Positions 1-64,000 of a stretch of DNA of 64,000 bases are shown in pieces (the stretch's first letter is position 1; each line of letters starts with the position of its first letter). The DNA is from Rhizobium sp. CCGE531. Its GTDB lineage: Bacteria; Pseudomonadota; Alphaproteobacteria; Rhizobiales; Rhizobiaceae. Location of the stretch: contig NZ_CP032688.1 in NCBI RefSeq assembly GCF_003627795.1, positions 124,001 to 188,000 on the forward strand, written 5' to 3'. A model generated the notes under the pieces. The model worked only from the letters and a program-made list of their open reading frames with translations, was not told the DNA's origin and ran no database searches. Made by a program: the position numbers and the translations under genes.

Positions 1-1
1 A

Positions 2-304
2 GCGTGCTTGGCTGGATTCACATACAGCTTTGCTTCACGGTTGGAGAAATGGTTCGTCGATCACGGCATGGAGGCCTCTAAGGCGAGAGATTTGGTCGCT
101 GGGAACTTACTGGGCGCGGCGGGCAACGCACTAGCAAATCAGAGTATTTCCCTTGACGCGATCTCCGATCGGATCGCCACGCCTGGCACGTACACGAAGG
201 TGGGCCTCGATTACCTGCGCCACCGAAATTCATTTGAACCTTGGGCCGAGGCGCTTAGCTTGATCGACCTCGACTTGAAATCGAAGACGTCCTCTAAGCC
301 ATAA
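2..304 (+). CDS. Pyrroline-5-carboxylate reductase-like protein, C-terminal part (5' end outside window)
   Basis: The reading frame is open from the first bases, so only the C-terminal ~100 residues are present. They resemble the helical dimerisation domain of ProC-type reductases: an amphipathic stretch ending in GNLLGAAGNAL, then DRIATPGTYTKVGLDYL, which corresponds to the family segment 'tsPGGtTiaGL'. In the family this domain forms the dimer and part of the active site, while the NAD(P)-binding Rossmann domain lies N-terminal and would be upstream of the window. The usual PGGTT is changed to PGTYT, so the substrate may differ from pyrroline-5-carboxylate. The next gene is on the opposite strand and converges on this one. 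The family assignment rests on a short segment and is moderate. Confidence 0.5.
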   Translation, partial: ACLAGFTYSFASRLEKWFVDHGMEASKARDLVAGNLLGAAGNALANQSISLDAISDRIATPGTYTKVGLDYLRHRNSFEPWAEALSLIDLDLKSKTSSKP

Positions 305-584
305 GGCCGTCACAATTTGGCAGTTCTGGCCCTTGACGAGATACTTAGCCCTTCCAAGCGCATGGCAGGCAGCATAACGGTCTATTATGGAACAGGATCA
401 GTAATAGCCAGTAGAATATCCCCAGCATCCGGGGCGAGAGTGCCCAGGCCGGGCACATCGTCGTTCCTTCGGAACCGGATCGTTTCTAGAATTCCTGCTG
501 ACGCGACCAGCGGCATCTCCCATGTCATCAACCCCGCCCGAGGCCGGCCGGGGTAGCGTTTCACTGCCTACACAGCACGCAAGA

Positions 585-1754
585 TCAGTTGGTGGGTCTC
601 CAGGAAAGCGGATCTGCTGGATTGTCGAAAAATTTAGCGGCAGCGTCAGCAGTCCACCAAGCTGCATCCTTCGGTTCGAGCCAGTCTTCACTATTAGGGT
701 CGCAATCAGCTGGCAGATCCGATTTTACATCATCAATCGTGTAAGGAATCGCCGGTCGCAGAATAGACTGTATCTTCGGACCTTGACCCTCCAGAGTGCG
801 CATCATCACGTCCCATACGAAACGAGCCTCGGAGCGCGGCGGCCAGAAGTGGAAGCTCCTGCTTACAAATTCAGGATTCTTACGCCAGTAGCATGATGCC
901 GAAGCCTCTCCGCCAAGCACGACCGGCACAATCTCGCGCCCGGACTGGCGGACGGCGTCGATCACACCAGACTCGGCTCCCGACTGAACAATAATACCAT
1001 CAATTCGGCCAGGGTTGGCGGCAAGGAACTTCTGAACTTCGGATTGTGCGACGCTGTCTGTCCATTTCCCGTCAACTTGTCCCACGACGTTGATCTCGGG
1101 ATAGTACTCCAAGGCTTTTGTGGCGCCGGCCTGAAAGCTGTCTGAGGAGGCGAAGCCAGTGATTCCGGACACAAGCAGCACATTGCCGCTACCTTCGATC
1201 TCTTCCGCCAACCACTTTGACGCCTCAAAACCGCCCTGCATGTTATTCTCTGTCGCATTGATTGCGAACGGCGACGTCACATAACCGGAGTATGAGATAA
1301 CAGGCACGCCCTTCGAATGGGCGTACTCTATTGTCGGGTTGAGCGCTGTAAGGTTGGAGCAGCATATGATTATGGCGTCGACACCATCATCTACCATCTG
1401 CCGCATTTGGCTGATCTGGGCGCTATCATCGAGATTGGACTGCGTAACGACGAGCTCGGATACCAGCCCAGCCTTCTTGAAAGTCGGCAGAAGCTTGTTT
1501 GTAAATTCATCAAGGACGTTCGCACGCCATGTGTTATCAGCGTAGCTCGAGGCGTAACCAATTTTCCACGGTGGCGCTCGCTTTGCTCTGAAATTCCGAA
1601 ACACAGACTCTCCCGTGGGCAACCGCGGGTCCAATAACTCGTAGGTCTTCCGCTCTTCCCGCGGCAGTTCACTGAGCCCGCCAGCCTTCGCCGTCAGCGG
1701 GATGGCCAGGGTTGCAGCGAGAAAAAATCCAATTATCAACTCACGTACGCACAC
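585..1754 (-). CDS. Orphan periplasmic sugar-binding protein (Peripla_BP_4 type)
   Basis: The protein has 389 residues. A GTG start is preceded by an AAAGGTG ribosome-binding site. Residues 1-24 form a Sec signal peptide (IIGFFLAATLAIPLTAKA). The mature part has the two-lobed fold of ribose/galactose-type binding proteins: KIGYASSYADNTWRANVLDEF in the first lobe, then VDAIIICCSNLTALNP and GNVLLVSGITGF. Family members bind a sugar or related small ligand in the periplasm and hand it to an ABC permease, but no permease or ATPase gene is adjacent. The gene lies 220 bases downstream of a chemoreceptor gene on the same strand, so the protein could serve taxis rather than uptake; that is inference. 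The ligand cannot be predicted. Confidence 0.85.
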   Translation of the reverse strand: MCVRELIIGFFLAATLAIPLTAKAGGLSELPREERKTYELLDPRLPTGESVFRNFRAKRAPPWKIGYASSYADNTWRANVLDEFTNKLLPTFKKAGLVSELVVTQSNLDDSAQISQMRQMVDDGVDAIIICCSNLTALNPTIEYAHSKGVPVISYSGYVTSPFAINATENNMQGGFEASKWLAEEIEGSGNVLLVSGITGFASSDSFQAGATKALEYYPEINVVGQVDGKWTDSVAQSEVQKFLAANPGRIDGIIVQSGAESGVIDAVRQSGREIVPVVLGGEASASCYWRKNPEFVSRSFHFWPPRSEARFVWDVMMRTLEGQGPKIQSILRPAIPYTIDDVKSDLPADCDPNSEDWLEPKDAAWWTADAAAKFFDNPADPLSWRPTN

Positions 1755-1974
1755 GGATAGGCACCTTTCAAAGTCTGAGCACTGGATGATAGTTTCGTTG
1801 TCTTAAGGTTGGCCCGGGCCGTGCTGAATCCTGCGCGACGGAGAGCGACAAAGAGCTACCAGGAGAGAGACCGGCGCATCGAAGCGAAATCGTGCGCTGG
1901 GGTATGTGACTTTCATTCGATCGAATGGCGGCATGGCCCGCCATCGGCATGCTTCGAATCTCACTACGCCTGCC

Positions 1975-4491
1975 TTATGCAGCGAGACTTACCCGATGAG
2001 CTGGCCTGTCATCTGTCAACTTGAACCCAGCAAGCCGTTCGCTGAGTTCGACAGTCTGATCAGAAAGCGTCTTCGTTGCAGCGTTTGTCTGCTCAGCCAT
2101 GGCTGCATTCTGTTGCGTCCCCTGATCAAGAACATTGACGTTGTTATTGATCTCGGCCAGCGAAGTCGCTTGTTCGCGGCTGGAACTCACAATCTGGTCA
2201 ATGCGATCAGAAATCTGCACGATGGATGCCGCTATACTGTGCAGAGCCTCCCCGGTCTTGCCGACGTAATCCGAACCGACGGCCACCTCTGACGAAGATT
2301 CTGAAATCAACTGCCGGATCTCGAGCGCTGCGGCTGACGACCTTTGGGCAAGCTCCCGTACTTCTTGTGCAACGACCGCGAAGCCTTTTCCAGCATCGCC
2401 GGCACGAGCTGCTTCAACGCCGGCATTCAGCGCAAGCAAGTTCGTCTGGAATGCAATCGTGTCGATCAATCCTATGATCTGTCCAATCTTGTAAGATGCA
2501 TCCTGAATTCGCCCCATGGCGCTAATAGCATCAGTCACAATGATGGCCGCGCCCTCTGCATGTTCCTTGACTGCGGAAACAAACGCTTGTGTCTCACAGG
2601 CATTCTCCGAGGAGTTCCTCACCGTCGCAGTCACCTGCTCAACGGCTGCGGCGGTTTCTTCAAGAGAAGCAGCTTGTCGTTCAGTCCGGCGTGACAAATC
2701 ATCGGAGGCTTTGAAAAGTTCGTTGGTTCCCCATTTGATTTGTTGTGTGTTCTCGTCGATATGGGACACGGTATCCCTGAGGACGGACAGTGAGTGGTTG
2801 AAGTCACGCCGCAGTTGCTCGAGATTGGGATGGAAGTGGCGGTCGATGGTTTGCGAGATGTCTCCCCGCGCCAATCGAGACAGTGCCTCCCCGAGTGTTT
2901 GTACAGCGCTGGACACTTCTTTCTCAAGCTGAGCACGCTCAAACTCACGATCCGTCCGCTCCTGATCAGCCGTTTTACGGTCGTCTTGCGCACGCGCTTC
3001 AACCTCGAGCTTCGAGACCGCATTTCCGCGAAAAACTTCAAGCGCGCGAGCCATATCGCCAATTTCGTCTTTCCGCTGGCAGCCGACGATGTCTGATTGA
3101 AGATCGCCGGTTGCTAGCCCCTGCATGCGCCTTGCGATCCGTTCGATTGGCGCGCGCAATGTCGCCATCAGCCCGGCTCCAGCCAAGAGGGCGACCAAGA
3201 CACCCGAGACGGTAGCAGCTGCGGACAATAGTCGGGCGAAATCGCTTTCCCGGTGAGCGTCATGTTCCTGAGTCGAGGCGAACGACACGAGATTTTTCCA
3301 TATCGACTGGACGGTTTGATCCGCCTCTGCGTACTGCGCCTGCCGACCTTCCGCGATCTTGACCAGCTTCTCGGTATTCTGTTCGATGGCATCCCCCTGT
3401 GAGTAGAGGATCTCCTCCATTTTGGGGAAGTCTGCCAATGAACTGGCTACGCCTCCAACCGCTACGGTGTCACGCGTCAGTTTCGTAAGTTGCTCAACGA
3501 GTCGCTGCTGGTTTTCCGTGCTGGCCGCCCGCAACAGGTTGTTTATCTCAATCTCTATCGAATCGGCATCCTGGCCTACTGATGCTACTGCCGCAACGAG
3601 CGTCTCCGATTCCGCCAATGGCTTATCCAAGCCTCGAACTGCATGGGTTCCCTCGATCATATGCTGTATGGCGTCATTTCGCAGTCGCGGCGCAAACGCA
3701 CTAAGGTCGGTCCCAAGGTTGTGAAGGAAAGCGCTATCCAGCCCGGAAGTAGCGACGACCCTGGAGATCGCCTGTTCCAAGTTTGCGACGGCTTGTCCGT
3801 CATCGCCCGTTGCAACGACGCGCTTGACAGTTTTCATCGCCTTTTTGAGCATGAGCGCTTGTTGCTGTGCCTCGGGGGTTTGCATCGCGCTGGCCGACAG
3901 GTTGACCAAATTTTCCGACAACCGCTGCATAATTGCCGCCGTGTCGATTGAGCGCGTAGCCTCTCTGAGCATCGTTTTGCCAGAGTTTTCCTGGTTGCGG
4001 ACCTGCGCACGGACTTTAACGGCGGCCAGCTTCAGGTCGGCCGCGACCTGCTTGATCTCGGTCAAACTCGCGGCGACGTCACGACGAATGGACAGCTCAT
4101 CGTTGTGCAGGGACCACATGCGGTCCATGCTGTCAGAAATAGCAGACATCGCGGACTCACTGCTTTCAAGAGCACGAGTGTCACTACCGACGTCAGTGGC
4201 GGCTTTCTGAAGCGACAGCATCGTGGCGCCCTGCCCGCTTAGACTTGCCAGGGCCTCATCACGGTTCTCCGTCGAACTCTGCGCCAAAAACCGGTTCATG
4301 CTCTCAGAGACTTCCCGAAATCCGCTCAAAGTCTCAAGAACTTCGCTCGATAGGCGAAGGCGAGATTGCAGCAATCCGGTCGCCTGTAGGCTCACGACGC
4401 CGACGGCTGCCAGTATCATGACAAGCGGCACCAGTACTAATAGGACTTTCGCTCTGATGCTGAAAGCGGATAGCAAGCGATCGACGAACAT
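1975..4491 (-). CDS. Methyl-accepting chemotaxis protein with long periplasmic domain and two HAMP-like units
   Basis: This is an 838-residue membrane chemoreceptor. An ATG start follows a GGAGG site five bases away. The first membrane segment is at residues 16-35, and a predicted all-helical periplasmic domain runs over about residues 36-420. The second membrane segment is at about 421-445. A HAMP domain follows ([18 protein letters not shown]), then a second HAMP-like unit at about 535-585 ([13 protein letters not shown]). The cytoplasmic signalling hairpin is highly conserved ([20 protein letters not shown], residues 676-695). Alanine- and glutamate-rich heptads on both sides carry the methylation sites. 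Such proteins control CheA kinase activity in response to ligands. No che genes are nearby. The binding protein immediately downstream may be its ligand receptor. Confidence 0.95.
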
Positions 4492-4674
4492 AAAACCTCC
4501 AGATGACTAAAGCGGGCACTGCCACCCGTTTCTGGAATTTTAGTTATTCGAACTAAACGAAGAGAAAGAATGTTCGACTGCGGAGATGCTAAATGCTTTA
4601 CACCTTGTTAGGGTTTCCTCGTCGAATTGACGCGCAAACTATCAACCTTAACGCCAAGTTAATATAGTCGCGGA

Positions 4675-5436
4675 TTATCCGCGGACAGGACTATCGTCGG
4701 GTTTCAGGTCGATGTCCAAGACGTTCCCCGTGAGCTTTCCAGACAGCTCCGGACTGGCAAGAAATTGAACAGCTTGAACAAGTGTCCTAAGCGTGTCACT
4801 TTGAACGCAAGATGTCGAACGCGCATTTCTTGTATGAACAGCGTTTATTCGAAGCCCCGTGTCGAAATACTTCTTCGCCATTGCACTCGTCGCGGTTCGT
4901 AAGGCCGCTTGGAGCACAGCCTCGCGGTCGACCTCTAGTAGCGTCTTCTCGTCAAACCACGCGATATTCACGACAGCGAGTTCCTCTCCCTGGAGCCGGG
5001 AGCCGAAAGCACTTGTCACCCTTATAAGATTGGAGACGGCATCAAGCCCAAGATCCGTAGCGGAAAGCGGATCGGCGCATTCACGACGACGGAAGGCTAT
5101 GTTCACCAGAATATCGACCCGGCTCCAGCGTAGGTAGACCTGATCGACCATTGAATTGACATAAACGTCCCTATTCAAATTGACCTTAACCGGAAACAAA
5201 TTCGTCCCCGAGACTGCGGTTAATGAACTGAAGTCTGAAGGGTCGAGATCGCCTACGGCGACACGGTAGCCAGTTTCGAGAAAAGATTGCGCAAGACAGA
5301 GACCGACCGGGTTTGACGCGCCCACCAACACGCATACTTTGCCAGCATCAGAGTCGGCGGCGGTCTGTCCTCCTTCGATAAACCGGTCCGTCGGCGTCGA
5401 CGTGCGTGCGTTGTGTGTCTGCAATACTGGTTTCAC
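4675..5436 (-). CDS. SDR-fold protein lacking the catalytic Tyr/Lys pair
   Basis: The protein has 253 residues and a GTG start without a strong ribosome-binding site. A Rossmann fold of the short-chain dehydrogenase/reductase family is visible. VCVLVGASNPVGLCLA is the dinucleotide-binding loop, VDILVNIA stands at the NNAG position, and TGLRINAVH matches the 'GIRVNAV' strand. At the place of the YxxxK catalytic motif the sequence reads EAVLQAALRTAT. Counting back from RINAV, the tyrosine is replaced by Glu and the lysine by Gln. It is therefore probably not a conventional dehydrogenase and may be a regulatory or degenerate member. It lies 183 bases upstream of the chemoreceptor gene on the same strand. 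Confidence 0.7.
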   Translation of the reverse strand: MKPVLQTHNARTSTPTDRFIEGGQTAADSDAGKVCVLVGASNPVGLCLAQSFLETGYRVAVGDLDPSDFSSLTAVSGTNLFPVKVNLNRDVYVNSMVDQVYLRWSRVDILVNIAFRRRECADPLSATDLGLDAVSNLIRVTSAFGSRLQGEELAVVNIAWFDEKTLLEVDREAVLQAALRTATSAMAKKYFDTGLRINAVHTRNARSTSCVQSDTLRTLVQAVQFLASPELSGKLTGNVLDIDLKPDDSPVRG

Positions 5437-6641
5437 GCGGAAAACGGCCCATGTGGGAAATCGTGAGATCCAGCACCTCGATCATATTTCAACAGGCAAT
5501 CCAAACACCTATCTCCAAATCACGTTGTCTCACGCCTCTCCTACCCCAGGCAGCCACGAAGACGTGAAAAGATGATCGACGGAACTCATCGGCTTTTTCG
5601 ACGTCCGGCGTCACCCCGGTCTTTGGCGCCCGTGTCGGCTTGGTCTGGCCGCGCCACAGTTGGACCTTCCATCGAGGCGCCCATGGGTGTCTCTGGGGAC
5701 CATCTATCGGGAAAGTCCTACGCTTTTACATGCGGCTCGCTGGTGCGTATTGCATTCGTCTGGCCCATCGCGCCCAACTCATTAAATGCAACGCGTTTTT
5801 TGAGAGTCTGACAATCTTTCCTCCGGTGGAACACGCGCCATCGCGGCAGGCACTGAGTCGGACTAAAGATATTATCAGACAATCTGTCAATCTATTATCG
5901 TGCTATAGGCCAGATTCTTTGCCAAACCCTACGTTCCCCGCCACGTCCTGTGGTGCTCGCATGCCGCACGAAGCCAGCAAAGACAAAGTGCCGGCCACAA
6001 ATTTCCGCGACCCGATTGCCGACGGATTTCCGTTTTATTGCGCGTGGTTCAGCAAAAACGAGATGCCCTCTACTATGGAGCCTTGACACGCGTTAGGGCT
6101 TCCGAGCTGTCCGGCACCTTGCGCCCGGATGCTGATCGGCGCAATTTCGACCCGCAGATTGAAATCCACTCGGTCGCGGCTACGCGGGGACGCGGAATCA
6201 CGACATAGAGCGGAGCGATACCGCCGAACTGGATGACAGATCGTCGGAGAGTCCCTGCGCTCCCCGCAACTTGTCGTGGGTGGTTGCCGCAGATGAAGTT
6301 GAGGAAGGAAAGATCAATAACCTCGCCGAACCGCTCGGGCAAAGAGGGCAAGTTGGATTACTTACGAACCATCTGGACGAAGGACGCCGCCACCGACTTC
6401 GCACCCGTCAGGCCAGGCGGATCAGTTCGTCATCGGCAGCGGCTCGCCGGCTACACCGGACGTTTGAGATGCTCGCAAAATTGCGCCGAGCCGTCACAGA
6501 GCAGATTGCCTCGGCGATCGGCTCTGCAGGCGAAAGATACGCCGACGACGGCAGACATTACAGGTCAGGATATCGTTATATCAAGCCTGCAGCCGCCCGA
6601 TAGCGTGTGCGCCAGATGGTAGGCTCGCCGCATGGGCCCGT
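5437..6641. other. 1.2 kb without a convincing gene
   Basis: Several short open frames exist on both strands, but none has a ribosome-binding site, a recognisable motif or plausible composition. The stretch contains one GACA-N3-TGTC dyad (5878-5888) identical to a site upstream of the sugar importer at 57 kb. This suggests that a related promoter, or the remnant of one, lies here. It is probably eroded coding or regulatory DNA. Confidence 0.5.
5878..5888. promoter_or_regulatory. GACAATCTGTC operator-like dyad (copy 1)
   Basis: The sequence GACAATCTGTC is a GACA/TGTC inverted repeat around ATC, within CAGACAATCTGTCAA. The same 15 bases occur at 57 kb upstream of a sugar-binding protein gene, and close variants occur twice near 59 kb. 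No intact gene starts close by; the SDR gene begins about 440 bases away. Confidence 0.4.
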
Positions 6642-7511
6642 TCAATGTTTCAGGATTTGACTCAGGAAGAGCTTTGTCCTGTCGTGTTGCGGGTTGGTGA
6701 AAAACGCATTCGGAGCGCCCTCTTCGACGATCTGGCCCCGGTCCATGAAGATGACGCGGTCCGCGACGGCACGCGCAAATCCCATCTCATGTGTGACACA
6801 GACCATCGTCATGCCGTCGCGTGCCAGACCCGTCATCGTTTCCAGTACTTCCGACACCATTTCCGGATCGAGTGCCGACGTGGGTTCATCGAAGAGCATA
6901 ACGGCCGGCTCCATGCACAGCGAGCGGGCAATGGCCACGCGCTGCTGCTGTCCCCCGGACAATTGAACCGGATATTTGTACGCCTGTTCTGGAATGCGCA
7001 CGCGCTCAAGGAACTTCAGAGCCGTCTTCTTAGCCTCAGATTCGGATAAGCCCTTCATCCACATGGGACCCGCCATGCAATTCATCAGCACAGTCATATG
7101 GGGGAAAAGGTTGAAGTGCTGAAACACCATCCCAACATTCTTGCGGACGTCGGTCACGTTGCGCATCTTACTGTGCAATCGGATCCCATTGACGGTGATC
7201 TCGCCTTCCTGGTGGGCTTCTAGTCTGTTGAAGCAGCGGATGAGCGTTGACTTCCCGGATCCTGAGGGTCCGCAAATAACAATACGTTCGCCTTTGCGCA
7301 CAGTGAGGTTGACATCGGTCAATGCGCGGAAAGAACCGTACCATTTCGAGACGTTCGTCGCTTCGATGATTTTATCCGCGGTCATTGGCACCTGCTTCTG
7401 ATTGGAAGGCTCCTGAGATGATAGAGGCGCCACGCGCAGCATATTCCCATTCTCCGGCGAAAGGTTGCCTCCACCGAGGCCATTCAGCAGTTGTGTGTTG
7501 CTGGCGATCAT
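6642..7511 (-). CDS. Polar amino acid type ABC importer, ATP-binding protein
   Basis: The protein has 289 residues and drives import by ATP hydrolysis on the cytoplasmic face. The core begins at [18 protein letters not shown]. Visible motifs are Walker [10 protein letters not shown], signature LSGGQQQR, Walker [13 protein letters not shown] and the switch histidine in CVTHEMGFA. The phrase [11 protein letters not shown] is typical of the GlnQ/HisP branch. The ATG at 7511 was chosen because it overlaps the stop codon of the permease as ATGA and is preceded by an AGGAG, implying translational coupling. This gives a ~50-residue N-terminal extension before the core. A second start at 7385 (MTADKI) would give the usual family length. 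It is the last gene of a binding protein-permease-ATPase operon. Confidence 0.93.
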
Positions 7512-8482
7512 CGCAGCTTGCTCCTGCTGTAATGGCGTTCGATCTTTGATTGAATCAGTTCGAGACAACAGGATAAAACCCAATAAATCAACGAAGCCGC
7601 TACAAGCATCTCCATATTGTGAAAGGTGGGCTGGCCAATCGTGCGAGCCAGGAACGTCAGTTCCCATACGCCAAGGACGGACACGAGCGAACTATCTTTC
7701 AGCATCGAGATAAAGGTGTTCCCCATCGGTGGAACGATAACGGGAAGCGCCTGCGGAAGTATAATCCTTCGCATTGTCAGACCGAAGCCGAAGCCCATGG
7801 ACCTGGATGCTTCCCATTGCCCGCGGTCGATGCTCTGAATTCCAGAGCGGAAGATTTCCGTCATATAGGCGCCGATACAGACTGAAAGGGCCAATATTCC
7901 TGAAGGCACCGCGTTCAGAACGATACCGAACTGAGGCAAACCGAGGTAGATGAGGTAAATCTGCATCAGCAGGGGGAGACCGCGGAAGAACGACGTGTAG
8001 AAACTTGCGATCCCGTAAGCGAAGCCGTTACTCGAAAGCTTTGCAACAGCGGCAATGATTGCGATGAGCGACGCAAAAAGCAGCGAAATTGCCGACACAT
8101 ACAACGTCGTAAACACACCCTGCGTTATCAGAAAGGGAAGGTTTTCCCGGATGAAAGGCAGACTGAGGTCAAACGACTTGAAGAATGCTAGAATGAGCAG
8201 GAGCAACTCAAGCCAAACCAAGATGATTTGGGCTTTTATCGGCGCGAACCCGATGAGCACGAGATTAAGACTGAACGCAACCGCAATAACAAAAGCGATC
8301 GCAAAGCGGCCGTAAAGGCCGCTTTGCGACGGATCGCCGATGACGGGGCGCATAAGCTCCCCCATGGTTGTGCCAGTTAGGTTATACATCAGAAACAGAG
8401 CGAGCACGACAGCGAAGGTAGAGGCCACAAACCACGGCTTGTGAACCAAGACCTCGGAGTCAATTGTATCCTGATAAAGCAT
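7508..8482 (-). CDS. Polar amino acid type ABC importer, permease
   Basis: The protein has 324 residues and several membrane helices ([35 protein letters not shown], and others). The HisM/GlnP-type domain occupies roughly the last 220 residues, with [20 protein letters not shown] at its start. The EAA loop [20 protein letters not shown] contacts the ATPase. Members form the membrane channel for polar or basic amino acids and related compounds. Only one permease is encoded, so it probably works as a homodimer, whereas many relatives use two different subunits. The N-terminal ~100 residues add membrane segments beyond the minimal domain. The gene sits 43 bases after the binding protein gene and overlaps the ATPase gene. 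Confidence 0.92.
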
Positions 8483-8525
8483 TACGGCGTCCTTCGATAA
8501 GGTTGCTCAAACAGAGGTTTACAAC

Positions 8526-9359
8526 CTATTCAACGGTGCTATCGACACCATACCACTTAATTGAGAGCTTAGAGAGCGTACCATCATCCCTCATGCTTTT
8601 GATGGCGGCAGATATCTTGTCAGAGAACTCTTTGTCCCCCTTTGAAATTGCAATGGCCCCGGGCGTTGGGAACAATGCATCACCGAGCACTTTCAAGGGG
8701 TAACCAGCTTTGATCACACCGTGCGCACTCACTTCGTCAGTGATCACTGCATCGAGGCGAACTCCATCACCTAGCCGCAGGTCATCCACCTGCAACGAGG
8801 TATTCTCATAGTTTCGCATTTCGCCCGGTGTAAACTTGTATTCTACCGGCTTTTCGTCCGCCCAATCCAACGTCAGGTTATGACGGGCATATGCGATTGC
8901 CGCATCATCACCTGTTACGAGGCCGATCACCTTTCCATCCAGGTCGGAAAGTTTGGTTGCTTTACTGTCTTTGTGAATGACAGCAACGTTCCGCGTGTAA
9001 AAGTAAATGGCAGGAAAATCGAACTTTTCCGCGCGGGCCTTGGTCGGAACCATCTGGCCCATCGCCATATCCCAACGGCCTGCCCATTTGCCTGCAACTA
9101 TGACGTCCCAGCCCGGCGTTACGAACTTGACGGAGACCCCAAGGTGTTTCGCCACTCCCTTGGCAACCTCGATCTCAAAACCATCGAGTTCCTGTTTGTC
9201 ATTCAGGAACGAACTGTTAGGCCAACCGCTAGAAGTCGCTACCGTAAGCGTCTTTGCCGCCTGGACTTGATCGAGAACGGCACCAGCCTTGGCCGGCATG
9301 GCTGTCGATAGAGCGGCAAGCAACGCGGCGGCTGCAGCTGAAATCAGAAATTTGCTCAT
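8526..9359 (-). CDS. Polar amino acid type ABC importer, periplasmic binding protein
   Basis: The protein has 277 residues and is the first gene of the importer operon. The start at 9359 was chosen because an AAAGGA site lies just upstream and because it places a signal peptide exactly at the N-terminus (FLISAAAAALLAALSTAMPAKA). The mature protein has the SBP_bac_3 fold: LTVATSSGWPNSSFL, then LDGFEIEVAKGVAKHLGV and VIGLVTGDDAA. It ends with DKISAAIKSMRDDGTLSKLSIKWYG, a hallmark of this family. The ligand should be an amino acid or zwitterionic compound. A strong promoter lies ~245 bases upstream and is a near-copy of the promoter of the racemase/M24 operon. Confidence 0.93.
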   Translation of the reverse strand: MSKFLISAAAAALLAALSTAMPAKAGAVLDQVQAAKTLTVATSSGWPNSSFLNDKQELDGFEIEVAKGVAKHLGVSVKFVTPGWDVIVAGKWAGRWDMAMGQMVPTKARAEKFDFPAIYFYTRNVAVIHKDSKATKLSDLDGKVIGLVTGDDAAIAYARHNLTLDWADEKPVEYKFTPGEMRNYENTSLQVDDLRLGDGVRLDAVITDEVSAHGVIKAGYPLKVLGDALFPTPGAIAISKGDKEFSDKISAAIKSMRDDGTLSKLSIKWYGVDSTVE

Positions 9360-9573
9360 GTGATGTTCCTTTTTGTGTTCCCCTCGGCCGGTGATGCGAC
9401 CGTGTTCGTCTAACCAGTTCAAATCAGACTTGAGGCTTTAGGCCGCCGCAATCTGAAGCCATCGCCTTTCAGTCGACGGAGCACCCGTCGTCCAAAGGTC
9501 GCAAACGCCCGCCGATATTCAATCAATGCGACGCGCCCTCGATCATCCCTTCTCACCAAGGCATCTTGTTTTT

Positions 9574-9632
9574 TATGTGATCTCAAAGATGACGATATGA
9601 GATATAATATTTCATGATTTGAAACCTGTCAA
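9574..9632 (-). promoter_or_regulatory. Promoter and operator module of the amino acid importer operon (module B)
   Basis: Reading on the minus strand, TTGACA (9632-9627) is separated by exactly 17 bases from TATTAT (9609-9604). Sixteen bases further is TTTGAGATCACATA (9587-9574), an imperfect palindrome. An AT-rich dyad (9598-9614) overlaps the -10 box. The layout and much of the sequence match the promoter at 14678-14736 without gaps. The remainder of the interval from 9360 to 10487 shows no gene. Confidence 0.65.
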
Positions 9633-10015
9633 CGGCAGGACACGTTCCGAAAGAGGCGTTGATACAGGCTGCATAGCGGCGAGCAAGCCGTTGCTCGGCG
9701 TATCTCGGTTCAAGAGGAGGTCTTTCCACACGATCATCACGGGAGGCGCGGGGGCCATGAGGACTTAGTCTCAGTACAAGCAGCTTTCGCTTTGGGTTGG
9801 CCGGAACGGTGTGACCGACGCCAAACTTCGGTGTGACGCATTGGCAGCGGGTGCGAGGCTAAGCAGTTGGTCGGGCCGGATGTCCACATCCCTGCCAAAA
9901 GCTCATGATGGGCTCGTAAGAGGCTAATAACCCCCGCAGGTCGGATCATTTGGCTTTGTGCCGTCGAGCTGACGGAGTAACCAGAGGCGCGGCGTTGACG
10001 CTCCATGGGTATCAT

Positions 10016-10083
10016 CGATAGCCAGCCAGGCCTCCTGTGCGAAGGTGGAAAATCCAGGAGGGTTCGTCCGCAACTGGCTATCG
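10016..10083. other. Strong nested stem-loop in an intergenic region (possible structured RNA or mobile-element remnant)
   Basis: A perfect 10-base inverted repeat, CGATAGCCAG (10016-10025) and CTGGCTATCG (10074-10083), encloses a second perfect 7-base stem, CCTCCTG (10031-10037) and CAGGAGG (10055-10061). Such nested pairing is unlikely by chance in a 1.1 kb gene-free stretch. It could be a small RNA, an attachment or recombination site, or the noncoding end of a lost insertion sequence. There is no protein-coding evidence here, and I do not recognise the family. Confidence 0.45.
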
Positions 10084-10170
10084 CGGCCGTTACAACCACC
10101 CCGCCCCCGGCTCATCGTGAGGCTTAATCTTGCGGAATGAGCCAAACTTCCCGTCTTGCACTCGGCGGGA

Positions 10171-10227
10171 TTGAAATTGAAGTATAATGGTATAGGATTT
10201 GCGCCAATTTGTGATACCAGATATAAT
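10171..10227 (+). promoter_or_regulatory. Candidate promoter of the M20 peptidase gene
   Basis: TTGCGC (10199-10204), 17 bases and TATAAT (10222-10227) form a plausible sigma-70 promoter. The spacer holds TTTGTGATACCAGA (10208-10221), which matches 11 of 14 positions of the palindrome in the racemase promoter. A TGGTAT/ATACCA pair (10188-10193 and 10214-10219) is typical of GntR-type half-sites. The element TTGAAATTGAA (10171-10181) recurs upstream of the decarboxylase gene. The coding start is about 260 bases further. Confidence 0.45.
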
Positions 10228-10487
10228 GGATCTGTATTCGGAGAGCGGGTCCACGACGACTACCTCCGATGCGATCGTCTTGGGAGAATGATGGAAATCC
10301 AGTTTGGCGATGCATGGCTCAGCCGAAATAACTAGCGCCGAGAGCCTAATCCAATACGGACGATCCATTGGCGACCATCGAATGACTTGAACACCTGCCT
10401 GCCGGCCACAAGGATGGATGCCGCAAGGGCAGTACACCGAATCTACCAGCTCTTCCGAGCTGAAGGTAAACCACCTAGGAGATCTTC

Positions 10488-11876
10488 ATGACCGCGCTAC
10501 CAGCCGTCCTAAATCACATCGACACCGAATGCGAGGCCGCGGTATCGCGCCTGTTCAGCCTTTTGCGCATCAAGTCGATCTCCACTGATCCAGCCTACAA
10601 AGCGGATTGCCAAAAGGCTGCGGAGTGGCTTGTAAGTGATCTGAACTCGATCGGCTTCGAAGCCAGCGTACGCGAAACTCCAGGCCACCCGATGGTCGTC
10701 GCCCACCATGACGGCCCCCCTGGCGCTCCTCACGTCCTCTTCTACGGCCACTATGATGTTCAGCCGGTTGATCCAATCGAGCTGTGGGCCCACGACCCGT
10801 TTGATCCCGCCGTGCGCGAGAGCGAGGATGGCTACCAGGTCATTGCCGGACGCGGCGCTTCGGATGACAAAGGCCAACTGATGACGTTCGTTGAAGCCTG
10901 TCGTGCTTACAAGGCAGTGGATGGGGCGTTGCCCTGTAAAGTCACAATCCTCTTCGAGGGTGAGGAGGAGTCCGGCTCCCCCTCGATGCGCGCGTTTCTG
11001 GCGGCCAACGCAGAGGAATTAAAGGCCGACTTCGCGATGGTGTGCGACACGAGCCAACGCGACGCGACGACTCCGGCGATTTGCGTCGGCATGCGTGGAC
11101 TGGTGGAAGAAGAGATGACAATCCATGGTGCAAGCCGCGATCTTCACTCAGGCATCTATGGCGGCGCGGCGGCGAACCCCATCCGAGTGCTGGCGAAAAT
11201 CCTCGGTGATATCCATGACAAGGATGGCCGCGTGGCAATTCACGGCTTCTATGACGGCGTCGAGGAGACGCCAAGCCAAGTCTTGGATTCGTGGGAGGCG
11301 CTCGGCGAGACGGCCGAAAGTTTCCTTGGCCCAATCGGCCTGTCGGTACCTTCGGGTGAGAAGGACCGCTCGATACTCGAACTGGTCTGGGCGCGACCCA
11401 CAGCCGAATTCAACGGGTTTTCCGGCGGCTACACGGGTAAGGGTTTCAAGACAGTCATTCCGGCTGAAGCCTCTGCCAAGGTTTCGTTTCGTCTCGTACA
11501 TAAGCAGGACCCAGCCAATATCAGGGTCTTGTTCCGGAAATTCGTCGAGGAGCGCCTCCCGGCAGACTGTAGGGTGGAATTTCAATCGCATGACTGCTCG
11601 CCGGCGCATCAGCTTCCTTACGATGCGCCATATCTGGCTGCCGCCAAGTTAGCCCTCGCCGACGAATGGACAAAAGCCCCGATCGTGAAGGTCGTGGGTG
11701 GTTCGATACCTGTTGTCGGTGACTTCCAGACATGCCTGGGGCTCGACTCACTCTTAGTGGGCTTCGCTCTTCCGAACGATCGCATCCATTCGCCGAACGA
11801 GAAGTATAATGTGGTTTCGTTCCATAAGGGTCAGCGCTCCTGGGCGCGGATACTCGACGCGCTGACAAGAAAGTAG
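10488..11876 (+). CDS. M20 family metallopeptidase (carnosinase/dipeptidase type)
   Basis: The protein has 462 residues, with an AGGAG site in front of the ATG. The zinc-binding motifs of the M20 family are all visible: GHYDVQPV, GRGASDDKGQ, EGEEESGS and the C-terminal RIHSPNEKYN. GYTGKGFKTVIPAEASAKVSFR is the end of the lid domain as found in CNDP-type dipeptidases. These cytosolic enzymes use two metal ions to hydrolyse dipeptides or acylated amino acids. The location between an amino acid importer and a decarboxylase suggests that it cleaves an imported peptide-like or N-acyl compound. A GntR regulator gene follows on the same strand. Confidence 0.92.
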   Translation: MTALPAVLNHIDTECEAAVSRLFSLLRIKSISTDPAYKADCQKAAEWLVSDLNSIGFEASVRETPGHPMVVAHHDGPPGAPHVLFYGHYDVQPVDPIELWAHDPFDPAVRESEDGYQVIAGRGASDDKGQLMTFVEACRAYKAVDGALPCKVTILFEGEEESGSPSMRAFLAANAEELKADFAMVCDTSQRDATTPAICVGMRGLVEEEMTIHGASRDLHSGIYGGAAANPIRVLAKILGDIHDKDGRVAIHGFYDGVEETPSQVLDSWEALGETAESFLGPIGLSVPSGEKDRSILELVWARPTAEFNGFSGGYTGKGFKTVIPAEASAKVSFRLVHKQDPANIRVLFRKFVEERLPADCRVEFQSHDCSPAHQLPYDAPYLAAAKLALADEWTKAPIVKVVGGSIPVVGDFQTCLGLDSLLVGFALPNDRIHSPNEKYNVVSFHKGQRSWARILDALTRK

Positions 11877-12269
11877 CAGGCAGAGCGACGCACGCCGGGA
11901 AGAAGAATGGCCCGTTTTCCGAAAATCCGGCCGCTTATCGGGCGAGATACCAATTCGCCTATCCATGCTGGCACAGACCACCGCGACGTGGACATTAGAG
12001 TGATGACATACAGCGTCTTGATTGAGGGATCTTTGGGGTAGCATAAGATCTCGTATGACAACCCCGACTTTTATCATAACTGCTTCGCCTATATCCCCAA
12101 GGACCTCGTCAGGGAGACTTGCAACTTAACGTTAATGCAGTTCGAAACGGCCAACTGAATTTAGCCATGCTTGCTCGAAGCCCGACGGCGCCGCTGAAGG
12201 CAGTTACATCAGCTCGCCGACGCTGAATCGAATGATTTTGCATCGGCAGCGTCTTGTTACAGATGCGTC
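11877..12269. other. Intergenic region between peptidase and GntR genes
   Basis: No gene is supported here. The only structure seen is an interrupted GCCCG/CGGGC pairing around 11910-11945, too weak to be called a terminator. Confidence 0.4.
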
Positions 12270-12288
12270 ATCAATTTAAATGATTGAT
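12270..12288 (+). promoter_or_regulatory. ATCAAT-N7-ATTGAT dyad upstream of the GntR gene
   Basis: The inverted repeat ATCAAT (12270-12275) and ATTGAT (12283-12288) lies ~30 bases before the chosen start of the regulator gene. The AT-rich dyad is of the size bound by GntR dimers and could be an autoregulatory operator. No experiment or other copy supports this. Confidence 0.3.
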
Positions 12289-12316
12289 CAAAATAAGGAA
12301 GTCAGAGGGTGGGAAT

Positions 12317-13000
12317 TTGATCACGCCAACAACCGCTGTATTGAGAGACCAGGTTTATGACCGATTAGGAGCGCTGATCCGCGGCGGTCATTTCTCTCCG
12401 GGCGAGAAGATCACGATAAGAGACCTTGCCAAAAACTTGTCGATGAGCCCTACACCTGTGCGGGAGGCTCTTTATCGCCTTATATCCGAGGGGGTCCTAC
12501 AAGGTGAAGTGAACAGATCCGCCGTCGTACCGCTTTTAATGCCCGAACAAATCGCGGAACTTAAGGATATTCGTTTGCACATCGAGTGCTTTGCCGCTGA
12601 GCGTGCTGCACTTAGGGGGACACCAGAGATCGCGGAGACGTTGCGCAAGACGTCGGAAAAAATAAAAAAGGCTCGCGCAGCTGGTGATCGGCGAGCCGAC
12701 ATTGCACTGGTCTATAAATTTCAGTTTGAGCTATATGCCGCGTGCAGCATGCCCGACCTTCTCCGGATCGTTAACTCCCTTTGGCTGAAGACAGGGCCGT
12801 ACCTAAATCTGCTTTACCCCCACTACATTTCCTCGATATCAGCTGCTCGCGGCGATTGGCGTGAAAGAATCGCCAGCGGGGTTGAGAACCGAGACGCCAC
12901 CGCCGTTGTCGAAGAAGTTAGGCTGGATATCGATCAGGCGCTGACCTACATCTCCAGTATCATCACGGCAGCGGCATTGTTGAATCAGACACGCGGCTAG
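12317..13000 (+). CDS. GntR family transcriptional regulator (FCD subfamily)
   Basis: The protein has about 227 residues. The N-terminal winged helix is clear: LRDQVYDRLGALIRGGHFSP, then KITIRDLAKNLSMSPTPVREALYRLISEGVL. The C-terminal part is an all-helical FCD ligand-binding domain (IAELKDIRLHIECFAAERAA). A TTG start at 12317 is chosen because a GAGGG ribosome-binding site precedes it at normal spacing. An in-frame TTG at 12284 would add 11 residues but has no such site. FCD regulators usually repress catabolic operons and respond to an organic acid or amino acid. This one sits in the middle of the catabolic cluster and probably controls it. It converges with the decarboxylase gene. Confidence 0.9.
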   Translation: MITPTTAVLRDQVYDRLGALIRGGHFSPGEKITIRDLAKNLSMSPTPVREALYRLISEGVLQGEVNRSAVVPLLMPEQIAELKDIRLHIECFAAERAALRGTPEIAETLRKTSEKIKKARAAGDRRADIALVYKFQFELYAACSMPDLLRIVNSLWLKTGPYLNLLYPHYISSISAARGDWRERIASGVENRDATAVVEEVRLDIDQALTYISSIITAAALLNQTRG

Positions 13001-13058
13001 CGTTATTACGCCCGTGGCGGGCAGCTGCCGCGTTGTCTGGGCTATTTGCGTCTAATCC

Positions 13059-14327
13059 TCATCTGGTTCCATAGGTCCCAATGAGCGAGCGATCAAAGGA
13101 GGTTTCGCCCGCTTTAAGCTGGGCTACAACCTCCCGAAGGTCGCTTAAGTAGGCGTCCACGACTTCCCCAAAAGCGAGGCTAAGAATACCCAGATTGATC
13201 GCGGGTGGATTCAGAGACGGCGCAACGGTATGCCAGCCCTTGGCAGCGAGACCTGCCGCAATATCGCCCGCGTCCAGCGTCTTTGAACCGTAACTCATCA
13301 CCGTAAGTTCAGGGTCGCCATAAACAAACAGGTCCTCGATTGTTGGGATCTCCCGCATGAGCTTTTCACGTATCGTCCAGATTTGTTCCGCAATTTTGCA
13401 GTAGCCCTCATTGCCAAGGAACCGCATCACAGCCCAAGCGGCAGCAATGTTCGCACCAGAACGGGTGCCCGCGAAGGTCGACGTCACATACCTTCCCCGG
13501 GACCAGTTGTTAAAGTCAAACACCTGGTACTGCTGGTACTCGGCATTCGAAAAGGCGACGATTGAAGCCCCCTTAGGCGCAAACCCATACTTGTGCAAAT
13601 CTGCAGAAACCGACTTTACGCCCTTCACTCGGAAATCCCAAAGTGGGATCTGGTGCCCGTTCTGCTCGGCGAAAGGAGACAGAAAACCGCCTACGCAGGC
13701 GTCAGTGTGAAACCAGACGTTTCGCGCTAATGCGAGAGCAGCGAGTTCCTCGATCTGATCGAAAACTCCCATCGTAAATTGCGGAGCCGATCCCGCCATT
13801 ATGATTGTTTGATCATCCAAAGCTGTCTTCAGCGCGGCGATGTCAGTTTTGAAATCATCACGCGGCATAATTCTCACAACTTCTAGGCCCAAATACTTCG
13901 CTGCCTTGTCGAAGGCCGGGTGCGCACTGTGGGAAAGTAGCATTTTCGGCTTGGTGACTTCGGGCCGAGCAGCTTTCGCCCACTCCCGTGCAGTCTTCAT
14001 GGCAATGAAAATACTCTCAGTGCCCCCTGACGTAATGCTAGCCACACCTTCATCCCCGTGAAAAAGGGATAGCGCCCATTCTGCAACGTCCGACTCGAAT
14101 TTCTTGATCGATGGAAATGCGCTGAGCCCCAACGCGTTCGTCGCGTGGAATTTTTCAAGCGCGATTTTACCGATGCGATCAACATCGTCGTTGGCGAAAT
14201 GAACGTAAAAACCCGGCAAGCGTCCCGCTCTCCAATCTACGTCACCCTTCCTCGCACACTCCATCGCCTCCCAAATCGCGGCTTCTTCCAGGCCATTTTC
14301 CGGGAAATCTGCTTTTTCCGTCATCAT
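13059..14327 (-). CDS. PLP-dependent decarboxylase/lyase (sphingosine-phosphate lyase-like, group II)
   Basis: The protein has ~422 residues and the fold of group II PLP decarboxylases. ASITSGGTESIFIAMKTARE binds the cofactor phosphate, VWFHTDACVGGF carries the aspartate that pairs with the pyridine nitrogen, and SADLHKYGFAPKG holds the Schiff-base lysine near residue 246. This branch includes sphingosine-1-phosphate lyases and bacterial amino acid decarboxylases. Of three close ATGs, the first directly abuts the AAAGGAG ribosome-binding site; the one at 14327 has normal spacing and is preferred. The neighbours suggest decarboxylation or C-C cleavage of an amino acid intermediate made by the cluster. 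The substrate cannot be named. Confidence 0.85.
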   Translation of the reverse strand: MMTEKADFPENGLEEAAIWEAMECARKGDVDWRAGRLPGFYVHFANDDVDRIGKIALEKFHATNALGLSAFPSIKKFESDVAEWALSLFHGDEGVASITSGGTESIFIAMKTAREWAKAARPEVTKPKMLLSHSAHPAFDKAAKYLGLEVVRIMPRDDFKTDIAALKTALDDQTIIMAGSAPQFTMGVFDQIEELAALALARNVWFHTDACVGGFLSPFAEQNGHQIPLWDFRVKGVKSVSADLHKYGFAPKGASIVAFSNAEYQQYQVFDFNNWSRGRYVTSTFAGTRSGANIAAAWAVMRFLGNEGYCKIAEQIWTIREKLMREIPTIEDLFVYGDPELTVMSYGSKTLDAGDIAAGLAAKGWHTVAPSLNPPAINLGILSLAFGEVVDAYLSDLREVVAQLKAGETSFDRSLIGTYGTR

Positions 14328-14337
14328 ATCCATCTCC

Positions 14338-14351
14338 TTTGGTATGCCAAA
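14338..14351. promoter_or_regulatory. TTTGG-TATG-CCAAA dyad in the decarboxylase leader
   Basis: A perfect TTTGG/CCAAA inverted repeat with a four-base centre overlaps the upstream edge of the ribosome-binding site of the decarboxylase gene. It resembles the TGGT-N-ACCA class of GntR FCD operators. The TTCAATTTCAA element (14368-14378), shared with the M20 promoter, lies just upstream. Confidence 0.35.
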
Positions 14352-14677
14352 GCTACAATAACGCTATTTCAATTTCAACGAAAATATATATTCTTCTCTT
14401 GCCTGGATAACGCGCCAATAGCATGCATGAGCCGGGACCCTACCACCGGGCTGCAGCCTATGAGCCTGCGGGTCGACCACGGGTCATTTGCGGATGAGGC
14501 TGGGCATATACCGCTTTTGAACGGTTTTTTGCAGCGATAGGCGCATAGTCCGCAAAGTCGAGAGACAGACTGCGCTGCGAGAAAGGCTATCAAAGCGGCC
14601 GACGCTCCCCCGGCACAAGCTTTGAAGGCTTGACATATTCCCCGATGAAGCAAGGAGGGTTCAAGCAGGCAACGCCG

Positions 14678-14736
14678 TTGACATGTTTCAAATTGGGTAA
14701 TATCATATCTCACATGAACCTATTTGTGATCACAAA
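14678..14736 (+). promoter_or_regulatory. Promoter and operator module of the racemase/M24 operon (module A)
   Basis: TTGACA (14678-14683), exactly 17 bases and TATCAT (14701-14706) form a near-consensus sigma-70 promoter. Sixteen bases downstream is the perfect palindrome TTTGTGATCACAAA (14723-14736), well placed for a roadblock repressor. Position for position the module matches the one upstream of the amino acid importer operon. The leader before the racemase start is about 330 bases long and shows no other gene I can support. Confidence 0.7.
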
Positions 14737-15041
14737 AAAAGGAACACGCGATCTCAGAGCTCCGGGGAATTTGGCATCGCACTGGACTGGTGTCGATGGG
14801 CGCTCGCTACCTGTTAGTGACGGGCAAGGCCGTACTTACGCGGCACCTTCCACACTCTGAACGCGGTCTTTTTGTACGAGAACGACGAGGCTTTGCGAGG
14901 GCTTGAGGTGGTGACCCCACGATCAGAAAACGTGCTCGACATTTCTCGGGTCGCGGCGATGCACGGAGGCGGGGTCCGGTAGGTATCTGCGCCAGAGGCT
15001 TGCCGAAATGCAGACAAACAACATTAGGGGGAAAGTACTCC

Positions 15042-15749
15042 ATGACTTCACACACGCCACGCTCTCTCGGAATTCTTACCCTCGAACGGGGGGTTCCGCC
15101 GGGCGCCAAGCCGCCGACGCCCGCTCCAGGCTCAATACTCAATCCGTCGTCGTTTGACTTCGTAACGATCCAGGAGATCGTGGCGGGAGCTTGGGTTGAA
15201 AATGTCGTTTCTGGTGATCCGGCACTCGAGCCGGCTTACATAGCAGCCGCCAATCGCTTGGTCGAACGAGGCGCTATCGCGATAAGCTCAACGTGCGGCT
15301 TCTCAATCCGACATCAATCGGCGGTGGCGGCCGCTGTCAAAGTGCCTGTTGTTATGTCAAGCCTGATCCTGTTGCCAGCACTGCTACGGCAAGTGCCGTC
15401 GCCGGGCAAAATCGCTGTCTTAACATATGACTCGAAGCATCTGAGCGAAGACTTGCTTGGGGTTGCTGATCCAGCCGAGCGGGCGCGGGTCGTGATTGGA
15501 GGCATTGAAGGCGGTAAGTATTGGCATGACGAGCTAAAGCGTCCAGCGCCACCAATGGACATTAAAGCGATCGAGTCAGATGTTGCCGACTGCATCGCAC
15601 GGCTCCGGGGCGCGCATCCCGAGTTAGCAGTTATTCTGTTCGAATGCGCGGGATTTCCGACGGTCGCGTCCGCGATCCGGCGAACCGCGAACCTGCCCGT
15701 TTACGACATCACCGATCTTTGCCGGATGACAATGGCATCCATAGCCTGA
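15042..15749 (+). CDS. Asp/Glu/hydantoin racemase superfamily protein
   Basis: The protein has 235 residues. The start is taken at MTSHTPRS because a GGGGGAAAG ribosome-binding site precedes it. Two cysteines in the positions of the catalytic pair are visible, in ISSTCGFSI and LFECAGFPT. RGAIAISSTCGF and KVPVVMSSLILLPALL are typical of the superfamily, which includes aspartate and hydantoin racemases, arylmalonate decarboxylase and maleate isomerase. EutA proteins of ectoine catabolic clusters also belong here. The M24 gene begins ~98 bases downstream on the same strand. The pairing of such a protein with a creatinase-like M24 protein and an AsnC regulator recalls eut/doe loci. The reaction is not defined by sequence. 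Confidence 0.8.
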   Translation: MTSHTPRSLGILTLERGVPPGAKPPTPAPGSILNPSSFDFVTIQEIVAGAWVENVVSGDPALEPAYIAAANRLVERGAIAISSTCGFSIRHQSAVAAAVKVPVVMSSLILLPALLRQVPSPGKIAVLTYDSKHLSEDLLGVADPAERARVVIGGIEGGKYWHDELKRPAPPMDIKAIESDVADCIARLRGAHPELAVILFECAGFPTVASAIRRTANLPVYDITDLCRMTMASIA

Positions 15750-15846
15750 GTTGCGCAGAAAAAGGTCGGGCTGGGTTTCCGAAATCAGTTCACATGACGC
15801 AGTGAGAGCTTGTGCGTTCAACTGCAATAAGAAAGGAAGTTACCTC

Positions 15847-17016
15847 ATGACAATGCCAAAAGGACCGCAAGCGTTTCCACGGGCCGAGTATCTGCGAAGG
15901 CTGGCCCTTGTTAAGGCTAAAATGGAACAACGCGAGGTCACCTCGTTACTGATCACCTCCCCTGCAGATATCACTTATCTATGTGGTTACACAGCCAAGT
16001 CGGCGTACATTCCACAAGGCCTCGTCATCTCCTTGAAAGATGAAGAGCCAACTTTCTTGACGCGTCATATGGATGCGCCGGCGGCGGTGCATCAGACGTT
16101 TATGGAAAGGGACCGGGTAATTGGCTACCCCGAAGCTCTTATCGCTGACCCTGACAAGGACGGCTTCGACGCGCTAATTAATTTCCTGCGAGACGACGGC
16201 CTCGGTGGTGGGAGATTAGCGCTTGAAAACAACTTACTCTCGGCGAAGTTGATCGACAGGTTCCAGGCCGGGGCTCCGGGGACAAAATTAGCAGACTTCA
16301 GCAACGAAGTGCCCTGGATCCGACTGGTCAAGTCAGATCTTGAAATCGAGATGATGCGAGAAGCCGCCGCGATTACGGACGCAGGAATGCTGACAGGGAA
16401 AGAAGTAATGCGTCCGGGCGTAAGAGAGGCGGATGCTGCTGCAGAAATCATCGCGACGCTGGTTCGCGGCGCCAATGGCAAAGTCGGCACAGATTTGAGG
16501 CGAGTTTTCATTTGTGCCTCGCCGCGTTCGGGCACGGCGCACATTATCTGGACCGAAGATGTTTTCCGCCAGGGATCGCAAATTAACCTTGAGATGGGCG
16601 GTGTACGTCACGGTTATGTCTCGGCCCTGATGCGGACCTACTCGATCGGTAAGCCGTCAGATCGCCTTCGCCGGGTCCACGACGCCGAGGTTGCTGGCAT
16701 GGAGGCCGCACTTTCTGCCGTCAAACCGGGCGCCACCTGTGGCGATGTCGCCGTCGCTTTCAACACCACGCTAAAGAAGCATGGGCTGGAGAAAGAATCG
16801 CGATGCGGCTATGCGATCGGGATCGACTGGACCGAACCTACGGCCAGCCTGAGGGAGGATGACCATACGGTGCTTCAGCCGAACATGACGTTCCACCTGA
16901 TGCTAGGTAACTGGATCGACGAAGACTTTGGCTACGTGATCAGCGAAACGTTTCGCGTTACCGAAACCGGAGTCGAGACCTTCTCCGCACTTCCCCGGGA
17001 GATTTTCGAAATCTAA
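15847..17016 (+). CDS. M24 family creatinase/ectoine-hydrolase-like protein without metal ligands
   Basis: The protein has 389 residues. The ATG at 15847 follows AAAGGAAG at normal spacing. The N-terminal creatinase domain (EYLRRLALVKAKMEQREVTS, ITYLCGYTAKSAYIPQGL) is followed by a pita-bread fold. Where M24 metallopeptidases have two Asp ligands, this protein reads INLEMGGVRHGYVSALMRT, so they are Glu and Ala. The His motif is GYAIGIDW, and the first Glu ligand is lost in MTFHLMLGNW. Only the last Glu, in ISETFRVTETG, remains. This pattern fits metal-independent hydrolases such as creatinase and, from recall, ectoine hydrolase (DoeA/EutD). It likely hydrolyses an amidine or amide in a small compatible-solute-like substrate. 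Confidence 0.82.
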   Translation: MTMPKGPQAFPRAEYLRRLALVKAKMEQREVTSLLITSPADITYLCGYTAKSAYIPQGLVISLKDEEPTFLTRHMDAPAAVHQTFMERDRVIGYPEALIADPDKDGFDALINFLRDDGLGGGRLALENNLLSAKLIDRFQAGAPGTKLADFSNEVPWIRLVKSDLEIEMMREAAAITDAGMLTGKEVMRPGVREADAAAEIIATLVRGANGKVGTDLRRVFICASPRSGTAHIIWTEDVFRQGSQINLEMGGVRHGYVSALMRTYSIGKPSDRLRRVHDAEVAGMEAALSAVKPGATCGDVAVAFNTTLKKHGLEKESRCGYAIGIDWTEPTASLREDDHTVLQPNMTFHLMLGNWIDEDFGYVISETFRVTETGVETFSALPREIFEI

Positions 17017-17602
17017 CTTTCGGTTTTACGGCTTTCTGACTGCTCGACCTGCTGGTGTGCCATCGATCTTAGGAAAGCACATTAGCGGGTTTAGCATCGT
17101 CCGATATCGGTATTGGCACGGCGGTTTCGAACTGATCGCGTCGGATGCTTGCCGGGGCTTGGTCGAAAGCCCTGGCGATTATCTGCCCGACGCGGACTGA
17201 CAGCGTGACAGCGGAGTATGGTTCGCTTTAACCACAACGGCCGTCACGAAGGTCCAGGAAGTCTACCATGCTCAAGGCGGATTGCGCTCACTGCGGATCT
17301 CGCTCGCAAGGCGGCACCAGTCTCTCGAGTTTTGCCCCTGGCGCGCAGCTTTGCCCTGTGTCACTCGACGGCACCTTGCGCGCAAGACGACCCGCACCAC
17401 ATTGTGTAGGCCTTCGGTGGGTGCCCGTCATAAACTATCAGGCAGTGGATATCGAACAGAAACTGATCCGCAGAACCAACGGAAGCTATGCGTCTAACGT
17501 TGCATTCGACGTGAAGCTGGCCGCGATCCGATCAGTTCTCGACCACCGTTCCGATTTGAGCAGCCACGATCCCAGTCCACTCCCTTCGCGCAGGATTTCA
17601 CT
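17017..17602. other. Intergenic region before the Lrp gene
   Basis: About 590 bases without a supported gene. Overlapping short frames between 17218 and 17606 have no ribosome-binding site or motif. Confidence 0.45.
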
Positions 17603-18070
17603 ATGAAAGAGCTTGACCGCGCGGACGTCGCAATTTTAGAGGCGGTCCAGAAAAGCAATCGCTTAACGTCAGAGGAACTTGCGGAGTTGGTGAACTTGTC
17701 GCCCACGGCTTGCCAGCGCCGCTTGAAGCGGTTGCGGGCAGAAGGTGTGATCGAAGCAGATGTGTCTGTCATTTCCCCGAAGGCCGTCGGTCGGCAAGTC
17801 ACTATGATCGTGCTTGTTTCGCTTGAGCGCGAACGAGCCGACATAGTCGACCGGTTCAAAGCAGCGATACGAAATACCAGAGAGGTGATGATCGGCTATT
17901 ATGTCACTGGCGATGCGGATTTTCTTCTGATTGTCACTTCAAAAGATATGGAATCATACGAGCAATTCACGCGGCGCTTCTTCTATGAAAACCATGACAT
18001 TAAGGGCTTTAAAACGATGGTTGTCATGGACAGGGTAAAGGCGACTTTCGCTCTCCCGATCGAGTTGTAG
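17603..18070 (+). CDS. Lrp/AsnC family transcriptional regulator
   Basis: The protein has 155 residues, with AGGA eight bases before the ATG. The N-terminal helix-turn-helix is plain (LDRADVAILEAVQKSNRLTS, LVNLSPTACQRRLKRLRAEG). The C-terminal RAM ligand-binding domain follows (VMIGYYVTGDADFLLIVTSK). Members form octamers or tetramers that respond to amino acids. An AsnC/DoeX-type regulator accompanies EutD/DoeA genes in ectoine loci, and here it follows an M24 gene. The gene stands alone 587 bases downstream, so it probably has its own promoter. A hairpin directly follows the stop codon. Confidence 0.92.
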   Translation: MKELDRADVAILEAVQKSNRLTSEELAELVNLSPTACQRRLKRLRAEGVIEADVSVISPKAVGRQVTMIVLVSLERERADIVDRFKAAIRNTREVMIGYYVTGDADFLLIVTSKDMESYEQFTRRFFYENHDIKGFKTMVVMDRVKATFALPIEL

Positions 18071-18073
18071 GAG

Positions 18074-18092
18074 AGTGGTGAAAAACACCACT
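18074..18092 (+). terminator. Stem-loop just after the Lrp gene
   Basis: AGTGGTG, five A and CACCACT form a perfect seven-base stem three bases beyond the stop codon. It lacks a U-tract, so it may act as an mRNA-stabilising end rather than a classical intrinsic terminator. From here to 18660 no gene is supported. Confidence 0.45.
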
Positions 18093-18660
18093 GTAAAACG
18101 GACGGATTTGAAGCTCGGAGTCACGTGCGAAAAAACGGTGATGCGCGGTAGCGGATGTACGGGAAGGTGCCGTTAGACGTCAAAAACCATTACCGGCGCC
18201 CCTTAAGAATAGGATGATCCTCAAGTATAGTCGTAGTACGCTTGGCACGTGTGCGATCAGAAGCCTGTGCCCGGTGCCGCTATCGTAGATATTCTGGCTG
18301 ATCTGTGCGATGACAGGGCCGAGATCCGAATTGATGCCGGGGATCAAAGTCGCAGCAAGGACATCTCCCACGGCGGTTCCTCTAGGCGCAATTCGGCCCG
18401 CCCTCGCACCGCGTGAAGATCAGGCGGAGCGACCCGCTCGTCGCTGTGGAATGCCATGTGTGATTGCATTGTCGGTACATTTGCCAGAAATTCTGCCTTT
18501 CCCCCACAGGCTTCGTCTCTCGCCTCAACCGTGCGCAAACACCGTTGGCATTTCCGAAGCGCACTTTCCTTCGGGCGTGTCCGAGACTTTCAACGCGGAC
18601 GTTTCGCGGGCCCGCTGCGTGCATGCGTACCAATTTATCACTCGATTTTCATAGGTTATA

Positions 18661-19814
18661 CCAAGGCTTGATGACTAGAACTCATTGGCCCATTTTCTGC
18701 GCCCGATCGACATGATGCGCCAAGGCTGACGTTGAAGCTTGCGCCAGGCATCGCAGCAGTGATCGACGATGTCTTCGTAGGATGTGTACACACGGTTAGA
18801 GAGCCAGTTTTCGCGCATGAACTGCCAGAGATTTTCGACCGGATTGAGTTCGGGTGACTTCGCTGGCAGCGGTAGAATGGTGATGTTTTCGGGCACCATG
18901 AGATTGTTCGATAAATGCCAACCCGCCTGATCCATGACGAGGATGGCGTGGGCGTCATTGGCAACATGGCCGGATATCTCGATCAAATGCTGGTTCATGG
19001 CATGGGTATCGCACCATGGCATGACGAGGGCGGCGGCCTTGCCAAATTTCGGGCAGATCGCGCCGAAGATATAAGCGGATCTCGTTCGCTGATCATGCGG
19101 AGCCGAGGGCCGTGTCCCTCGTTTGGCCCATCGCCTGGCGATCTTATTCTTCTGGCCGATGCGGGCCTCGTCCTGGAACCAGATTTCTATTCGCTTGCCT
19201 TTAGCGGCCCCGGCGGCGATTTCTCCCACTGCGGCGGGAAAGTTTTTTTAAATTCCTCAATCGCATGCGGGTCCTGCGCATGATGCTTCGGTCGGGCAGT
19301 GAGTTTGCGATAGCCCAGGGCATTCAATTCGCGCCCAAGCGTCTGGCGGCTGATGGAGATACGATGCTCCTGCCAAAGCCATTGCGCCAGATCGACCAGC
19401 CGCCAGCGCACGACGCCATCGAGATAGGGAACGGGACCGTTCTCAACCGCCTCGACCAGCGCCTTCCGCTGCTGATCGTTCAACAAGGGCTCACGTCCCT
19501 TCGCCTTTCCCGTTTTCAGGCCATCTGGACCATGCAGATTGAAACGCTCGACCCAGTCACGGACAATTTGCAAACCGACCCCACCCATCGATGCTGCCTG
19601 GCTGCGCGAACCACCCTCGTAAATGATCGACAAGGCCAACAATCGGCGCGACCAATCCGCGTCACGGCTCTGCCTTGCCAGCCGACGCAGATCATCAGCC
19701 GTATAATCTCCACGAATGGTCAGCGCTGTTCCCATGGCGAAATCTCCTTTCGCCATCTTGAATCATGATTTGCCGGAAAATGGAATCGCGTGAGTCGTCC
19801 TCATCAAGCTCTGG
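18661..19814 (-). mobile_element. IS630-family insertion sequence, complete
   Basis: The element is about 1154 bp. The ends form imperfect inverted repeats: CCAAGGCTTGATGACTAGAA at the left, and CCAGAGCTTGATGAGGACGA read inward from the right. Eighteen of the first 24 positions agree. Both ends are flanked by the dinucleotide TA (18659-18660 and 19815-19816), the target duplication of IS630/Tc1-mariner elements. Inside is one transposase in two overlapping frames. It lies between the Lrp gene and the taurine aminotransferase gene and does not visibly interrupt a gene. Confidence 0.88.
18675..19735 (-). CDS. IS630-family transposase, joined by a -1 frameshift
   Basis: The upstream frame (to 19187) encodes the helix-turn-helix DNA-binding part (RDADWSRRLLALSIIYEGGS, VRDWVERFNLHGPDGL). 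The downstream frame (from about 19229) encodes the DDE catalytic domain: WFQDEARIGQ with the first Asp, ILVMDQAGWHLS with the second, and SPELNPVENLW with the Glu. Within the overlap is a run of seven A on the coding strand (19243-19249). Slipping back one base there changes EEFKKTFPP into EEFKKNFPAAVGEIAAG and fuses the domains into about 353 residues. The start at 19735 has AAAGGAG upstream. IS630 members regulated in this way are known. The enzyme should be active. Confidence 0.87.
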
Positions 19815-19884
19815 TATTAGTGGAAATCATGCAAGTTGTTATGGAACTGGCGGTATTCCGCGTATGCTGCGAGCTTCAATCTTT

Positions 19885-21267
19885 TCAGGCGGTTACCTTT
19901 GCCAGCGCATTGTCGATCGCGCCGGTGATCCGATCGATCTCGTCGGCTGTTGCGATAAGGGCCGGCGAAAGGCATAGCGTATTATTTAGCCCGCCCTGCA
20001 GAGAGCGATTAGTGGCGCCGATAATCACCCCCTGAGCGAGGCATTCAGCGACCACGGCCTGAACGCGTTTTTCGTCAAGCGGTTCTTTTGTCTTTCGATC
20101 AGTTACTAGCTCAGCTCCGCAAAACAGTCCTTTGCCACGGACATCGCCGATGACCGCGTGCTTTTCCATCAGTGCGTTCAGGTTCGCCACGGTCCGCTCG
20201 CCCATCGCGACAGTATTCTCGATCAACCCTTCGTCCTCAATGATGCGCATATTCTCCAGCGCCGCGACCGGACCGGCGGTGCATCCGCCGAACGTCGAAA
20301 TGTCACGGAAGTAGCTCATCGTATCCTCTGGCGCGTCTTTGAACTGTTCGAACACCCGCTCGGTGGTAACCGTGCAGGATATGGCGGCGTAGCCGGAAGC
20401 CAACCCCTTAGCCATGGTGACGATATCCGGCTTAATGCCATAGTGCTGGTAGCCGAACCATGCGCCCGTCCTGCCCAGACCGCAGACGACTTCGTCGATG
20501 TGAAGGAGGATTCCGTATTTTCGGCAAATCTCCTGAACGCGCTGCCAGTAGCCCTTAGGTGGTGTGATGACGCCCCCACCGGCCGTCACCGGCTCCAGCA
20601 CAATCGCACCGACCGTGTCCGGCCCCTCCCGCAAAATCACTTCCTCAATCGCGTCAGCGGCACGTTCGCCGTAATTTTCGACATCCCATTGCTTCCGGTA
20701 TTCCAGGCAATGGGGAACCATCACGAAGCCCTGTGGATAGGGGCCATACTGATCGGCACGCTGCGGCTGCCCAGAAGTGGCAAGCGTTCCAATCGTCGTG
20801 CCGTGATAATCGCGCTCGCGATAAAGGATTTTCCACTTCTTCCCGCCGTGATGGCGAGCCGCGATTTGGCGAACCATTTTATAGGCTTTCTCGTTAGCCT
20901 CGGAGCCGGAGTTGGAATAATAGACGCGGGAAAGGCCTGGCATCTTCTCGATTAGCTTGGCCGCAAAGAGCGCTGCCGGAACGTTGCCCGCAGCTCCGGC
21001 ATAATAATTGAGTTTGACAAGCTGGTCGCGCATGGCATCGGCGATGCTCTCGCGTCCGTAACCGACGTTGACGGTCCAGACGCCGCCGGACACGGCATCA
21101 AGATATTCCCTTCCGTTGGTGTCCCACAGTTTCATACCCTTGCCCTCGACAAAGACCCGGGGATCAATAGTTTCATATTGTTTATGTTGGCTCAGATGAT
21201 GCCAGACATGCGCGCGGTCAGCGCCAACCACGTGTGATAAGTCATTTTGTTTTAGGTCCTGGGACAT
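19885..21267 (-). CDS. tpa: Taurine:pyruvate aminotransferase
   Basis: The protein has 460 residues, and an AGGAGG site precedes the ATG. It is a class III PLP aminotransferase: VYYSNSGSEANEKAYKMVRQ, RDYHGTTIGTLATSGQ, LLHIDEVVCGLGRTGAWFGY and IVTMAKGLASGY with the PLP lysine. The overall sequence, including the N-terminal NDLSHVVGADRAHVWHHLSQ, is very close to what I recall of characterised Tpa enzymes. The reaction transfers the amino group of taurine to pyruvate, giving sulfoacetaldehyde and L-alanine. No tauABC transporter, sulfoacetaldehyde acetyltransferase (xsc) or alanine dehydrogenase is adjacent. An alanine racemase/D-amino acid dehydrogenase operon lies 1.6 kb away and could recycle the alanine. 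Some homologues act on other omega-amino acids, so taurine is likely but not certain. Confidence 0.85.
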   Translation of the reverse strand: MSQDLKQNDLSHVVGADRAHVWHHLSQHKQYETIDPRVFVEGKGMKLWDTNGREYLDAVSGGVWTVNVGYGRESIADAMRDQLVKLNYYAGAAGNVPAALFAAKLIEKMPGLSRVYYSNSGSEANEKAYKMVRQIAARHHGGKKWKILYRERDYHGTTIGTLATSGQPQRADQYGPYPQGFVMVPHCLEYRKQWDVENYGERAADAIEEVILREGPDTVGAIVLEPVTAGGGVITPPKGYWQRVQEICRKYGILLHIDEVVCGLGRTGAWFGYQHYGIKPDIVTMAKGLASGYAAISCTVTTERVFEQFKDAPEDTMSYFRDISTFGGCTAGPVAALENMRIIEDEGLIENTVAMGERTVANLNALMEKHAVIGDVRGKGLFCGAELVTDRKTKEPLDEKRVQAVVAECLAQGVIIGATNRSLQGGLNNTLCLSPALIATADEIDRITGAIDNALAKVTA

Positions 21268-21617
21268 CGAAGGCCTCCTACTTAATCCGCGACACCTTGC
21301 TTCAAAGCTTTAAAGCCGCTTCCGCTCCTGCGGGAGGCAGAGACAAGGAGAATTGCGTCGAGATCCTGCAAAGTTTGCTAAAATACGCAGGATCTTGGCG
21401 AGGGGGTTCTTAAACACCAGACAAGACGCAGATCGATCGCCCATGGTGGACATGCGTTGCCAAAACTTGATAGGAGCATGTTCCGATACAACAGGCCTCG
21501 GATGCAGTTCATACCGGCCAATGGACCTAGTCTGAAAACCCAAACGGCGCGTCCGTGCGGCGGCAGTAATCCGGCAGAATCTGTCGGCCGATCGGCGGCT
21601 CCGACCGGTGTCTTCAA
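21268..21617. other. Gap between tpa and a decayed regulator
   Basis: About 350 bases with no supported gene. The promoter of the aminotransferase gene must lie in its lower part, but no clear -35/-10 pair was found. Confidence 0.4.
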
Positions 21618-22164
21618 TTATCGCGCCGACAGAGGCGACAGGTAATCCCATGGTGTCGGCGTGAAGGGCGGACGATAATAGACGAGGCGCTCTTCGTGCT
21701 TTGCTTCACAAATCAATGCCACGGCCCGGTCGACCCTCGGCGTCCAAAGGTCCCTCCTCCAGAGCTGACCGTTCGTGAGGTCGAGAAAAACTGCTGGCCG
21801 TCCGGTAGTTCAGCCACTGCGTCACCACCGTTCTCGGCGTCGAAAAGACCTGATGCAAGGTCCAACTGGGCAACGGCCGCGGTGCTGGGCAAACGGGAAG
21901 TTCGCGCTGTCGAGACGCTTGGAAACATTGCCCGCAGCATCCATCCGGATGAAGAAAAATGGGATGCGCTCGTGTCCGGGCTTTTGCAGCGTTGTGAGCC
22001 GATGAGCGGTTCGTCCCAAATTGAAGCGCGATCGCCGCTATATCGTAGCGGCGCGCCTCTACCGCTTTAGCAAAAGGCTTGTAGGGCATGACCACGGCGG
22101 CAGCGAAGTAAGCGGACGCATCATCGAGACGACGCCTCGCTGCTTCTCTTGCCTTGACCGGCAT
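21618..22164 (-). pseudogene. Decayed XRE-type regulator, C-terminal part (ImmA/IrrE-DUF2083 type)
   Basis: Three frames together give a recognisable protein end. First comes YFAAAVVMPYKPFAKAVEAR, then RLTTLQKPGHERIPFFFIRM followed by DAAGNVSKRLDSANFPFAQ, then AVAELPDGQQFFSTSRTV, and last ICEAKHEERLVYYRPPF before a stop at 21618. This is the order of the peptidase-like and C-terminal domains of large XRE regulators of short-chain fatty acid metabolism. The helix-turn-helix N-terminus is missing, and at least two frameshifts (near 22010 and 21930) break the rest. It is a remnant. What it regulated is unknown, although it lies between two alanine-related transcription units. Confidence 0.7.
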
Positions 22165-22241
22165 CTGTGGGTCCTCGCCTTTGCAAGACCTCTGGTGGAT
22201 CACAGACCAAATCGAACAGATGCGACCTATCACGCGACCGG

Positions 22242-22721
22242 TCAACTTGCGGCGGAACTTCGGCCCCCCTTTTGGCGGGCGGCCAGCACATCTCGAATCG
22301 AGAAGCTCGAATGGATCCGCAACACACCGGGCAATGTCGACAGAACCTCCTTGTGTATTCGCTCAAAAGCCCCTGCACTCTCGACGTCGACCCGCAGCAT
22401 ATAGTCTGATCCGCCTGTCATCAGATAGCATTCGCGGATTTCGGGATGCTTTCGGACCGCCGCTTCGAACTTGTCGAGGTAGTCTTCCGTTTGCCGTTCA
22501 AGGGTGATGTTGATGATGACGGCGATCGTTGCGTCTGAACTTGCCGTGTCAACGAGTGCCGTGTAGCCGCGGATCACCCCGGCATTTTCCATGATCTTGA
22601 TGCGCCTAAGACAGGCGGACGGTGACAGCCCAACCTCGGTCGCGAGCTTCGCGTTGCTCATGCGCGCATCGACGCGCAGCAGCCTCAAAATGTTCCGGTC
22701 GATGTTATCAAGAGAGGACAT
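22242..22721 (-). CDS. Lrp/AsnC regulator of the alanine catabolic operon
   Basis: The protein has 159 residues from MSSLDNIDRNILRLL. The helix-turn-helix is ARMSNAKLATEVGLSPSACL, and the RAM domain includes PEIRECYLMTGGSDYMLRV. It is transcribed divergently from the alanine racemase gene with 125 bases between the starts. This is the standard arrangement of DadR-type activators, which sense alanine and switch on the dad operon. The spacer holds AT-rich stretches suitable for Lrp-type sites. An upstream in-frame ATG at 22748 exists, but MSSLDNI fits the family N-terminus better. The function is inferred from context and family. Confidence 0.9.
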   Translation of the reverse strand: MSSLDNIDRNILRLLRVDARMSNAKLATEVGLSPSACLRRIKIMENAGVIRGYTALVDTASSDATIAVIINITLERQTEDYLDKFEAAVRKHPEIRECYLMTGGSDYMLRVDVESAGAFERIHKEVLSTLPGVLRIHSSFSIRDVLAARQKGGRSSAAS

Positions 22722-22846
22722 GGCAGAATCTTTCAAAACGCAGCACATTCTGCGACTCTACACTGATCTTCGCCCATTTTGAGCGCAAATTCGCAGACTC
22801 TTTCGCTGATTATTTCATATCTTTTGCCCAGGCTAGGGAGCGGAAG

Positions 22847-24016
22847 ATGGACAACCTTCTATCGGCAAAACATGCAAGTGCCGGCGTCGCCGGGATCGGG
22901 GCGACGGGATATCTGGTGATCGATATCGCAGCACTTTGCCGCAACTACGAGAAGCTTGCCTCGATGGTCACGCCGGGCCGCGCGGCCGCGGTTGTCAAAG
23001 CGGATGCTTATGGCCTTGGTGCGAAGCGCGTCTCGCGGGCGCTTTATGAACGGGGCTGCCGCCATTTCTTCGTTGCCCAGTTCATTGAAGCGCAGGAGCT
23101 CCGGCTTGCGCTCGCGCCCGATGCGCAAGTCTTCGTGCTGAACGGTTTGCAGCCCGGAACCGAGCTCGCAAGCACCGAGATGGATATTATCCCCGTTCTC
23201 AATTCTCTGGAGCAATATCGCCGGTGGTGTGCGACCGCGCGCTCGCTTAAACGCGCCCTTCCCGCAGTCGTCCAATTCGATACCGGCATGTCACGCCTCG
23301 GCTTCCCACCGGAAGAGCGCCCTGCACTCGCCAAGGCTCTGGATGAGCATGGCAACGTCGAAGTCCTGTTCATCATGAGCCATCTGGCCTCCGCCGATGA
23401 ACTCGATGCGGCGCAAAACTCTGAACAGCTGGCGGAGATACGACGCATCGCCTACGAGTTCGCTGGCTTCGATATCTCCTTTGCCAATTCCGGCGGCGTG
23501 TTCCTGGGCGACGCTTACCACGGCGTGCTCACCAGACCCGGGATCGCGCTTTACGGCGGCGCGCCGACGGGCGGGGAGCCGAACCCTATGGAGCCGGTCA
23601 TCAGTCTTGAGGTGGCGGTTGTGCAGACACGCACCGTGCCGGCGGGTACAAAGGTCGGTTATAACGGCGTTCATGTGACCGACGGCGTCACGCGACTTGC
23701 GACGATCGCTGCTGGCTACGCCGATGGTCTCCCGCGAGCCTTGAGCGGACGCGGTGCCGTCTATTACCAAGGCATCCGCCTGCCGATCGTCGGGCGTGTC
23801 TCGATGGACAGCATCACTATTGACGTGTCCGCCCTGCCTGAGGACGCATTGAGCCTGGGAAGTTTCGTCGAGGTCATCGGTCCGCACCAGTCGCTCGAGG
23901 ACATTGCGCGCGACGCCGGCACGATCTCCTACGAGATCCTGACCGGCCTCGGCCAGCGCTATTATCGGCACTATCGTCAAGAGCCCTCGGCGGCTCAATC
24001 ATTGGGGAAATCATGA
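22847..24016 (+). CDS. dadX: Alanine racemase, catabolic type
   Basis: The protein has 389 residues. The ATG at 22847 follows AGGGAG. The fold type III PLP enzyme is recognised by [17 protein letters not shown] with the PLP lysine at residue 51, by [14 protein letters not shown], and by [11 protein letters not shown] with the catalytic tyrosine of the second subunit. [12 protein letters not shown] follows in the C-terminal beta domain. It interconverts L- and D-alanine. The stop overlaps the start of the D-amino acid dehydrogenase gene (ATGA), indicating coupled translation and a degradative rather than cell-wall role. Confidence 0.94.
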
Positions 24017-25263
24017 AAGTTGTTGTACTGGGCTCCGGCATCGTCGGTGTCACATCCGCCTATCAGCTGGCAAAGGCAGGCCACGATGTAACGGTCATCG
24101 ACCGTCAGCCGGGCCCGGCGCTGGAGACGAGCTTTGCCAATGCCGGCCAGGTTTCATTCGGCTATTGCTCGCCCTGGGCAGCACCCAGCATTCCGATGAA
24201 GGCGCTGAAATGGCTGTTCATGGAGCATGCGCCGCTGATCCTGCGCCCGAAGTTTGATGCGGCCATGCTCTCGTGGCTGCTCAAGATGCTTTCGAACTGC
24301 ACCTCGGAACGGTATGCGGTCAACAAGAGCCGCATGCTGCGCCTGGCGAACTACAGCCGTCTGGCGCTTGCTGAGCTGCGCGCAGAAACAGGGCTCGCCT
24401 ACGACGAAGGCATGCAGGGCACCGTGCAGCTCTTCCGCACGCAGCAGCAGCTCGATGCCTCTGCGAAGGACGTAAAGGCACTGGCGGCCGACGGTGTACC
24501 TTATAAAGTGCTGGACCGGGACGGTTGCGTTCGGGTCGAACCGGCGCTTGCTCATGTCCGCGAGAAATTCATCGGCGGGCTGCTGACGCCGAAAGACGAA
24601 ACCGGCGACTGCTTCAAGTTCACCAATGCGCTCACCGAAAAGGCGACAGAGACAGGCGTCCGCTTTCTCTTCAACACAACGGTCAAACGTCTCGACGTCG
24701 AAGGCAACCAAGTACGCGGGGTCGTGACCGGTGAAGAGCGGATCGCGGCTGATGCTGTGGTCGTCGCGTTCGGCAGTCATTCGCCGACGTTCCTCAAGCG
24801 CTATGGCATCAAACTGCCGGTCTATCCGGTCAAGGGCTATTCGCTGACGATCCCGATCACCGATGGCTCGCGCGCCCCGAAATCGACTGTCATGGACGAG
24901 ACCTTTAAGATCGCGATCACAAGGCTCGGTGACCGCATCCGCGTCGGCGGCATGGCGGAAATTTCCGGCTACACCAACGACCTCGGCCAGGCACGCCGGC
25001 GCACGCTGGAGCACTCGGTGACCGACCTCTTCCCCGGCGGCGACGTTTCCCAGGCGACCTTCTGGTCCGGACTGCGACCCATGACGCCCGACGGCACGCC
25101 GGTCATCGGCCCGACCAAGATCAGCGGCCTTTATCTGAACACCGGACACGGCACGCTCGGCTGGACGATGAGCACCGGCTCGGCCCGGGTGATCAGCGAT
25201 CTGGTGAGCGGCCGTCAGCCTGAAATCGACGCCACCGAACTCGCCGTCGCCCGCTACGCCTGA
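24013..25263 (+). CDS. dadA: D-amino acid dehydrogenase small subunit
   Basis: The protein has 416 residues. [20 protein letters not shown] at the N-terminus binds FAD, followed by [20 protein letters not shown]. The C-terminal [20 protein letters not shown] is the DAO-type FAD contact characteristic of DadA. This membrane-associated flavoprotein oxidises D-alanine and other D-amino acids to the 2-oxo acid and ammonia and feeds electrons to the respiratory chain. It overlaps the racemase gene and is followed 33 bases later by ridA. Confidence 0.95.
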
Positions 25264-25296
25264 CGCCACCCCCAACAATTTTTATGGAGACATGAT

Positions 25297-25677
25297 ATGA
25301 TCACCGCTATTTCCACCGCCGATGCCCCCGGCGCTGTCGGCCCCTACTCCCAGGCCATCAAGACTGGCGACCTCCTGTTTGTGTCCGGACAGTTGCCGAT
25401 CGACCCGGCCACCGGCGAGTTTAATTCTGACAATGCGGTCAAGCAGGCCGAACAGTGCCTGAAGAACATGGCCGCGATTGCCAAAAAAGCGGGCACCGAG
25501 CTTTCGAAGACGGTGAAGACCACGGTGCTGCTGACCGACCTTGGCGATTTCGCGGAGGTCAACCGGGTTTACGCCAAATTTTTCTCCGAGCCGTTTCCGG
25601 CGCGGGCCTGCTATGAGGTGAAAGCTTTGCCGAAAGGCGCCAAGGTGGAAATCGAGGCCGTCATAGCTGTCGGCTGA
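25297..25677 (+). CDS. ridA: RidA family 2-iminobutanoate/2-iminopropanoate deaminase
   Basis: The protein has 126 residues, the full family length. AVGPYSQAIKTGDLLFVSGQ and the end PARACYEVKALPKGAKVEIE are diagnostic, including the arginine and glutamate of the active site at the trimer interface. RidA hydrolyses the reactive imine released by PLP or flavin enzymes; here that would be the 2-iminopropanoate made by DadA. A GGAG site precedes the ATG. It is the last gene of the dadX-dadA-ridA operon, and a strong terminator follows. Confidence 0.95.
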   Translation: MITAISTADAPGAVGPYSQAIKTGDLLFVSGQLPIDPATGEFNSDNAVKQAEQCLKNMAAIAKKAGTELSKTVKTTVLLTDLGDFAEVNRVYAKFFSEPFPARACYEVKALPKGAKVEIEAVIAVG

Positions 25678-25705
25678 ACTGTCGAGCCCATCACACAGCG
25701 TATAG

Positions 25706-25731
25706 CCGGAGCGGTTGTAGGATCGCTCCGG
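25706..25731 (+). terminator. Intrinsic terminator of the dad operon
   Basis: CCGGAGCG (25706-25713) and CGCTCCGG (25724-25731) form a perfect eight-base stem with a ten-base loop, followed by TTCTGTCGTTT, 29 bases after the ridA stop. Confidence 0.8.
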
Positions 25732-25787
25732 TTCTGTCGTTTGACGGGGGAAGAAACGGGCAAGGCCCGCTTGAGGAGGAGGACGCC

Positions 25788-27253
25788 GTGACCCTTACGC
25801 AGGCGCTCAAGAAGCATATCAAGAATACCAAAACGTTCGGCGATCTTGCAGCAGCCGCTGACGCGATCGAAACCTCCAGACGCTTTCCAGTTCACAATCC
25901 CTCTACCAGTGAATTGCTGGCGGAGTTGCCGGACATGCAGGCCTCTGATGTAGCGCTCGCAATCGACCGGGCTGACGCAGCACGAGAGCGTTGGGCGGGT
26001 GTGACCGCGCGCGAGCGCTCAGACATCCTGTGGCGATGGCACCAACTGATTGTCGATCACATCGATGATCTCGCCGCTATTCTGACCTGCGAAATGGGCA
26101 AGCCGCTTGCCGAGGCGAAGTCAGAGATTTCCCATGCTGCGGCGTACGTCAAATGGTACGCGGAAGAGGCGAACCGCATCTACGGCGAGACGATCCCGGC
26201 GCCATCCACTGACAGACGGCTGCTGGTGATCAAGCAGCCTGTCGGCGTCGTCGGCGCGATCACGCCCTGGAATTTTCCGGCCTCGATGGTCGCGCGCAAG
26301 ATTGCGCGCGGCGCTGGCAGCCGGCTGCACGGTTGTCCTCAAGCCCGCGGAACAAACCCCGCTTGTCGCGGGCTCCATGGTCGCGCTTGCCCGGATGGCC
26401 GTTTTTCCCGGGGGGTGCTCAATCTGGTCTATGCGTCGGACGGCGATGCCGTCGGCAAGGAGCTTTGCTCTAACCCAAAGGTTCGCAAGATCAGCTTCAC
26501 CGGCTCGACGGAGGTCGGCCGGCTGCTGATGCGCCAATGCTCCCAGCAGATCAAGCGGATCAGCTTTGAGCTCGGCGGAAACGCGCCGTTCATTGTGTTC
26601 GACGACGCCGACATCGATGACGCCGTCGATGGTGCTATCCAGGCCAAGTTTCGGAATGGTGGCCAGACCTGCGTTTCGGCCAATCGTATTTACGTGCAGG
26701 CCAGCGTCTTTCACCTGTTCTCCGAGCGGTTCACCGAGCGCGTCAGGAGGCTGCAGGTGGGCGACGGGTTCAAAGCCGACACTGCTATCGGTCCTCTGAT
26801 CGATGGCCATGCCGTCGCAAAAATTGAAGCGCATGTCGACGATGCCGTCAAAAAGGGAGCGATGGTTCGCTGCGGTGGTCGTCGGATCGGCGCGAAGGGG
26901 ACATTTTTCGAGCCGACCGTGATAACCAATGTCGTCGGTTCGATGCGGATCGCGCAGGAAGAGACGTTCGGTCCGCTGGCGCCGATCATCCCGTTTCGAA
27001 GACCCGGAGCAGGTAATCCGGGAAGCCAACGACACCATCTACGGTCTCGCGGCATATTTCTACGCTTCAAACCTCAAACGCGTCTGGTGGGTGGCCGAAG
27101 CGCTGGAATATGGGATGGTCGGCATCAACACCGGCCGCATGTCATCGGAGGCCGCACCCTTCGGAGGCGTCAAGCAGTCCGGCATTGGTCGTGATCTCGG
27201 CACGGCCTTGAGGACTATCTGGAACTGAAATACCTTTGCATGGTGGTCTCTAA
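25788..27253 (+). pseudogene. gabD: Succinate-semialdehyde dehydrogenase, frameshifted
   Basis: An aldehyde dehydrogenase of the GabD type is nearly complete over ~485 residues: VVGAITPWNFPASMVARKIA, the catalytic base in FELGGNAPFIVFDDADID, and the nucleophile in GGQTCVSANRIYV. Four or five single-base shifts break it. An extra base near 26305 and a return near 26405 scramble ~30 residues. An extra T near 26997 separates PIIPF from EDPEQVIREANDTIYGLAAY. Changes near 27190 and 27240 precede the natural end LELKYLC and a TAA at 27251. Residues between the breaks are well conserved, so the damage is recent or a sequencing artefact. The enzyme would oxidise succinate semialdehyde to succinate. 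Confidence 0.85.
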
Positions 27254-27429
27254 CGCCTGTTGCCGCCCTCCAACTTCGACGCCGGGTTCGATGATGTTGG
27301 AATCTGGATCACCTCAAAAAAGAGGCTGCTGTCGACCCATGTCCTACGGCAGCCAAGTCGCTTGGGAGGCGAATTCAAAACCCCAAGCCATCGGTCGAAG
27401 AACCGAAGGCACTTTTGACAGGTAGCAGA

Positions 27430-28867
27430 TCAGATCCCTATCGCTTCATAGGCATCGGCGATCTGTCGGATCGACGCGACATAGGCGGCGGTCCGGTAAT
27501 CACCGAGTTCCGGTTGCTCTTCGATGAGGTCGGCGATGCGTGTCCAGGTGTTGCGCATAACGTCTTCCAAACCCGAACGAACCAGATCGATTTCAGCGCC
27601 ACCTTCTAGGAACTCGTCACGGATATCGGCGGGGAACTCCTTGCCCGTCATGCGTTCGAGGGCTGTTGCGATGGTCTGGTTGCGCCGCTCGCGCCGGCGC
27701 CGCTCCATCAGCCGAAGGGAATATGCGTCAGGTTCTTCACCCACTCGAAGTAGCTGACGACGACACCGCCGGCATTGACGTAAAGATCGGAAGAATGGTG
27801 ACCCCACTGGTGCGCAGGACCTTGTCCGCCTCGATGGTCACCGGGCCGTTGGCCGCTTCGACGACCAGGTTCGCCTTGATGCGCTCCGCATTGCCTGCAT
27901 GAATGGCATTTTCCATCGCCGCCGGAATGAGGACGTCGCATGGCTGCTCGATGCCTGACATATCGCCGGGAAACGATGTAGCGCCTGCAAAACCGAGGAT
28001 GCTGCCGGTCTTGATCTGATGCTGCTTCAGCGCCTCAATCGACAGACCATCGGCATTGGTGAAATAGCCATCCCGTTCTGCAACGACAGTTATCCGAGCG
28101 GCATCCTCTTCGGAGAGGAACTTTGCCGCATGGTAGCCGACATTGCCGAAGCCCTGGACGATCACCGCCGCCCCCTTCAGGTCACGCTTGCCATTCAAAC
28201 CGGCAGTGCGAGGATCCCGAGATAGCTCTGGATGGCGAACTGCACGCCCCGGCCGGTGGCTTCGGTGCGTCCGGCAATGCCGCCCTTCGACAGTGGCTTA
28301 CCGGTGACGCAAGCGCGAGCGTTGATGACATCGGTCGGGTTGGCACGGCGGAACTCGTCCATCATCCAGGCCATTTCCCGTTCACCCGTGCCGATGTCGG
28401 GCGCCGGAACGTTGACGCCGGGGCCGATCAGGCCACGCTTGTTGAGCTCCTGGGAAGCGGCGGGTGATGCGCTCGAGCTCCTGCGGCGTCCATTCGCGCG
28501 GATTGATCTTCAGCGCGCCTTTCGAGCCGCCAAACGGCACATCGACCAGCGAGCATTTGAGCGTCATCAGTGCTGCCAGCGCCTCGACCTCTTCCGCGTC
28601 GGCATTCGACGCATAGCGAATGCCGCCCTTCACCGGTTCGCAATGCTCGCTGTGCACCGATCGCCAGCCGATGAAGCTGTACATGCGACCGCGCAGGCGA
28701 ACGCCGAACCGAACCGTATAGGTCGAGTTGCATTGCATGATCCGCTCCGAAAGCCCTTCCGGCAGCTCGAGGAACGTCATGGCGCGGCGGAAGTTCTGGT
28801 CAACGCTATCGAGAAAGCCCGCGGAGCTCGTCTGTTCGACGTGTACTTCCGCGTTGTGGGACTGCAT
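27430..28867 (-). pseudogene. gdhA: Glutamate dehydrogenase (Glu/Leu/Phe/Val type), frameshifted
   Basis: The ~475-residue protein is present in five frame pieces: YTVRFGVRLRGRMYSFIGWR with [17 protein letters not shown], then [20 protein letters not shown], then VIVQGFGNVGYHAAKFLSEE as the NAD-binding loop, then [18 protein letters not shown], and finally MERRRRERRNQTIATALERM to the stop. Breaks lie near 28460, 28218, 27795 and 27717, each a single base. The start follows AAGGAG. The enzyme would deaminate glutamate to 2-oxoglutarate. Sequence between the breaks looks functional, so the indels may be sequencing errors. Confidence 0.85.
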
Positions 28868-28908
28868 TCACTGGAGGTTCTCCTTGTTTGGTCGTTCGAG
28901 CCCTGTGC

Positions 28909-29405
28909 TCAGCTCAGCAAAATTCTTTGGTCTGCATTGCGCACCAGCAGGGCGTAGATCAGCGTGAACAGCCGGCGGGCGGTATCGTTGTCAATGTTCA
29001 CTTTCGCTGACACCGGCTTTTCAGCAGTTCGGCGGCCTCGTTATGGACGCCGCGCCGGCCCATATCGATTGCCTCAAGGCGCTCAGGGCCAGGGTGGCGG
29101 ATGGCGTCGTAGTAGCTCTCGCAGATACGGGTGTAATCCTTCAGCAACCGGCGGAAGGGCGTCAGCGACAGGTAGTGACTGACAACATGCTCGCCCTGGT
29201 CGTCGGCGACATGTAGGGCCAGGCGCCCGTCGACCGCTTCGATCCTGAGGCGATAAGGTCCACCGTCGTGACCGACTGGAATGAATGTGTTGGATTCCAG
29301 GAGGTCGATGACCGCGAGCGCTTGCTCCCGCTCAATTCTCGCGTCCCGGCCACTAAAAGACCGGTCAAGCGATACGTCGCAGAGACGGTACTCGGCGGAG
29401 GCCAT
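28909..29405 (-). pseudogene. UPF0262 family protein, frameshifted near its end
   Basis: The first 130 residues read straight through and are typical of this alphaproteobacterial family: [40 protein letters not shown], then [20 protein letters not shown]. The frame then stops at 28998. The expected end, [20 protein letters not shown], continues in another frame to a stop at 28909, so one base is lost or gained near 29008. The function of the family is unknown. From recall it usually sits in a conserved housekeeping neighbourhood, so its position between glutamate dehydrogenase and thiolase genes is unusual. Confidence 0.8.
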
Positions 29406-29420
29406 GACCCTGCCCTCCCC

Positions 29421-31297
<1,877 letters not shown>

Positions 31298-31314
31298 GTG
31301 TTTTCCCCCTGCCC

Positions 31315-32015
31315 TCAAGCCGCCGCACGAGTGGTGCGCTGTTCGATGCGCTTCTCGTGCTGACCCTGGATCAGGCGATGCACATAGATCCCGGCCGTGG
31401 ATGTGGGGGATCGGGATCGAGGCTGCCGACCGCACGATTTTCCTCGACTTCGGCGACGCAGATCTTGCCGCAGGTCGCGGCCGGCGGATTGAAGTTGCGG
31501 GCCGTCTTGCGGAAGACGAGATTGCCCGAGGTATCCGCCTTCCAGGCCTTGACGATCGACAGGTCGGCGACGATGCCGGTCTCGAGAACGAAGACCTCTC
31601 CGTCAAAGAACTTGAGTTCTTTTCCTTCGCAACGACAGTGCCGATGCCGGTCTTGGTGTAGAAGCCGGCGATACCGGCCGCCGCCGGCGCGCATGCGCTC
31701 GGCAAGCGTTTCCTTGCGGATTGAACTCGAGCTCGAGTTCACCGCTCAGATATTGCCGCATGAACTTGGCGTTCTCGCCGACATAGGACGAGATCATCTT
31801 TTTGATCTGCTTGGTCTTCAGAAGCACACCAAGGCCGAAATCATCGACACGCAATTGTTCGAAGCGATCGTCAGCTCCTTGGTGCCAGCTTTGCGGATCG
31901 CGTCGATCAGCAGTTCCGGAATGCCGCAAAGGCCAAAGCCACCCGCTGCAATGAACATGCCGTCGAACAGCAGGCCCTCTAGCGCCGACGTCGGATTGTC
32001 GAAGATTTTGTTCAT
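31315..32015 (-). pseudogene. scoA: Succinyl-CoA:3-ketoacid CoA-transferase subunit A, frameshifted
   Basis: [20 protein letters not shown] and [20 protein letters not shown] mark the N-terminus of subunit A, with the glycine-rich CoA-binding loop. Further conserved pieces in other frames are [40 protein letters not shown] and [20 protein letters not shown], and the C-terminus [19 protein letters not shown] ends at 31315. At least five single-base shifts are needed (near 31853, 31715, 31685, 31622 and 31400), the highest density in the window. It leads the scoA-scoB-phaA set. Confidence 0.83.
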
Positions 32016-32119
32016 TCTCCCCCCGCTAGGTTCGTCTGTTGCGGCGCCGAGGCGCCGCCTTGATTCATTCACTTGGGTTTCAAAGTCCGGCAGCGGTATC
32101 AAACGGCTGCTAGGTCTCT

Positions 32120-33529
32120 TCACCCACGGTTGATGCAAACGACCTTCGGCTGAGTCATCTCTTCATAGGCGAAGTGCACGCCTTCTCGTCCCATGCTGCC
32201 ATACTTGGAGCCGCCGAAAGGCATGGCGTCGAAGCGGTAGTCCGAGCTATCGTTGATCATCACCCCGCCCGCCTCGATCCGGTTTGCCGCATCGAGTGCG
32301 ACATTGAGGTTATTGGTGAAGATGCCGGCATGGAGGCTGTAGTCAGGATCGTTGGCCAGTTCGATCGCATCATCTAGCGTCTCGAACGGTGCAAGCATGA
32401 CGACCGGCGCAAACACTTCCTCGTGCCACAGGCGGCAGGTCACCGGTGTGCCCTCCAGCACCGTCGGGTGATAGAGCGATCCCTCGCGCTTGTGACCGCA
32501 GAGCAGCTTTGCCCCGGCGACAATGGCGTCGTTGACGGCTGCTTCGGTGCGTTCGGCCACCTCCTTCGAGATCATTGGCCCGACATCCGTGTCCTCTCGC
32601 AGCGGATCGCCGGCAGTGAGTTTCTTCGTTGCTGCAACAAAGGCATCGCGAAAACGCTCATAAAGCTCCGCCTGCACAAGAATGCGCTGGGCACCGATAC
32701 AGTTCTGCCCCGCCGCCCAAAAGGCGCCAGAGACGCAGCCTTCAACCGCTTTGTCAAAGTCGCAGTCGTTCATGACGATGACCGGAGCATTGCCGCCAAG
32801 CTCCATCGCGAGTTTCTTGAGGCCGGCTTTGCGGCTGATCGCTTCTCCCGTGGCAAACCCGCCGGTAAACGACACCATGCGCACATCCCGCGCAGAGACC
32901 AGGGCCGTGACGATTTCTTGATCACCGTGAACGACGGTAATGATCTCCGGTGGCAGGCCCGCTTCCACCAAAGCGTCGACAAGGTTGATCGAGGAAAACG
33001 GCGTCAAGTTCGACGGCTTCAGCAGCACGGCGTTGCCGGCGGCAATCGCCGGGCCAAGTTTGTGCGCAACCAGGTTCAGCGGATCGTTGTAGGGGGTAAT
33101 CGCGGTGATGATGCCGAGCGGCTCGCGGGTGAACCAGCCCTGGCGCTGTTCCGAGCCGACATAGGCATCAAACGGCACGATCTCGCCGGCATTGCGCCTT
33201 GCCTCTTCGGCAGAAAGTTTTAGCGTGTTGACGCAGCGAAGCACTTCCTTGCGCGCCTGAATAATCGTCTTTCCGGCCTCGCGCACGATGGTTTCGGCAA
33301 ACGCTTCACGGCGGCTCTCGATGATCCGCGCAGCGCCTTCGAGGATGCTGGCGCGCTTGTGTCTCGGCAACTTGCTGGAGAGCGCCGCGCCGCGATGGGC
33401 GCGGGCGAGCAGTTCGGCGATTTCGCCTGCAGCGGTGGCCTCAACCGTCCCCAGCACAGACCCGTCATAGGGGCTATGAACGGTGATAGGCGCCAAGCTG
33501 GTGGTGATATGAAGTTTGGCAGCGGTCAT
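32120..33529 (-). CDS. NAD(P)-dependent aldehyde dehydrogenase
   Basis: The protein has 469 residues and is intact. The ATG at 33529 has AAGGAAG upstream. The ALDH superfamily motifs are [36 protein letters not shown], the base glutamate in [13 protein letters not shown] and the nucleophile in [29 protein letters not shown] ends (here [18 protein letters not shown]) complete the fold. The closest recalled relatives are rhizobial semialdehyde and phosphonoacetaldehyde dehydrogenases. With an aminotransferase gene directly upstream, it probably oxidises the aldehyde that enzyme makes. Sulfoacetaldehyde from Tpa is another possible substrate, but this is speculation. Confidence 0.88.
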
Positions 33530-33670
33530 AAGCCGGCTTCCTTTTGCGTGATGATGCGCCATTCTGTGCGACGGTTGAGTTTATCGGTCAGGGCAAGGAG
33601 AATTCCCTGCCCTGCTCTCAATTTGATCGATGTGTTTTGCTAGCGGTCGGAGCTCGCCGACCGCCTTCCG

Positions 33671-35074
33671 TCAGATCTTCTGACCGTCGCGGACGAGGTC
33701 GTCCATCACGGAGCGCACGGCCTTTTCGGCAATGGAGACGATTTCGTCGATCTCCGCCTTGGTCGTGACGAGCGGCGGCGCAAAGCCAAGGATGTCGCCA
33801 TGCGGCATGGCGCGGGCAATGAGGCCGCGATCGCGAGCAGCTTTGGAGAGGCGGGCACCGACCTTCAGCGACGGATCGAAGCGCTTCTTGTTCTCACGAT
33901 CGCCAACAAACTCGATGGCGCCCATCAGACCAACACCGCGCACTTCACCGACGATCGGCAGCTGTGCGAACTTCTCCTTGAGCTGCGCCTGGAAGTAGCC
34001 GCCAACTTCGCGGGCGTTGCCAGGCAGGTCTTCCTTCTCGACGATATCGAGCACAGCGTTCGCTGCTGCCGCACCAATCGGGTGGCCGGAATAGGTGTAG
34101 CCGTGCGAGAAGGCGCCGACCCTGTCGGCCCCTTCTTCCATGACCTTGTAAACCTTCTCACCGACGATCGACGCCGAAAGCGGGAAGTAGGCCGAGGTCA
34201 GACCCTTGGCGACCGTGATCAGGTCCGGTTCGATGCCATAATGCTGTGAGCCGAACATCGAGCCGGTGCGGCCGAAACCGGTGATCACTTCGTCAGCGAT
34301 CAAAAGGACGTCGTGTTTCTTGAGCACGGCCTGGATCGCTTCCCAATAGCCTTCCGGCGGTGGTGTGATGCCGCCGGTGCCGAGAACCGGTTCGGCGATG
34401 AATGCGCCGACATTGTCGGGGCCGAGCGTCTCGATCATCTCGTCGAGTTCGGCAGCACGACGGGCGGAGAATTCGCGTTCGGTCTCGCCCGGGTTGGCAC
34501 CCCAATAGTGGTGCGGAACACCGGTATGGTCGATCTGCGGCAACGGCAGATCCATGTGGTCGTGATAGAAGCTCATGCCGGTCATCGAGCCGGACACCAC
34601 GCTGCAGCCATGATAGCCGCGTTCACGCGAGATGATCTTCTTCTTCGTCGGCTTGCCACGCAGATTGTTGTAGTACCAGACAAGCTTGGCTTGGGTCTCG
34701 TTGGCGTCCGAGCCCGACATGCCGTAGAACACTTTGCTCATCTTGCCGGGAGCCATCTTCACCAGGCGATCGGAGAGGATCGCAAGCTCATCGGTCGTGT
34801 GGGCAGCATAGGAGTGGTAGTAAGCGAGACGGTAGGCCTGGCGCGAGATCGCCTCGGCGACCTCGGTGCGGCCGTAACCGACATTGACGCAGTAGAGGCC
34901 GGCAAAACCGTCGATCAACTGGTTCCCATGCGCATCCTGGATGCGGATGCCCTTCCCCGTTTCCACGATCGTCGGTTCGCCGAGCTTGCCGCTCGCAAAG
35001 TCCTTCAACTGCGTGAAGGGATGCAGGACCGAGTTCCGATCTTTCTCAGCGATGTCTTTGATGTTGATGGTCAT
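33671..35074 (-). CDS. Class III omega-amino acid/diamine:pyruvate aminotransferase
   Basis: The protein has 467 residues. The start is taken at MTINIKDIAEKDRNSV because a GGAAGGGA site precedes it. PLP-fold motifs are VFYGMSGSDANETQAKLVWY, RERGYHGCSVVSGSMTGM, LLIADEVITGFGRTGSMFGS and LITVAKGLTSAYFPLSAS, which contains the lysine. LHPFTQLKDFASGKLGEPT and CVNVGYGRTEVAEAISRQAY match the SpuC/putrescine- and GABA:pyruvate branch. It would convert an omega-amine to an aldehyde, giving alanine, which the dad operon could then degrade. An aldehyde dehydrogenase gene follows ~140 bases downstream on the same strand. Confidence 0.88.
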   Translation of the reverse strand: MTINIKDIAEKDRNSVLHPFTQLKDFASGKLGEPTIVETGKGIRIQDAHGNQLIDGFAGLYCVNVGYGRTEVAEAISRQAYRLAYYHSYAAHTTDELAILSDRLVKMAPGKMSKVFYGMSGSDANETQAKLVWYYNNLRGKPTKKKIISRERGYHGCSVVSGSMTGMSFYHDHMDLPLPQIDHTGVPHHYWGANPGETEREFSARRAAELDEMIETLGPDNVGAFIAEPVLGTGGITPPPEGYWEAIQAVLKKHDVLLIADEVITGFGRTGSMFGSQHYGIEPDLITVAKGLTSAYFPLSASIVGEKVYKVMEEGADRVGAFSHGYTYSGHPIGAAAANAVLDIVEKEDLPGNAREVGGYFQAQLKEKFAQLPIVGEVRGVGLMGAIEFVGDRENKKRFDPSLKVGARLSKAARDRGLIARAMPHGDILGFAPPLVTTKAEIDEIVSIAEKAVRSVMDDLVRDGQKI

Positions 35075-35524
35075 ATTAATCCCTTCCACCGCCTCATCTA
35101 GGCTGCGAATTTTTTATCTGTGAACTGGGGCAGATCGAGCAGGAACTGCAAGTCCTCGATTCGCCTGCCTAACCCGATCCAACGATTCTGACTCCAAGTC
35201 CGAGCAAGATTGCACCGCTTCTATCTTGCATGACGCAGTGTTCCTGCAATCTTCGTCGCATTGCGCAGGATTACGCTATCGGTCGGTTTTGCTGATTTGA
35301 GCCGTGCGGCCGGCTCATTGGTTTCAATCGACCGCGGAGACATAGGTTCAAGGTCGAGTGGCGAAGACAGCCTCGCGCCAAACGAGGCCTCAGAGACGCG
35401 TTAGATGCTCAGCTGTTCAACACCCGGTCGACAGCGATGACATTACAGCCGTTCGCGCGAAGGAAGATCGGCGTGCCTTCGCCACCTCTGCCTCGAACTC
35501 TGTCCATCCCAGCGTTCATCGTGA
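35075..35524. other. Gap upstream of the aminotransferase gene
   Basis: No intact gene. Its right part may hold eroded sequence of the ABC ATPase fragment that follows, because an in-frame stop (35522-35524) directly precedes conserved residues. Confidence 0.4.
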
Positions 35525-35803
35525 GCTCCGCGAGGTTATCCGCATCAGCTTCCAGGCGGCCAGAGGCAGCGTGTCTCGATTGCTCGCGCTCTACTTTTGC
35601 GTCCGAGGCTGCTGCTTCTGGACGAGCCGACCTCCGCCTTGGATGTCACTGTCCAAGCCGATATCCTCACGCTTATTGAAAACCTTCAACGCGACTTGGG
35701 CTTTACATGCCTGCTGACGTCGCACAATCCTGCGGTCGTGGCCCGGCTCTGCGCCAGAATTCAGACCTATGAAAATGGCCGCATCATCGATGATGAGGCT
35801 TAG
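35525..35803 (+). pseudogene. Remnant of a peptide/nickel-type ABC transporter ATPase
   Basis: The last ~92 residues of an OppD/DppD/GsiA-type ATPase remain: RGYPHQLPGGQRQRVSIARA with the signature motif, [20 protein letters not shown] with Walker B and D-loop, then TCLLTSHNPAVVARLCARI with the switch histidine, ending in a stop at 35801. Walker A and everything before it are missing, and the frame is closed upstream by TGA at 35522. No transporter genes lie nearby. It is a fragment without likely function. Confidence 0.8.
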
Positions 35804-36060
35804 CGCTCGTCTCGCGAATTCTGTGCGACGAGCCTGCCACTGATTGCTGAAACCGAAGGTCTTTGTCCACGATATTATAGGCTTAAGAGAGGTAGTCCTG
35901 CTTCGCGGTTACCAGTGGTCAATTTCCACTGCGGGCAGGCCAGACCGTGCTTAATGCCGAGTTCCTGCGTCAAAGGACCTGATAATGCCGGAATTCGTAT
36001 CAGGGTTGCGGATAATCTGCTGCGTCACCGGGTCGATGCGAAGCCTCAGAGTCACTCAAA

Positions 36061-37704
36061 ATGCAGATCGAAGACATTTCCGTGCGCGGGCCGACCACGC
36101 TTGATCCGCTGCGCAATAGAGCATTCCGTTCGATCTGGACGTCCACGCAAGTGGCCAACCTGGGGTGGCTGGTGCAGACGGTCGCGATCAGTTGGCTGAT
36201 GGCAACGATCACGGCATCCGATCTGATGGTAGCGCTGGTGCAGGCGTCGACAACACTGCCGGCCTTCATACTCTCCATCATTGCCGGAGCCATTGCAGAC
36301 ACCTACAGCCGCCGATTGGTGATGATCACCGGGCTGTCACTGATCGCGCTGGCCACCATCGTGCTGGCCGTTGCCGCCGGTTTCGGCTTCGTCAGTCCCT
36401 GGTTCATCCTTGGGCTGGGCTTTTTGGCAGGCTGCGGATTTGCGCTGAATGACCCCGCCTGGCATGCCTCCGTGGGCGATATCCTCGACAAGCGAGATAT
36501 TCCGGCCGCGGTGACGCTTATGTCGGTCGGATACAACATGACGCGTAGCGTCGGACCGGCTCTGGGCGGAGCCATTCTCGCATTCCTCGGTCCGTTGGCG
36601 GCCTTTCTTTTTGCCGCCTGCAGCAACTTAGCGCCTCTCGGCGCGGTGTTGCGCAACACGTGGCATGTCCGATCGTCTCCGCTGCCGGGGGAGCGAATTT
36701 CGACAGCCATCCATGATGGGATGCGGTTCACTGCACTCTCCTCCGACATTCGGGCGGCGATCATACGTGCCACCCTCTTCGGACTTGCCGCCATTGCCAT
36801 ACTTGCCCTTCTGCCGCTTGTCGCCCGCGATCGTTTGGCCGGCGGACCGATCATTTACGGCATAATGTTTGCTGGTTTCGGAACTGGCGCCTGCATCGCC
36901 GGACTGAACAACCGGCTCTTAAGGAGATTGATTCCTCAGGAGTGGCTGATGGCAATCGCTTCGATCGTATGTGCGGTATGTTGCATCTCGCTTGCCCTCA
37001 CCTCCTCGGTTCCTGTGGCGACGCTTGCACTTGCCATCGGCGGCGCCGGCTGGGTCATCACCTGGACCGGGTTCGACGTCTGGGTGCAATTGGCTAGCCC
37101 ACGCTGGGTCGTCGGTCGCACGCTCTCCATCTACTATGCATTCCTCTCGGGCGGCATGGCAGCCGGCAGCTGGATATGGGGCACCGTCGCCCAGTCGTAT
37201 TCGCTCGCTTCCTCTCTCGAATTTGCCACGGCGGCCCTCTTGCTCGTCGCAGCTTCGGGGTTCGTCCTGCCGGTGCAGCTTTCGGCGGAGGGAGACCAGC
37301 AGGGTTCGGTGTATCCGGCGCCAGCGGTGGCGCTCGATCTGAAGCCCCGGAGCGGCCCGATTGCAGCGAGGACGGAATATTCGATAGACGAAAGCGACCT
37401 GGACATCTTCCTCGATCACATGCGCACTCGCAGATACGCCCTGGGGCGCGCAGGCGCGCGCGACTGGACACTTCAGCGGAACCTTCGAAAACCTTCCCGT
37501 TGGACAGAAACGTTCCGCACGCCGACCTGGATGGATTTCCTGCGTTTGCATCACCGGCTCTCTCCCTCGGATCAGGACGTCGTCAAGCATCTCGTCGCTT
37601 TGCATAGGGGTGACACGCCTCCTGAAACCGATCTCGTGATTGAGCGCACGACAGACGCGCGGCGGACGCGGGCCCAACCGGTCGCCCGCGTTTCGCGTCC
37701 GTGA
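36061..37704 (+). CDS. MFS exporter with cytosolic C-terminal domain (MFS_3/EntS-like), copy 1
   Basis: The protein has 547 residues. About 12 membrane helices span residues 20-410, starting with FRSIWTSTQVANLGWLVQTV. The MFS loop-2-3 signature is AGAIADTYSRRLVMITG. From residue 424 a soluble domain of 124 residues begins with ALDLKPRSGPI and contains GARDWTLQRNL and TFRTPTWMDFLRLHHRL. It resembles a small alpha/beta (ABM-like) module found behind some DUF894 transporters. The family includes enterobactin and drug exporters. A paralogue follows directly. No good ribosome-binding site precedes the ATG. Confidence 0.87.
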   Translation: MQIEDISVRGPTTLDPLRNRAFRSIWTSTQVANLGWLVQTVAISWLMATITASDLMVALVQASTTLPAFILSIIAGAIADTYSRRLVMITGLSLIALATIVLAVAAGFGFVSPWFILGLGFLAGCGFALNDPAWHASVGDILDKRDIPAAVTLMSVGYNMTRSVGPALGGAILAFLGPLAAFLFAACSNLAPLGAVLRNTWHVRSSPLPGERISTAIHDGMRFTALSSDIRAAIIRATLFGLAAIAILALLPLVARDRLAGGPIIYGIMFAGFGTGACIAGLNNRLLRRLIPQEWLMAIASIVCAVCCISLALTSSVPVATLALAIGGAGWVITWTGFDVWVQLASPRWVVGRTLSIYYAFLSGGMAAGSWIWGTVAQSYSLASSLEFATAALLLVAASGFVLPVQLSAEGDQQGSVYPAPAVALDLKPRSGPIAARTEYSIDESDLDIFLDHMRTRRYALGRAGARDWTLQRNLRKPSRWTETFRTPTWMDFLRLHHRLSPSDQDVVKHLVALHRGDTPPETDLVIERTTDARRTRAQPVARVSRP

Positions 37705-38072
37705 GGTAACTTTGCGATGAGACCATCTATCGAACAGCGGCAACGATCCCGTAACTGCGTCGGCGAGGAACGAAGCCAGACTGCGGAGAATAGCCGCAAG
37801 CCCAACACAGCTCCTGGCCTGCAACTGGCATCAACCCCTGCCAGCCAGGTTCACTTGGCTGTCGTCGATCCCTGCTCGACGACAGCCGCTTTTTCCTCCA
37901 TTTTCGATTCTGGTCTTGCCGCTGCCCGCCGAAGCGCGACGTGCGACCCTTTGCTTAAAGCCTCAAGCGCCCAGGCGAACGGCATAACCCGAACGGAAAC
38001 CGCTTCCGCACGGCGTCGAATGACGCCCGTAAAAACGTCTGAGAATGCATCGCCCGAAAGAGACTGAATGAC
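37705..38072. other. Spacer between the two MFS genes
   Basis: 368 bases. A frame on the plus strand spans most of it, but composition, lack of motifs and absence of a ribosome-binding site argue against a gene. Confidence 0.4.
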
Positions 38073-39710
38073 ATGCCTTCACATGAAGAGACAGCATCCG
38101 TAGGGCTATTGGCGCCGCTCAAGAATTCGACGTTCCGGTCCATCTTCTTCGCATCACAGCTGTCGAGCCTTGGCTGGTTGATGCAGACGGTTGCGCTGAG
38201 TTGGCTCATGGCGACTGTTTCCACCTCCGATGTTATGGTCGCCCTGGTCCAGGCGTCGTCCACTTTGCCCGCCTTCTTTCTTGCGATCTTCGTTGGGGCG
38301 ATTGCCGACAACTATAGCCGGCGCATGGTCATGATTGTCGGTCGAAGCCTGATGATGGCGGCCTCGGCGATGCTGACGATCCTGATGGCCTTCGGCATCA
38401 CAGATCCATGGTTGATCCTTGCGTTCAGTTTCCTCGACGGCTGCGGTATCGCACTCAGCGACCCTGCCTGGCGTGCTTCGCTCGGCGACATGCTGGAGCG
38501 CCGCCATCTTCCGTCGGCCGTGACACTTCTTAATGTCGGGTTCAATACGGTCCGTAGCGTCGGTCCCGCGCTTGGCGGCATCATCGTTGCAGTGTTCGGG
38601 CCGCTCGTCACCTTCGCGCTGACCACCCTCGGCTTCGTCGCGCCCCTCACCGCTCTTTGGCGCAACAAGTGGACCGTGAAAACCTCGCCACTCCCTCGTG
38701 AAGCGCTCATGACGTCGATCTATGATGGTCTGCGCTTTACGGCGATTTCCTCCGAGATCAAGGCGACTATCGTTCGGGGGACGTTGTTCGGGTTGACGGG
38801 CACCTCAATGCTGGCGCTTCTGCCGCTGGTTGCAAGGGACCTCCTGAAGGGCGGTCCGATCGACTACGGCATTCTCATGGGCGGCTTCGGCGCCGGTGCG
38901 CTGATCGCGGGACTGGCGAACCCGTCGCTTCGACGCGCTGTTACGCAGGAAGTGCTGATCGTGCTGGCCTGCGTCGCGTGCGCGATCTGCGCGATTTCAC
39001 TTGCCCTGACGTCTTCGCTCATTATCGCAACCCTGTGCCTGACCTTCGGTGGCGCAGGCTGGGTGACCGGATGGTCGGGCTTCGGCGTCAATGTACAGTT
39101 GGCAAGCCCGCGCTGGGTCGTCGGCCGCACCATTTCCGTCTACAGCGCCTTTACCTATGGGGGTATCGCCGGTGGTAGTTGGCTGTGGGGAATTATCGCC
39201 GAAAATCATTCCCTCTCCCTGTCCCTCGCCTGCTCGGCGGCGGCGTCGCTGGTGGTCGCGGTTCTTGGGCTGAAGCTGCCGATCAGCAACCGCGTCGAGT
39301 CTGAACACGAGGCCTTGGGAGTCTTCGACGCGCCGGTGCCTGCACTCGATTTGAAGCCACGAAGCGGCCCGATCCTTGTGACGATTGAATACGCAGTTGC
39401 TGAAGAGAACGCCGTCCGGTTTCTCGAAATCATGCGGCAGCGTCGCGATGTGCAAAGCCGCGTCGGCGCGCGTCAGTGGACGCTCACCCGCGATGTCCAA
39501 CAGCCCTCCCGGTGGCTCGAGACGTTCCGGACCCCGACATGGACGGATTTCCACCGCCTTCATCATCGCCTCACGGAAGCAGACAAGGACCTGGACGACG
39601 AGCTCAAGGCGTTGAGCAGCGCATCTGACATGCCTCGGACGACGATTCTGGTGGAGCGCCCAACGGCTGCGCGCAAGGCCACGCCAGTGCCGTACGTTTC
39701 ACAAAAATAA
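38073..39710 (+). CDS. MFS exporter with cytosolic C-terminal domain (MFS_3/EntS-like), copy 2
   Basis: The protein has 545 residues and is a close paralogue of the preceding gene over its whole length. It starts FRSIFFASQLSSLGWLMQTV, has the signature VGAIADNYSRRMVMIVG, and carries the same ALDLKPRSGPI-initiated soluble C-terminal domain with GARQWTLTRDV and TFRTPTWTDFHRLHHRL. The two share domain order, spacing and many identical residues but are clearly diverged, so the duplication is old. They may form a heterodimer or export related compounds. The substrate is unknown. Confidence 0.88.
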   Translation: MPSHEETASVGLLAPLKNSTFRSIFFASQLSSLGWLMQTVALSWLMATVSTSDVMVALVQASSTLPAFFLAIFVGAIADNYSRRMVMIVGRSLMMAASAMLTILMAFGITDPWLILAFSFLDGCGIALSDPAWRASLGDMLERRHLPSAVTLLNVGFNTVRSVGPALGGIIVAVFGPLVTFALTTLGFVAPLTALWRNKWTVKTSPLPREALMTSIYDGLRFTAISSEIKATIVRGTLFGLTGTSMLALLPLVARDLLKGGPIDYGILMGGFGAGALIAGLANPSLRRAVTQEVLIVLACVACAICAISLALTSSLIIATLCLTFGGAGWVTGWSGFGVNVQLASPRWVVGRTISVYSAFTYGGIAGGSWLWGIIAENHSLSLSLACSAAASLVVAVLGLKLPISNRVESEHEALGVFDAPVPALDLKPRSGPILVTIEYAVAEENAVRFLEIMRQRRDVQSRVGARQWTLTRDVQQPSRWLETFRTPTWTDFHRLHHRLTEADKDLDDELKALSSASDMPRTTILVERPTAARKATPVPYVSQK

Positions 39711-39811
39711 GGTCGGTCACACCGAAGCGTGTTCGGCTCTGGACACGAGAGGAGACGGAATGATGGAAGCGAGTAACGGCCTGATGCGAGGGACGGTGGC
39801 GAGGCGGCCTC

Positions 39812-40054
39812 GTGGCGCCGCATAGCCAATTCAAAACGCTTGGAGAAGTTGTGGCGAACGCTTTGCCCCTTTGCCCGCTGCAGATGAACGCCCTGCGGTG
39901 GCTGAAACAGGACAGATCACTTGAAGAAATCGCCCGGATCCAGGACAGAAGCGTTGTGGAGATCGAGCGGTGCCTGGAAGAAGCTTTGGTGTTGCTTGGC
40001 GTCGACTCGATTGAGGAGGCCGTTCGCAAGATAAGATCGGATCGCTTCCAGTGA
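39812..40054 (+). CDS. Small HTH protein resembling a LuxR C-terminal domain
   Basis: The protein has 80 residues and a GTG start. CPLQMNALRWLKQDRSLEEI, then ARIQDRSVVEIERCLEEALV and LLGVDSIEEAVRKI follow the helix pattern of LuxR/FixJ DNA-binding domains, including the final 'LGv.s..eAV.ka'. There is no receiver or ligand domain. It lies 100 bases downstream of the second exporter gene on the same strand and could control it. A weak ribosome-binding site makes the exact start uncertain. Confidence 0.55.
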   Translation: MAPHSQFKTLGEVVANALPLCPLQMNALRWLKQDRSLEEIARIQDRSVVEIERCLEEALVLLGVDSIEEAVRKIRSDRFQ

Positions 40055-40218
40055 GGCCGATAAACGGAACGCGTTTAAGTCTAGAGGCAAACCCGAGTTG
40101 GCCTCAAATCTTATATGAAAACCACAATCGAAATCGAAAATGGCGCGGACGGGCTTGCATTTGTCGTGTTTAGGCGATGTTAGTGGCTCGGATTTTTTGA
40201 AGAGGAGCGGAGAATAGA

Positions 40219-40761
40219 ATGGGCGTGCGGGAGCGGGTGGGGCTGAAGTTCAAGGATGAGATAGAGTTCCTGAAGGGCTGGAGGCGCGATCGGACCGCGG
40301 TCGGCGCCATCACGCCAACCTCGGTTGCGACAGCAAGAAAGATGGCGAGCGTCATCAATTCCTCCCCCGATCTCCCTGTCCTTGAACTGGGTCCAGGAAC
40401 AGGTGTCATCACCAAGGAGATCCTGGCGCGGGGCGTTCGTCCAAAAGAGCTGCTTTCCGTGGAGTATTCGCCGGAGTTCTGCCGGCATCTCAGGCAGGAG
40501 TTTCCCGAGGTTGATATCCGATGCGGAGACGCCTTCGCGCTCGATCTTGTTCTGGGTGCTGAGCGGAACGCAAAGTTCGACTGCGTCATCTCCGCGGTGC
40601 CCCTCCTGCATCTGCCGCCGCCAAAGCGTTTGTCGCTGATCCTCGACCTCCTGGAGCGCGTTCCCAAAGGGCTGCCCGCCGGGTACGAAGTCCGCCACCT
40701 GGCTTTTATGATGCGCAATATTCCACCGGCGCAGCTGTGGACCTACAGAAAAACGAGATAG
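40219..40761 (+). CDS. Phospholipid N-methyltransferase PmtA-like, internally shortened
   Basis: The protein has 180 residues and a GGAG site. It closely follows rhizobial PmtA, which methylates phosphatidylethanolamine stepwise to phosphatidylcholine with S-adenosylmethionine: GWRRDRTAVGAITPTSVATA, LELGPGTGVITKEILARGV as the SAM-binding motif, SVEYSPEFCRHL, and the C-terminal RNIPPAQLWTYRK. Between the helix LLERVPKGLP and the strand YEVRHLAFM about 15 residues are missing. In the family this part contains a conserved Tyr-Gly-Pro-x-Ser-Pro segment. The reading frame is kept. The protein may be inactive or altered in substrate, and is best seen as a divergent second copy. Confidence 0.82.
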   Translation: MGVRERVGLKFKDEIEFLKGWRRDRTAVGAITPTSVATARKMASVINSSPDLPVLELGPGTGVITKEILARGVRPKELLSVEYSPEFCRHLRQEFPEVDIRCGDAFALDLVLGAERNAKFDCVISAVPLLHLPPPKRLSLILDLLERVPKGLPAGYEVRHLAFMMRNIPPAQLWTYRKTR

Positions 40762-41191
40762 TCATCTCATTAAATCGATAGCAACAGCCTGCGCTGCGCT
40801 GCGCATGCGGGAGCGGTCGATCTAGCGTGGCTAAGGAGATCCGACACGCGCGCGGTCCTGCGTTTCACGAGCACCAGATGTGGCAGGAGATCCAAGGCCG
40901 GCGCTACGTGCCGACCAACGGTTCACGTTGATTTCGTCACGGAGGATCGCGTCGCCATTTTTCTTGGCAGCAGCCTTCGATGAGACGATGATCATTGCGT
41001 GCTGCTGCTAGGGCTTGCGCTTTGAAACGTCCTCGTCTGTTACCGAATAAAGATTTTCCGGATTATGCTTATCTGCCGGGATGGCTGCCGCATCCGGTGC
41101 GCGATCCAGGGACACAGCTATCACGCCGTGTCCCCGTCGCAGGCAGAGATGTCGCCGGACCCCGACAGTTTTGCCTGCGACGAAGATCTCT
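40762..41191. other. Gap with no supported gene
   Basis: Short overlapping frames on both strands around 40995-41280 lack motifs. The stretch adjoins the broken end of the penicillin acylase remnant and looks like degraded DNA. Confidence 0.45.
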
Positions 41192-42412
41192 TCAATCACC
41201 GCTATCACTGGAGGCGCACGAAGCTTCGGAAGGGCTTTGGCAAGAGGCGGAACGTGGCCGGATCGGAGTTTTACCGGCAACTTGCCAACCGATGGCGCCA
41301 GTCACATCGGCATAGAGATGGTTAGTCGATGGTGTTCCCCATCCTCGCAAGGCATCGCGATAACCGTCAAAAGTTTTGGCACGCATGGTCGATAAGCTTG
41401 CCAGGTATGGGGCAGAACCCGGTTCGCTCCAGACGGTCCGGACAGCGAAGGCTTTTCTGCCCCTGCTGTCCTCGTATACAATTGGTCCGTGCCGGGTGAA
41501 GTGCAATGGAAAGGTTTGCGGGGTGCAACCCTTTACCTCGAACACTTCCTCAATCGTCGTCACGCTTTCCCAACTGTCTTTGTAGCGATAGGCCACCGGA
41601 TCCCCGGGTCTTGTCTCATACACGTAGACATCTTCCTGATCAGCGGCAGAAATGGTAAGCGAGAAAGCGCTGTGGCCGTTGTGTCCCAGGGAAACTCCTG
41701 GCACGGCCGGCTCCCCGGCGCCGATCACATTAAGACCAGGTGCTGAGAGATGGACCATGTAGCGGAGCGCTGGCACCGTTTGTGCCCTGTGCGGATCCGT
41801 AGCCATTATGGGTCGCCCGGTTGCGGTTCGCGCAGACGAAACGACCCAGTTGTTAGAGCCTTCCGGCTCCACGATTTGCTCGACCTCGCCTTCGACACTC
41901 AAGCGTTTCCAAAGGCGCGCCTGCCCCAAATTCGCCGCGAGGCGTTCCGGACTGAAGCTGACGGGTGCCTTCGCCAGCTTTAAAACGTCATTAACCGCCA
42001 TTGGAATGTCCGAGAGCGCGAGGTTCGGATCAGCGACAGGCGCCACTGGAGGTTCGATCTGACAGCGGAGCGCTTCGGCCTGCGTTCCAGCCGTCGCTAA
42101 CACATTCGCCCGTATCACTTCTGTCACCGCGTTATACGTCAAGCAGTGACTGCGAATGCGGACGACGTCTTCAGCTTTCCAGCGCGACGGACGGCTACCG
42201 AGTTGCTCGAACTCCGGCGGCGGGTTCTCCTCGCGGCGCTCTATGCGCTCGACATAGGCACGCCAAAGGTCGATTTGCCATAGTCGATCTCTCGCCACGT
42301 TGTAGCCCTGCGCGAAAAAGAGATCCGCTAAGGCGTTAGCGCGGATGTGTGCTACCCCCCCCAACGGTCAATAGCAATCTCGGCTCGCTCATTCAGGCCG
42401 TGGTCTGGCCCA
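41192..42412 (-). pseudogene. Penicillin acylase/amidase (Ntn hydrolase) remnant
   Basis: The piece spans ~400 of the usual ~780 residues. The N-terminal IAIDRWG and VAHIRANALADLFFAQGYNV are separated by a run of eight G (near 42356) that shifts the frame. RDRLWQIDLWR is followed by a deletion of the usual helical segment. The autoprocessing site with the nucleophilic serine is intact in PEGSNNWVVSSARTATGRPI, as are GVSLGHNGHSAFSLTISAAD and LHFTRHGPIVYED. After NHLYADVTGAIGWQVAGKTP the sequence loses similarity and ends. Precursor, signal peptide and C-terminal half are missing, so it is not functional. Confidence 0.78.
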
Positions 42413-42944
42413 TGTCCGAGCGGCGCCGGCGCCGTGCTCGGATCGAGCATGATGACGGTGAACGGAAGGGTCCAAACAGAAGGAAAACTGGTGCACCTGA
42501 CCGCTTAGCAATCTTTATTTTCTCGCGTAATCTCTCCGACCTCGCCGATCTCGATGGGGCATTCAGGCTGCCTACTGCCGCGGCGACGAATTTGCTCATG
42601 GCGCTCCGCAGTCTTCCGGATACAAAGCAGCGTGCGGCGGTTAAGCCGCGCGACATTGATGTATCCGATTTTCATATCGACACGCTCAAGGTGACGGCCA
42701 GGCGGTTTCGTAAGCTTTGCTCGCCGCTTGATCGGCACATCGAGTGGAGCAGGTCGCAGGCTTGCAAGGAATGCGCCGGAAAAGAATGCCGTGATCCTGC
42801 GTGCACAGGCTCGTAATACCTCTCTAGCCCGCTCCGTCTTCTCCCGAAGTGAGCTACAGAGTCAATACGATCATCAAAACGCCTGTCATTAGTCGCACGC
42901 CGATCAATGGTATCCATGACGCCGCTTTGCTGCGCCGCCGACAG
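42413..42944. other. Gap between acylase remnant and RHH gene
   Basis: Frames of 80-155 codons exist on both strands, but none has a recognisable domain or ribosome-binding site. I cannot support a gene. Confidence 0.4.
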
Positions 42945-43256
42945 TCAGGCGCGAGCGGCCTGCTTCGCGTGACTGCGACGCCGCTTTCCGCTGGGGCTCA
43001 GAGAGGTTTTTTTGCTCTGGGTACTCAATAAGGCGCTAGAAATAACCTTCTCACGGGTATCGATGCGCTCCTGGACCTTATCGGCGAGGGTTTTTTCCCC
43101 TGCTTGCTGTACCCCGCCCAGGCCCTGCCGTATGAAGTCACGAATGAGGTCCGCCTTGCTGACATCCCGGGAAAACGCAAGCTGTCGCAGCTCGCGATCG
43201 AGGCCAAGTGGCAAGTAAACAGTGCGCAGCACCATATTGTCTTTAGGATCGGGCAT
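42945..43256 (-). CDS. Ribbon-helix-helix DNA-binding protein
   Basis: The protein has 103 residues. The segment MVLRTVYLPLGLDRELRQLA is followed by SRDVSKADLIRDFIRQGLGG, the beta-alpha-alpha pattern of CopG/ParD-type regulators and antitoxins. The C-terminus is basic (SGKRRRSHAKQ). The start MPDPKDN at 43256 has GGAG eight bases upstream. An ATG at 43274 would leave almost no leader behind the promoter. No toxin gene is adjacent. The promoter overlaps a perfect palindrome, so the protein very probably represses itself, and it may also respond to or control the upstream nuclease-helicase operon. Confidence 0.75.
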   Translation of the reverse strand: MPDPKDNMVLRTVYLPLGLDRELRQLAFSRDVSKADLIRDFIRQGLGGVQQAGEKTLADKVQERIDTREKVISSALLSTQSKKTSLSPSGKRRRSHAKQAARA

Positions 43257-43276
43257 CGGGCTTTCTCCGTTCATGC

Positions 43277-43310
43277 GTTCATATATACATATGAACACGT
43301 GAAATTTCAA
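43277..43310 (-). promoter_or_regulatory. Promoter with overlapping palindromic operator of the RHH gene
   Basis: On the minus strand TTGAAA (43310-43305), 17 bases and TATATA (43287-43282) make a good promoter. The sequence GTTCATATATACATATGAAC (43277-43296) has perfect eight-base arms around ATAC and covers the -10 box. This is the classic arrangement for an autorepressing RHH protein, whose gene starts ~20 bases downstream. Confidence 0.75.
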
Positions 43311-44587
43311 GCGAGCGCTGCTTCGACATAGGGCCTGAGAATGGCGTCGGATAGCGATCCCAACGCCATCAGCGAATTGTAGGCCGGACCAACAGCCTGA
43401 CCCACCATCGGAACATGCAGTCGAGGGGCGCCCATCAACGGCAGGCTGAGGTCGCTTGCCATATTCGTGCGCATCTCACCCTCCCCAAGCGTCCGTGCAG
43501 CCAGGGTCTTCGAAAGCAGAGACCGGAACCACCAAGGATCGAACCCGGTCGCATCGATAACGACGGAGGCAGGTTGTGCGATGACACTCTTAGGATCAGC
43601 CGAAGTCCGATAATCCACCATCAACGCACCAGCCGGATCGCCGACAGGATCATGACGTATCTCGATTGCTTCGCCTTGTAGATAGTCGATCGTATTGACC
43701 TGGGCGAGCAGATCGACGACGTTCGACCAGACCGCACCGCGGGTCAGTCTGTCCGAGAACGCGCGGCGGTCATCGGCACTGAGCGCAGACCAGAATTTCG
43801 GGTCGCGAAAGGCCCGGTTTTCAAAGTAGCTGTCGGCGCGGGCGTAAAGCGCGGCCTGATTGCCGAGCACGATGATTTCGTTTTGCACTTGGGCACGAAC
43901 CAACGCGGCTGCCGTGGCCGCTGCTGTGCCGCCGGAACCAACGATGACCACAGGATCGTCCGGGCTCTGCGCCGCTAGTTGCGCCGCCCCGGCGACAATG
44001 CCGGGAAACCAGAAGCCCACACCGTCGAAGATACGGGGATCGGCAACCTGCGGGAGACGCTTAGACTGCGGACCAGGGCCTGTCAGGACGACGCCGTCGA
44101 AGCCGCTTTCCCGTTTAGGCAGCCCGGTTGCGGCGTCGTTATAGGTAACGCTCCAGCGCTCGAACCGATGCTTCAGGGCCGTGACCTCGCCAAATAGGAC
44201 GGGCGCTGCACCGTCGATGCACCAGGCAATATATTCGGCGAATTCCCGATGCGTCGGTTTCGGCCGTCCCCGATCCACCCAGTCACCATAGCTCCCCTTA
44301 TCGATGGCATAAGCCATCCAAGAGTAGCCCACTTGCAGTTCGCTGCCGAGGCCATCCGCCAGCTGGGAGTCATAAGGGAAGCCGATGTCACGTTCGGCCG
44401 GCGTGCAAAGCCGTTGCTGGCCGTCGGTATAACCGTGGTTACCTGTCCAGGCTGAGCCGATCTCGTGCCGTTCGAAAATCACGACCTCGAGCGGAAGGTC
44501 GGCGAGTTCGCGCAGGCACGCGGCCTTTGCCGCGATCGCCGCCGCTTTGGGTCCGCCCCCAATGATCGCTAGACGCTGTGCTGGCAT
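43307..44587 (-). CDS. MbtG/SidA-like flavin-dependent monooxygenase, third gene of nuclease-helicase operon
   Basis: The protein has 426 residues. The N-terminal RLAIIGGGPKAAAIAAKAAC binds FAD. GQQRLCTPAERDIGFPY, GYSWMAYAI, then DWVDRGRPKPTHREFAEYIA closely parallel what I recall of mycobactin lysine N-hydroxylase MbtG. A second dinucleotide motif, VVIVGSGGTAAATAAALVRA (near residue 213), would bind NADPH. SYFENRAFRDPKFWSAL and VIDATGFDPWW complete the family pattern. Known members hydroxylate the side-chain amine of lysine or ornithine. There are no siderophore genes here. The gene starts nine bases after the helicase stop, so it is made together with a nuclease and a helicase. Its role there is unknown. 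Confidence 0.8.
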   Translation of the reverse strand: MPAQRLAIIGGGPKAAAIAAKAACLRELADLPLEVVIFERHEIGSAWTGNHGYTDGQQRLCTPAERDIGFPYDSQLADGLGSELQVGYSWMAYAIDKGSYGDWVDRGRPKPTHREFAEYIAWCIDGAAPVLFGEVTALKHRFERWSVTYNDAATGLPKRESGFDGVVLTGPGPQSKRLPQVADPRIFDGVGFWFPGIVAGAAQLAAQSPDDPVVIVGSGGTAAATAAALVRAQVQNEIIVLGNQAALYARADSYFENRAFRDPKFWSALSADDRRAFSDRLTRGAVWSNVVDLLAQVNTIDYLQGEAIEIRHDPVGDPAGALMVDYRTSADPKSVIAQPASVVIDATGFDPWWFRSLLSKTLAARTLGEGEMRTNMASDLSLPLMGAPRLHVPMVGQAVGPAYNSLMALGSLSDAILRPYVEAALA

Positions 44588-44596
44588 GGTCGATCC

Positions 44597-47500
44597 TTAT
44601 GGCGCGTCGTGTCGGTGCGGCAGATAAGGCTCACCGGTGACCTGCCGCCGGTCTACAGATAGCTCGAACCGGTAGCGTGACGACTGGTCGTCCCAATCCG
44701 CAGGACGATCGCAGTAAGCGACAGCATAGCCGGCCGGATCAATCCAGCTCAAGGTTTCCGCGACCACCAAGGGCAAAACGCTCAGCCGGCGCACCAGATA
44801 GCCTTCAGCCGGGCGTTCGAGCCGGACATCAAGGACGATGTTGCGTGGCGCTGGCCGCGAGGGCGCCGGCGGCCGCCGTCCTTCTGCCCAATCGCGTATC
44901 ATGCGAGGATCGAGCTTGTCGTTTGCCTCTGTTCCTTCATCAAGCTGCGCATAATACTCTTGGGCAGCCAGCTCGGCGTGCGCTCGATCGGTTGCGTTGC
45001 CGCGCGCCAGCAGGAAAGCGGCAACAGGATCGAGCGTTCCCCAGTTTACCAGTTCCTTGAGCCAGAAACCGATCCAGGGCAGACCGCTGCGCGGCCAGTC
45101 GTCCATGGTGAGCGCGTCAACCGGACCTGCGGCGTCACCCTGATCCATGAGCACCCCCACCAAGCTGCCAAGCCCCCAATTGCCACGGTAGATGAAATTG
45201 TCCGCGACGAAAGCGAACCAGGGCCCGAGCTCCTTGGGCTGCGGTTGTTTCTTGAGACTTATCTTGAACAGCCACCAGCGCAGCAGCTTCTCCCAGTCGG
45301 AAAAAGGCTTTTTCTTGCGGCCAAGTTTAGTCGAGATCCGGAATGCCGGCACCTCGCCAAGCAGCGCGATAATTGCGCGCACGAACTGGAACTGCTGCTC
45401 GGGTGAACGTTCAGCATAGTCGCTGCCCACTTGCAACGTCGTGCGGATTTCCTCAACGCGGTCGAGGAGGATCGATCCGGATCGCGGCGGGAGGCTGGTC
45501 TTGTACAGCTGGCGACGCCTCTTTGGGTCTGGATAAAGACTGGTGATCGCACGGCCACGCCCGAGCCAGGTTTGCGCAAGGCGATCTTCCTCATCTGCCG
45601 CTACATATGCATAGGTCCGCCGCCAGAGCGCGGCCAGCTCCGCTTCGAGCTCAGCGGCGCCCAGGCCGACGGCGCGCATCTGTTCTATCTCCTGAACCGC
45701 AGCGATCAGCAGTCCATCGAGCGTGTCCAGCAGCATATCGGTGTCGTCGCCGTCTTTGTCCTCGTCATGGCGGGAGACAGCCGTCTCTTCCAACCATTCG
45801 GCAAATTCGTCATCGTCACCGCTGCCGCTAATCTGGTCCCAAGCATCGCGAAGCCGTTCAAGCAGGATCGCGAGCGCGCTGTTGGCCGTGCTGTCCGCAA
45901 CTGACAGATCGCCGGTGGAGGCAAGCTCTGTCGCGTCCTTCAGTTCAGCGACGAGCTTTTCATAGCCTTCCCAGGTGCGATTCCAGACCAGCTCCCGACG
46001 GCGGACGCGGACGCGGTATTCTCGCTCGGGAAGGACAACCAGAGCATTGCCTTCGGTGGCGACGCCCGGGCGGCCGGCGCGGCCGATAAGATTGGAGAAT
46101 TCATTGACGGGGAACACGCTGTTTGAGCGATGGACGCTGGGAATAAGCAGCGTATTGACGGGGATGTTGACACCCTCCGACAATGTCGATGTTGCGATCA
46201 CGACCCGGACATTGCCGCGGTCGATCGCAACCTTTAGCCTGCGCGCAAGAAGCGCTGGCATTTGCCCGTGATGGACAGCGATCCCGCGTACCAGCAGACG
46301 GTATTCAAACGATTGTTTGGTGAAATAGTCATCCGCCGCGGCGAGGCAGCTTTGCCAATGCGGATCGTCACCGGCGACGGCCCAATAGTTAGGAAGGGTC
46401 ACTTCCGCCTCGATCCACGCCTCGATCAGATCCGCACAAGTCTCGGCGAAGGCACTGACGAATTGGGTCAGCGAGATCATGACGGTTGGGCGGGTGCCGT
46501 CAGGGCGCTCCGCTGCGAGGTGGAGCGCAGCCCAAAGGGTCGGGCCGCGCAGCGATTTCTCTACGCCTTGCGAACTATCGACGCCGCCTGGGACGGCCGG
46601 AAACGGCCGTGGAATATACGGCCGGTCGTCGGCTCGCTCGTCCGCGAACTCTAGGGTGCGACCGTCCATCAGATCGTAGCGAATGTCGAACAGGCCAGAG
46701 CGTGTGACTTCCAGCCGGCCGAGCATCTGACGAGTGCTTCGGTAGGTCGAGCTAATAGGTCCACCATGCTCGTCGCCTGACAGCCACGATGCAATCGCCG
46801 GAGCCGCCTTTGCCGCAACTGCCGAGAGGGCGATGATGCGGAAGCCCTTCTCGTCCTGCGCACGCAGCAGCCGCGCGCTGAGCTGCTCGAGTCTCAGCGC
46901 ACGTGATGTGCCATCAGTGACCGCCTCAGCGCGGGTCGGATCTTGCTCAACCATATGCGCTTCGTCGATCACGACGAGACGCACTCGATCCAGAAACAGC
47001 ATCCCGAGATAGCGCAGCAGCGCGTCGGCCTTTTCGAAGGTGCATATGACGACGGTCGGCTGATCGATCTGGACCCAGGCGTCGGTAGGACCCCAATCGG
47101 TACCGCCATAGAGGCCGGTAACGACGACGGGCTCCGCTGCAATTCCCCTCAGATCTTCAGCAAAACGTGTCTCGACCTCCGCTGCGAGCGCGCGTGACGG
47201 CACCAGATAGAGGATCAGGTTCGCAGCGACAAACGGATCGCCGCGTGGCGCAAACAAGCCCTGGACGGCGCCGAGTGTCGCGATAGTCGTCTTACCCGAT
47301 CCTGTAGGCGTGCACAGGACGAAGCTATCATCGGCGGCAAGGCGATCAATACCGTCACGTTGCGCGGGCCAGACCAAGGCGCGCCGATTGACGAAGGCGG
47401 CGCGGGCGAATTGGGTGAGGGCTGCGCGGGTGCTCAAATTGGCATCGTCGGCGAGCCGCTCGATGTGGGGCCACAGGCTTGCCTCGATGAAACTATGTGC

Positions 47501-48232
47501 GGCACCCGCACACAGACGCGCAAGCAGATAGGAATAGGGGTCGCGACTGTGGAGATAGCTGTGCGCCAAGGCATCGAGCTTCACGAGCGCGCGGTCAACC
47601 AGCGCCCTCTCCCCGGTGCGAAGGTAGGAGCAGATGGTGCCAATGCACATTATGACATGGCGGACGGTGGAGACCTCGAGGTCGACCAAACCCTCCTCGG
47701 CTTCGCCATCTGCTGCGACCGTGACCGGCAAACCGTGCTCCGCGTCGAGGTCGTGTTGAATTTTCCAGAAGGCTTGAACGCCAGACAACGCGGCATCAAA
47801 ATCACCGCGCAAAAATTCACGCAGGATCGTTGAGAAGGCCTCGCCGGCAGGCATGGTGCGCAGGTGGCCGAGCGCCATGGCGGGATAGCCCGCGACTTGG
47901 TAGGCGGCTGCGGATAAAAGATGGATCGGCGCCTCGGGCGGCTTGAGCGCGGCATGGGAAATCCATTCCAGAACCTCGGCGGCGCGTTTTACGGCTTGCG
48001 TCCAGGCGCGTCCATGGTCAGCCGCTCGCTCGAGCCATCCTACCTCAAGCAACAAGCATGCCTCGTCGAGGCGCGCGGTCAGTTCTGCCGGGCTGAACGA
48101 TATCAGGCCGTCTGCGCCCATGTCGCGCCGCACGCGCTGGCTATAAAGCTTCGCTTGCAACGGAGAAAGCGCGGAACCGGCAAAGTGCGCCCTGATCGTA
48201 CCGGAAAGAGTGAGGACAGCTTCGCTCGGCAT
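44597..48232 (-). CDS. Large Ski2-like DEAD/DEAH helicase (HamB-like)
   Basis: The protein has 1211 residues. About 290 N-terminal helical residues of unknown role precede the motor. Motif I is CTPTGSGKTTIATLGAVQG (307-325), motif II is VVIDEAHMVEQD (420-431), motif III is ALSAVAAKA, motif IV is IAVHHGQMPALLARRLK (near 651), motif V is IATSTLSEGVNIP (679-691) and motif VI is NLIGRAGRPG (714-723). The last is typical of Ski2/Brr2/HelQ helicases. Another ~480 residues follow. Its start overlaps the stop of the nuclease gene (TAATG), so the two are translated together. In Hachiman systems a Ski2-like helicase HamB works with nuclease HamA; the pairing here is the same, but this protein is longer. 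Confidence 0.9.
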   Translation of the reverse strand: MPSEAVLTLSGTIRAHFAGSALSPLQAKLYSQRVRRDMGADGLISFSPAELTARLDEACLLLEVGWLERAADHGRAWTQAVKRAAEVLEWISHAALKPPEAPIHLLSAAAYQVAGYPAMALGHLRTMPAGEAFSTILREFLRGDFDAALSGVQAFWKIQHDLDAEHGLPVTVAADGEAEEGLVDLEVSTVRHVIMCIGTICSYLRTGERALVDRALVKLDALAHSYLHSRDPYSYLLARLCAGAAHSFIEASLWPHIERLADDANLSTRAALTQFARAAFVNRRALVWPAQRDGIDRLAADDSFVLCTPTGSGKTTIATLGAVQGLFAPRGDPFVAANLILYLVPSRALAAEVETRFAEDLRGIAAEPVVVTGLYGGTDWGPTDAWVQIDQPTVVICTFEKADALLRYLGMLFLDRVRLVVIDEAHMVEQDPTRAEAVTDGTSRALRLEQLSARLLRAQDEKGFRIIALSAVAAKAAPAIASWLSGDEHGGPISSTYRSTRQMLGRLEVTRSGLFDIRYDLMDGRTLEFADERADDRPYIPRPFPAVPGGVDSSQGVEKSLRGPTLWAALHLAAERPDGTRPTVMISLTQFVSAFAETCADLIEAWIEAEVTLPNYWAVAGDDPHWQSCLAAADDYFTKQSFEYRLLVRGIAVHHGQMPALLARRLKVAIDRGNVRVVIATSTLSEGVNIPVNTLLIPSVHRSNSVFPVNEFSNLIGRAGRPGVATEGNALVVLPEREYRVRVRRRELVWNRTWEGYEKLVAELKDATELASTGDLSVADSTANSALAILLERLRDAWDQISGSGDDDEFAEWLEETAVSRHDEDKDGDDTDMLLDTLDGLLIAAVQEIEQMRAVGLGAAELEAELAALWRRTYAYVAADEEDRLAQTWLGRGRAITSLYPDPKRRRQLYKTSLPPRSGSILLDRVEEIRTTLQVGSDYAERSPEQQFQFVRAIIALLGEVPAFRISTKLGRKKKPFSDWEKLLRWWLFKISLKKQPQPKELGPWFAFVADNFIYRGNWGLGSLVGVLMDQGDAAGPVDALTMDDWPRSGLPWIGFWLKELVNWGTLDPVAAFLLARGNATDRAHAELAAQEYYAQLDEGTEANDKLDPRMIRDWAEGRRPPAPSRPAPRNIVLDVRLERPAEGYLVRRLSVLPLVVAETLSWIDPAGYAVAYCDRPADWDDQSSRYRFELSVDRRQVTGEPYLPHRHDAP

Positions 48233-49146
48233 TAGGCCCCCCGGTAAAGTATATCGACGAGCCCCTTGAGGTCCTCGAGCTGGAATTCCATCGCGCCGAA
48301 ACGGCGGTCGGCGGAATAGGATGGATGCGGGGCGTCAATGGGCAGCCAGCTCACCCGGCTCGCAGGCCGTGCAGGCGAATCCCCCACCGTATAGGCGAGG
48401 CCATCGCGCCTCTTGGCGGTTCGAAAGCCGTCTCGATAAAGGTCGAGCAGACGCGCGACCCATGCCTGGGCTTCATCCGTTTCGTAGTCCGACAGCAACG
48501 TGATCAGTTCGCGAATGCCGCTTGGTCGGCGAGTGCCCGCGGCTAGCTTTCCATGAGCGTCTGCGATGATAGCGGTGTTGCTTTTAACCAGGCACTTCGC
48601 CTCGAGCGCCAGGACATGGGTAATCTTGCCCGCCTGATCAATTCGGAACGCCAGCGCGTCATCACCGGTTCGGCCCGGGCGCTTTTCGGCGGAAGCATCG
48701 GGATCGTGCGCCTCTCCCATCAAAAGACGTTCGTTGATGAGATCGAGGTGCTGGAACTCCTGATCGTGAAAGCGAAACAGAAAAGCGGGGACGTGCCAGT
48801 CGTGCTTGCCGAACGCGCCGAAATGCTCGACGGCCAATCCAGCCAATGTCTCGCCTAGATAGCCCTGGAGCGTGATGCGGTTGAGCATGGCGGGGTAATG
48901 CGCTGCCGGATCGTCAACTGGGTCCGAGAAGGGCGAGAGGTTGTCCTCAAAGCCCTTGCGGATCCTTACGCGAGCGTCATCCAGCGCCTCCTGCGTGTAG
49001 GCAATGAGCTCATCGCGCAGCGCCGCGAAATTCGCATTCACCTCCCGCCATACTCGCAACTCGTATTTGCGATGCGAACCGTTTAAAGGCTGGGAGGCCA
49101 GCCAAGCATTGAGAGGCCGCAGGGCTATGCGGCGAAAGCGGATCAT
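48232..49146 (-). CDS. PD-(D/E)XK-like nuclease (HamA/DUF1837-like), first gene of the operon
   Basis: The protein has 304 residues. A conserved core is visible: LQGYLGETLAGLAVEHFGAF with Glu99, then GRTGDDALAFRIDQAGKI with Asp162/Asp163, and HVLALEAKCLVKSNTAI with Glu182-x-Lys184. This E...D...ExK spacing is that of PD-(D/E)XK nucleases. The order, followed by a helicase gene, recalls HamA of Hachiman. The N-terminal ~90 residues are charged helices. No signal peptide or membrane segment is seen. The assignment rests on motif spacing and context; a direct homology search was not possible. It leads the operon with the helicase and flavin monooxygenase. Confidence 0.65.
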   Translation of the reverse strand: MIRFRRIALRPLNAWLASQPLNGSHRKYELRVWREVNANFAALRDELIAYTQEALDDARVRIRKGFEDNLSPFSDPVDDPAAHYPAMLNRITLQGYLGETLAGLAVEHFGAFGKHDWHVPAFLFRFHDQEFQHLDLINERLLMGEAHDPDASAEKRPGRTGDDALAFRIDQAGKITHVLALEAKCLVKSNTAIIADAHGKLAAGTRRPSGIRELITLLSDYETDEAQAWVARLLDLYRDGFRTAKRRDGLAYTVGDSPARPASRVSWLPIDAPHPSYSADRRFGAMEFQLEDLKGLVDILYRGA

Positions 49147-49855
49147 CTTTCGATCATTTGTTTCGCGAGGAATCGCCGAGCAATATCACTTAAAAACCCC
49201 CTCGTTTTCGATGCACGCTCTCTATTACAAAAGGAATCGTTCAACCAGAGGGCGGTGGTTGTTTTGCAGTGGATTGGCTTGCAAACTTCCCGCAATCGCT
49301 ATTTCGCAAAGGTGCAGCATTGTACTGTGAGATGCGCAACGATGCGCAAACGCAGACCTCTCGCGGCGAAACCCAATTACGCCCAACCGCTGACCGTCTC
49401 TCGCATTTCTCGAAGGCCGGTCGCAGGTGTCTTACAGGTCGTGGCGAGCCGCCATACCCCTTCGATGTCGCGCGACATCGCAGCCATTCCTCTCCCCGCA
49501 AAGGCCCTCATCGGCTTCGGGAATGACGATGTTCCAGGAAGCGGGTCCACGGGATTATCGTGGGATGCGCCGCGGCACTAAAAGAATTTCGTCGCCGTCA
49601 GAATTGACGACGTCGACAGTTCTGACCTCCATCCTGAAATTCGGTCAGTAGGCTAGTGAGCGCGCCACCGTCAAATGCGAGCTGAGCTCCGGAGAAGCAG
49701 TCTCCTCAGCCATTAGATGCGTTCTTTCGGGTTTGGCGGTCAATCGACGCCACAAGCGCGTTGATGCTGTGAAGCGTAGAAGACTGCACCTGAGCCCTTG
49801 CTGCGATCGCGGCGACCTGGCTGTGGTTTTCCACCACCGCCACTGATGATCCCTG
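49147..49855. other. Region upstream of the nuclease-helicase operon
   Basis: About 700 bases lie between this operon and the NDH-2 gene. Short frames on the plus strand (49255-49650) have no domain or ribosome-binding site. It must hold the operon promoter, but no convincing -35/-10 pair was found. Confidence 0.4.
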
Positions 49856-51118
49856 CTAGACCTCGTCCTTCAGCGTCTCCTTCTGGGTAATAAGGCGGGC
49901 AGAGTGATGTCCGGAGGTAAATGCCCAAAGCCAGCTCAGCGCGACTGCCATGCGGCTCCGCGTTCCGATCAAAAAGTAGATGTGGGCAAAGCCCCAGATC
50001 CACCAGGCGATGGAGCCCTTCAGCCGCAGCCTTCCGAAATCGATCACCGCGGAGCTTGGTCCTATGGTCGCAAGATTGCCAAGATGCCTGTACTTGAAGG
50101 CAGGCGGCCCTGAGCGCTGCTTGAGGCGGGCCTTGATCACTTGGGCGACGTATTTTCCCTGCTGCTTTGCGGCAGGCGCGATACCAGGAACCAGCATTCC
50201 CTCGCCAGTCTTAACGCTAGCGGTATCGCCGACAACGAAGATGTCCGGGTGTTCGAAGACCGTGAGGTCGGGCTGCACGATAGCACGCCCCGCTCGATCC
50301 GTCTCCGCCCCCACCCACACGGCGGCCTTGGATGCCTGCACACCCGCCGCCCATATGACCGTGCGGCTCGGGACGAACTCGTCCCCAATCGATATGCCTT
50401 CCTCGTTGCAGTCGGTTACGGGCCTTCCCGTGCGAACCTCGACGCCCATCGACGCAAGAGATCGCTCGGCGTATTGCGATAACGCCTCATGGAAAACAGG
50501 CAGAATACGCGGCCCTGCCTCTACAAGAAGAATGCGCGCCGAAGTCGTATCAATGTTTCTGAATTCCTCGACAAGCGTCCTTTGAGCCAGTTCGGCGATG
50601 ATCCCGGCCATCTCGACGCCTGTCGGCCCCGCGCCGATTATCGAGAAGGTCAGCAGCGCCGCCCGCGCTTGGGGATCGGTTTCCAGCTCCGCCTTTTCGA
50701 ATGCCAGGAGAAGACGACGGCGGATGGTGGTGGCGTCTTCCAATGCCTTCAGTCCGGGCGCGAAAGGCTCCCATTCATCCCGGCCGAAATACGCGTGACG
50801 GGCCCCCGTTGCGAGAACAAGGGTATCGTAGGAAATGGCATGACCGCCCTTGAGCGAGACGAGCCGCTTCTCGACATCGACGCCCACGACCTCGCCAAGA
50901 AGCGTCGTGACATCTTTCCTTTGGCGGAATACAGCCCGAATGGGCCAGGCAATCTCGGAGGTCGCCAAGACCGTCGTCGCGACCTGATAGAGTAGCGGCT
51001 GGAACAGGTGATGATTGCGTCTGTCGATGATCGTGATCGAGAGGTTTGGACATTTGAGATCCTTGGCCAATTGGAGGCCGGCGAAACCGCCTCCCACGAT
51101 GACAACTCGATGCTCCAT
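49856..51118 (-). CDS. ndh: Type II NADH:quinone oxidoreductase (NDH-2)
   Basis: The protein has 420 residues, with GGGAGGACG before the ATG. FAD motif VVIVGGGFAGLQLAKDLK and HHLFQPLLYQVATTVLATSE, NADH motif SIIGAGPTGVEMAGIIAELA, and IFVVGDTASVKTGEGMLVPG with AKQQGKYVAQVIKARL are all family hallmarks. The C-terminal hydrophobic SIAWWIWGFAHIYFLIGTRS anchors the enzyme to the inner membrane. It passes electrons from NADH to quinone without pumping protons. Placed at the end of a sugar-uptake operon that encodes an NAD-dependent alcohol dehydrogenase, it could reoxidise the NADH produced. Confidence 0.94.
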   Translation of the reverse strand: MEHRVVIVGGGFAGLQLAKDLKCPNLSITIIDRRNHHLFQPLLYQVATTVLATSEIAWPIRAVFRQRKDVTTLLGEVVGVDVEKRLVSLKGGHAISYDTLVLATGARHAYFGRDEWEPFAPGLKALEDATTIRRRLLLAFEKAELETDPQARAALLTFSIIGAGPTGVEMAGIIAELAQRTLVEEFRNIDTTSARILLVEAGPRILPVFHEALSQYAERSLASMGVEVRTGRPVTDCNEEGISIGDEFVPSRTVIWAAGVQASKAAVWVGAETDRAGRAIVQPDLTVFEHPDIFVVGDTASVKTGEGMLVPGIAPAAKQQGKYVAQVIKARLKQRSGPPAFKYRHLGNLATIGPSSAVIDFGRLRLKGSIAWWIWGFAHIYFLIGTRSRMAVALSWLWAFTSGHHSARLITQKETLKDEV

Positions 51119-51192
51119 TTCGTCCTCCCGCGAGCCTTTGGAAAAACCCGCCTCGGATCGAGCGCGTCTTTCGGTGTTGCATGATCACAAAC

Positions 51193-51504
51193 TCAGTCGC
51201 TGATGCGACTGCTCACGATGATGGAAGGGGGGCTTACCAGCAACGGAAGCAGTGGTTCGAGAACACGCTTGACGTTCGCAGATTCTCCGTGACGCGCGGC
51301 TGCCTCCTCGTTTGCCCAACCATCGAGAATGAAGAACGTATTGGGCTCGTCGGAGCGCTGGTAGAGATTGTAGTAAAGGCAGCCCTCTTCCTCGCGGGCA
51401 GGGCCGACAAACTCCTGGAGCAGTGTGTTGACACGGTCCCGGTTACGCGTCGATGTTTTAAACTCGACAATAAGATGCTGTTCGTCGGACTTGCGCGATG
51501 GCAT
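51193..51504 (-). CDS. ABM-domain monooxygenase-like protein
   Basis: The protein has 103 residues, with AGGAG six bases before the ATG. HLIVEFKTSTRNRDRVNTLL, then EEEGCLYYNLYQRSDEPNTF and FILDGWANEEAAARHGESAN match antibiotic-biosynthesis-monooxygenase (YgiN-like) proteins, small dimeric beta-barrel proteins that oxidise quinols or similar compounds without a cofactor. It starts 11 bases after the alcohol dehydrogenase gene and precedes the NDH-2 gene, so it is in the same operon. The substrate is unknown; a quinol is possible given the neighbour. Confidence 0.87.
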   Translation of the reverse strand: MPSRKSDEQHLIVEFKTSTRNRDRVNTLLQEFVGPAREEEGCLYYNLYQRSDEPNTFFILDGWANEEAAARHGESANVKRVLEPLLPLLVSPPSIIVSSRISD

Positions 51505-51515
51505 GTGGGAAGCTC

Positions 51516-52616
51516 CTAGTTGAAGACGATGACGGGCTTGATCACGCGGCCAGCTTCGGCATCGGCGATGGCCTCGTTGATTTTCTCGAACGGATACTTT
51601 GTGATCAGCTCCTGGAACGGGAATAAGCCGGCCTGGTTCAGCTCGACCAGTTGGGGAATGAAGAGCTGCGGGATCTGGTCTCCGAGGATGGCACCCTGAA
51701 TTTTCCGGTTGAAGACCATGAGGTCCAGCGGAATTGGAATGTCCTTGCCGAGCGCGTCGAGCCCGAGGAGGACGATATGGCCCCCTGCCCGCGTGCATTT
51801 GATCGTGTTCAGGATGACGGGAATGATACCCACGGCGTCGATCGCAAAATCGGCACCGCCACCCGTCAAGGCGTGGATCTGCTCCACGACGTCTGGGTCC
51901 CTGCCGTTGATTGCGTGGGTCGCGCCCAACGTCTTGGCCATGGCCAAACGCTGCTCATTCAGGTCAACGATGATGATCTTGCTACACCGCCGCACCTTGG
52001 CGGCCATCACCGCAGCCATGCCGACTGCTCCCGCGCCGAACACGGCAATGGTTTGTCCGATCTCCGGCTTCATGGCGTTGATGACGGTACCTGCTCCCGT
52101 TGCCATGCCGCAACCGAGCGGGGCCGCATTCATCAGGTCGAAATCCTTGGGAAGCTGCGCAGCGTTGTTTTCAGTCGCCAGAATGTGCGTAGCGAAGGAT
52201 GACTGACCAACGAAGTTGCTGCCGATACCGACCTCGTCGCATAGCAATGCCTTCTTTCCGTTGGGACGCAGCCCGGCGAGGTTGTACTGGGTGTAATTCT
52301 GACAGTTCATCGGGTGTGAGCGGCGGCAATCGGCGCAGAAGCCGCATGAGCTCTGGCTGAGCGCGACGTGATCACCGACCTTGAGACTCTGGACGTCGGC
52401 ACCGATCGCCTCGACAATGCCGACGCCCTCGTGGCCGGGAATGACCGGAGCCGGTGGCCCGAAGATGCCGTCGCGCAGAAGGAGGTCGGTGTGGCAGATG
52501 CCCGTCGCGACAGTACGAACCAGGATCTCGTTACCTTGGGGATCGGCTAGTTCGAGTTCGCGAAACTCCAACGGGCTCTTCGGCTTGACTGCGACGGCGG
52601 CTGTGATCTTCACCAT
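51516..52616 (-). CDS. Zinc-dependent (aryl-)alcohol dehydrogenase, NAD type
   Basis: The protein has 366 residues from MVKITAAVAV, preceded by AAGGAGAAGA. It belongs to the medium-chain family: catalytic zinc ligands in TGICHTDLLL and PGHEGVGIVE, the structural zinc loop CGFCADCRRSHPMNC, and NAD binding by AVFGAGAVGMAAVMAAK with an aspartate at the end of the strand (IIIVDLNEQRLA). It resembles benzyl/aryl-alcohol dehydrogenases and is a paralogue of the enzyme at 59375. The gene lies 65 bases downstream of the permease genes, so it is expected to oxidise the imported compound or a product of it. Confidence 0.92.
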   Translation of the reverse strand: MVKITAAVAVKPKSPLEFRELELADPQGNEILVRTVATGICHTDLLLRDGIFGPPAPVIPGHEGVGIVEAIGADVQSLKVGDHVALSQSSCGFCADCRRSHPMNCQNYTQYNLAGLRPNGKKALLCDEVGIGSNFVGQSSFATHILATENNAAQLPKDFDLMNAAPLGCGMATGAGTVINAMKPEIGQTIAVFGAGAVGMAAVMAAKVRRCSKIIIVDLNEQRLAMAKTLGATHAINGRDPDVVEQIHALTGGGADFAIDAVGIIPVILNTIKCTRAGGHIVLLGLDALGKDIPIPLDLMVFNRKIQGAILGDQIPQLFIPQLVELNQAGLFPFQELITKYPFEKINEAIADAEAGRVIKPVIVFN

Positions 52617-52681
52617 TCTCTTCTCCTTCACTCTCCCGCGACTGCGGCGGGACCTGCTTTTGCCGCCAGAACCGGGTCCAT

Positions 52682-53680
52682 TCAGACTCGTCCGGCGCGC
52701 GCCCCGTAAACGATCGCAGCAAGTGCGATAATCCCGCCCTGGACGATGAGCTTTCCAGGCTCCTGGATGCCGAAGACTGTCAGCATGGCGAACAGGAAGC
52801 TGAACGCGACGACCGCCACGAACGGGCCTGCAACACCGCCCCTGTCCACCCCGAAGGTGACGCCTCCAAGGATTGTCGCGGCGAGCGCGTTCATGAAGGT
52901 ATCGAAGCCGGGCTTGATGGTACCGACGGCGAGCGCCGAGACCTGAACCAGAGCGGCAATGCCCGTCAGCGTGCCTGCAAGCGTATGGGAAACGAAGATG
53001 GTTCGGGCCAGTGGGATGCCGGTCGTCTCTGCCGCACGTGGATTGTCTCCGACGGCGCGAAAGTAGCGGCCGACGATGAGGAAGCGGAATGCAATGGCGA
53101 CTAGCGCGGAAATTCCGATCCAGACGATCACGGAATACGAAAGCCCGTGGATATTGCCGCTGGTGAGCCCGCGAAGCCAGCTCGGCGTCGATCCGGGCGC
53201 GCGACCGGCGCTCATGTACTGCACGATGCCAATTAGGATCGCGGAGACACTCAGTGTCGAGATGACCGCGGACGCCCGGATGTAAGCGACGAGAATGCCA
53301 TTGATCAGGCCGACCGCGATGCCAACGGCGATCGGCATCAGGACCGTTACATATGGAGGATAGTTGTTCAAGAAGCCCGAGCTCGCCAGGTAAATCGCGA
53401 AGGCGAACACGCCGCTGACCGACAGATCGATCGAGCGCACGCGCATGACGAGGGACTGCGCCAGTACAGCGATTCCGAGCGGGGCGGACTGCTTGAGGAT
53501 CACAAACCAGTAGTTGGGGTTGATCAGAGTCGCGCTGACCGCCGGGGCGAGCGCGATCAGGATCGCGAGGACGTAGTAGGCCGGCGGCAAACCGAGTATC
53601 CACGAAACGACACGCTTCGCATAAAAGGGGCGCGGCAGCGTCTCGGTTTTCGCTTTTGTGCCTGTCATCGAGAAGTCCAT
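52682..53680 (-). CDS. Sugar ABC importer permease (RbsC type), second copy
   Basis: The protein has 332 residues and about eight to ten membrane helices, for example YVLAILIALAPAVSATLI and LGIAVLAQSLVMRVRSIDLS. SIDLSVSGVFAFAIYLAS and the late LAATILGGVTFGVDRGGVAG are hallmarks of BPD_transp_2 (ribose/xylose-type) permeases. It begins four bases after the other permease gene. With two different permeases the importer is likely a heterodimer. Its C-terminal RVYGARAGRV-like end is cytosolic. Confidence 0.92.
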   Translation of the reverse strand: MDFSMTGTKAKTETLPRPFYAKRVVSWILGLPPAYYVLAILIALAPAVSATLINPNYWFVILKQSAPLGIAVLAQSLVMRVRSIDLSVSGVFAFAIYLASSGFLNNYPPYVTVLMPIAVGIAVGLINGILVAYIRASAVISTLSVSAILIGIVQYMSAGRAPGSTPSWLRGLTSGNIHGLSYSVIVWIGISALVAIAFRFLIVGRYFRAVGDNPRAAETTGIPLARTIFVSHTLAGTLTGIAALVQVSALAVGTIKPGFDTFMNALAATILGGVTFGVDRGGVAGPFVAVVAFSFLFAMLTVFGIQEPGKLIVQGGIIALAAIVYGARAGRV

Positions 53681-53684
53681 CTTC

Positions 53685-54626
53685 TTAAAGTCCGATTGTT
53701 TTACGACGCTGGGAGACGACGAGCAGGAGCAGCAGCAGGCCTTTCACGACCGACTGTAGGTAAGCCGACACGTTGGCGAGGTTCATCACGTTGTTGACGA
53801 TTCCGAGAATGGCCGCTCCCACGACGGTGCCAAGGATACTGCCAATGCCGCCCGCAAGATGGACGCCCCCGAGCGCCGCCGCAGTGACGGACTCGATGCC
53901 GAAGGTCGTACCACCCTTGGGATCGCCCGAGGCAAGACGGCCCGCGAGGAACATTCCGGCTGCGCACGCGAACAACGCCGACAGGACGTAGGCCTTGATG
54001 ACCGTGCGTTCGACGGGAACACCGTTCATGCGCGCGTTAAAATCGTTGCCGCCCGAGGCAAATAGATAGAGACCGAACGGTCTGCGATAGAGGATCCAGG
54101 CCGCAGCGCAGGATGCTAAAATCAGCCAGAAAAGTGAGTTGGGTATCGGGCCGATCGAACCGGCGACCGATGCTGACAACCATTCGGGAACGCGTCCGCC
54201 GGGAATTGGAAGGATGATGAGCGCAAGGCCTTGCGCGATACCCATCGTCGCCAGCGTCATGATGATCGGGTGGACGTTCAGCCGTGCCACGCCGTAGCCA
54301 TTTGCTATGCCGAACGCCATCGCCACCGCAATACAGAGCAGGACCCGAACGGATTCGGGAAGATCGAGAGTCATGATCGTGGTCGTGATGCTGATAATCG
54401 ATCCGACCGAAACGTCGAGGCCGCCGGTTAGGATGACGAACGTCTGCCCCAACGCGGAGATAACAAGAACGGTGGACTGGGCGAGCAGGTTCGAGAGATT
54501 CTCCGGAGCGAGGAAACCCGGGAGGAAGATCACCGACGCGATCAGCATGATAACCAGTGTACCAATCGAAAGACGGATCGCTCCGGCCCGGTACGGGATC
54601 CTGAAAAAGGCCGTGACGGTATTCAT
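53685..54626 (-). CDS. Sugar ABC importer permease (RbsC type), first copy
   Basis: The protein has 313 residues, with GGAGG before the ATG. IRLSIGTLVIMLIASVIFLP is the first membrane helix. TFVILTGGLDVSVGSIISIT and AAALGGVHLAGGIGSILGTV are the conserved segments of RbsC/XylH permeases. It lies ten bases after the ATPase gene. Together with the second permease it forms the transmembrane path of the importer. Confidence 0.92.
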   Translation of the reverse strand: MNTVTAFFRIPYRAGAIRLSIGTLVIMLIASVIFLPGFLAPENLSNLLAQSTVLVISALGQTFVILTGGLDVSVGSIISITTTIMTLDLPESVRVLLCIAVAMAFGIANGYGVARLNVHPIIMTLATMGIAQGLALIILPIPGGRVPEWLSASVAGSIGPIPNSLFWLILASCAAAWILYRRPFGLYLFASGGNDFNARMNGVPVERTVIKAYVLSALFACAAGMFLAGRLASGDPKGGTTFGIESVTAAALGGVHLAGGIGSILGTVVGAAILGIVNNVMNLANVSAYLQSVVKGLLLLLLVVSQRRKTIGL

Positions 54627-54636
54627 GGGTTCCTCC

Positions 54637-56166
54637 TCAATGAACGGCCGCGCGCGACTCGTGCGCGGAGTTGGAAACGAGTGCGGTTCGGAGGATGCTC
54701 TCTTCGGTCGCGTCCGCGGCAGGCATCTGACCGACGACCTTCCGGTCGTGAACTACGAGGATTTTGTCGCAGAGACCGATCAGCTCTGCGTGTTCGCGGG
54801 AGGAGACGATCACGGCACCGCCGCGGTCGCAGAAATCGCGGAGCAGCCGGTAAATTTCGGCCTTCGCCCCGACATCGACACCCCGTGTCGGCTCTTCGAT
54901 AACCAGTATGTCGACGCCGGAAAGCAACCAGCGCCCCAGTAGGACTTTCTGCTGATTGCCACCGGAGAGCTTCCCGACTGGAACACTTGGATCGGCCGCG
55001 GCCACGCGCAAAGCCTTGATAACTTCCCGAACCTTGGAGACGGACCGCCAGGCGACACTGGCCATGTTGCGGTTGAGCTGTTTTCCGAGAGCGATATTAT
55101 CGTAGATGGGTAGGCGCAGGAACAGGCCCTCCTGCTTCCTGTCTTCGGGGATAAAGCCTATCCCCGATGCGATGGCGTTCGAGAAACCCGACGACACATT
55201 CACGCCCTTCATGCTGTTGTTTGCTTGCCGGCGGCGGACTGTAACGGCCCTTGCGGTTTCGACGCCGACGACCGCACGCATGATCTCTCGCTGTCCCTGC
55301 CCTTCGAGTCCGGCCAGCCCGATGATTTCGCCTTTCCGGACAGCAAAGCCCACAGTCGAACCGTCATCCTGAAGCCGGAGTTCAGAAACCTCGAGCATGG
55401 GCTCGCCTGTCTCGCGCGATCGGGCTGGAAAAAAGTTCTGGAGTTCACGCCCCACCATGGTCGCGACGAGAGAATGAAGATTGAAATCTTGCGCCTTTGC
55501 GGTCTTCACCCACGCGCCGTCCTTCATGACGGTGATGGTATCGCAGAGTTCGAAAACCTCGTTCATGCGATGCGAAATATAGACGACCGCCTTCCCCTTC
55601 GCTTTCAGGTCACGAATGACCTTGAAGAGATGGTCGACGTCCGTGGAGTTCAAAGCGGCGGTCGGTTCGTCAAAAATGAAGACATCGGCGTTCGACGTTA
55701 GGCCCTTTGCGATTTCCACGGCCTGCTGTTGCGCCACCGTCAGTGTCTCCACGATTGCCGTCGCGTCCAGTTGTGGAAAAACATCCGCCAGCAGTTTGCG
55801 AGACCTCTCCACGACCTCGGCTCCATCGATCGAACCGTCGGCGCGCCGTGGTTCGTGCCCTAGAAACATGTTCTCGGCGACCGTGAGATTAGGGATCAGC
55901 GTGAACTCCTGAAACACGGTCGATACTCCCGCAAGGCGCGCTTCCTTGGGAGAACGGAAGGCTGCCTCCTGTCCATGGAGTCGTACGCTTCCGGCGGTCG
56001 GCTGGTAGACGCCCGCCAGAATTCGCATGAGCGTGGACTTTCCTGCGCCGTTCTCACCCATGAGTGCGTGGATTGAGCCTCGTTCAAGTGAAAACCGGAC
56101 GTTCGAAAGGACCTGGGTCGCACCGAACGATTTGTCGATGCCGACCATCTCGACAAGCATGGTCAT
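54637..56166 (-). CDS. Sugar ABC importer ATPase with two nucleotide-binding domains (RbsA type)
   Basis: The protein has ~509 residues. The first domain has Walker A GENGAGKST, LTVAQQQAVEIAKGL in the signature position and DVFIFDEPTAAL. The second starts near GFAVRKGEIIGLAGLEGQGQ with a degenerate Walker A. It keeps the family's signature GKLSGGNQQKVLLGRW and Walker B ILVIEEPTRGVDVGAKAEIY. This tandem arrangement is that of RbsA, MglA and XylG. The start at 56166 (MTMLVEM) was chosen over 56178 because GGAAG precedes it. A strong hairpin between this gene and the binding protein gene upstream probably lowers its expression relative to the binding protein. Confidence 0.94.
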   Translation of the reverse strand: MTMLVEMVGIDKSFGATQVLSNVRFSLERGSIHALMGENGAGKSTLMRILAGVYQPTAGSVRLHGQEAAFRSPKEARLAGVSTVFQEFTLIPNLTVAENMFLGHEPRRADGSIDGAEVVERSRKLLADVFPQLDATAIVETLTVAQQQAVEIAKGLTSNADVFIFDEPTAALNSTDVDHLFKVIRDLKAKGKAVVYISHRMNEVFELCDTITVMKDGAWVKTAKAQDFNLHSLVATMVGRELQNFFPARSRETGEPMLEVSELRLQDDGSTVGFAVRKGEIIGLAGLEGQGQREIMRAVVGVETARAVTVRRRQANNSMKGVNVSSGFSNAIASGIGFIPEDRKQEGLFLRLPIYDNIALGKQLNRNMASVAWRSVSKVREVIKALRVAAADPSVPVGKLSGGNQQKVLLGRWLLSGVDILVIEEPTRGVDVGAKAEIYRLLRDFCDRGGAVIVSSREHAELIGLCDKILVVHDRKVVGQMPAADATEESILRTALVSNSAHESRAAVH

Positions 56167-56192
56167 GAGTACTTCCATTCTTTGAGAGTGAT

Positions 56193-56217
56193 GCGGGCGC
56201 GGTTCGTCCGCGCCCGC
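56193..56217 (-). promoter_or_regulatory. Intercistronic hairpin between binding protein and ATPase genes
   Basis: GCGGGCGCGG and CCGCGCCCGC form a perfect ten-base GC-only stem with the loop TTCGT, located between the stop of the binding protein gene (56224) and the start of the ATPase gene. No U-tract follows. Such hairpins protect the upstream mRNA and reduce downstream expression in importer operons, which matches the need for excess binding protein. Confidence 0.75.
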
Positions 56218-56223
56218 GTAGCG

Positions 56224-57312
56224 TCAGGCCTTGAAGTACTCGAGGAGCTTCTCATTCGGCATTTCTGTTGGGGCCCAGTAAGCGTCCGTGAGGTCGGGGC
56301 GGTAAAACTGCGCAAGATTGCCATCGACGATTGGCTTGGGCCGGTTGGTCCAGTTGCGCTGGATCGGCTTGCCTTCGAGAAGCGCGAAGGCCGCACGCAG
56401 GGCTGCCGTCGAAAGAGCCGGAGGGCAAATGGGCCCAATCGAAGAGAGCTTTTCGTCATTCCAACGACGCATCCAACCGTTCAGGGCTTCTCCCGTGATC
56501 GGTGGAATGGTGGAAGCCCCGGCTTCCTGCAGCGCGTCCAGGACCCCGAGCGACATGTTCGCGCCATCAGTCCAGACCCCGGCGACATCGGGATCAGAGA
56601 GATAGAGGCTTTCGGCTATCTTCTTTGAGTCCTCGTAGGACCAGCTGCCGTGCTGGGTTGAGGTGATTTGGAGACCGGACTTGCTGAAGACTTCCATCGC
56701 CCCGGCGTAACGATCAGCATCGATCGGATGTCCGGCGACGCCGCGCAGCACCCACACTTTTCCCTTGTTGCCGAGCTTATCGACGAGGAACTGCGCCATC
56801 ACCCGGCCGAAGTAGAAGTCGTCGCCCTGGACCTGCACCGTGAATTCGTCAGTGTCGACGCGACCGAGATAGACGACCGTCGGAATGCCAGCGGCCTTCG
56901 CCTTCCTGATGCCTTCGACGGCCGAGCCTGTCGTAAGCGGCGCAATGATGATTGCATCGACTTTTTGTGCGATCAGATCTTCGATGTCGGCGACCTGTTT
57001 GGAGGCGTTGAGGTCGGCGCTCCGGAATTGATAGTCGGCGACACGGGCCTTGTTCCTGCTGATCTCGTATTCGGCCTCGAATGCGGTTTGATAGGTGTGC
57101 GTTGAACCGGCCAGGCCATAGTGGCTGTGACCGATCTTCCAGCGGCCTGCCTTGGCAAACTTACCAGCGTCGACGACGGGGTTCTCCCCTTCGGACGGCC
57201 AGGTGTCGGGTAGCAGGGCGATCGCATCCTCTGCCCGCAGGATGCCCGGTAATCCGAACGCGCCAGCTGCAATCAAGGCACTGCCCGTCTGTAGGAATGT
57301 ACGTCTTTTCAT
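56224..57312 (-). CDS. Sugar ABC importer periplasmic binding protein, Tat-type signal
   Basis: The protein has 362 residues. MKRRTFLQTGSALIAAGAFG is a twin-arginine-type signal peptide, unlike the Sec signals of the other binding proteins in the window. The mature domain is Peripla_BP_4: KIGHSHYGLAGSTHTYQTAF, KVDAIIIAPLTTGSAVEGI, GKVWVLRGVAGHPIDADRY, then LSDPDVAGVWTDGANMSLGV. It leads the importer operon and is expected to be its most abundant product. The ligand is probably a sugar, polyol or a sugar-like alcohol; the nearby alcohol dehydrogenases and GMC oxidoreductase favour an alcohol. Confidence 0.92.
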   Translation of the reverse strand: MKRRTFLQTGSALIAAGAFGLPGILRAEDAIALLPDTWPSEGENPVVDAGKFAKAGRWKIGHSHYGLAGSTHTYQTAFEAEYEISRNKARVADYQFRSADLNASKQVADIEDLIAQKVDAIIIAPLTTGSAVEGIRKAKAAGIPTVVYLGRVDTDEFTVQVQGDDFYFGRVMAQFLVDKLGNKGKVWVLRGVAGHPIDADRYAGAMEVFSKSGLQITSTQHGSWSYEDSKKIAESLYLSDPDVAGVWTDGANMSLGVLDALQEAGASTIPPITGEALNGWMRRWNDEKLSSIGPICPPALSTAALRAAFALLEGKPIQRNWTNRPKPIVDGNLAQFYRPDLTDAYWAPTEMPNEKLLEYFKA

Positions 57313-57435
57313 CGAAATTCTCCTCCTCTTGCCACCCAGCGCGGCCGATTATTGTCTGCGTTGTCGGGAGCCCCAGTTCTCCAGCCGTCGCCGGACTCTC
57401 CCCAGAACGGCAGACAGAATGATTATAAATCAGCA

Positions 57436-57446
57436 GACAATCTGTC
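57436..57446. promoter_or_regulatory. GACAATCTGTC operator-like dyad (copy 2)
   Basis: GACAATCTGTC within CAGACAATCTGTCAA lies 124 bases upstream of the binding protein gene and is identical to the copy at 5878. It is a good candidate for the operator of the importer operon. Apart from this the interval 57313-57641 shows no gene. Confidence 0.6.
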
Positions 57447-57641
57447 AATAGATTCGGCAAATATGTCGAATTTCCTGGAGTAATTCAATGTAAGGTACTG
57501 TTATAATCAGCTTTTCTCGAAATTTTTCGAACGCTACGACAATAGGACAAACCGGCGTCGAGAGGTTCTGTTCCGTCTCCACTGGTTAACACCTTTCAAG
57601 ACCAGGCAACCCCGACAAGTGCAATCGCGCATCCGTCAGTC

Positions 57642-57938
57642 TTGCGCTCGGTGAGCGCAGAGCCGAACGAGTCTGATTTGACAACGCAGGCACCAGACGG
57701 AGCGCGTACCGTGGACGCGAGCGCCCATCTCGCACGTCATCTTATTTTCGAAGCGCTGCCCCGATTACTCAGCACAAAGCGAAGTCGTCGTGGCGCGCGG
57801 AAGGTAGCCAAGACAATCTGGCGCGTCGTCGCGCTTTTGGATAAAATGCTAGATGATGAGTTAAAAACAGGTCCGCAAATCCTTTATCGCCTCGATCGCA
57901 ACCTTTTCTTTGGACAAGATGCTGCCCGCTGTGCATAA
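57642..57938 (+). CDS. Possible small protein of unknown function
   Basis: A frame of 98 codons from a TTG. The middle part, ASAHLARHLIFEALPRLLST, then KVAKTIWRVVALLDKMLDDE, has plausible amphipathic helices. There is no clear ribosome-binding site and no family I recognise. It faces the neighbouring dehydrogenase gene tail to tail. It could be chance. Confidence 0.25.
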   Translation: MRSVSAEPNESDLTTQAPDGARTVDASAHLARHLIFEALPRLLSTKRSRRGARKVAKTIWRVVALLDKMLDDELKTGPQILYRLDRNLFFGQDAARCA

Positions 57939-57960
57939 GCCCAGCGGCTTGGTTTGCGTC

Positions 57961-59070
57961 CTAGTTGAAATCGGTAATGACGACGTACCCGCTCGTCTTG
58001 AAGGCATCCATATCATGCAGGACCGACTCGACGTCATTTAGCGATACGGTGCGGCTAACCAGCGCCGTTGGGTTAAGCCTCTTAGACGCCACAAGTCCAA
58101 GGAGGTCTTCGTATTCACTTTGGGGATTCCCCAGGCTTCCACGGATCTCCAATTCCCTGAGCACGATCATGTCCATCGGAATGGCCACGACTCCCTTTTC
58201 AGCCTGCGACGTCAGTCCCACCTGGGAAAGACGCCCACCCTTCCTAAGCGCGTGAAGTGCGCCGTGGACGGTAGCCACGCTACCCAAGGCATCGACAGCC
58301 AGATCAACACCGGCGTCTCGTTCAGTGATTCTACGCACTGTCTCGCCGACTTTCTCTGGAGCCAGTCCATGGGCGTTGACGACCCGATGAGCTCCAATCT
58401 CGCGCGCGCGTGCGAGTTTCGCGTCATCGACATCGACGGCAATGACGCGCCCGCCGAGCGAAGCCGCTATTTCGATCGCCGCCTGCCCAACTCCGCCACA
58501 GCCAAACACGGCTACCGATTCGCCACCTCTGAGCGCACCACGCCCTTGAATAGCCCTCCACGCCGTCATGTACCGGCAACCAAGTGCCGCAGCGGTAAGT
58601 TCATCGACCCCTTCGGGAAGTGGGATGCAGTTGAGGTTCGCATTCGGCGCTCTCATATACTGCGCCCATCCGCCCGATCCAGGAATGAGATGCGGCACCG
58701 CCGCGTTGTCGCAAATGTTCTGTTCGCCACGAGCGCAATGGTGGCAATGACCACAAGCGAGGTTGAAAGGTACGGTCACACGCTGCCCGCGGCGGACTGA
58801 GGTTACGTTAGCACCCACAGCCTCGACAATGCCTCCGATCTCGTGACCAAGAACAGCGCCGGGCTGAAGTTTCATACCGACCCATTCCCAATCTCCGTTC
58901 CAAAGGTGCCAGTCGCTTCTGCAAATTCCGGACGCGACAACTCTAATAAGCGCGTCGTCCGGCCCGGGCTCCGGTACACGGATGTCGGCGACTGATATCC
59001 GTCCTCTGACACCCTCGATCTGAGCTGCTTTCATCGACTGGCTGGACCAGGCCTTAGGCGCTTCGAACAT
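57961..59070 (-). CDS. Zinc-dependent alcohol dehydrogenase, medium-chain family
   Basis: The protein has 369 residues. The start MFEAPKAWSSQSMKAAQIEG at 59070 has AGGAGG upstream. Catalytic zinc ligands are in SGICRSDWHLWNGDWEW and VLGHEIGGIVEAVGANV, the structural zinc loop is CGHCHHCARGEQNIC, and NAD binding is by VAVFGCGGVGQAAIEIAASL followed by IAVDVDDAKLARA. The WNGDWEW insertion is found in a branch of zinc alcohol dehydrogenases that includes propanol-preferring enzymes. It is divergent from the alcohol dehydrogenase at 59375, with two operator-like dyads in between. Confidence 0.9.
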   Translation of the reverse strand: MFEAPKAWSSQSMKAAQIEGVRGRISVADIRVPEPGPDDALIRVVASGICRSDWHLWNGDWEWVGMKLQPGAVLGHEIGGIVEAVGANVTSVRRGQRVTVPFNLACGHCHHCARGEQNICDNAAVPHLIPGSGGWAQYMRAPNANLNCIPLPEGVDELTAAALGCRYMTAWRAIQGRGALRGGESVAVFGCGGVGQAAIEIAASLGGRVIAVDVDDAKLARAREIGAHRVVNAHGLAPEKVGETVRRITERDAGVDLAVDALGSVATVHGALHALRKGGRLSQVGLTSQAEKGVVAIPMDMIVLRELEIRGSLGNPQSEYEDLLGLVASKRLNPTALVSRTVSLNDVESVLHDMDAFKTSGYVVITDFN

Positions 59071-59135
59071 CCTCACACTCCTCCTGACAACGCTCGCACC
59101 GTACAATACCGGCGCCACATTGCTATTTTTTAGCA

Positions 59136-59146
59136 GTCAATCTGTC
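59136..59146. promoter_or_regulatory. GTCAATCTGTC operator-like site (copy 3)
   Basis: GTCAATCTGTC within AGCAGTCAATCTGTCAA differs from the other copies by one base transposition in the left arm (GTCA for GACA). It lies 66 bases upstream of the minus-strand dehydrogenase start, a usual operator position. Confidence 0.5.
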
Positions 59147-59305
59147 AAGAAAAACTCCTAGCCCGGCAATCTGCCTCGCAAAGGATATGGCAACAGAAAG
59201 CTTGTCACCAGCTTAAGCTATTGATCTAAAATAAAATTTTTGATCTTGCAAGTTCGCGCCCGTGCGAAGCGCCTTCAACGAGTGTCTCTTACATCGAAAT
59301 TATTT

Positions 59306-59316
59306 GACTGATTGTC
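59306..59316. promoter_or_regulatory. GACTGATTGTC operator-like site (copy 4)
   Basis: Read on the minus strand this is AGCAGACAATCAGTCAAA, again matching the shared motif with one altered arm. It lies 59 bases upstream of the plus-strand dehydrogenase start. Together with copy 3 it places one site before each of two divergent transcription units. Confidence 0.5.
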
Positions 59317-59374
59317 TGCTTACGCATACGGTCTGCGCCATATTCTGCGTCTGCAGATTGGAGGAGCTATTTTT

Positions 59375-60481
59375 ATGAAGGAAGCATATGCTGCCATTTC
59401 GCGCGAGAAGGCACAGCCTCTCGTTTTGGAGTGCATCGGCATCGATGAACCCCGCCCCGACGAAATCCTTGTTCGGATCGTGGCAAGTGGTGTCTGCCAC
59501 ACGGACATGGTCGTCCGCGACCAAGGTTACGACGTACCTCAGCCTGTGGTTCTCGGTCACGAAGGCTCGGGCGTCGTGGAACTCGTGGGAAGCGATGTCA
59601 AAGGACTCGCGCCCGGAGACCATGTAGCCCTGAGCTACGCATATTGCGGCAAATGTGAGAAGTGCCTGGGCGGTACCCCCTTTTATTGCGAGGATTTCTT
59701 CGGTAGAAATTTTCGCGGTACTCGGCCCGATGGCACCTGCCCGATACATGATTCTCACGGAACTCCGATCAGTGGGTGCTTCTTCGAGCAGTCTTCTTTC
59801 GCGACCTATGCCATCGCCAGCGAGCGCAATGCGGTCAAGGTCTCCAAAGATGTTCCCCTAGAATTGATCGGTCCCTTAGGTTGCGGGCTGCAAACAGGCG
59901 CTGGTGCGGTTCTCAACTGCCTGAAGCCTAAACCGGGATCTTCCATAGCAGTGTTTGGTGCGGGCGCTGTCGGCATGGCAGCCGTTATGGCGGCGAAGAT
60001 CGCTGGATGCTCAACCATCATCGTGATCGATCTTAACGACGAACGCCTCGAGCTGGCGATGGAACTTGGTGCAAGCCACACTATTAACGCCCTCCAGTTG
60101 GACAGCGTCAGGGCGATCAAGGAGATTGTGCCTCAAGGCGTGGAGTTCAGTCTCGAATGCACGAGCTCGCCGAAGGTCTTTCGCCAGGCGGTGGATTGCC
60201 TCGGGACACCAGGAACCTGTGGACTGGTCGGATCCTCCGCGCTTGGGACCGAAGGCATCGTCGATATTGGCAACTTTCTGTTCGGGCGTACGCTTGTCGG
60301 CGTGGTCGAGGGCCAGAGCGTTCCTTCAAAATTCGTGCCGGAACTCATTGAATACTGGCAACAGGGACGGTTCCCGTTCGACAAACTCGTCCAGTTCTAC
60401 GACCTCGACCAGATCAACGAGGCAATGGCCGATTCCGAGAGTGGCAAGGTCATCAAGCCAATTTTGCGCATGAAGCACTGA
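59375..60481 (+). CDS. Zinc-dependent (aryl-)alcohol dehydrogenase, NAD type
   Basis: The protein has 368 residues, with GGAGGAG eight bases before the ATG. Catalytic zinc ligands are in SGVCHTDMVVRDQGY and VLGHEGSGVVELVG, the structural zinc loop is CGKCEKCLGGTPFYC, and NAD binding is by AVFGAGAVGMAAVMAAKIAG. It is similar throughout to the dehydrogenase at 51516, for example the GPLGCGLQTGAGAVLNCLKP and GKVIKPIL end. The two are paralogues within one locus. It is the first gene of a plus-strand operon with the GMC oxidoreductase. It probably oxidises a primary or aromatic alcohol to the aldehyde. Confidence 0.92.
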   Translation: MKEAYAAISREKAQPLVLECIGIDEPRPDEILVRIVASGVCHTDMVVRDQGYDVPQPVVLGHEGSGVVELVGSDVKGLAPGDHVALSYAYCGKCEKCLGGTPFYCEDFFGRNFRGTRPDGTCPIHDSHGTPISGCFFEQSSFATYAIASERNAVKVSKDVPLELIGPLGCGLQTGAGAVLNCLKPKPGSSIAVFGAGAVGMAAVMAAKIAGCSTIIVIDLNDERLELAMELGASHTINALQLDSVRAIKEIVPQGVEFSLECTSSPKVFRQAVDCLGTPGTCGLVGSSALGTEGIVDIGNFLFGRTLVGVVEGQSVPSKFVPELIEYWQQGRFPFDKLVQFYDLDQINEAMADSESGKVIKPILRMKH

Positions 60482-60562
60482 CCTCCCAAACAGACATTGT
60501 CCAATAGCTCAGGGACCGCCCGAGGCGCGTGAGGCGGACGTCGATTTGAATTCGGAGGAGAT

Positions 60563-62227
60563 ATGCAAAGAGCGCAAAGTGGTGGTGAGACGTTTGACTA
60601 CGTCGTCGTAGGCGGCGGAACGTCGGGTTGTGTAATTACCAACCGGTTGAGCGAGGCGGGTTTCAAGGTCTGCCTCGTTGAAGCGGGTCCGAGGGACGTC
60701 AATCCAATGATCCACATTCCGGCTGGCTACATCAAGAACATATATAGCAAGAAGCTGACCTGGAATTTCATGTCCGAGCCCAATCCAGGCACGAACAACC
60801 GGAGCTTTTCCTTGCCGCAGGGACGCGTGCTCGGTGGATCTAGCTCGATCAACGGCCTCAACTACGTTCGAGGCCAAGCCGTTGATTACGACAATTGGGC
60901 AGCCGAGGGCAATCCAGGCTGGAGCTATCGGGAGATCCTTCCTTATTTCAAACGGTCCGAACGACGTATCGGCGATGCCGACGAGACGTATCGCGGCCGG
61001 GATGGAGAGCTTCCAATTACAAACCTCGATTGGCATCATCCCGTCAGTGACGCGCTTATTGATGCGGCCGTCGAACTTGGGATTCCGCGCAATCTCGACT
61101 ATAACGGAGCCAAGCAGGACGGCGCGGGGTATTTCCAGCGAACCATCTACAAGGGGCTACGACACAGTTCGGCTCGGGCCTTCTTGAGGAAGGCCATCAA
61201 ACGCACGAACGTCGATGTCAAGACCAACAGTCAGGCTACATCGATCATCTTCGAGGGCGCGAAAGCCGTTGGCGTATCCTACATCGCCGGCGGTCAAGGC
61301 GGCGATCAGCGGCAAGTACGTGCCTCACGCGAGGTCATTCTCACTGCGGGCGCATTGAACACCCCCAAGCTTCTTCAGCTGTCGGGTATCGGCCCTCTCG
61401 ACGTGCTGCAGCGCGCGGGGATCCCGGTTTTCCGTGAAATGGATGGCGTGGGGAGCAACCTCAGGGACCATTATGCAGTTCGCATGGTCGCGCGAATAAA
61501 GGGTATCAAGACGATCAACGACGTCGCACAAGGTCCTGCACTGCTCGGCCAGGTCGCACGTTGGGCGCTTGGCTTGCCGAGCATCCTGGCCGTCAGTCCG
61601 TCGCTGGTCCACATCTTCTGGAAGTCCGAAGCGCACCTTTCTCGTCCGGATCTGGAATTCGCATGTGCTCCCGCCAGTTTTCGCGAGGGCGTGGTCGGCC
61701 TGCTCGACAAGCATCCGGGTCTCACACTTGGCATCTGGCAAGAACGTCCCGAAAGCCTTGGGTCATGCCACATCAAGTCTTCGAACGTTTTGGAGGCTCC
61801 CGTGATCCAACCCAACTACCTGACGCACGAGACGGATCAGAAGGCATTGATCGGCGGGATGCGACTTGCAAGGCGCCTTTTTCGATCGAAGGCACTGGGG
61901 AAATATCTGGACGCCGAGACATCCCCAACGCCAAACCTCCAGAGCGATGAGGAATTGCTCAATTTTGCAAGGCAAAAAGGCACGACCGTCTACCACATGA
62001 TGGGAACGGCCCGCATGGGGCCGCGATCCTCCCCGGGAACAGTCGTTGACGCAGAACTTCGTGTCCACGGATTTGAGGGACTTCGGGTATGCGACGCTTC
62101 AATCATGCCGTCGATGCCGTCCGCCAACACGAACGCCTCGACACTCATGATAGCCGAGAAGGCGGCCGATCTTATCCTTGGCAGACAGGTCGCCGCCGTG
62201 GAAATGGCCGGAGGGCACGCGGCGTGA
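60563..62227 (+). CDS. GMC family FAD-dependent oxidoreductase (choline/alcohol dehydrogenase type)
   Basis: The protein has 554 residues, with GGAGG before the ATG. FAD is bound by DYVVVGGGTSGCVITNRLSE and LPQGRVLGGSSSINGLNYVR. The second GMC signature is EVILTAGALNTPKLLQLSGI. The catalytic histidine region is GTTVYHMMGTARMGP, and the end is ASIMPSMPSANTNASTLMIA. Family members oxidise alcohols such as choline, glucose or aromatic alcohols and pass electrons to quinones or oxygen. The gene overlaps the next gene by GTGA and follows an alcohol dehydrogenase gene, which suggests that an alcohol is the growth substrate of the locus. Confidence 0.93.
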   Translation: MQRAQSGGETFDYVVVGGGTSGCVITNRLSEAGFKVCLVEAGPRDVNPMIHIPAGYIKNIYSKKLTWNFMSEPNPGTNNRSFSLPQGRVLGGSSSINGLNYVRGQAVDYDNWAAEGNPGWSYREILPYFKRSERRIGDADETYRGRDGELPITNLDWHHPVSDALIDAAVELGIPRNLDYNGAKQDGAGYFQRTIYKGLRHSSARAFLRKAIKRTNVDVKTNSQATSIIFEGAKAVGVSYIAGGQGGDQRQVRASREVILTAGALNTPKLLQLSGIGPLDVLQRAGIPVFREMDGVGSNLRDHYAVRMVARIKGIKTINDVAQGPALLGQVARWALGLPSILAVSPSLVHIFWKSEAHLSRPDLEFACAPASFREGVVGLLDKHPGLTLGIWQERPESLGSCHIKSSNVLEAPVIQPNYLTHETDQKALIGGMRLARRLFRSKALGKYLDAETSPTPNLQSDEELLNFARQKGTTVYHMMGTARMGPRSSPGTVVDAELRVHGFEGLRVCDASIMPSMPSANTNASTLMIAEKAADLILGRQVAAVEMAGGHAA

Positions 62228-62709
62228 CGATCTTGGCGAAAAGAGCCTTGGCACCACAGATGCGCGCCGGCGAGGTTGTGGACGAGGCCACGGCTTTCTA
62301 CGCTATCGCCGCACAGGCATGTTTCGACAATTTCCACGGTGCGGCCAACCGCATGGCAGGGTTGCTCGTCCTGCTTGCGATAACGAAATCACGCCATGTT
62401 CTCGACCTCGATGTCCAAAGAGCGGCCGCGGCAATGGTGACAGCGGGGACCGAGCAACTTCGCGCGCTCGTACCGACAAGGCGTTCCAAGCACTTTCACA
62501 GACACCTCGACAACGCCGGACGAATGCTGATCGCCACTCTTGACGAGATCAACCGAACTCTCTCGTCGTCGGCCGCGGCGCGCGATCCGTTAAGCCCGCT
62601 AAGGATCGCCTGGGATGAAATAAGGAACGCATCAAAATGCCTGCCGGGATTTGAGGTCGTGGACTTTGGCCACTCGTGTTGCGCGCTTCACCAGATCGCC
62701 GCTAACTGA
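62224..62709 (+). CDS. Protein of unknown function coupled to the GMC oxidoreductase
   Basis: The protein has 161 residues. The GTG start overlaps the stop of the GMC gene (GTGA), strong evidence for a real and coupled gene. The composition is helical: FYAIAAQACFDNFHGAANRM, then AGLLVLLAITKSRHVLDLDV. It contains conserved-looking polar positions such as SKHFHRHLDNAGRML. No signal peptide or membrane anchor is evident. I do not recognise the family. The arrangement could indicate an accessory or maturation factor, but nothing in the sequence proves this. Confidence 0.7.
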   Translation: MTILAKRALAPQMRAGEVVDEATAFYAIAAQACFDNFHGAANRMAGLLVLLAITKSRHVLDLDVQRAAAAMVTAGTEQLRALVPTRRSKHFHRHLDNAGRMLIATLDEINRTLSSSAAARDPLSPLRIAWDEIRNASKCLPGFEVVDFGHSCCALHQIAAN

Positions 62710-62729
62710 ACCGGGACAGGGAGGATAAC

Positions 62730-63605
62730 TTGTCTGATTATTCGATATGGATGCTGGAATTCGCGTGGGTGCCTGATGCCCCAACCAGCTCGCTCGTCTA
62801 TGGCCGCCACAATATGGGCAACGAAAAGCTCCCATATTGTTACACCCTGCTTAAAGGGCATGGACGGACGATCCTTCTCGACTGCGGCGTCAACTACGCG
62901 TCTCACGGCAAGGAATTTATGGACCGCTTCAACGTTCAAAATTGGTTCCCCCCGAAGGAGGTCCTGGCGGAAGTCGGCTGCTCGCCCGACGACATCGACG
63001 ACGTTATCTTGACCCACGCCCACTTCGACCACATGGGCGGCCTCGAGCTGTTCCCCAACGCTACATTTCATATACAAAAGGACGAACTGGCAGCCTGGGT
63101 ATCCATCATGGCGTTAGACCGCCGTTTCCGCTGGCTATTGACCGCGACCGACACTGGAGACATGCTCTATGCGGTCCAACTCGCCCGCGAGGGACGCATG
63201 CGCGGCATAGACGGCAACGTCGACAACCTGTTTCCTGGTATCGACCTCAGGATCGCGCGTGACACGCATACGGCAGCCTCGCAATACGTCATTATCCGCA
63301 ACGATGGCAAAGCTGAAAGCGAGGACGTCTACACTTACACCGGCGACCTGCTCTACCGCCACGACAACATGCACGGCGGAAATCCTGCAGATCCAGTCTA
63401 TCTACCTGTAGGCCTGGCGTTTGGCAGCCAGACCAACCTGGTATTTGCGACACACGAAATCCTTCAATCGACGGGCTTTGATATAAGCCGGATCCTGACA
63501 CCCCACGAGCCCGCAATGACGAAATTGTACCCAAGCAGGACGACGAAGAACGGGCACTATCTCATCGAAGTCGCGCTCGCCGACGGTCAGCAGTCATACG
63601 TATAG
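62730..63605 (+). CDS. Metallo-beta-lactamase fold hydrolase, AHL-lactonase (AiiA/AhlD) type
   Basis: The protein has 291 residues. A TTG start is supported by a strong GGGAGG site. The metal-binding motif ILTHAHFDHMGGLELFPNAT (residues 93-112) gives the di-zinc HxHxDH site. GRTILLDCGVNYASHG precedes it, VYTYTGDLLYRHDN supplies the bridging aspartate, and LTPHEPAM provides the last histidine. Close families are N-acyl-homoserine lactonases and other lactonases. In this operon with an alcohol dehydrogenase and a GMC oxidoreductase, a lactone made by oxidation of a sugar or polyol is a plausible substrate. Quorum quenching is the alternative. Confidence 0.88.
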   Translation: MSDYSIWMLEFAWVPDAPTSSLVYGRHNMGNEKLPYCYTLLKGHGRTILLDCGVNYASHGKEFMDRFNVQNWFPPKEVLAEVGCSPDDIDDVILTHAHFDHMGGLELFPNATFHIQKDELAAWVSIMALDRRFRWLLTATDTGDMLYAVQLAREGRMRGIDGNVDNLFPGIDLRIARDTHTAASQYVIIRNDGKAESEDVYTYTGDLLYRHDNMHGGNPADPVYLPVGLAFGSQTNLVFATHEILQSTGFDISRILTPHEPAMTKLYPSRTTKNGHYLIEVALADGQQSYV

Positions 63606-64000
63606 GCCTCCCAAGCCGAAGCCTGGCGGGGCCGTGCCAGTCGCGCGGTCTCGCCCGGACATGCGCGTGTGATGTGGCGATTTAACCTTGGCACATGGAA
63701 CTGCGAATATCGAAAACGCGCGTTTTCCGCGTCGGAATTCTCTTGTCGCCAAGGCGCAGTTGTCACCAAGCTGGGCGGGGCATATAGGGAAGCCCGGATA
63801 TATTGTCGTCGCGGCTGTGGTCACGCCATGACTTGTTAAAACAAGCTGGAAATAACTGGGTCGGTCATCGACATAACTTTGTCTCCGACCCAGTACCAAG
63901 AGCCAGGGCCGTTCACAGCGACGAACCAAGAAGCCGTTGCGGGGGGTCTCAGTCTACACGAATGGACCTTCCGTGGCTTGGAAGCGAAACAAAAACTCCC
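63606..64000. other. Right end of the window, no gene supported
   Basis: A frame of 111 codons on the minus strand (63594-63929) overlaps the end of the hydrolase gene and has no motif or ribosome-binding site. A new gene may begin beyond the edge. Confidence 0.4.

Follow-up and report, generated by a model that had tools for sequence, protein, structure and literature searches.

We analyzed a stretch of 64,000 nucleotides from Rhizobium sp. CCGE531 (hereafter, the window). In our judgement, this plasmid-sized rhizobial contig probably carries two independent modules end to end: a Hachiman system, and a mobile cassette consisting of a flavin-dependent N-monooxygenase-like gene (FMO) and a ribbon-helix-helix (RHH) gene. 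Our computations show the homologies, that FMO and RHH are constantly paired, that their junction is conserved and that their neighbours differ; the operator, autorepression, chemistry and any role in defence are what we infer. The two modules would be independent of each other, with the FMO lying behind hamB here and behind other genes elsewhere. The cassette is the new part, and the Hachiman genes add one more divergent example to a system already described.

Gene organization of the locus

All of the genes lie on the minus strand. A hamA-like gene (48232..49146, 304 aa) overlaps a hamB gene (44597..48232, 1211 aa) in the sequence TAATG, and nine bases separate hamB from the FMO gene (43307..44587, 426 aa), with TAAGGA directly 5' of the FMO ATG. 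This arrangement is that described in the first-pass annotation. The proteins contain the following residues and motifs: E99, D162, D163, E182 and K184 in the first protein; GSGKT (311-315), DEAH (423-426), SEGVN (685-689) and NLIGRAGRPG (714-723) in the Ski2-like helicase; and GGGPKA (10-15), DRGRPKPTH (105-113) and GSGGT (217-221) in the FMO. A CopG-like RHH gene follows (42945..43256; 103 aa from the ATG at 43256), assigned from a Pfam score just below cut-off and from its constant pairing with the FMO; its longest frame begins at a TTG at 43310. Given that the FMO starts nine nucleotides behind hamB, it is probably expressed together with Hachiman here, and the FMO-RHH cassette of the window is probably co-transcribed with it. 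The FMO is positioned as if translated after hamB, so that a local working link is conceivable on this plasmid.

The Hachiman pair

Judged from their sequences, the first two genes make up a Hachiman system of the ordinary two-gene kind, although a divergent one. The second protein matched HamB nearly from end to end, both in PADLOC (HamB1, E 2.6e-70, residues 72-1119) and in the PDB (8vx9_B, E 5.5e-35, residues 101-1102). The approximately 290 N-terminal and 480 C-terminal residues outside the motor, to which the earlier note had drawn attention, are present, and they are normal for HamB: the HamB passages of PMC12278908 describe an N-terminal helical bundle, WH*, a C-terminal helical region and an OB-like barrel. 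The first protein is a candidate member of DUF1837, with a weak profile score against PADLOC HamA1 (E 0.0031) and no match in scans of Pfam and NCBIfam. A profile of four sequences also matched PDB 8vx9_A HamA weakly (whole-sequence E 0.011, best stretch 0.095), and in this alignment D163, E182 and K184 fell on HamA D119, E138 and K140. The PD-(D/E)XK-type residues E99, D163 and E182-x-K184 were invariant across the four aligned sequences. The earlier recognition of a Hachiman-type nuclease-helicase pair is thus borne out by the near full-length HamB match and the aligned HamA active-site residues, the HamA scores themselves being weak.

Among HamB plasmid loci, hamA adjoins hamB in L011, L014, L063, L064, L065 and L067, the two are one protein in L012, and in L066 no hamA is annotated with hamB. 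The presence of both parts within a single Calothrix protein supports the Hachiman assignment. In viral contigs, no HamA was found with a single-protein query and one distant relative was found with a profile query. A HamA search of 297 genomes of the host order matched the host's own genome only, and therefore yields no denominator. We expect the pair to act as published, in that HamB would sense damaged or free-ended DNA and activate the nuclease HamA.

The flavoenzyme and its RHH partner

By homology, the FMO is a member of the SidA/IucD/PvdA-like N-hydroxylating monooxygenases, with FAD and NADPH sites. It matched PDB 4d7e ('L-LYS MONOOXYGENASE') over residues 5-419 with an E-value of 1.3e-61 and Pfam Lys_Orn_oxgnase (PF13434) with 33.6 bits against a cut-off of 21.3, so that its earlier designation as an MbtG-like flavin monooxygenase holds, within the NbtG/MbtG group. 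The nucleotide-binding motifs were retained across eight aligned sequences, and the predicted structure had a mean pLDDT of 68.4, with low-confidence stretches. Its predicted reaction is the hydroxylation of an amino group, lysine-like by family, with use of FAD, NADPH and O2.

The RHH gene directly downstream is the constant partner of the FMO in the proteobacterial loci found. The order FMO then RHH was seen in all 10 of these loci, with 69–118 nt between the enzyme stop and the RHH core (the longer distances being 118 nt in L019 and 110 nt in L020). The first-pass annotation had counted the RHH regulator as typical accessory DNA and had not connected it with the FMO. The RHH protein of the window scored 20.2 bits against Pfam RHH_1, just below the cut-off of 20.5, and its core is conserved among the loci. 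None of six actinobacterial FMO relatives was seen to have an RHH gene. In a tree of 16 distinct FMO sequences, which included the window and left out duplicates, the CCGE532 copy and the host genome's other Lys_Orn_oxgnase proteins, a branch at 98/97 separated the 10 proteobacterial, RHH-bearing sequences from the six actinobacterial ones. FMO identity was correlated with RHH-core identity across nine loci (r 0.84; 0 of 10000 permutations as high), for which host relatedness may be a partial cause. FMO identities among these nine were as low as 36%, and the tenth locus was still more distant. The RHH tails are poorly conserved (26-131 aa, nine loci) and carry a net positive charge in 9/9 tabulated loci, several being lysine-rich. 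We read the FMO-RHH pair as a mobile, self-contained cassette.

The FMO-RHH junction

An alternating purine–pyrimidine tract of 10-25 nt was present at the junction in 10/10 loci, with a summed length of 161, compared with a mean of 85 and a maximum of 107 in 500 shuffle sets; the tract of L020 is weak, being equalled or exceeded in 87 of 500 shuffles. One 7-mer was common to seven of nine junctions (shuffle maximum 4, 300 sets). Both measures, the 7-mer and the alternating tract, were picked after inspecting the sequences. The FMO stop is TGA at every one of the 10 loci, and TTGA in six.

In the window, the tract forms a palindrome with perfect 8-nt arms (GTTCATAT-ATAC-ATATGAAC, 43277..43296, no strand assigned), a putative RHH operator, over a promoter-like sequence (TTGAAA-17 nt-TATATA, 43282..43310, minus strand), the candidate promoter of the RHH gene. 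The TGA that ends the FMO falls in the -35 element, and the -10 element falls in the palindrome. The promoter-like sequence is a consensus match by script, which alone is no evidence of function, and L016 and L017 each have a best promoter match other than the 17-nt spaced one at the stop codon. The palindrome is its own sole match in the window at up to three mismatches (chance mean 0.09). By itself, it is notable in only three of nine loci, and we relied on the 7-mer and the alternating tract instead. The RHH protein may bind this intergenic alternating tract and would thereby repress its own putative promoter, the start of which overlaps the last bases of the FMO gene. We rejected the RHH protein as a direct repressor of the FMO, since alternating runs within 250 nt upstream of the FMO core motif were at most 10 nt at the 10 loci. 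Within 400 nt upstream of hamA, no alternating run exceeded 8 nt. The RHH protein may nevertheless act there through sites of another kind.

Neighbours of the cassette and alternative explanations

The neighbours of the cassette vary, and include Hachiman, IetS, ThiF–JAB, conjugation genes and an integrase. A PADLOC scan covered 34 proteins chosen by hand from the FMO loci, the window included, and 12 of them reached E 1e-25 or better; these stretches hold 187 mechanical ORFs of at least 200 aa in 312 kb, L061 not counted. For controls, 99 of 126 mechanical ORFs, taken from eight of 11 control stretches, gave three families at 1e-25, each represented by a single member, and seven families with eight member-matches at 1e-10. 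A scanned protein matching at 1e-25 lay within 10 kb of the FMO at three of nine loci (the window, L019 and L020; L037 and L061 unscanned). The link between the cassette and defence islands is no more than suggestive.

The first-pass annotation had interpreted the three genes as an extended or new defence system. As the third component of an extended Hachiman, the FMO would either act on an amino group of HamA, HamB, DNA or a signal molecule, or serve as a redox sensor. A same-strand gene nine nucleotides behind hamB with a fitting ribosome site would suit this idea, and the account of acquired genes in PMC12799240 indicates that some Hachiman systems have gained extra genes, namely nuclease-protease pairs. 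However, a HamB relative occurred in 27 plasmid records, of which only one contained the FMO, namely CCGE532 plasmid pRCCGE532a, whose HamAB-FMO locus is near-identical to the window over the 6,300 bases compared. The gene was missing from all 26 remaining HamB plasmid records and from 20 further HamA records, and it was downstream of hamB in none of eight HamB plasmid loci inspected; these rarity counts are lower bounds, with few first-look candidates scored per genome. Other genes adjoin the FMO in nine of 10 loci, and none of six other FMO genomes, out of nine, yielded a HamB at E 1e-20, a weak result because the search had no positive control. Within this search, the FMO is thus rarely adjacent to Hachiman elsewhere. 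We rejected the extended system as a general layout, and consider a third component improbable. The locus warns that position alone is poor ground for assigning a neighbour of defence genes to a system.

It is possible, but we think doubtful, that the cassette is metabolic cargo with no role in defence. The enzyme would then N-hydroxylate lysine or a diamine, either to make a small product or in detoxification, and the RHH protein would be its regulator. The enzymes treated in PMC7347517 include characterised group members that yield siderophore or N-N precursors; the Tsukamurella relative adjoins an NRPS, and the loci of five other actinobacterial relatives are of biosynthetic appearance by eye. 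On the other hand, no constant biosynthetic gene was seen by eye beside the 10 RHH-linked FMOs, the host genome holds two stronger N-hydroxylase matches (on C2 and C4), and defence genes occur in some FMO-RHH loci. We would likewise call it rather unlikely that the cassette serves the mobile element itself, and not the host, through maintenance, entry control or counter-defence. The CCGE532 copy does lie on a plasmid typed as conjugative, one locus is behind TrbI, one is approximately 2 kb from an integrase (the phage-integrase model scoring just below cut-off), and one adjoins a transposase-type integrase-core gene. However, no transfer gene was seen at the other loci within the stretch covered, and the FMO was found neither in phage records (one query) nor in viral contigs (pattern-limited scans).

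As a working mechanism for the two-module reading, the FMO and RHH proteins might form an effector-antidote or effector-regulator pair. Some toxin-antitoxin pairs, of the BrnT-BrnA type, have a reversed gene order with an RHH antitoxin, and the enzyme-first order and the RHH gene's own candidate promoter resemble them. In the specific form of a new kind of effector-antidote module, with the lysine-hydroxylase-like flavoenzyme as effector, the RHH protein would repress itself and either restrain the FMO or receive its modification, which we regard as a long shot. Given the positive and in several cases lysine-rich tails, lysines of the DNA-binding RHH protein could be substrates of the FMO. If so, NADPH and oxygen state would be coupled to DNA binding, and defence islands and conjugative elements would trade cassettes of this type.

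Comparison with known systems

We found no paper combining Hachiman, a monooxygenase and a defence system, and among the matches listed none joins antiphage work with a lysine-hydroxylase-like monooxygenase. In the cassette, an N-hydroxylase-like flavoenzyme and an RHH gene stay together over distant Proteobacteria, their promoter-like, operator-like junction preserved, with no siderophore pathway seen alongside and with varied defence or transfer genes adjoining. Should the cassette turn out to be toxic or protective, or to act in maintenance, its chemistry would be new to anti-phage defence or plasmid biology.

The first two genes share with Hachiman the overlapping nuclease and Ski2-like helicase genes, the aligned active-site residues and the near full-length HamB match, whereas the HamA here is far from described HamA models and an FMO gene comes after hamB. 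Compared with the acquired nuclease-protease pairs, as set out in the relevant part of PMC12799240, the cassette is similarly a two-gene unit beside several unrelated defence genes; in this case, however, HamA is not fused and keeps its active-site residues, and the association with defence genes is only suggestive. With NbtG and MbtG, the lysine N6-hydroxylases of nocobactin and mycobactin, the FMO has in common full-length homology, the FAD and NADPH motifs and the stretches TDG..RL.T..E.DIGFPY and DRGRP.P.H, but no siderophore synthesis genes were seen as its constant neighbours, and it is paired with an RHH gene in 10 proteobacterial loci. Finally, although the first gene encodes a flavoenzyme of approximately 420-450 aa and the RHH tails are unconserved, contrary to a classical antitoxin tail, the cassette resembles BrnT-BrnA-type pairs in having the enzyme gene first, a small RHH gene second, and an operator-like tract at the candidate RHH promoter.

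Hachiman genes in the window

We found the three-gene minus-strand set of the first-pass annotation to be present as described, both in open reading frames and in sequence: a hamA-like gene (48232..49146), hamB (44597..48232) and a flavoenzyme gene (43307..44587), after which comes a ribbon-helix-helix (RHH, CopG-like) gene at 43256-42945. The contig bearing the window comprises 304,634 bases in a genome of 7.14 Mb.

The first two genes are predicted to encode the Hachiman anti-phage system. HamB matched the PADLOC HamB models and a solved HamB chain over almost its whole length. The N- and C-terminal residues noted earlier as lying outside the helicase motor do exist, but because of this match these long parts are considered standard for HamB. 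The first protein had no match in Pfam or NCBIfam and a weak match to PADLOC HamA; a four-sequence profile of it matched the solved HamA chain with an E-value of 0.011 (best stretch, 0.095). The same-profile alignment placed D163, E182 and K184 on D119, E138 and K140 of solved HamA, and E99, D163, E182 and K184 were unvarying across the four aligned sequences. In other words, the proposed Hachiman-type nuclease-helicase layout agrees with the HamB match and with the aligned HamA active-site residues, the HamA scores being weak. In the published Hachiman system, defence was lost when both residues were altered (E138A,K140A; PMC12278908).

We also observed that a single long protein on the Calothrix sp. 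PCC 6303 plasmid pCAL6303.01 (L012:7983-12686), annotated as a DEAD/DEAH box helicase, holds both HamA-like and HamB-like parts. Divergent HamA relatives in four plasmid records (L014, L063, L064 and L065) bear the annotation 'aminotransferase', which is probably mistaken.

Plasmid pRCCGE532a of Rhizobium sp. CCGE532, whose record is conjugative by PLSDB typing, differs from the window locus by one mismatch and three gaps over 6,300 bases. In this counterpart of window 42900-49200, hamB and the RHH gene are each read in two frames and the first flavoenzyme residues have no match to those of the window, which may reflect sequencing error. Elsewhere in the window are a penicillin-amidase-like frame (41192-42364, minus strand), perhaps truncated, its best-matching part spanning positions 101-370 of the 675-position profile, and two transporter frames in tandem that look alike (547 aa at 36061-37704 and 545 aa at 38073-39710, plus strand), whose CCGE532 counterparts are both annotated as MFS transporters.

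Identity and distribution of the flavoenzyme

The third gene probably encodes a member of the NbtG/MbtG group of N-hydroxylating monooxygenases. The first-pass annotation had called it MbtG-like, and the protein indeed matched one solved chain over its full length, 4d7e 'L-LYS MONOOXYGENASE', which we take to be NbtG. The host genome contains two far stronger Lys_Orn_oxgnase matches on other contigs. MbtG and NbtG are classed in a review as enzymes that hydroxylate lysine or acyl-lysine, and the mycobacterial representatives are described there as the most distant among N-hydroxylases (PMC7347517). The reading frames that contain two of the actinobacterial relatives are 958 and 991 aa long (L022:5456-8332 and L026:9914-12889), so these relatives are apparently fused to another domain.

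An extended, three-gene Hachiman system had been proposed. However, tblastn of plasmid records found the flavoenzyme in two, that of CCGE532 and one from Tsukamurella in which the locus has NRPS genes, against 27 with HamB relatives (21 had HamA relatives). The nearest HamAB, from Nitrobacter hamburgensis (68% and 60% identity), is on a plasmid record that, searched whole, contained no flavoenzyme. None was found downstream of HamB at eight inspected plasmid loci, and HamB had no match in the six other flavoenzyme genomes searched. With co-occurrence this scarce in the plasmid records and flavoenzyme genomes searched, the flavoenzyme is not a regular Hachiman gene.

The gene is rare. Scanning the species-genome collection by pattern gave at least 12 loci, at least seven of them in Proteobacteria, and genome searches added two. 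Among 297 genomes of the order at least two had the gene, and the identical two were found among 398 genomes of the phylum sample; around other matches, the counts were at least 2/399, 1/144, 2/199 and 1/240, which include the matched genome itself, the last group overlapping the first.

A flavoenzyme-RHH cassette

The constant partner of the flavoenzyme in Proteobacteria is the RHH gene. It had been regarded as typical accessory DNA; instead, it lies directly downstream of the flavoenzyme gene in all 10 proteobacterial loci, window included, with 69-118 nt from the enzyme stop to the RHH core motif. The fetched stretches around six actinobacterial relatives gave no RHH match. In the tree, a branch supported at 98/97 separates the RHH-linked enzymes from the others (one locus, L061, forms a long branch), and enzyme and RHH-core identities correlate (r 0.84, nine loci). 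Separately, an RHH match (47.5% identity over 59 residues, no listed gene) on Mycolicibacterium chubuense NBB4 plasmid pMYCCH.01 (L062:6001-6168) lies directly behind a GAF-domain gene, not a flavoenzyme gene, with methane-monooxygenase-type genes nearby.

The junction between the two genes is likewise conserved. In the window it contains a palindrome with perfect 8-nt arms, overlapping the spacer and -10 element of the promoter-like TTGAAA-17-TATATA, whose -35 element includes the TGA stop of the enzyme. TGA ends all 10 enzymes, six within TTGA, and one 7-mer is common to seven of nine junctions. Every junction of the 10 loci has an alternating purine-pyrimidine tract, and at most 13 of 500 shuffles gave one as long in nine loci (87/500 in L020); upstream of the enzyme, no alternating run exceeded 10 nt. 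We propose that the junction is a putative RHH operator serving self-repression.

Neighbours of the cassette vary between loci. Hachiman adjoins it in the window, the Methylopila locus has a NOV_C protein, and SIR2 and IetS are close to it in Paraburkholderia, where DrmD-, type IIG-, DruE- and UvrD-like genes lie ~13-29 kb off. The Roseateles locus has PADLOC Hp1 and Hp2, and one Burkholderiales MAG has AbiEii ~16 kb away. In the other, a fused JAB-ThiF gene and DUF6527 are directly upstream of the pair, with DpdB, DpdC and QueC-like genes ~15 kb away (L027:5789-7668 and L044:4695-8745). The remaining neighbours include an integrase ~2 kb away in Bosea, TrbI upstream in G822 and, by eye, SbcCD-like genes in G1214 and transporter-like genes in a Rhodospirillales MAG, where the one protein scanned had no PADLOC match. 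Control stretches from the same genomes had few PADLOC matches. Because this comparison is uneven and a strong match lies close to the flavoenzyme in only three of nine loci, the link to defence genes is suggestive.

Comparison with known systems

Most likely, the cassette pairs an enzyme with a regulator: the flavoenzyme would hydroxylate an amine and the RHH protein would hold its own promoter down. The two genes may act as effector and antidote, may serve mobile elements or may be metabolic cargo. Since we found no published description of it among the literature matches listed, the cassette is a candidate for something new. The Hachiman part, judged by its sequence, would be a further member of a known system, and its HamAB is expected to work as in published Hachiman.
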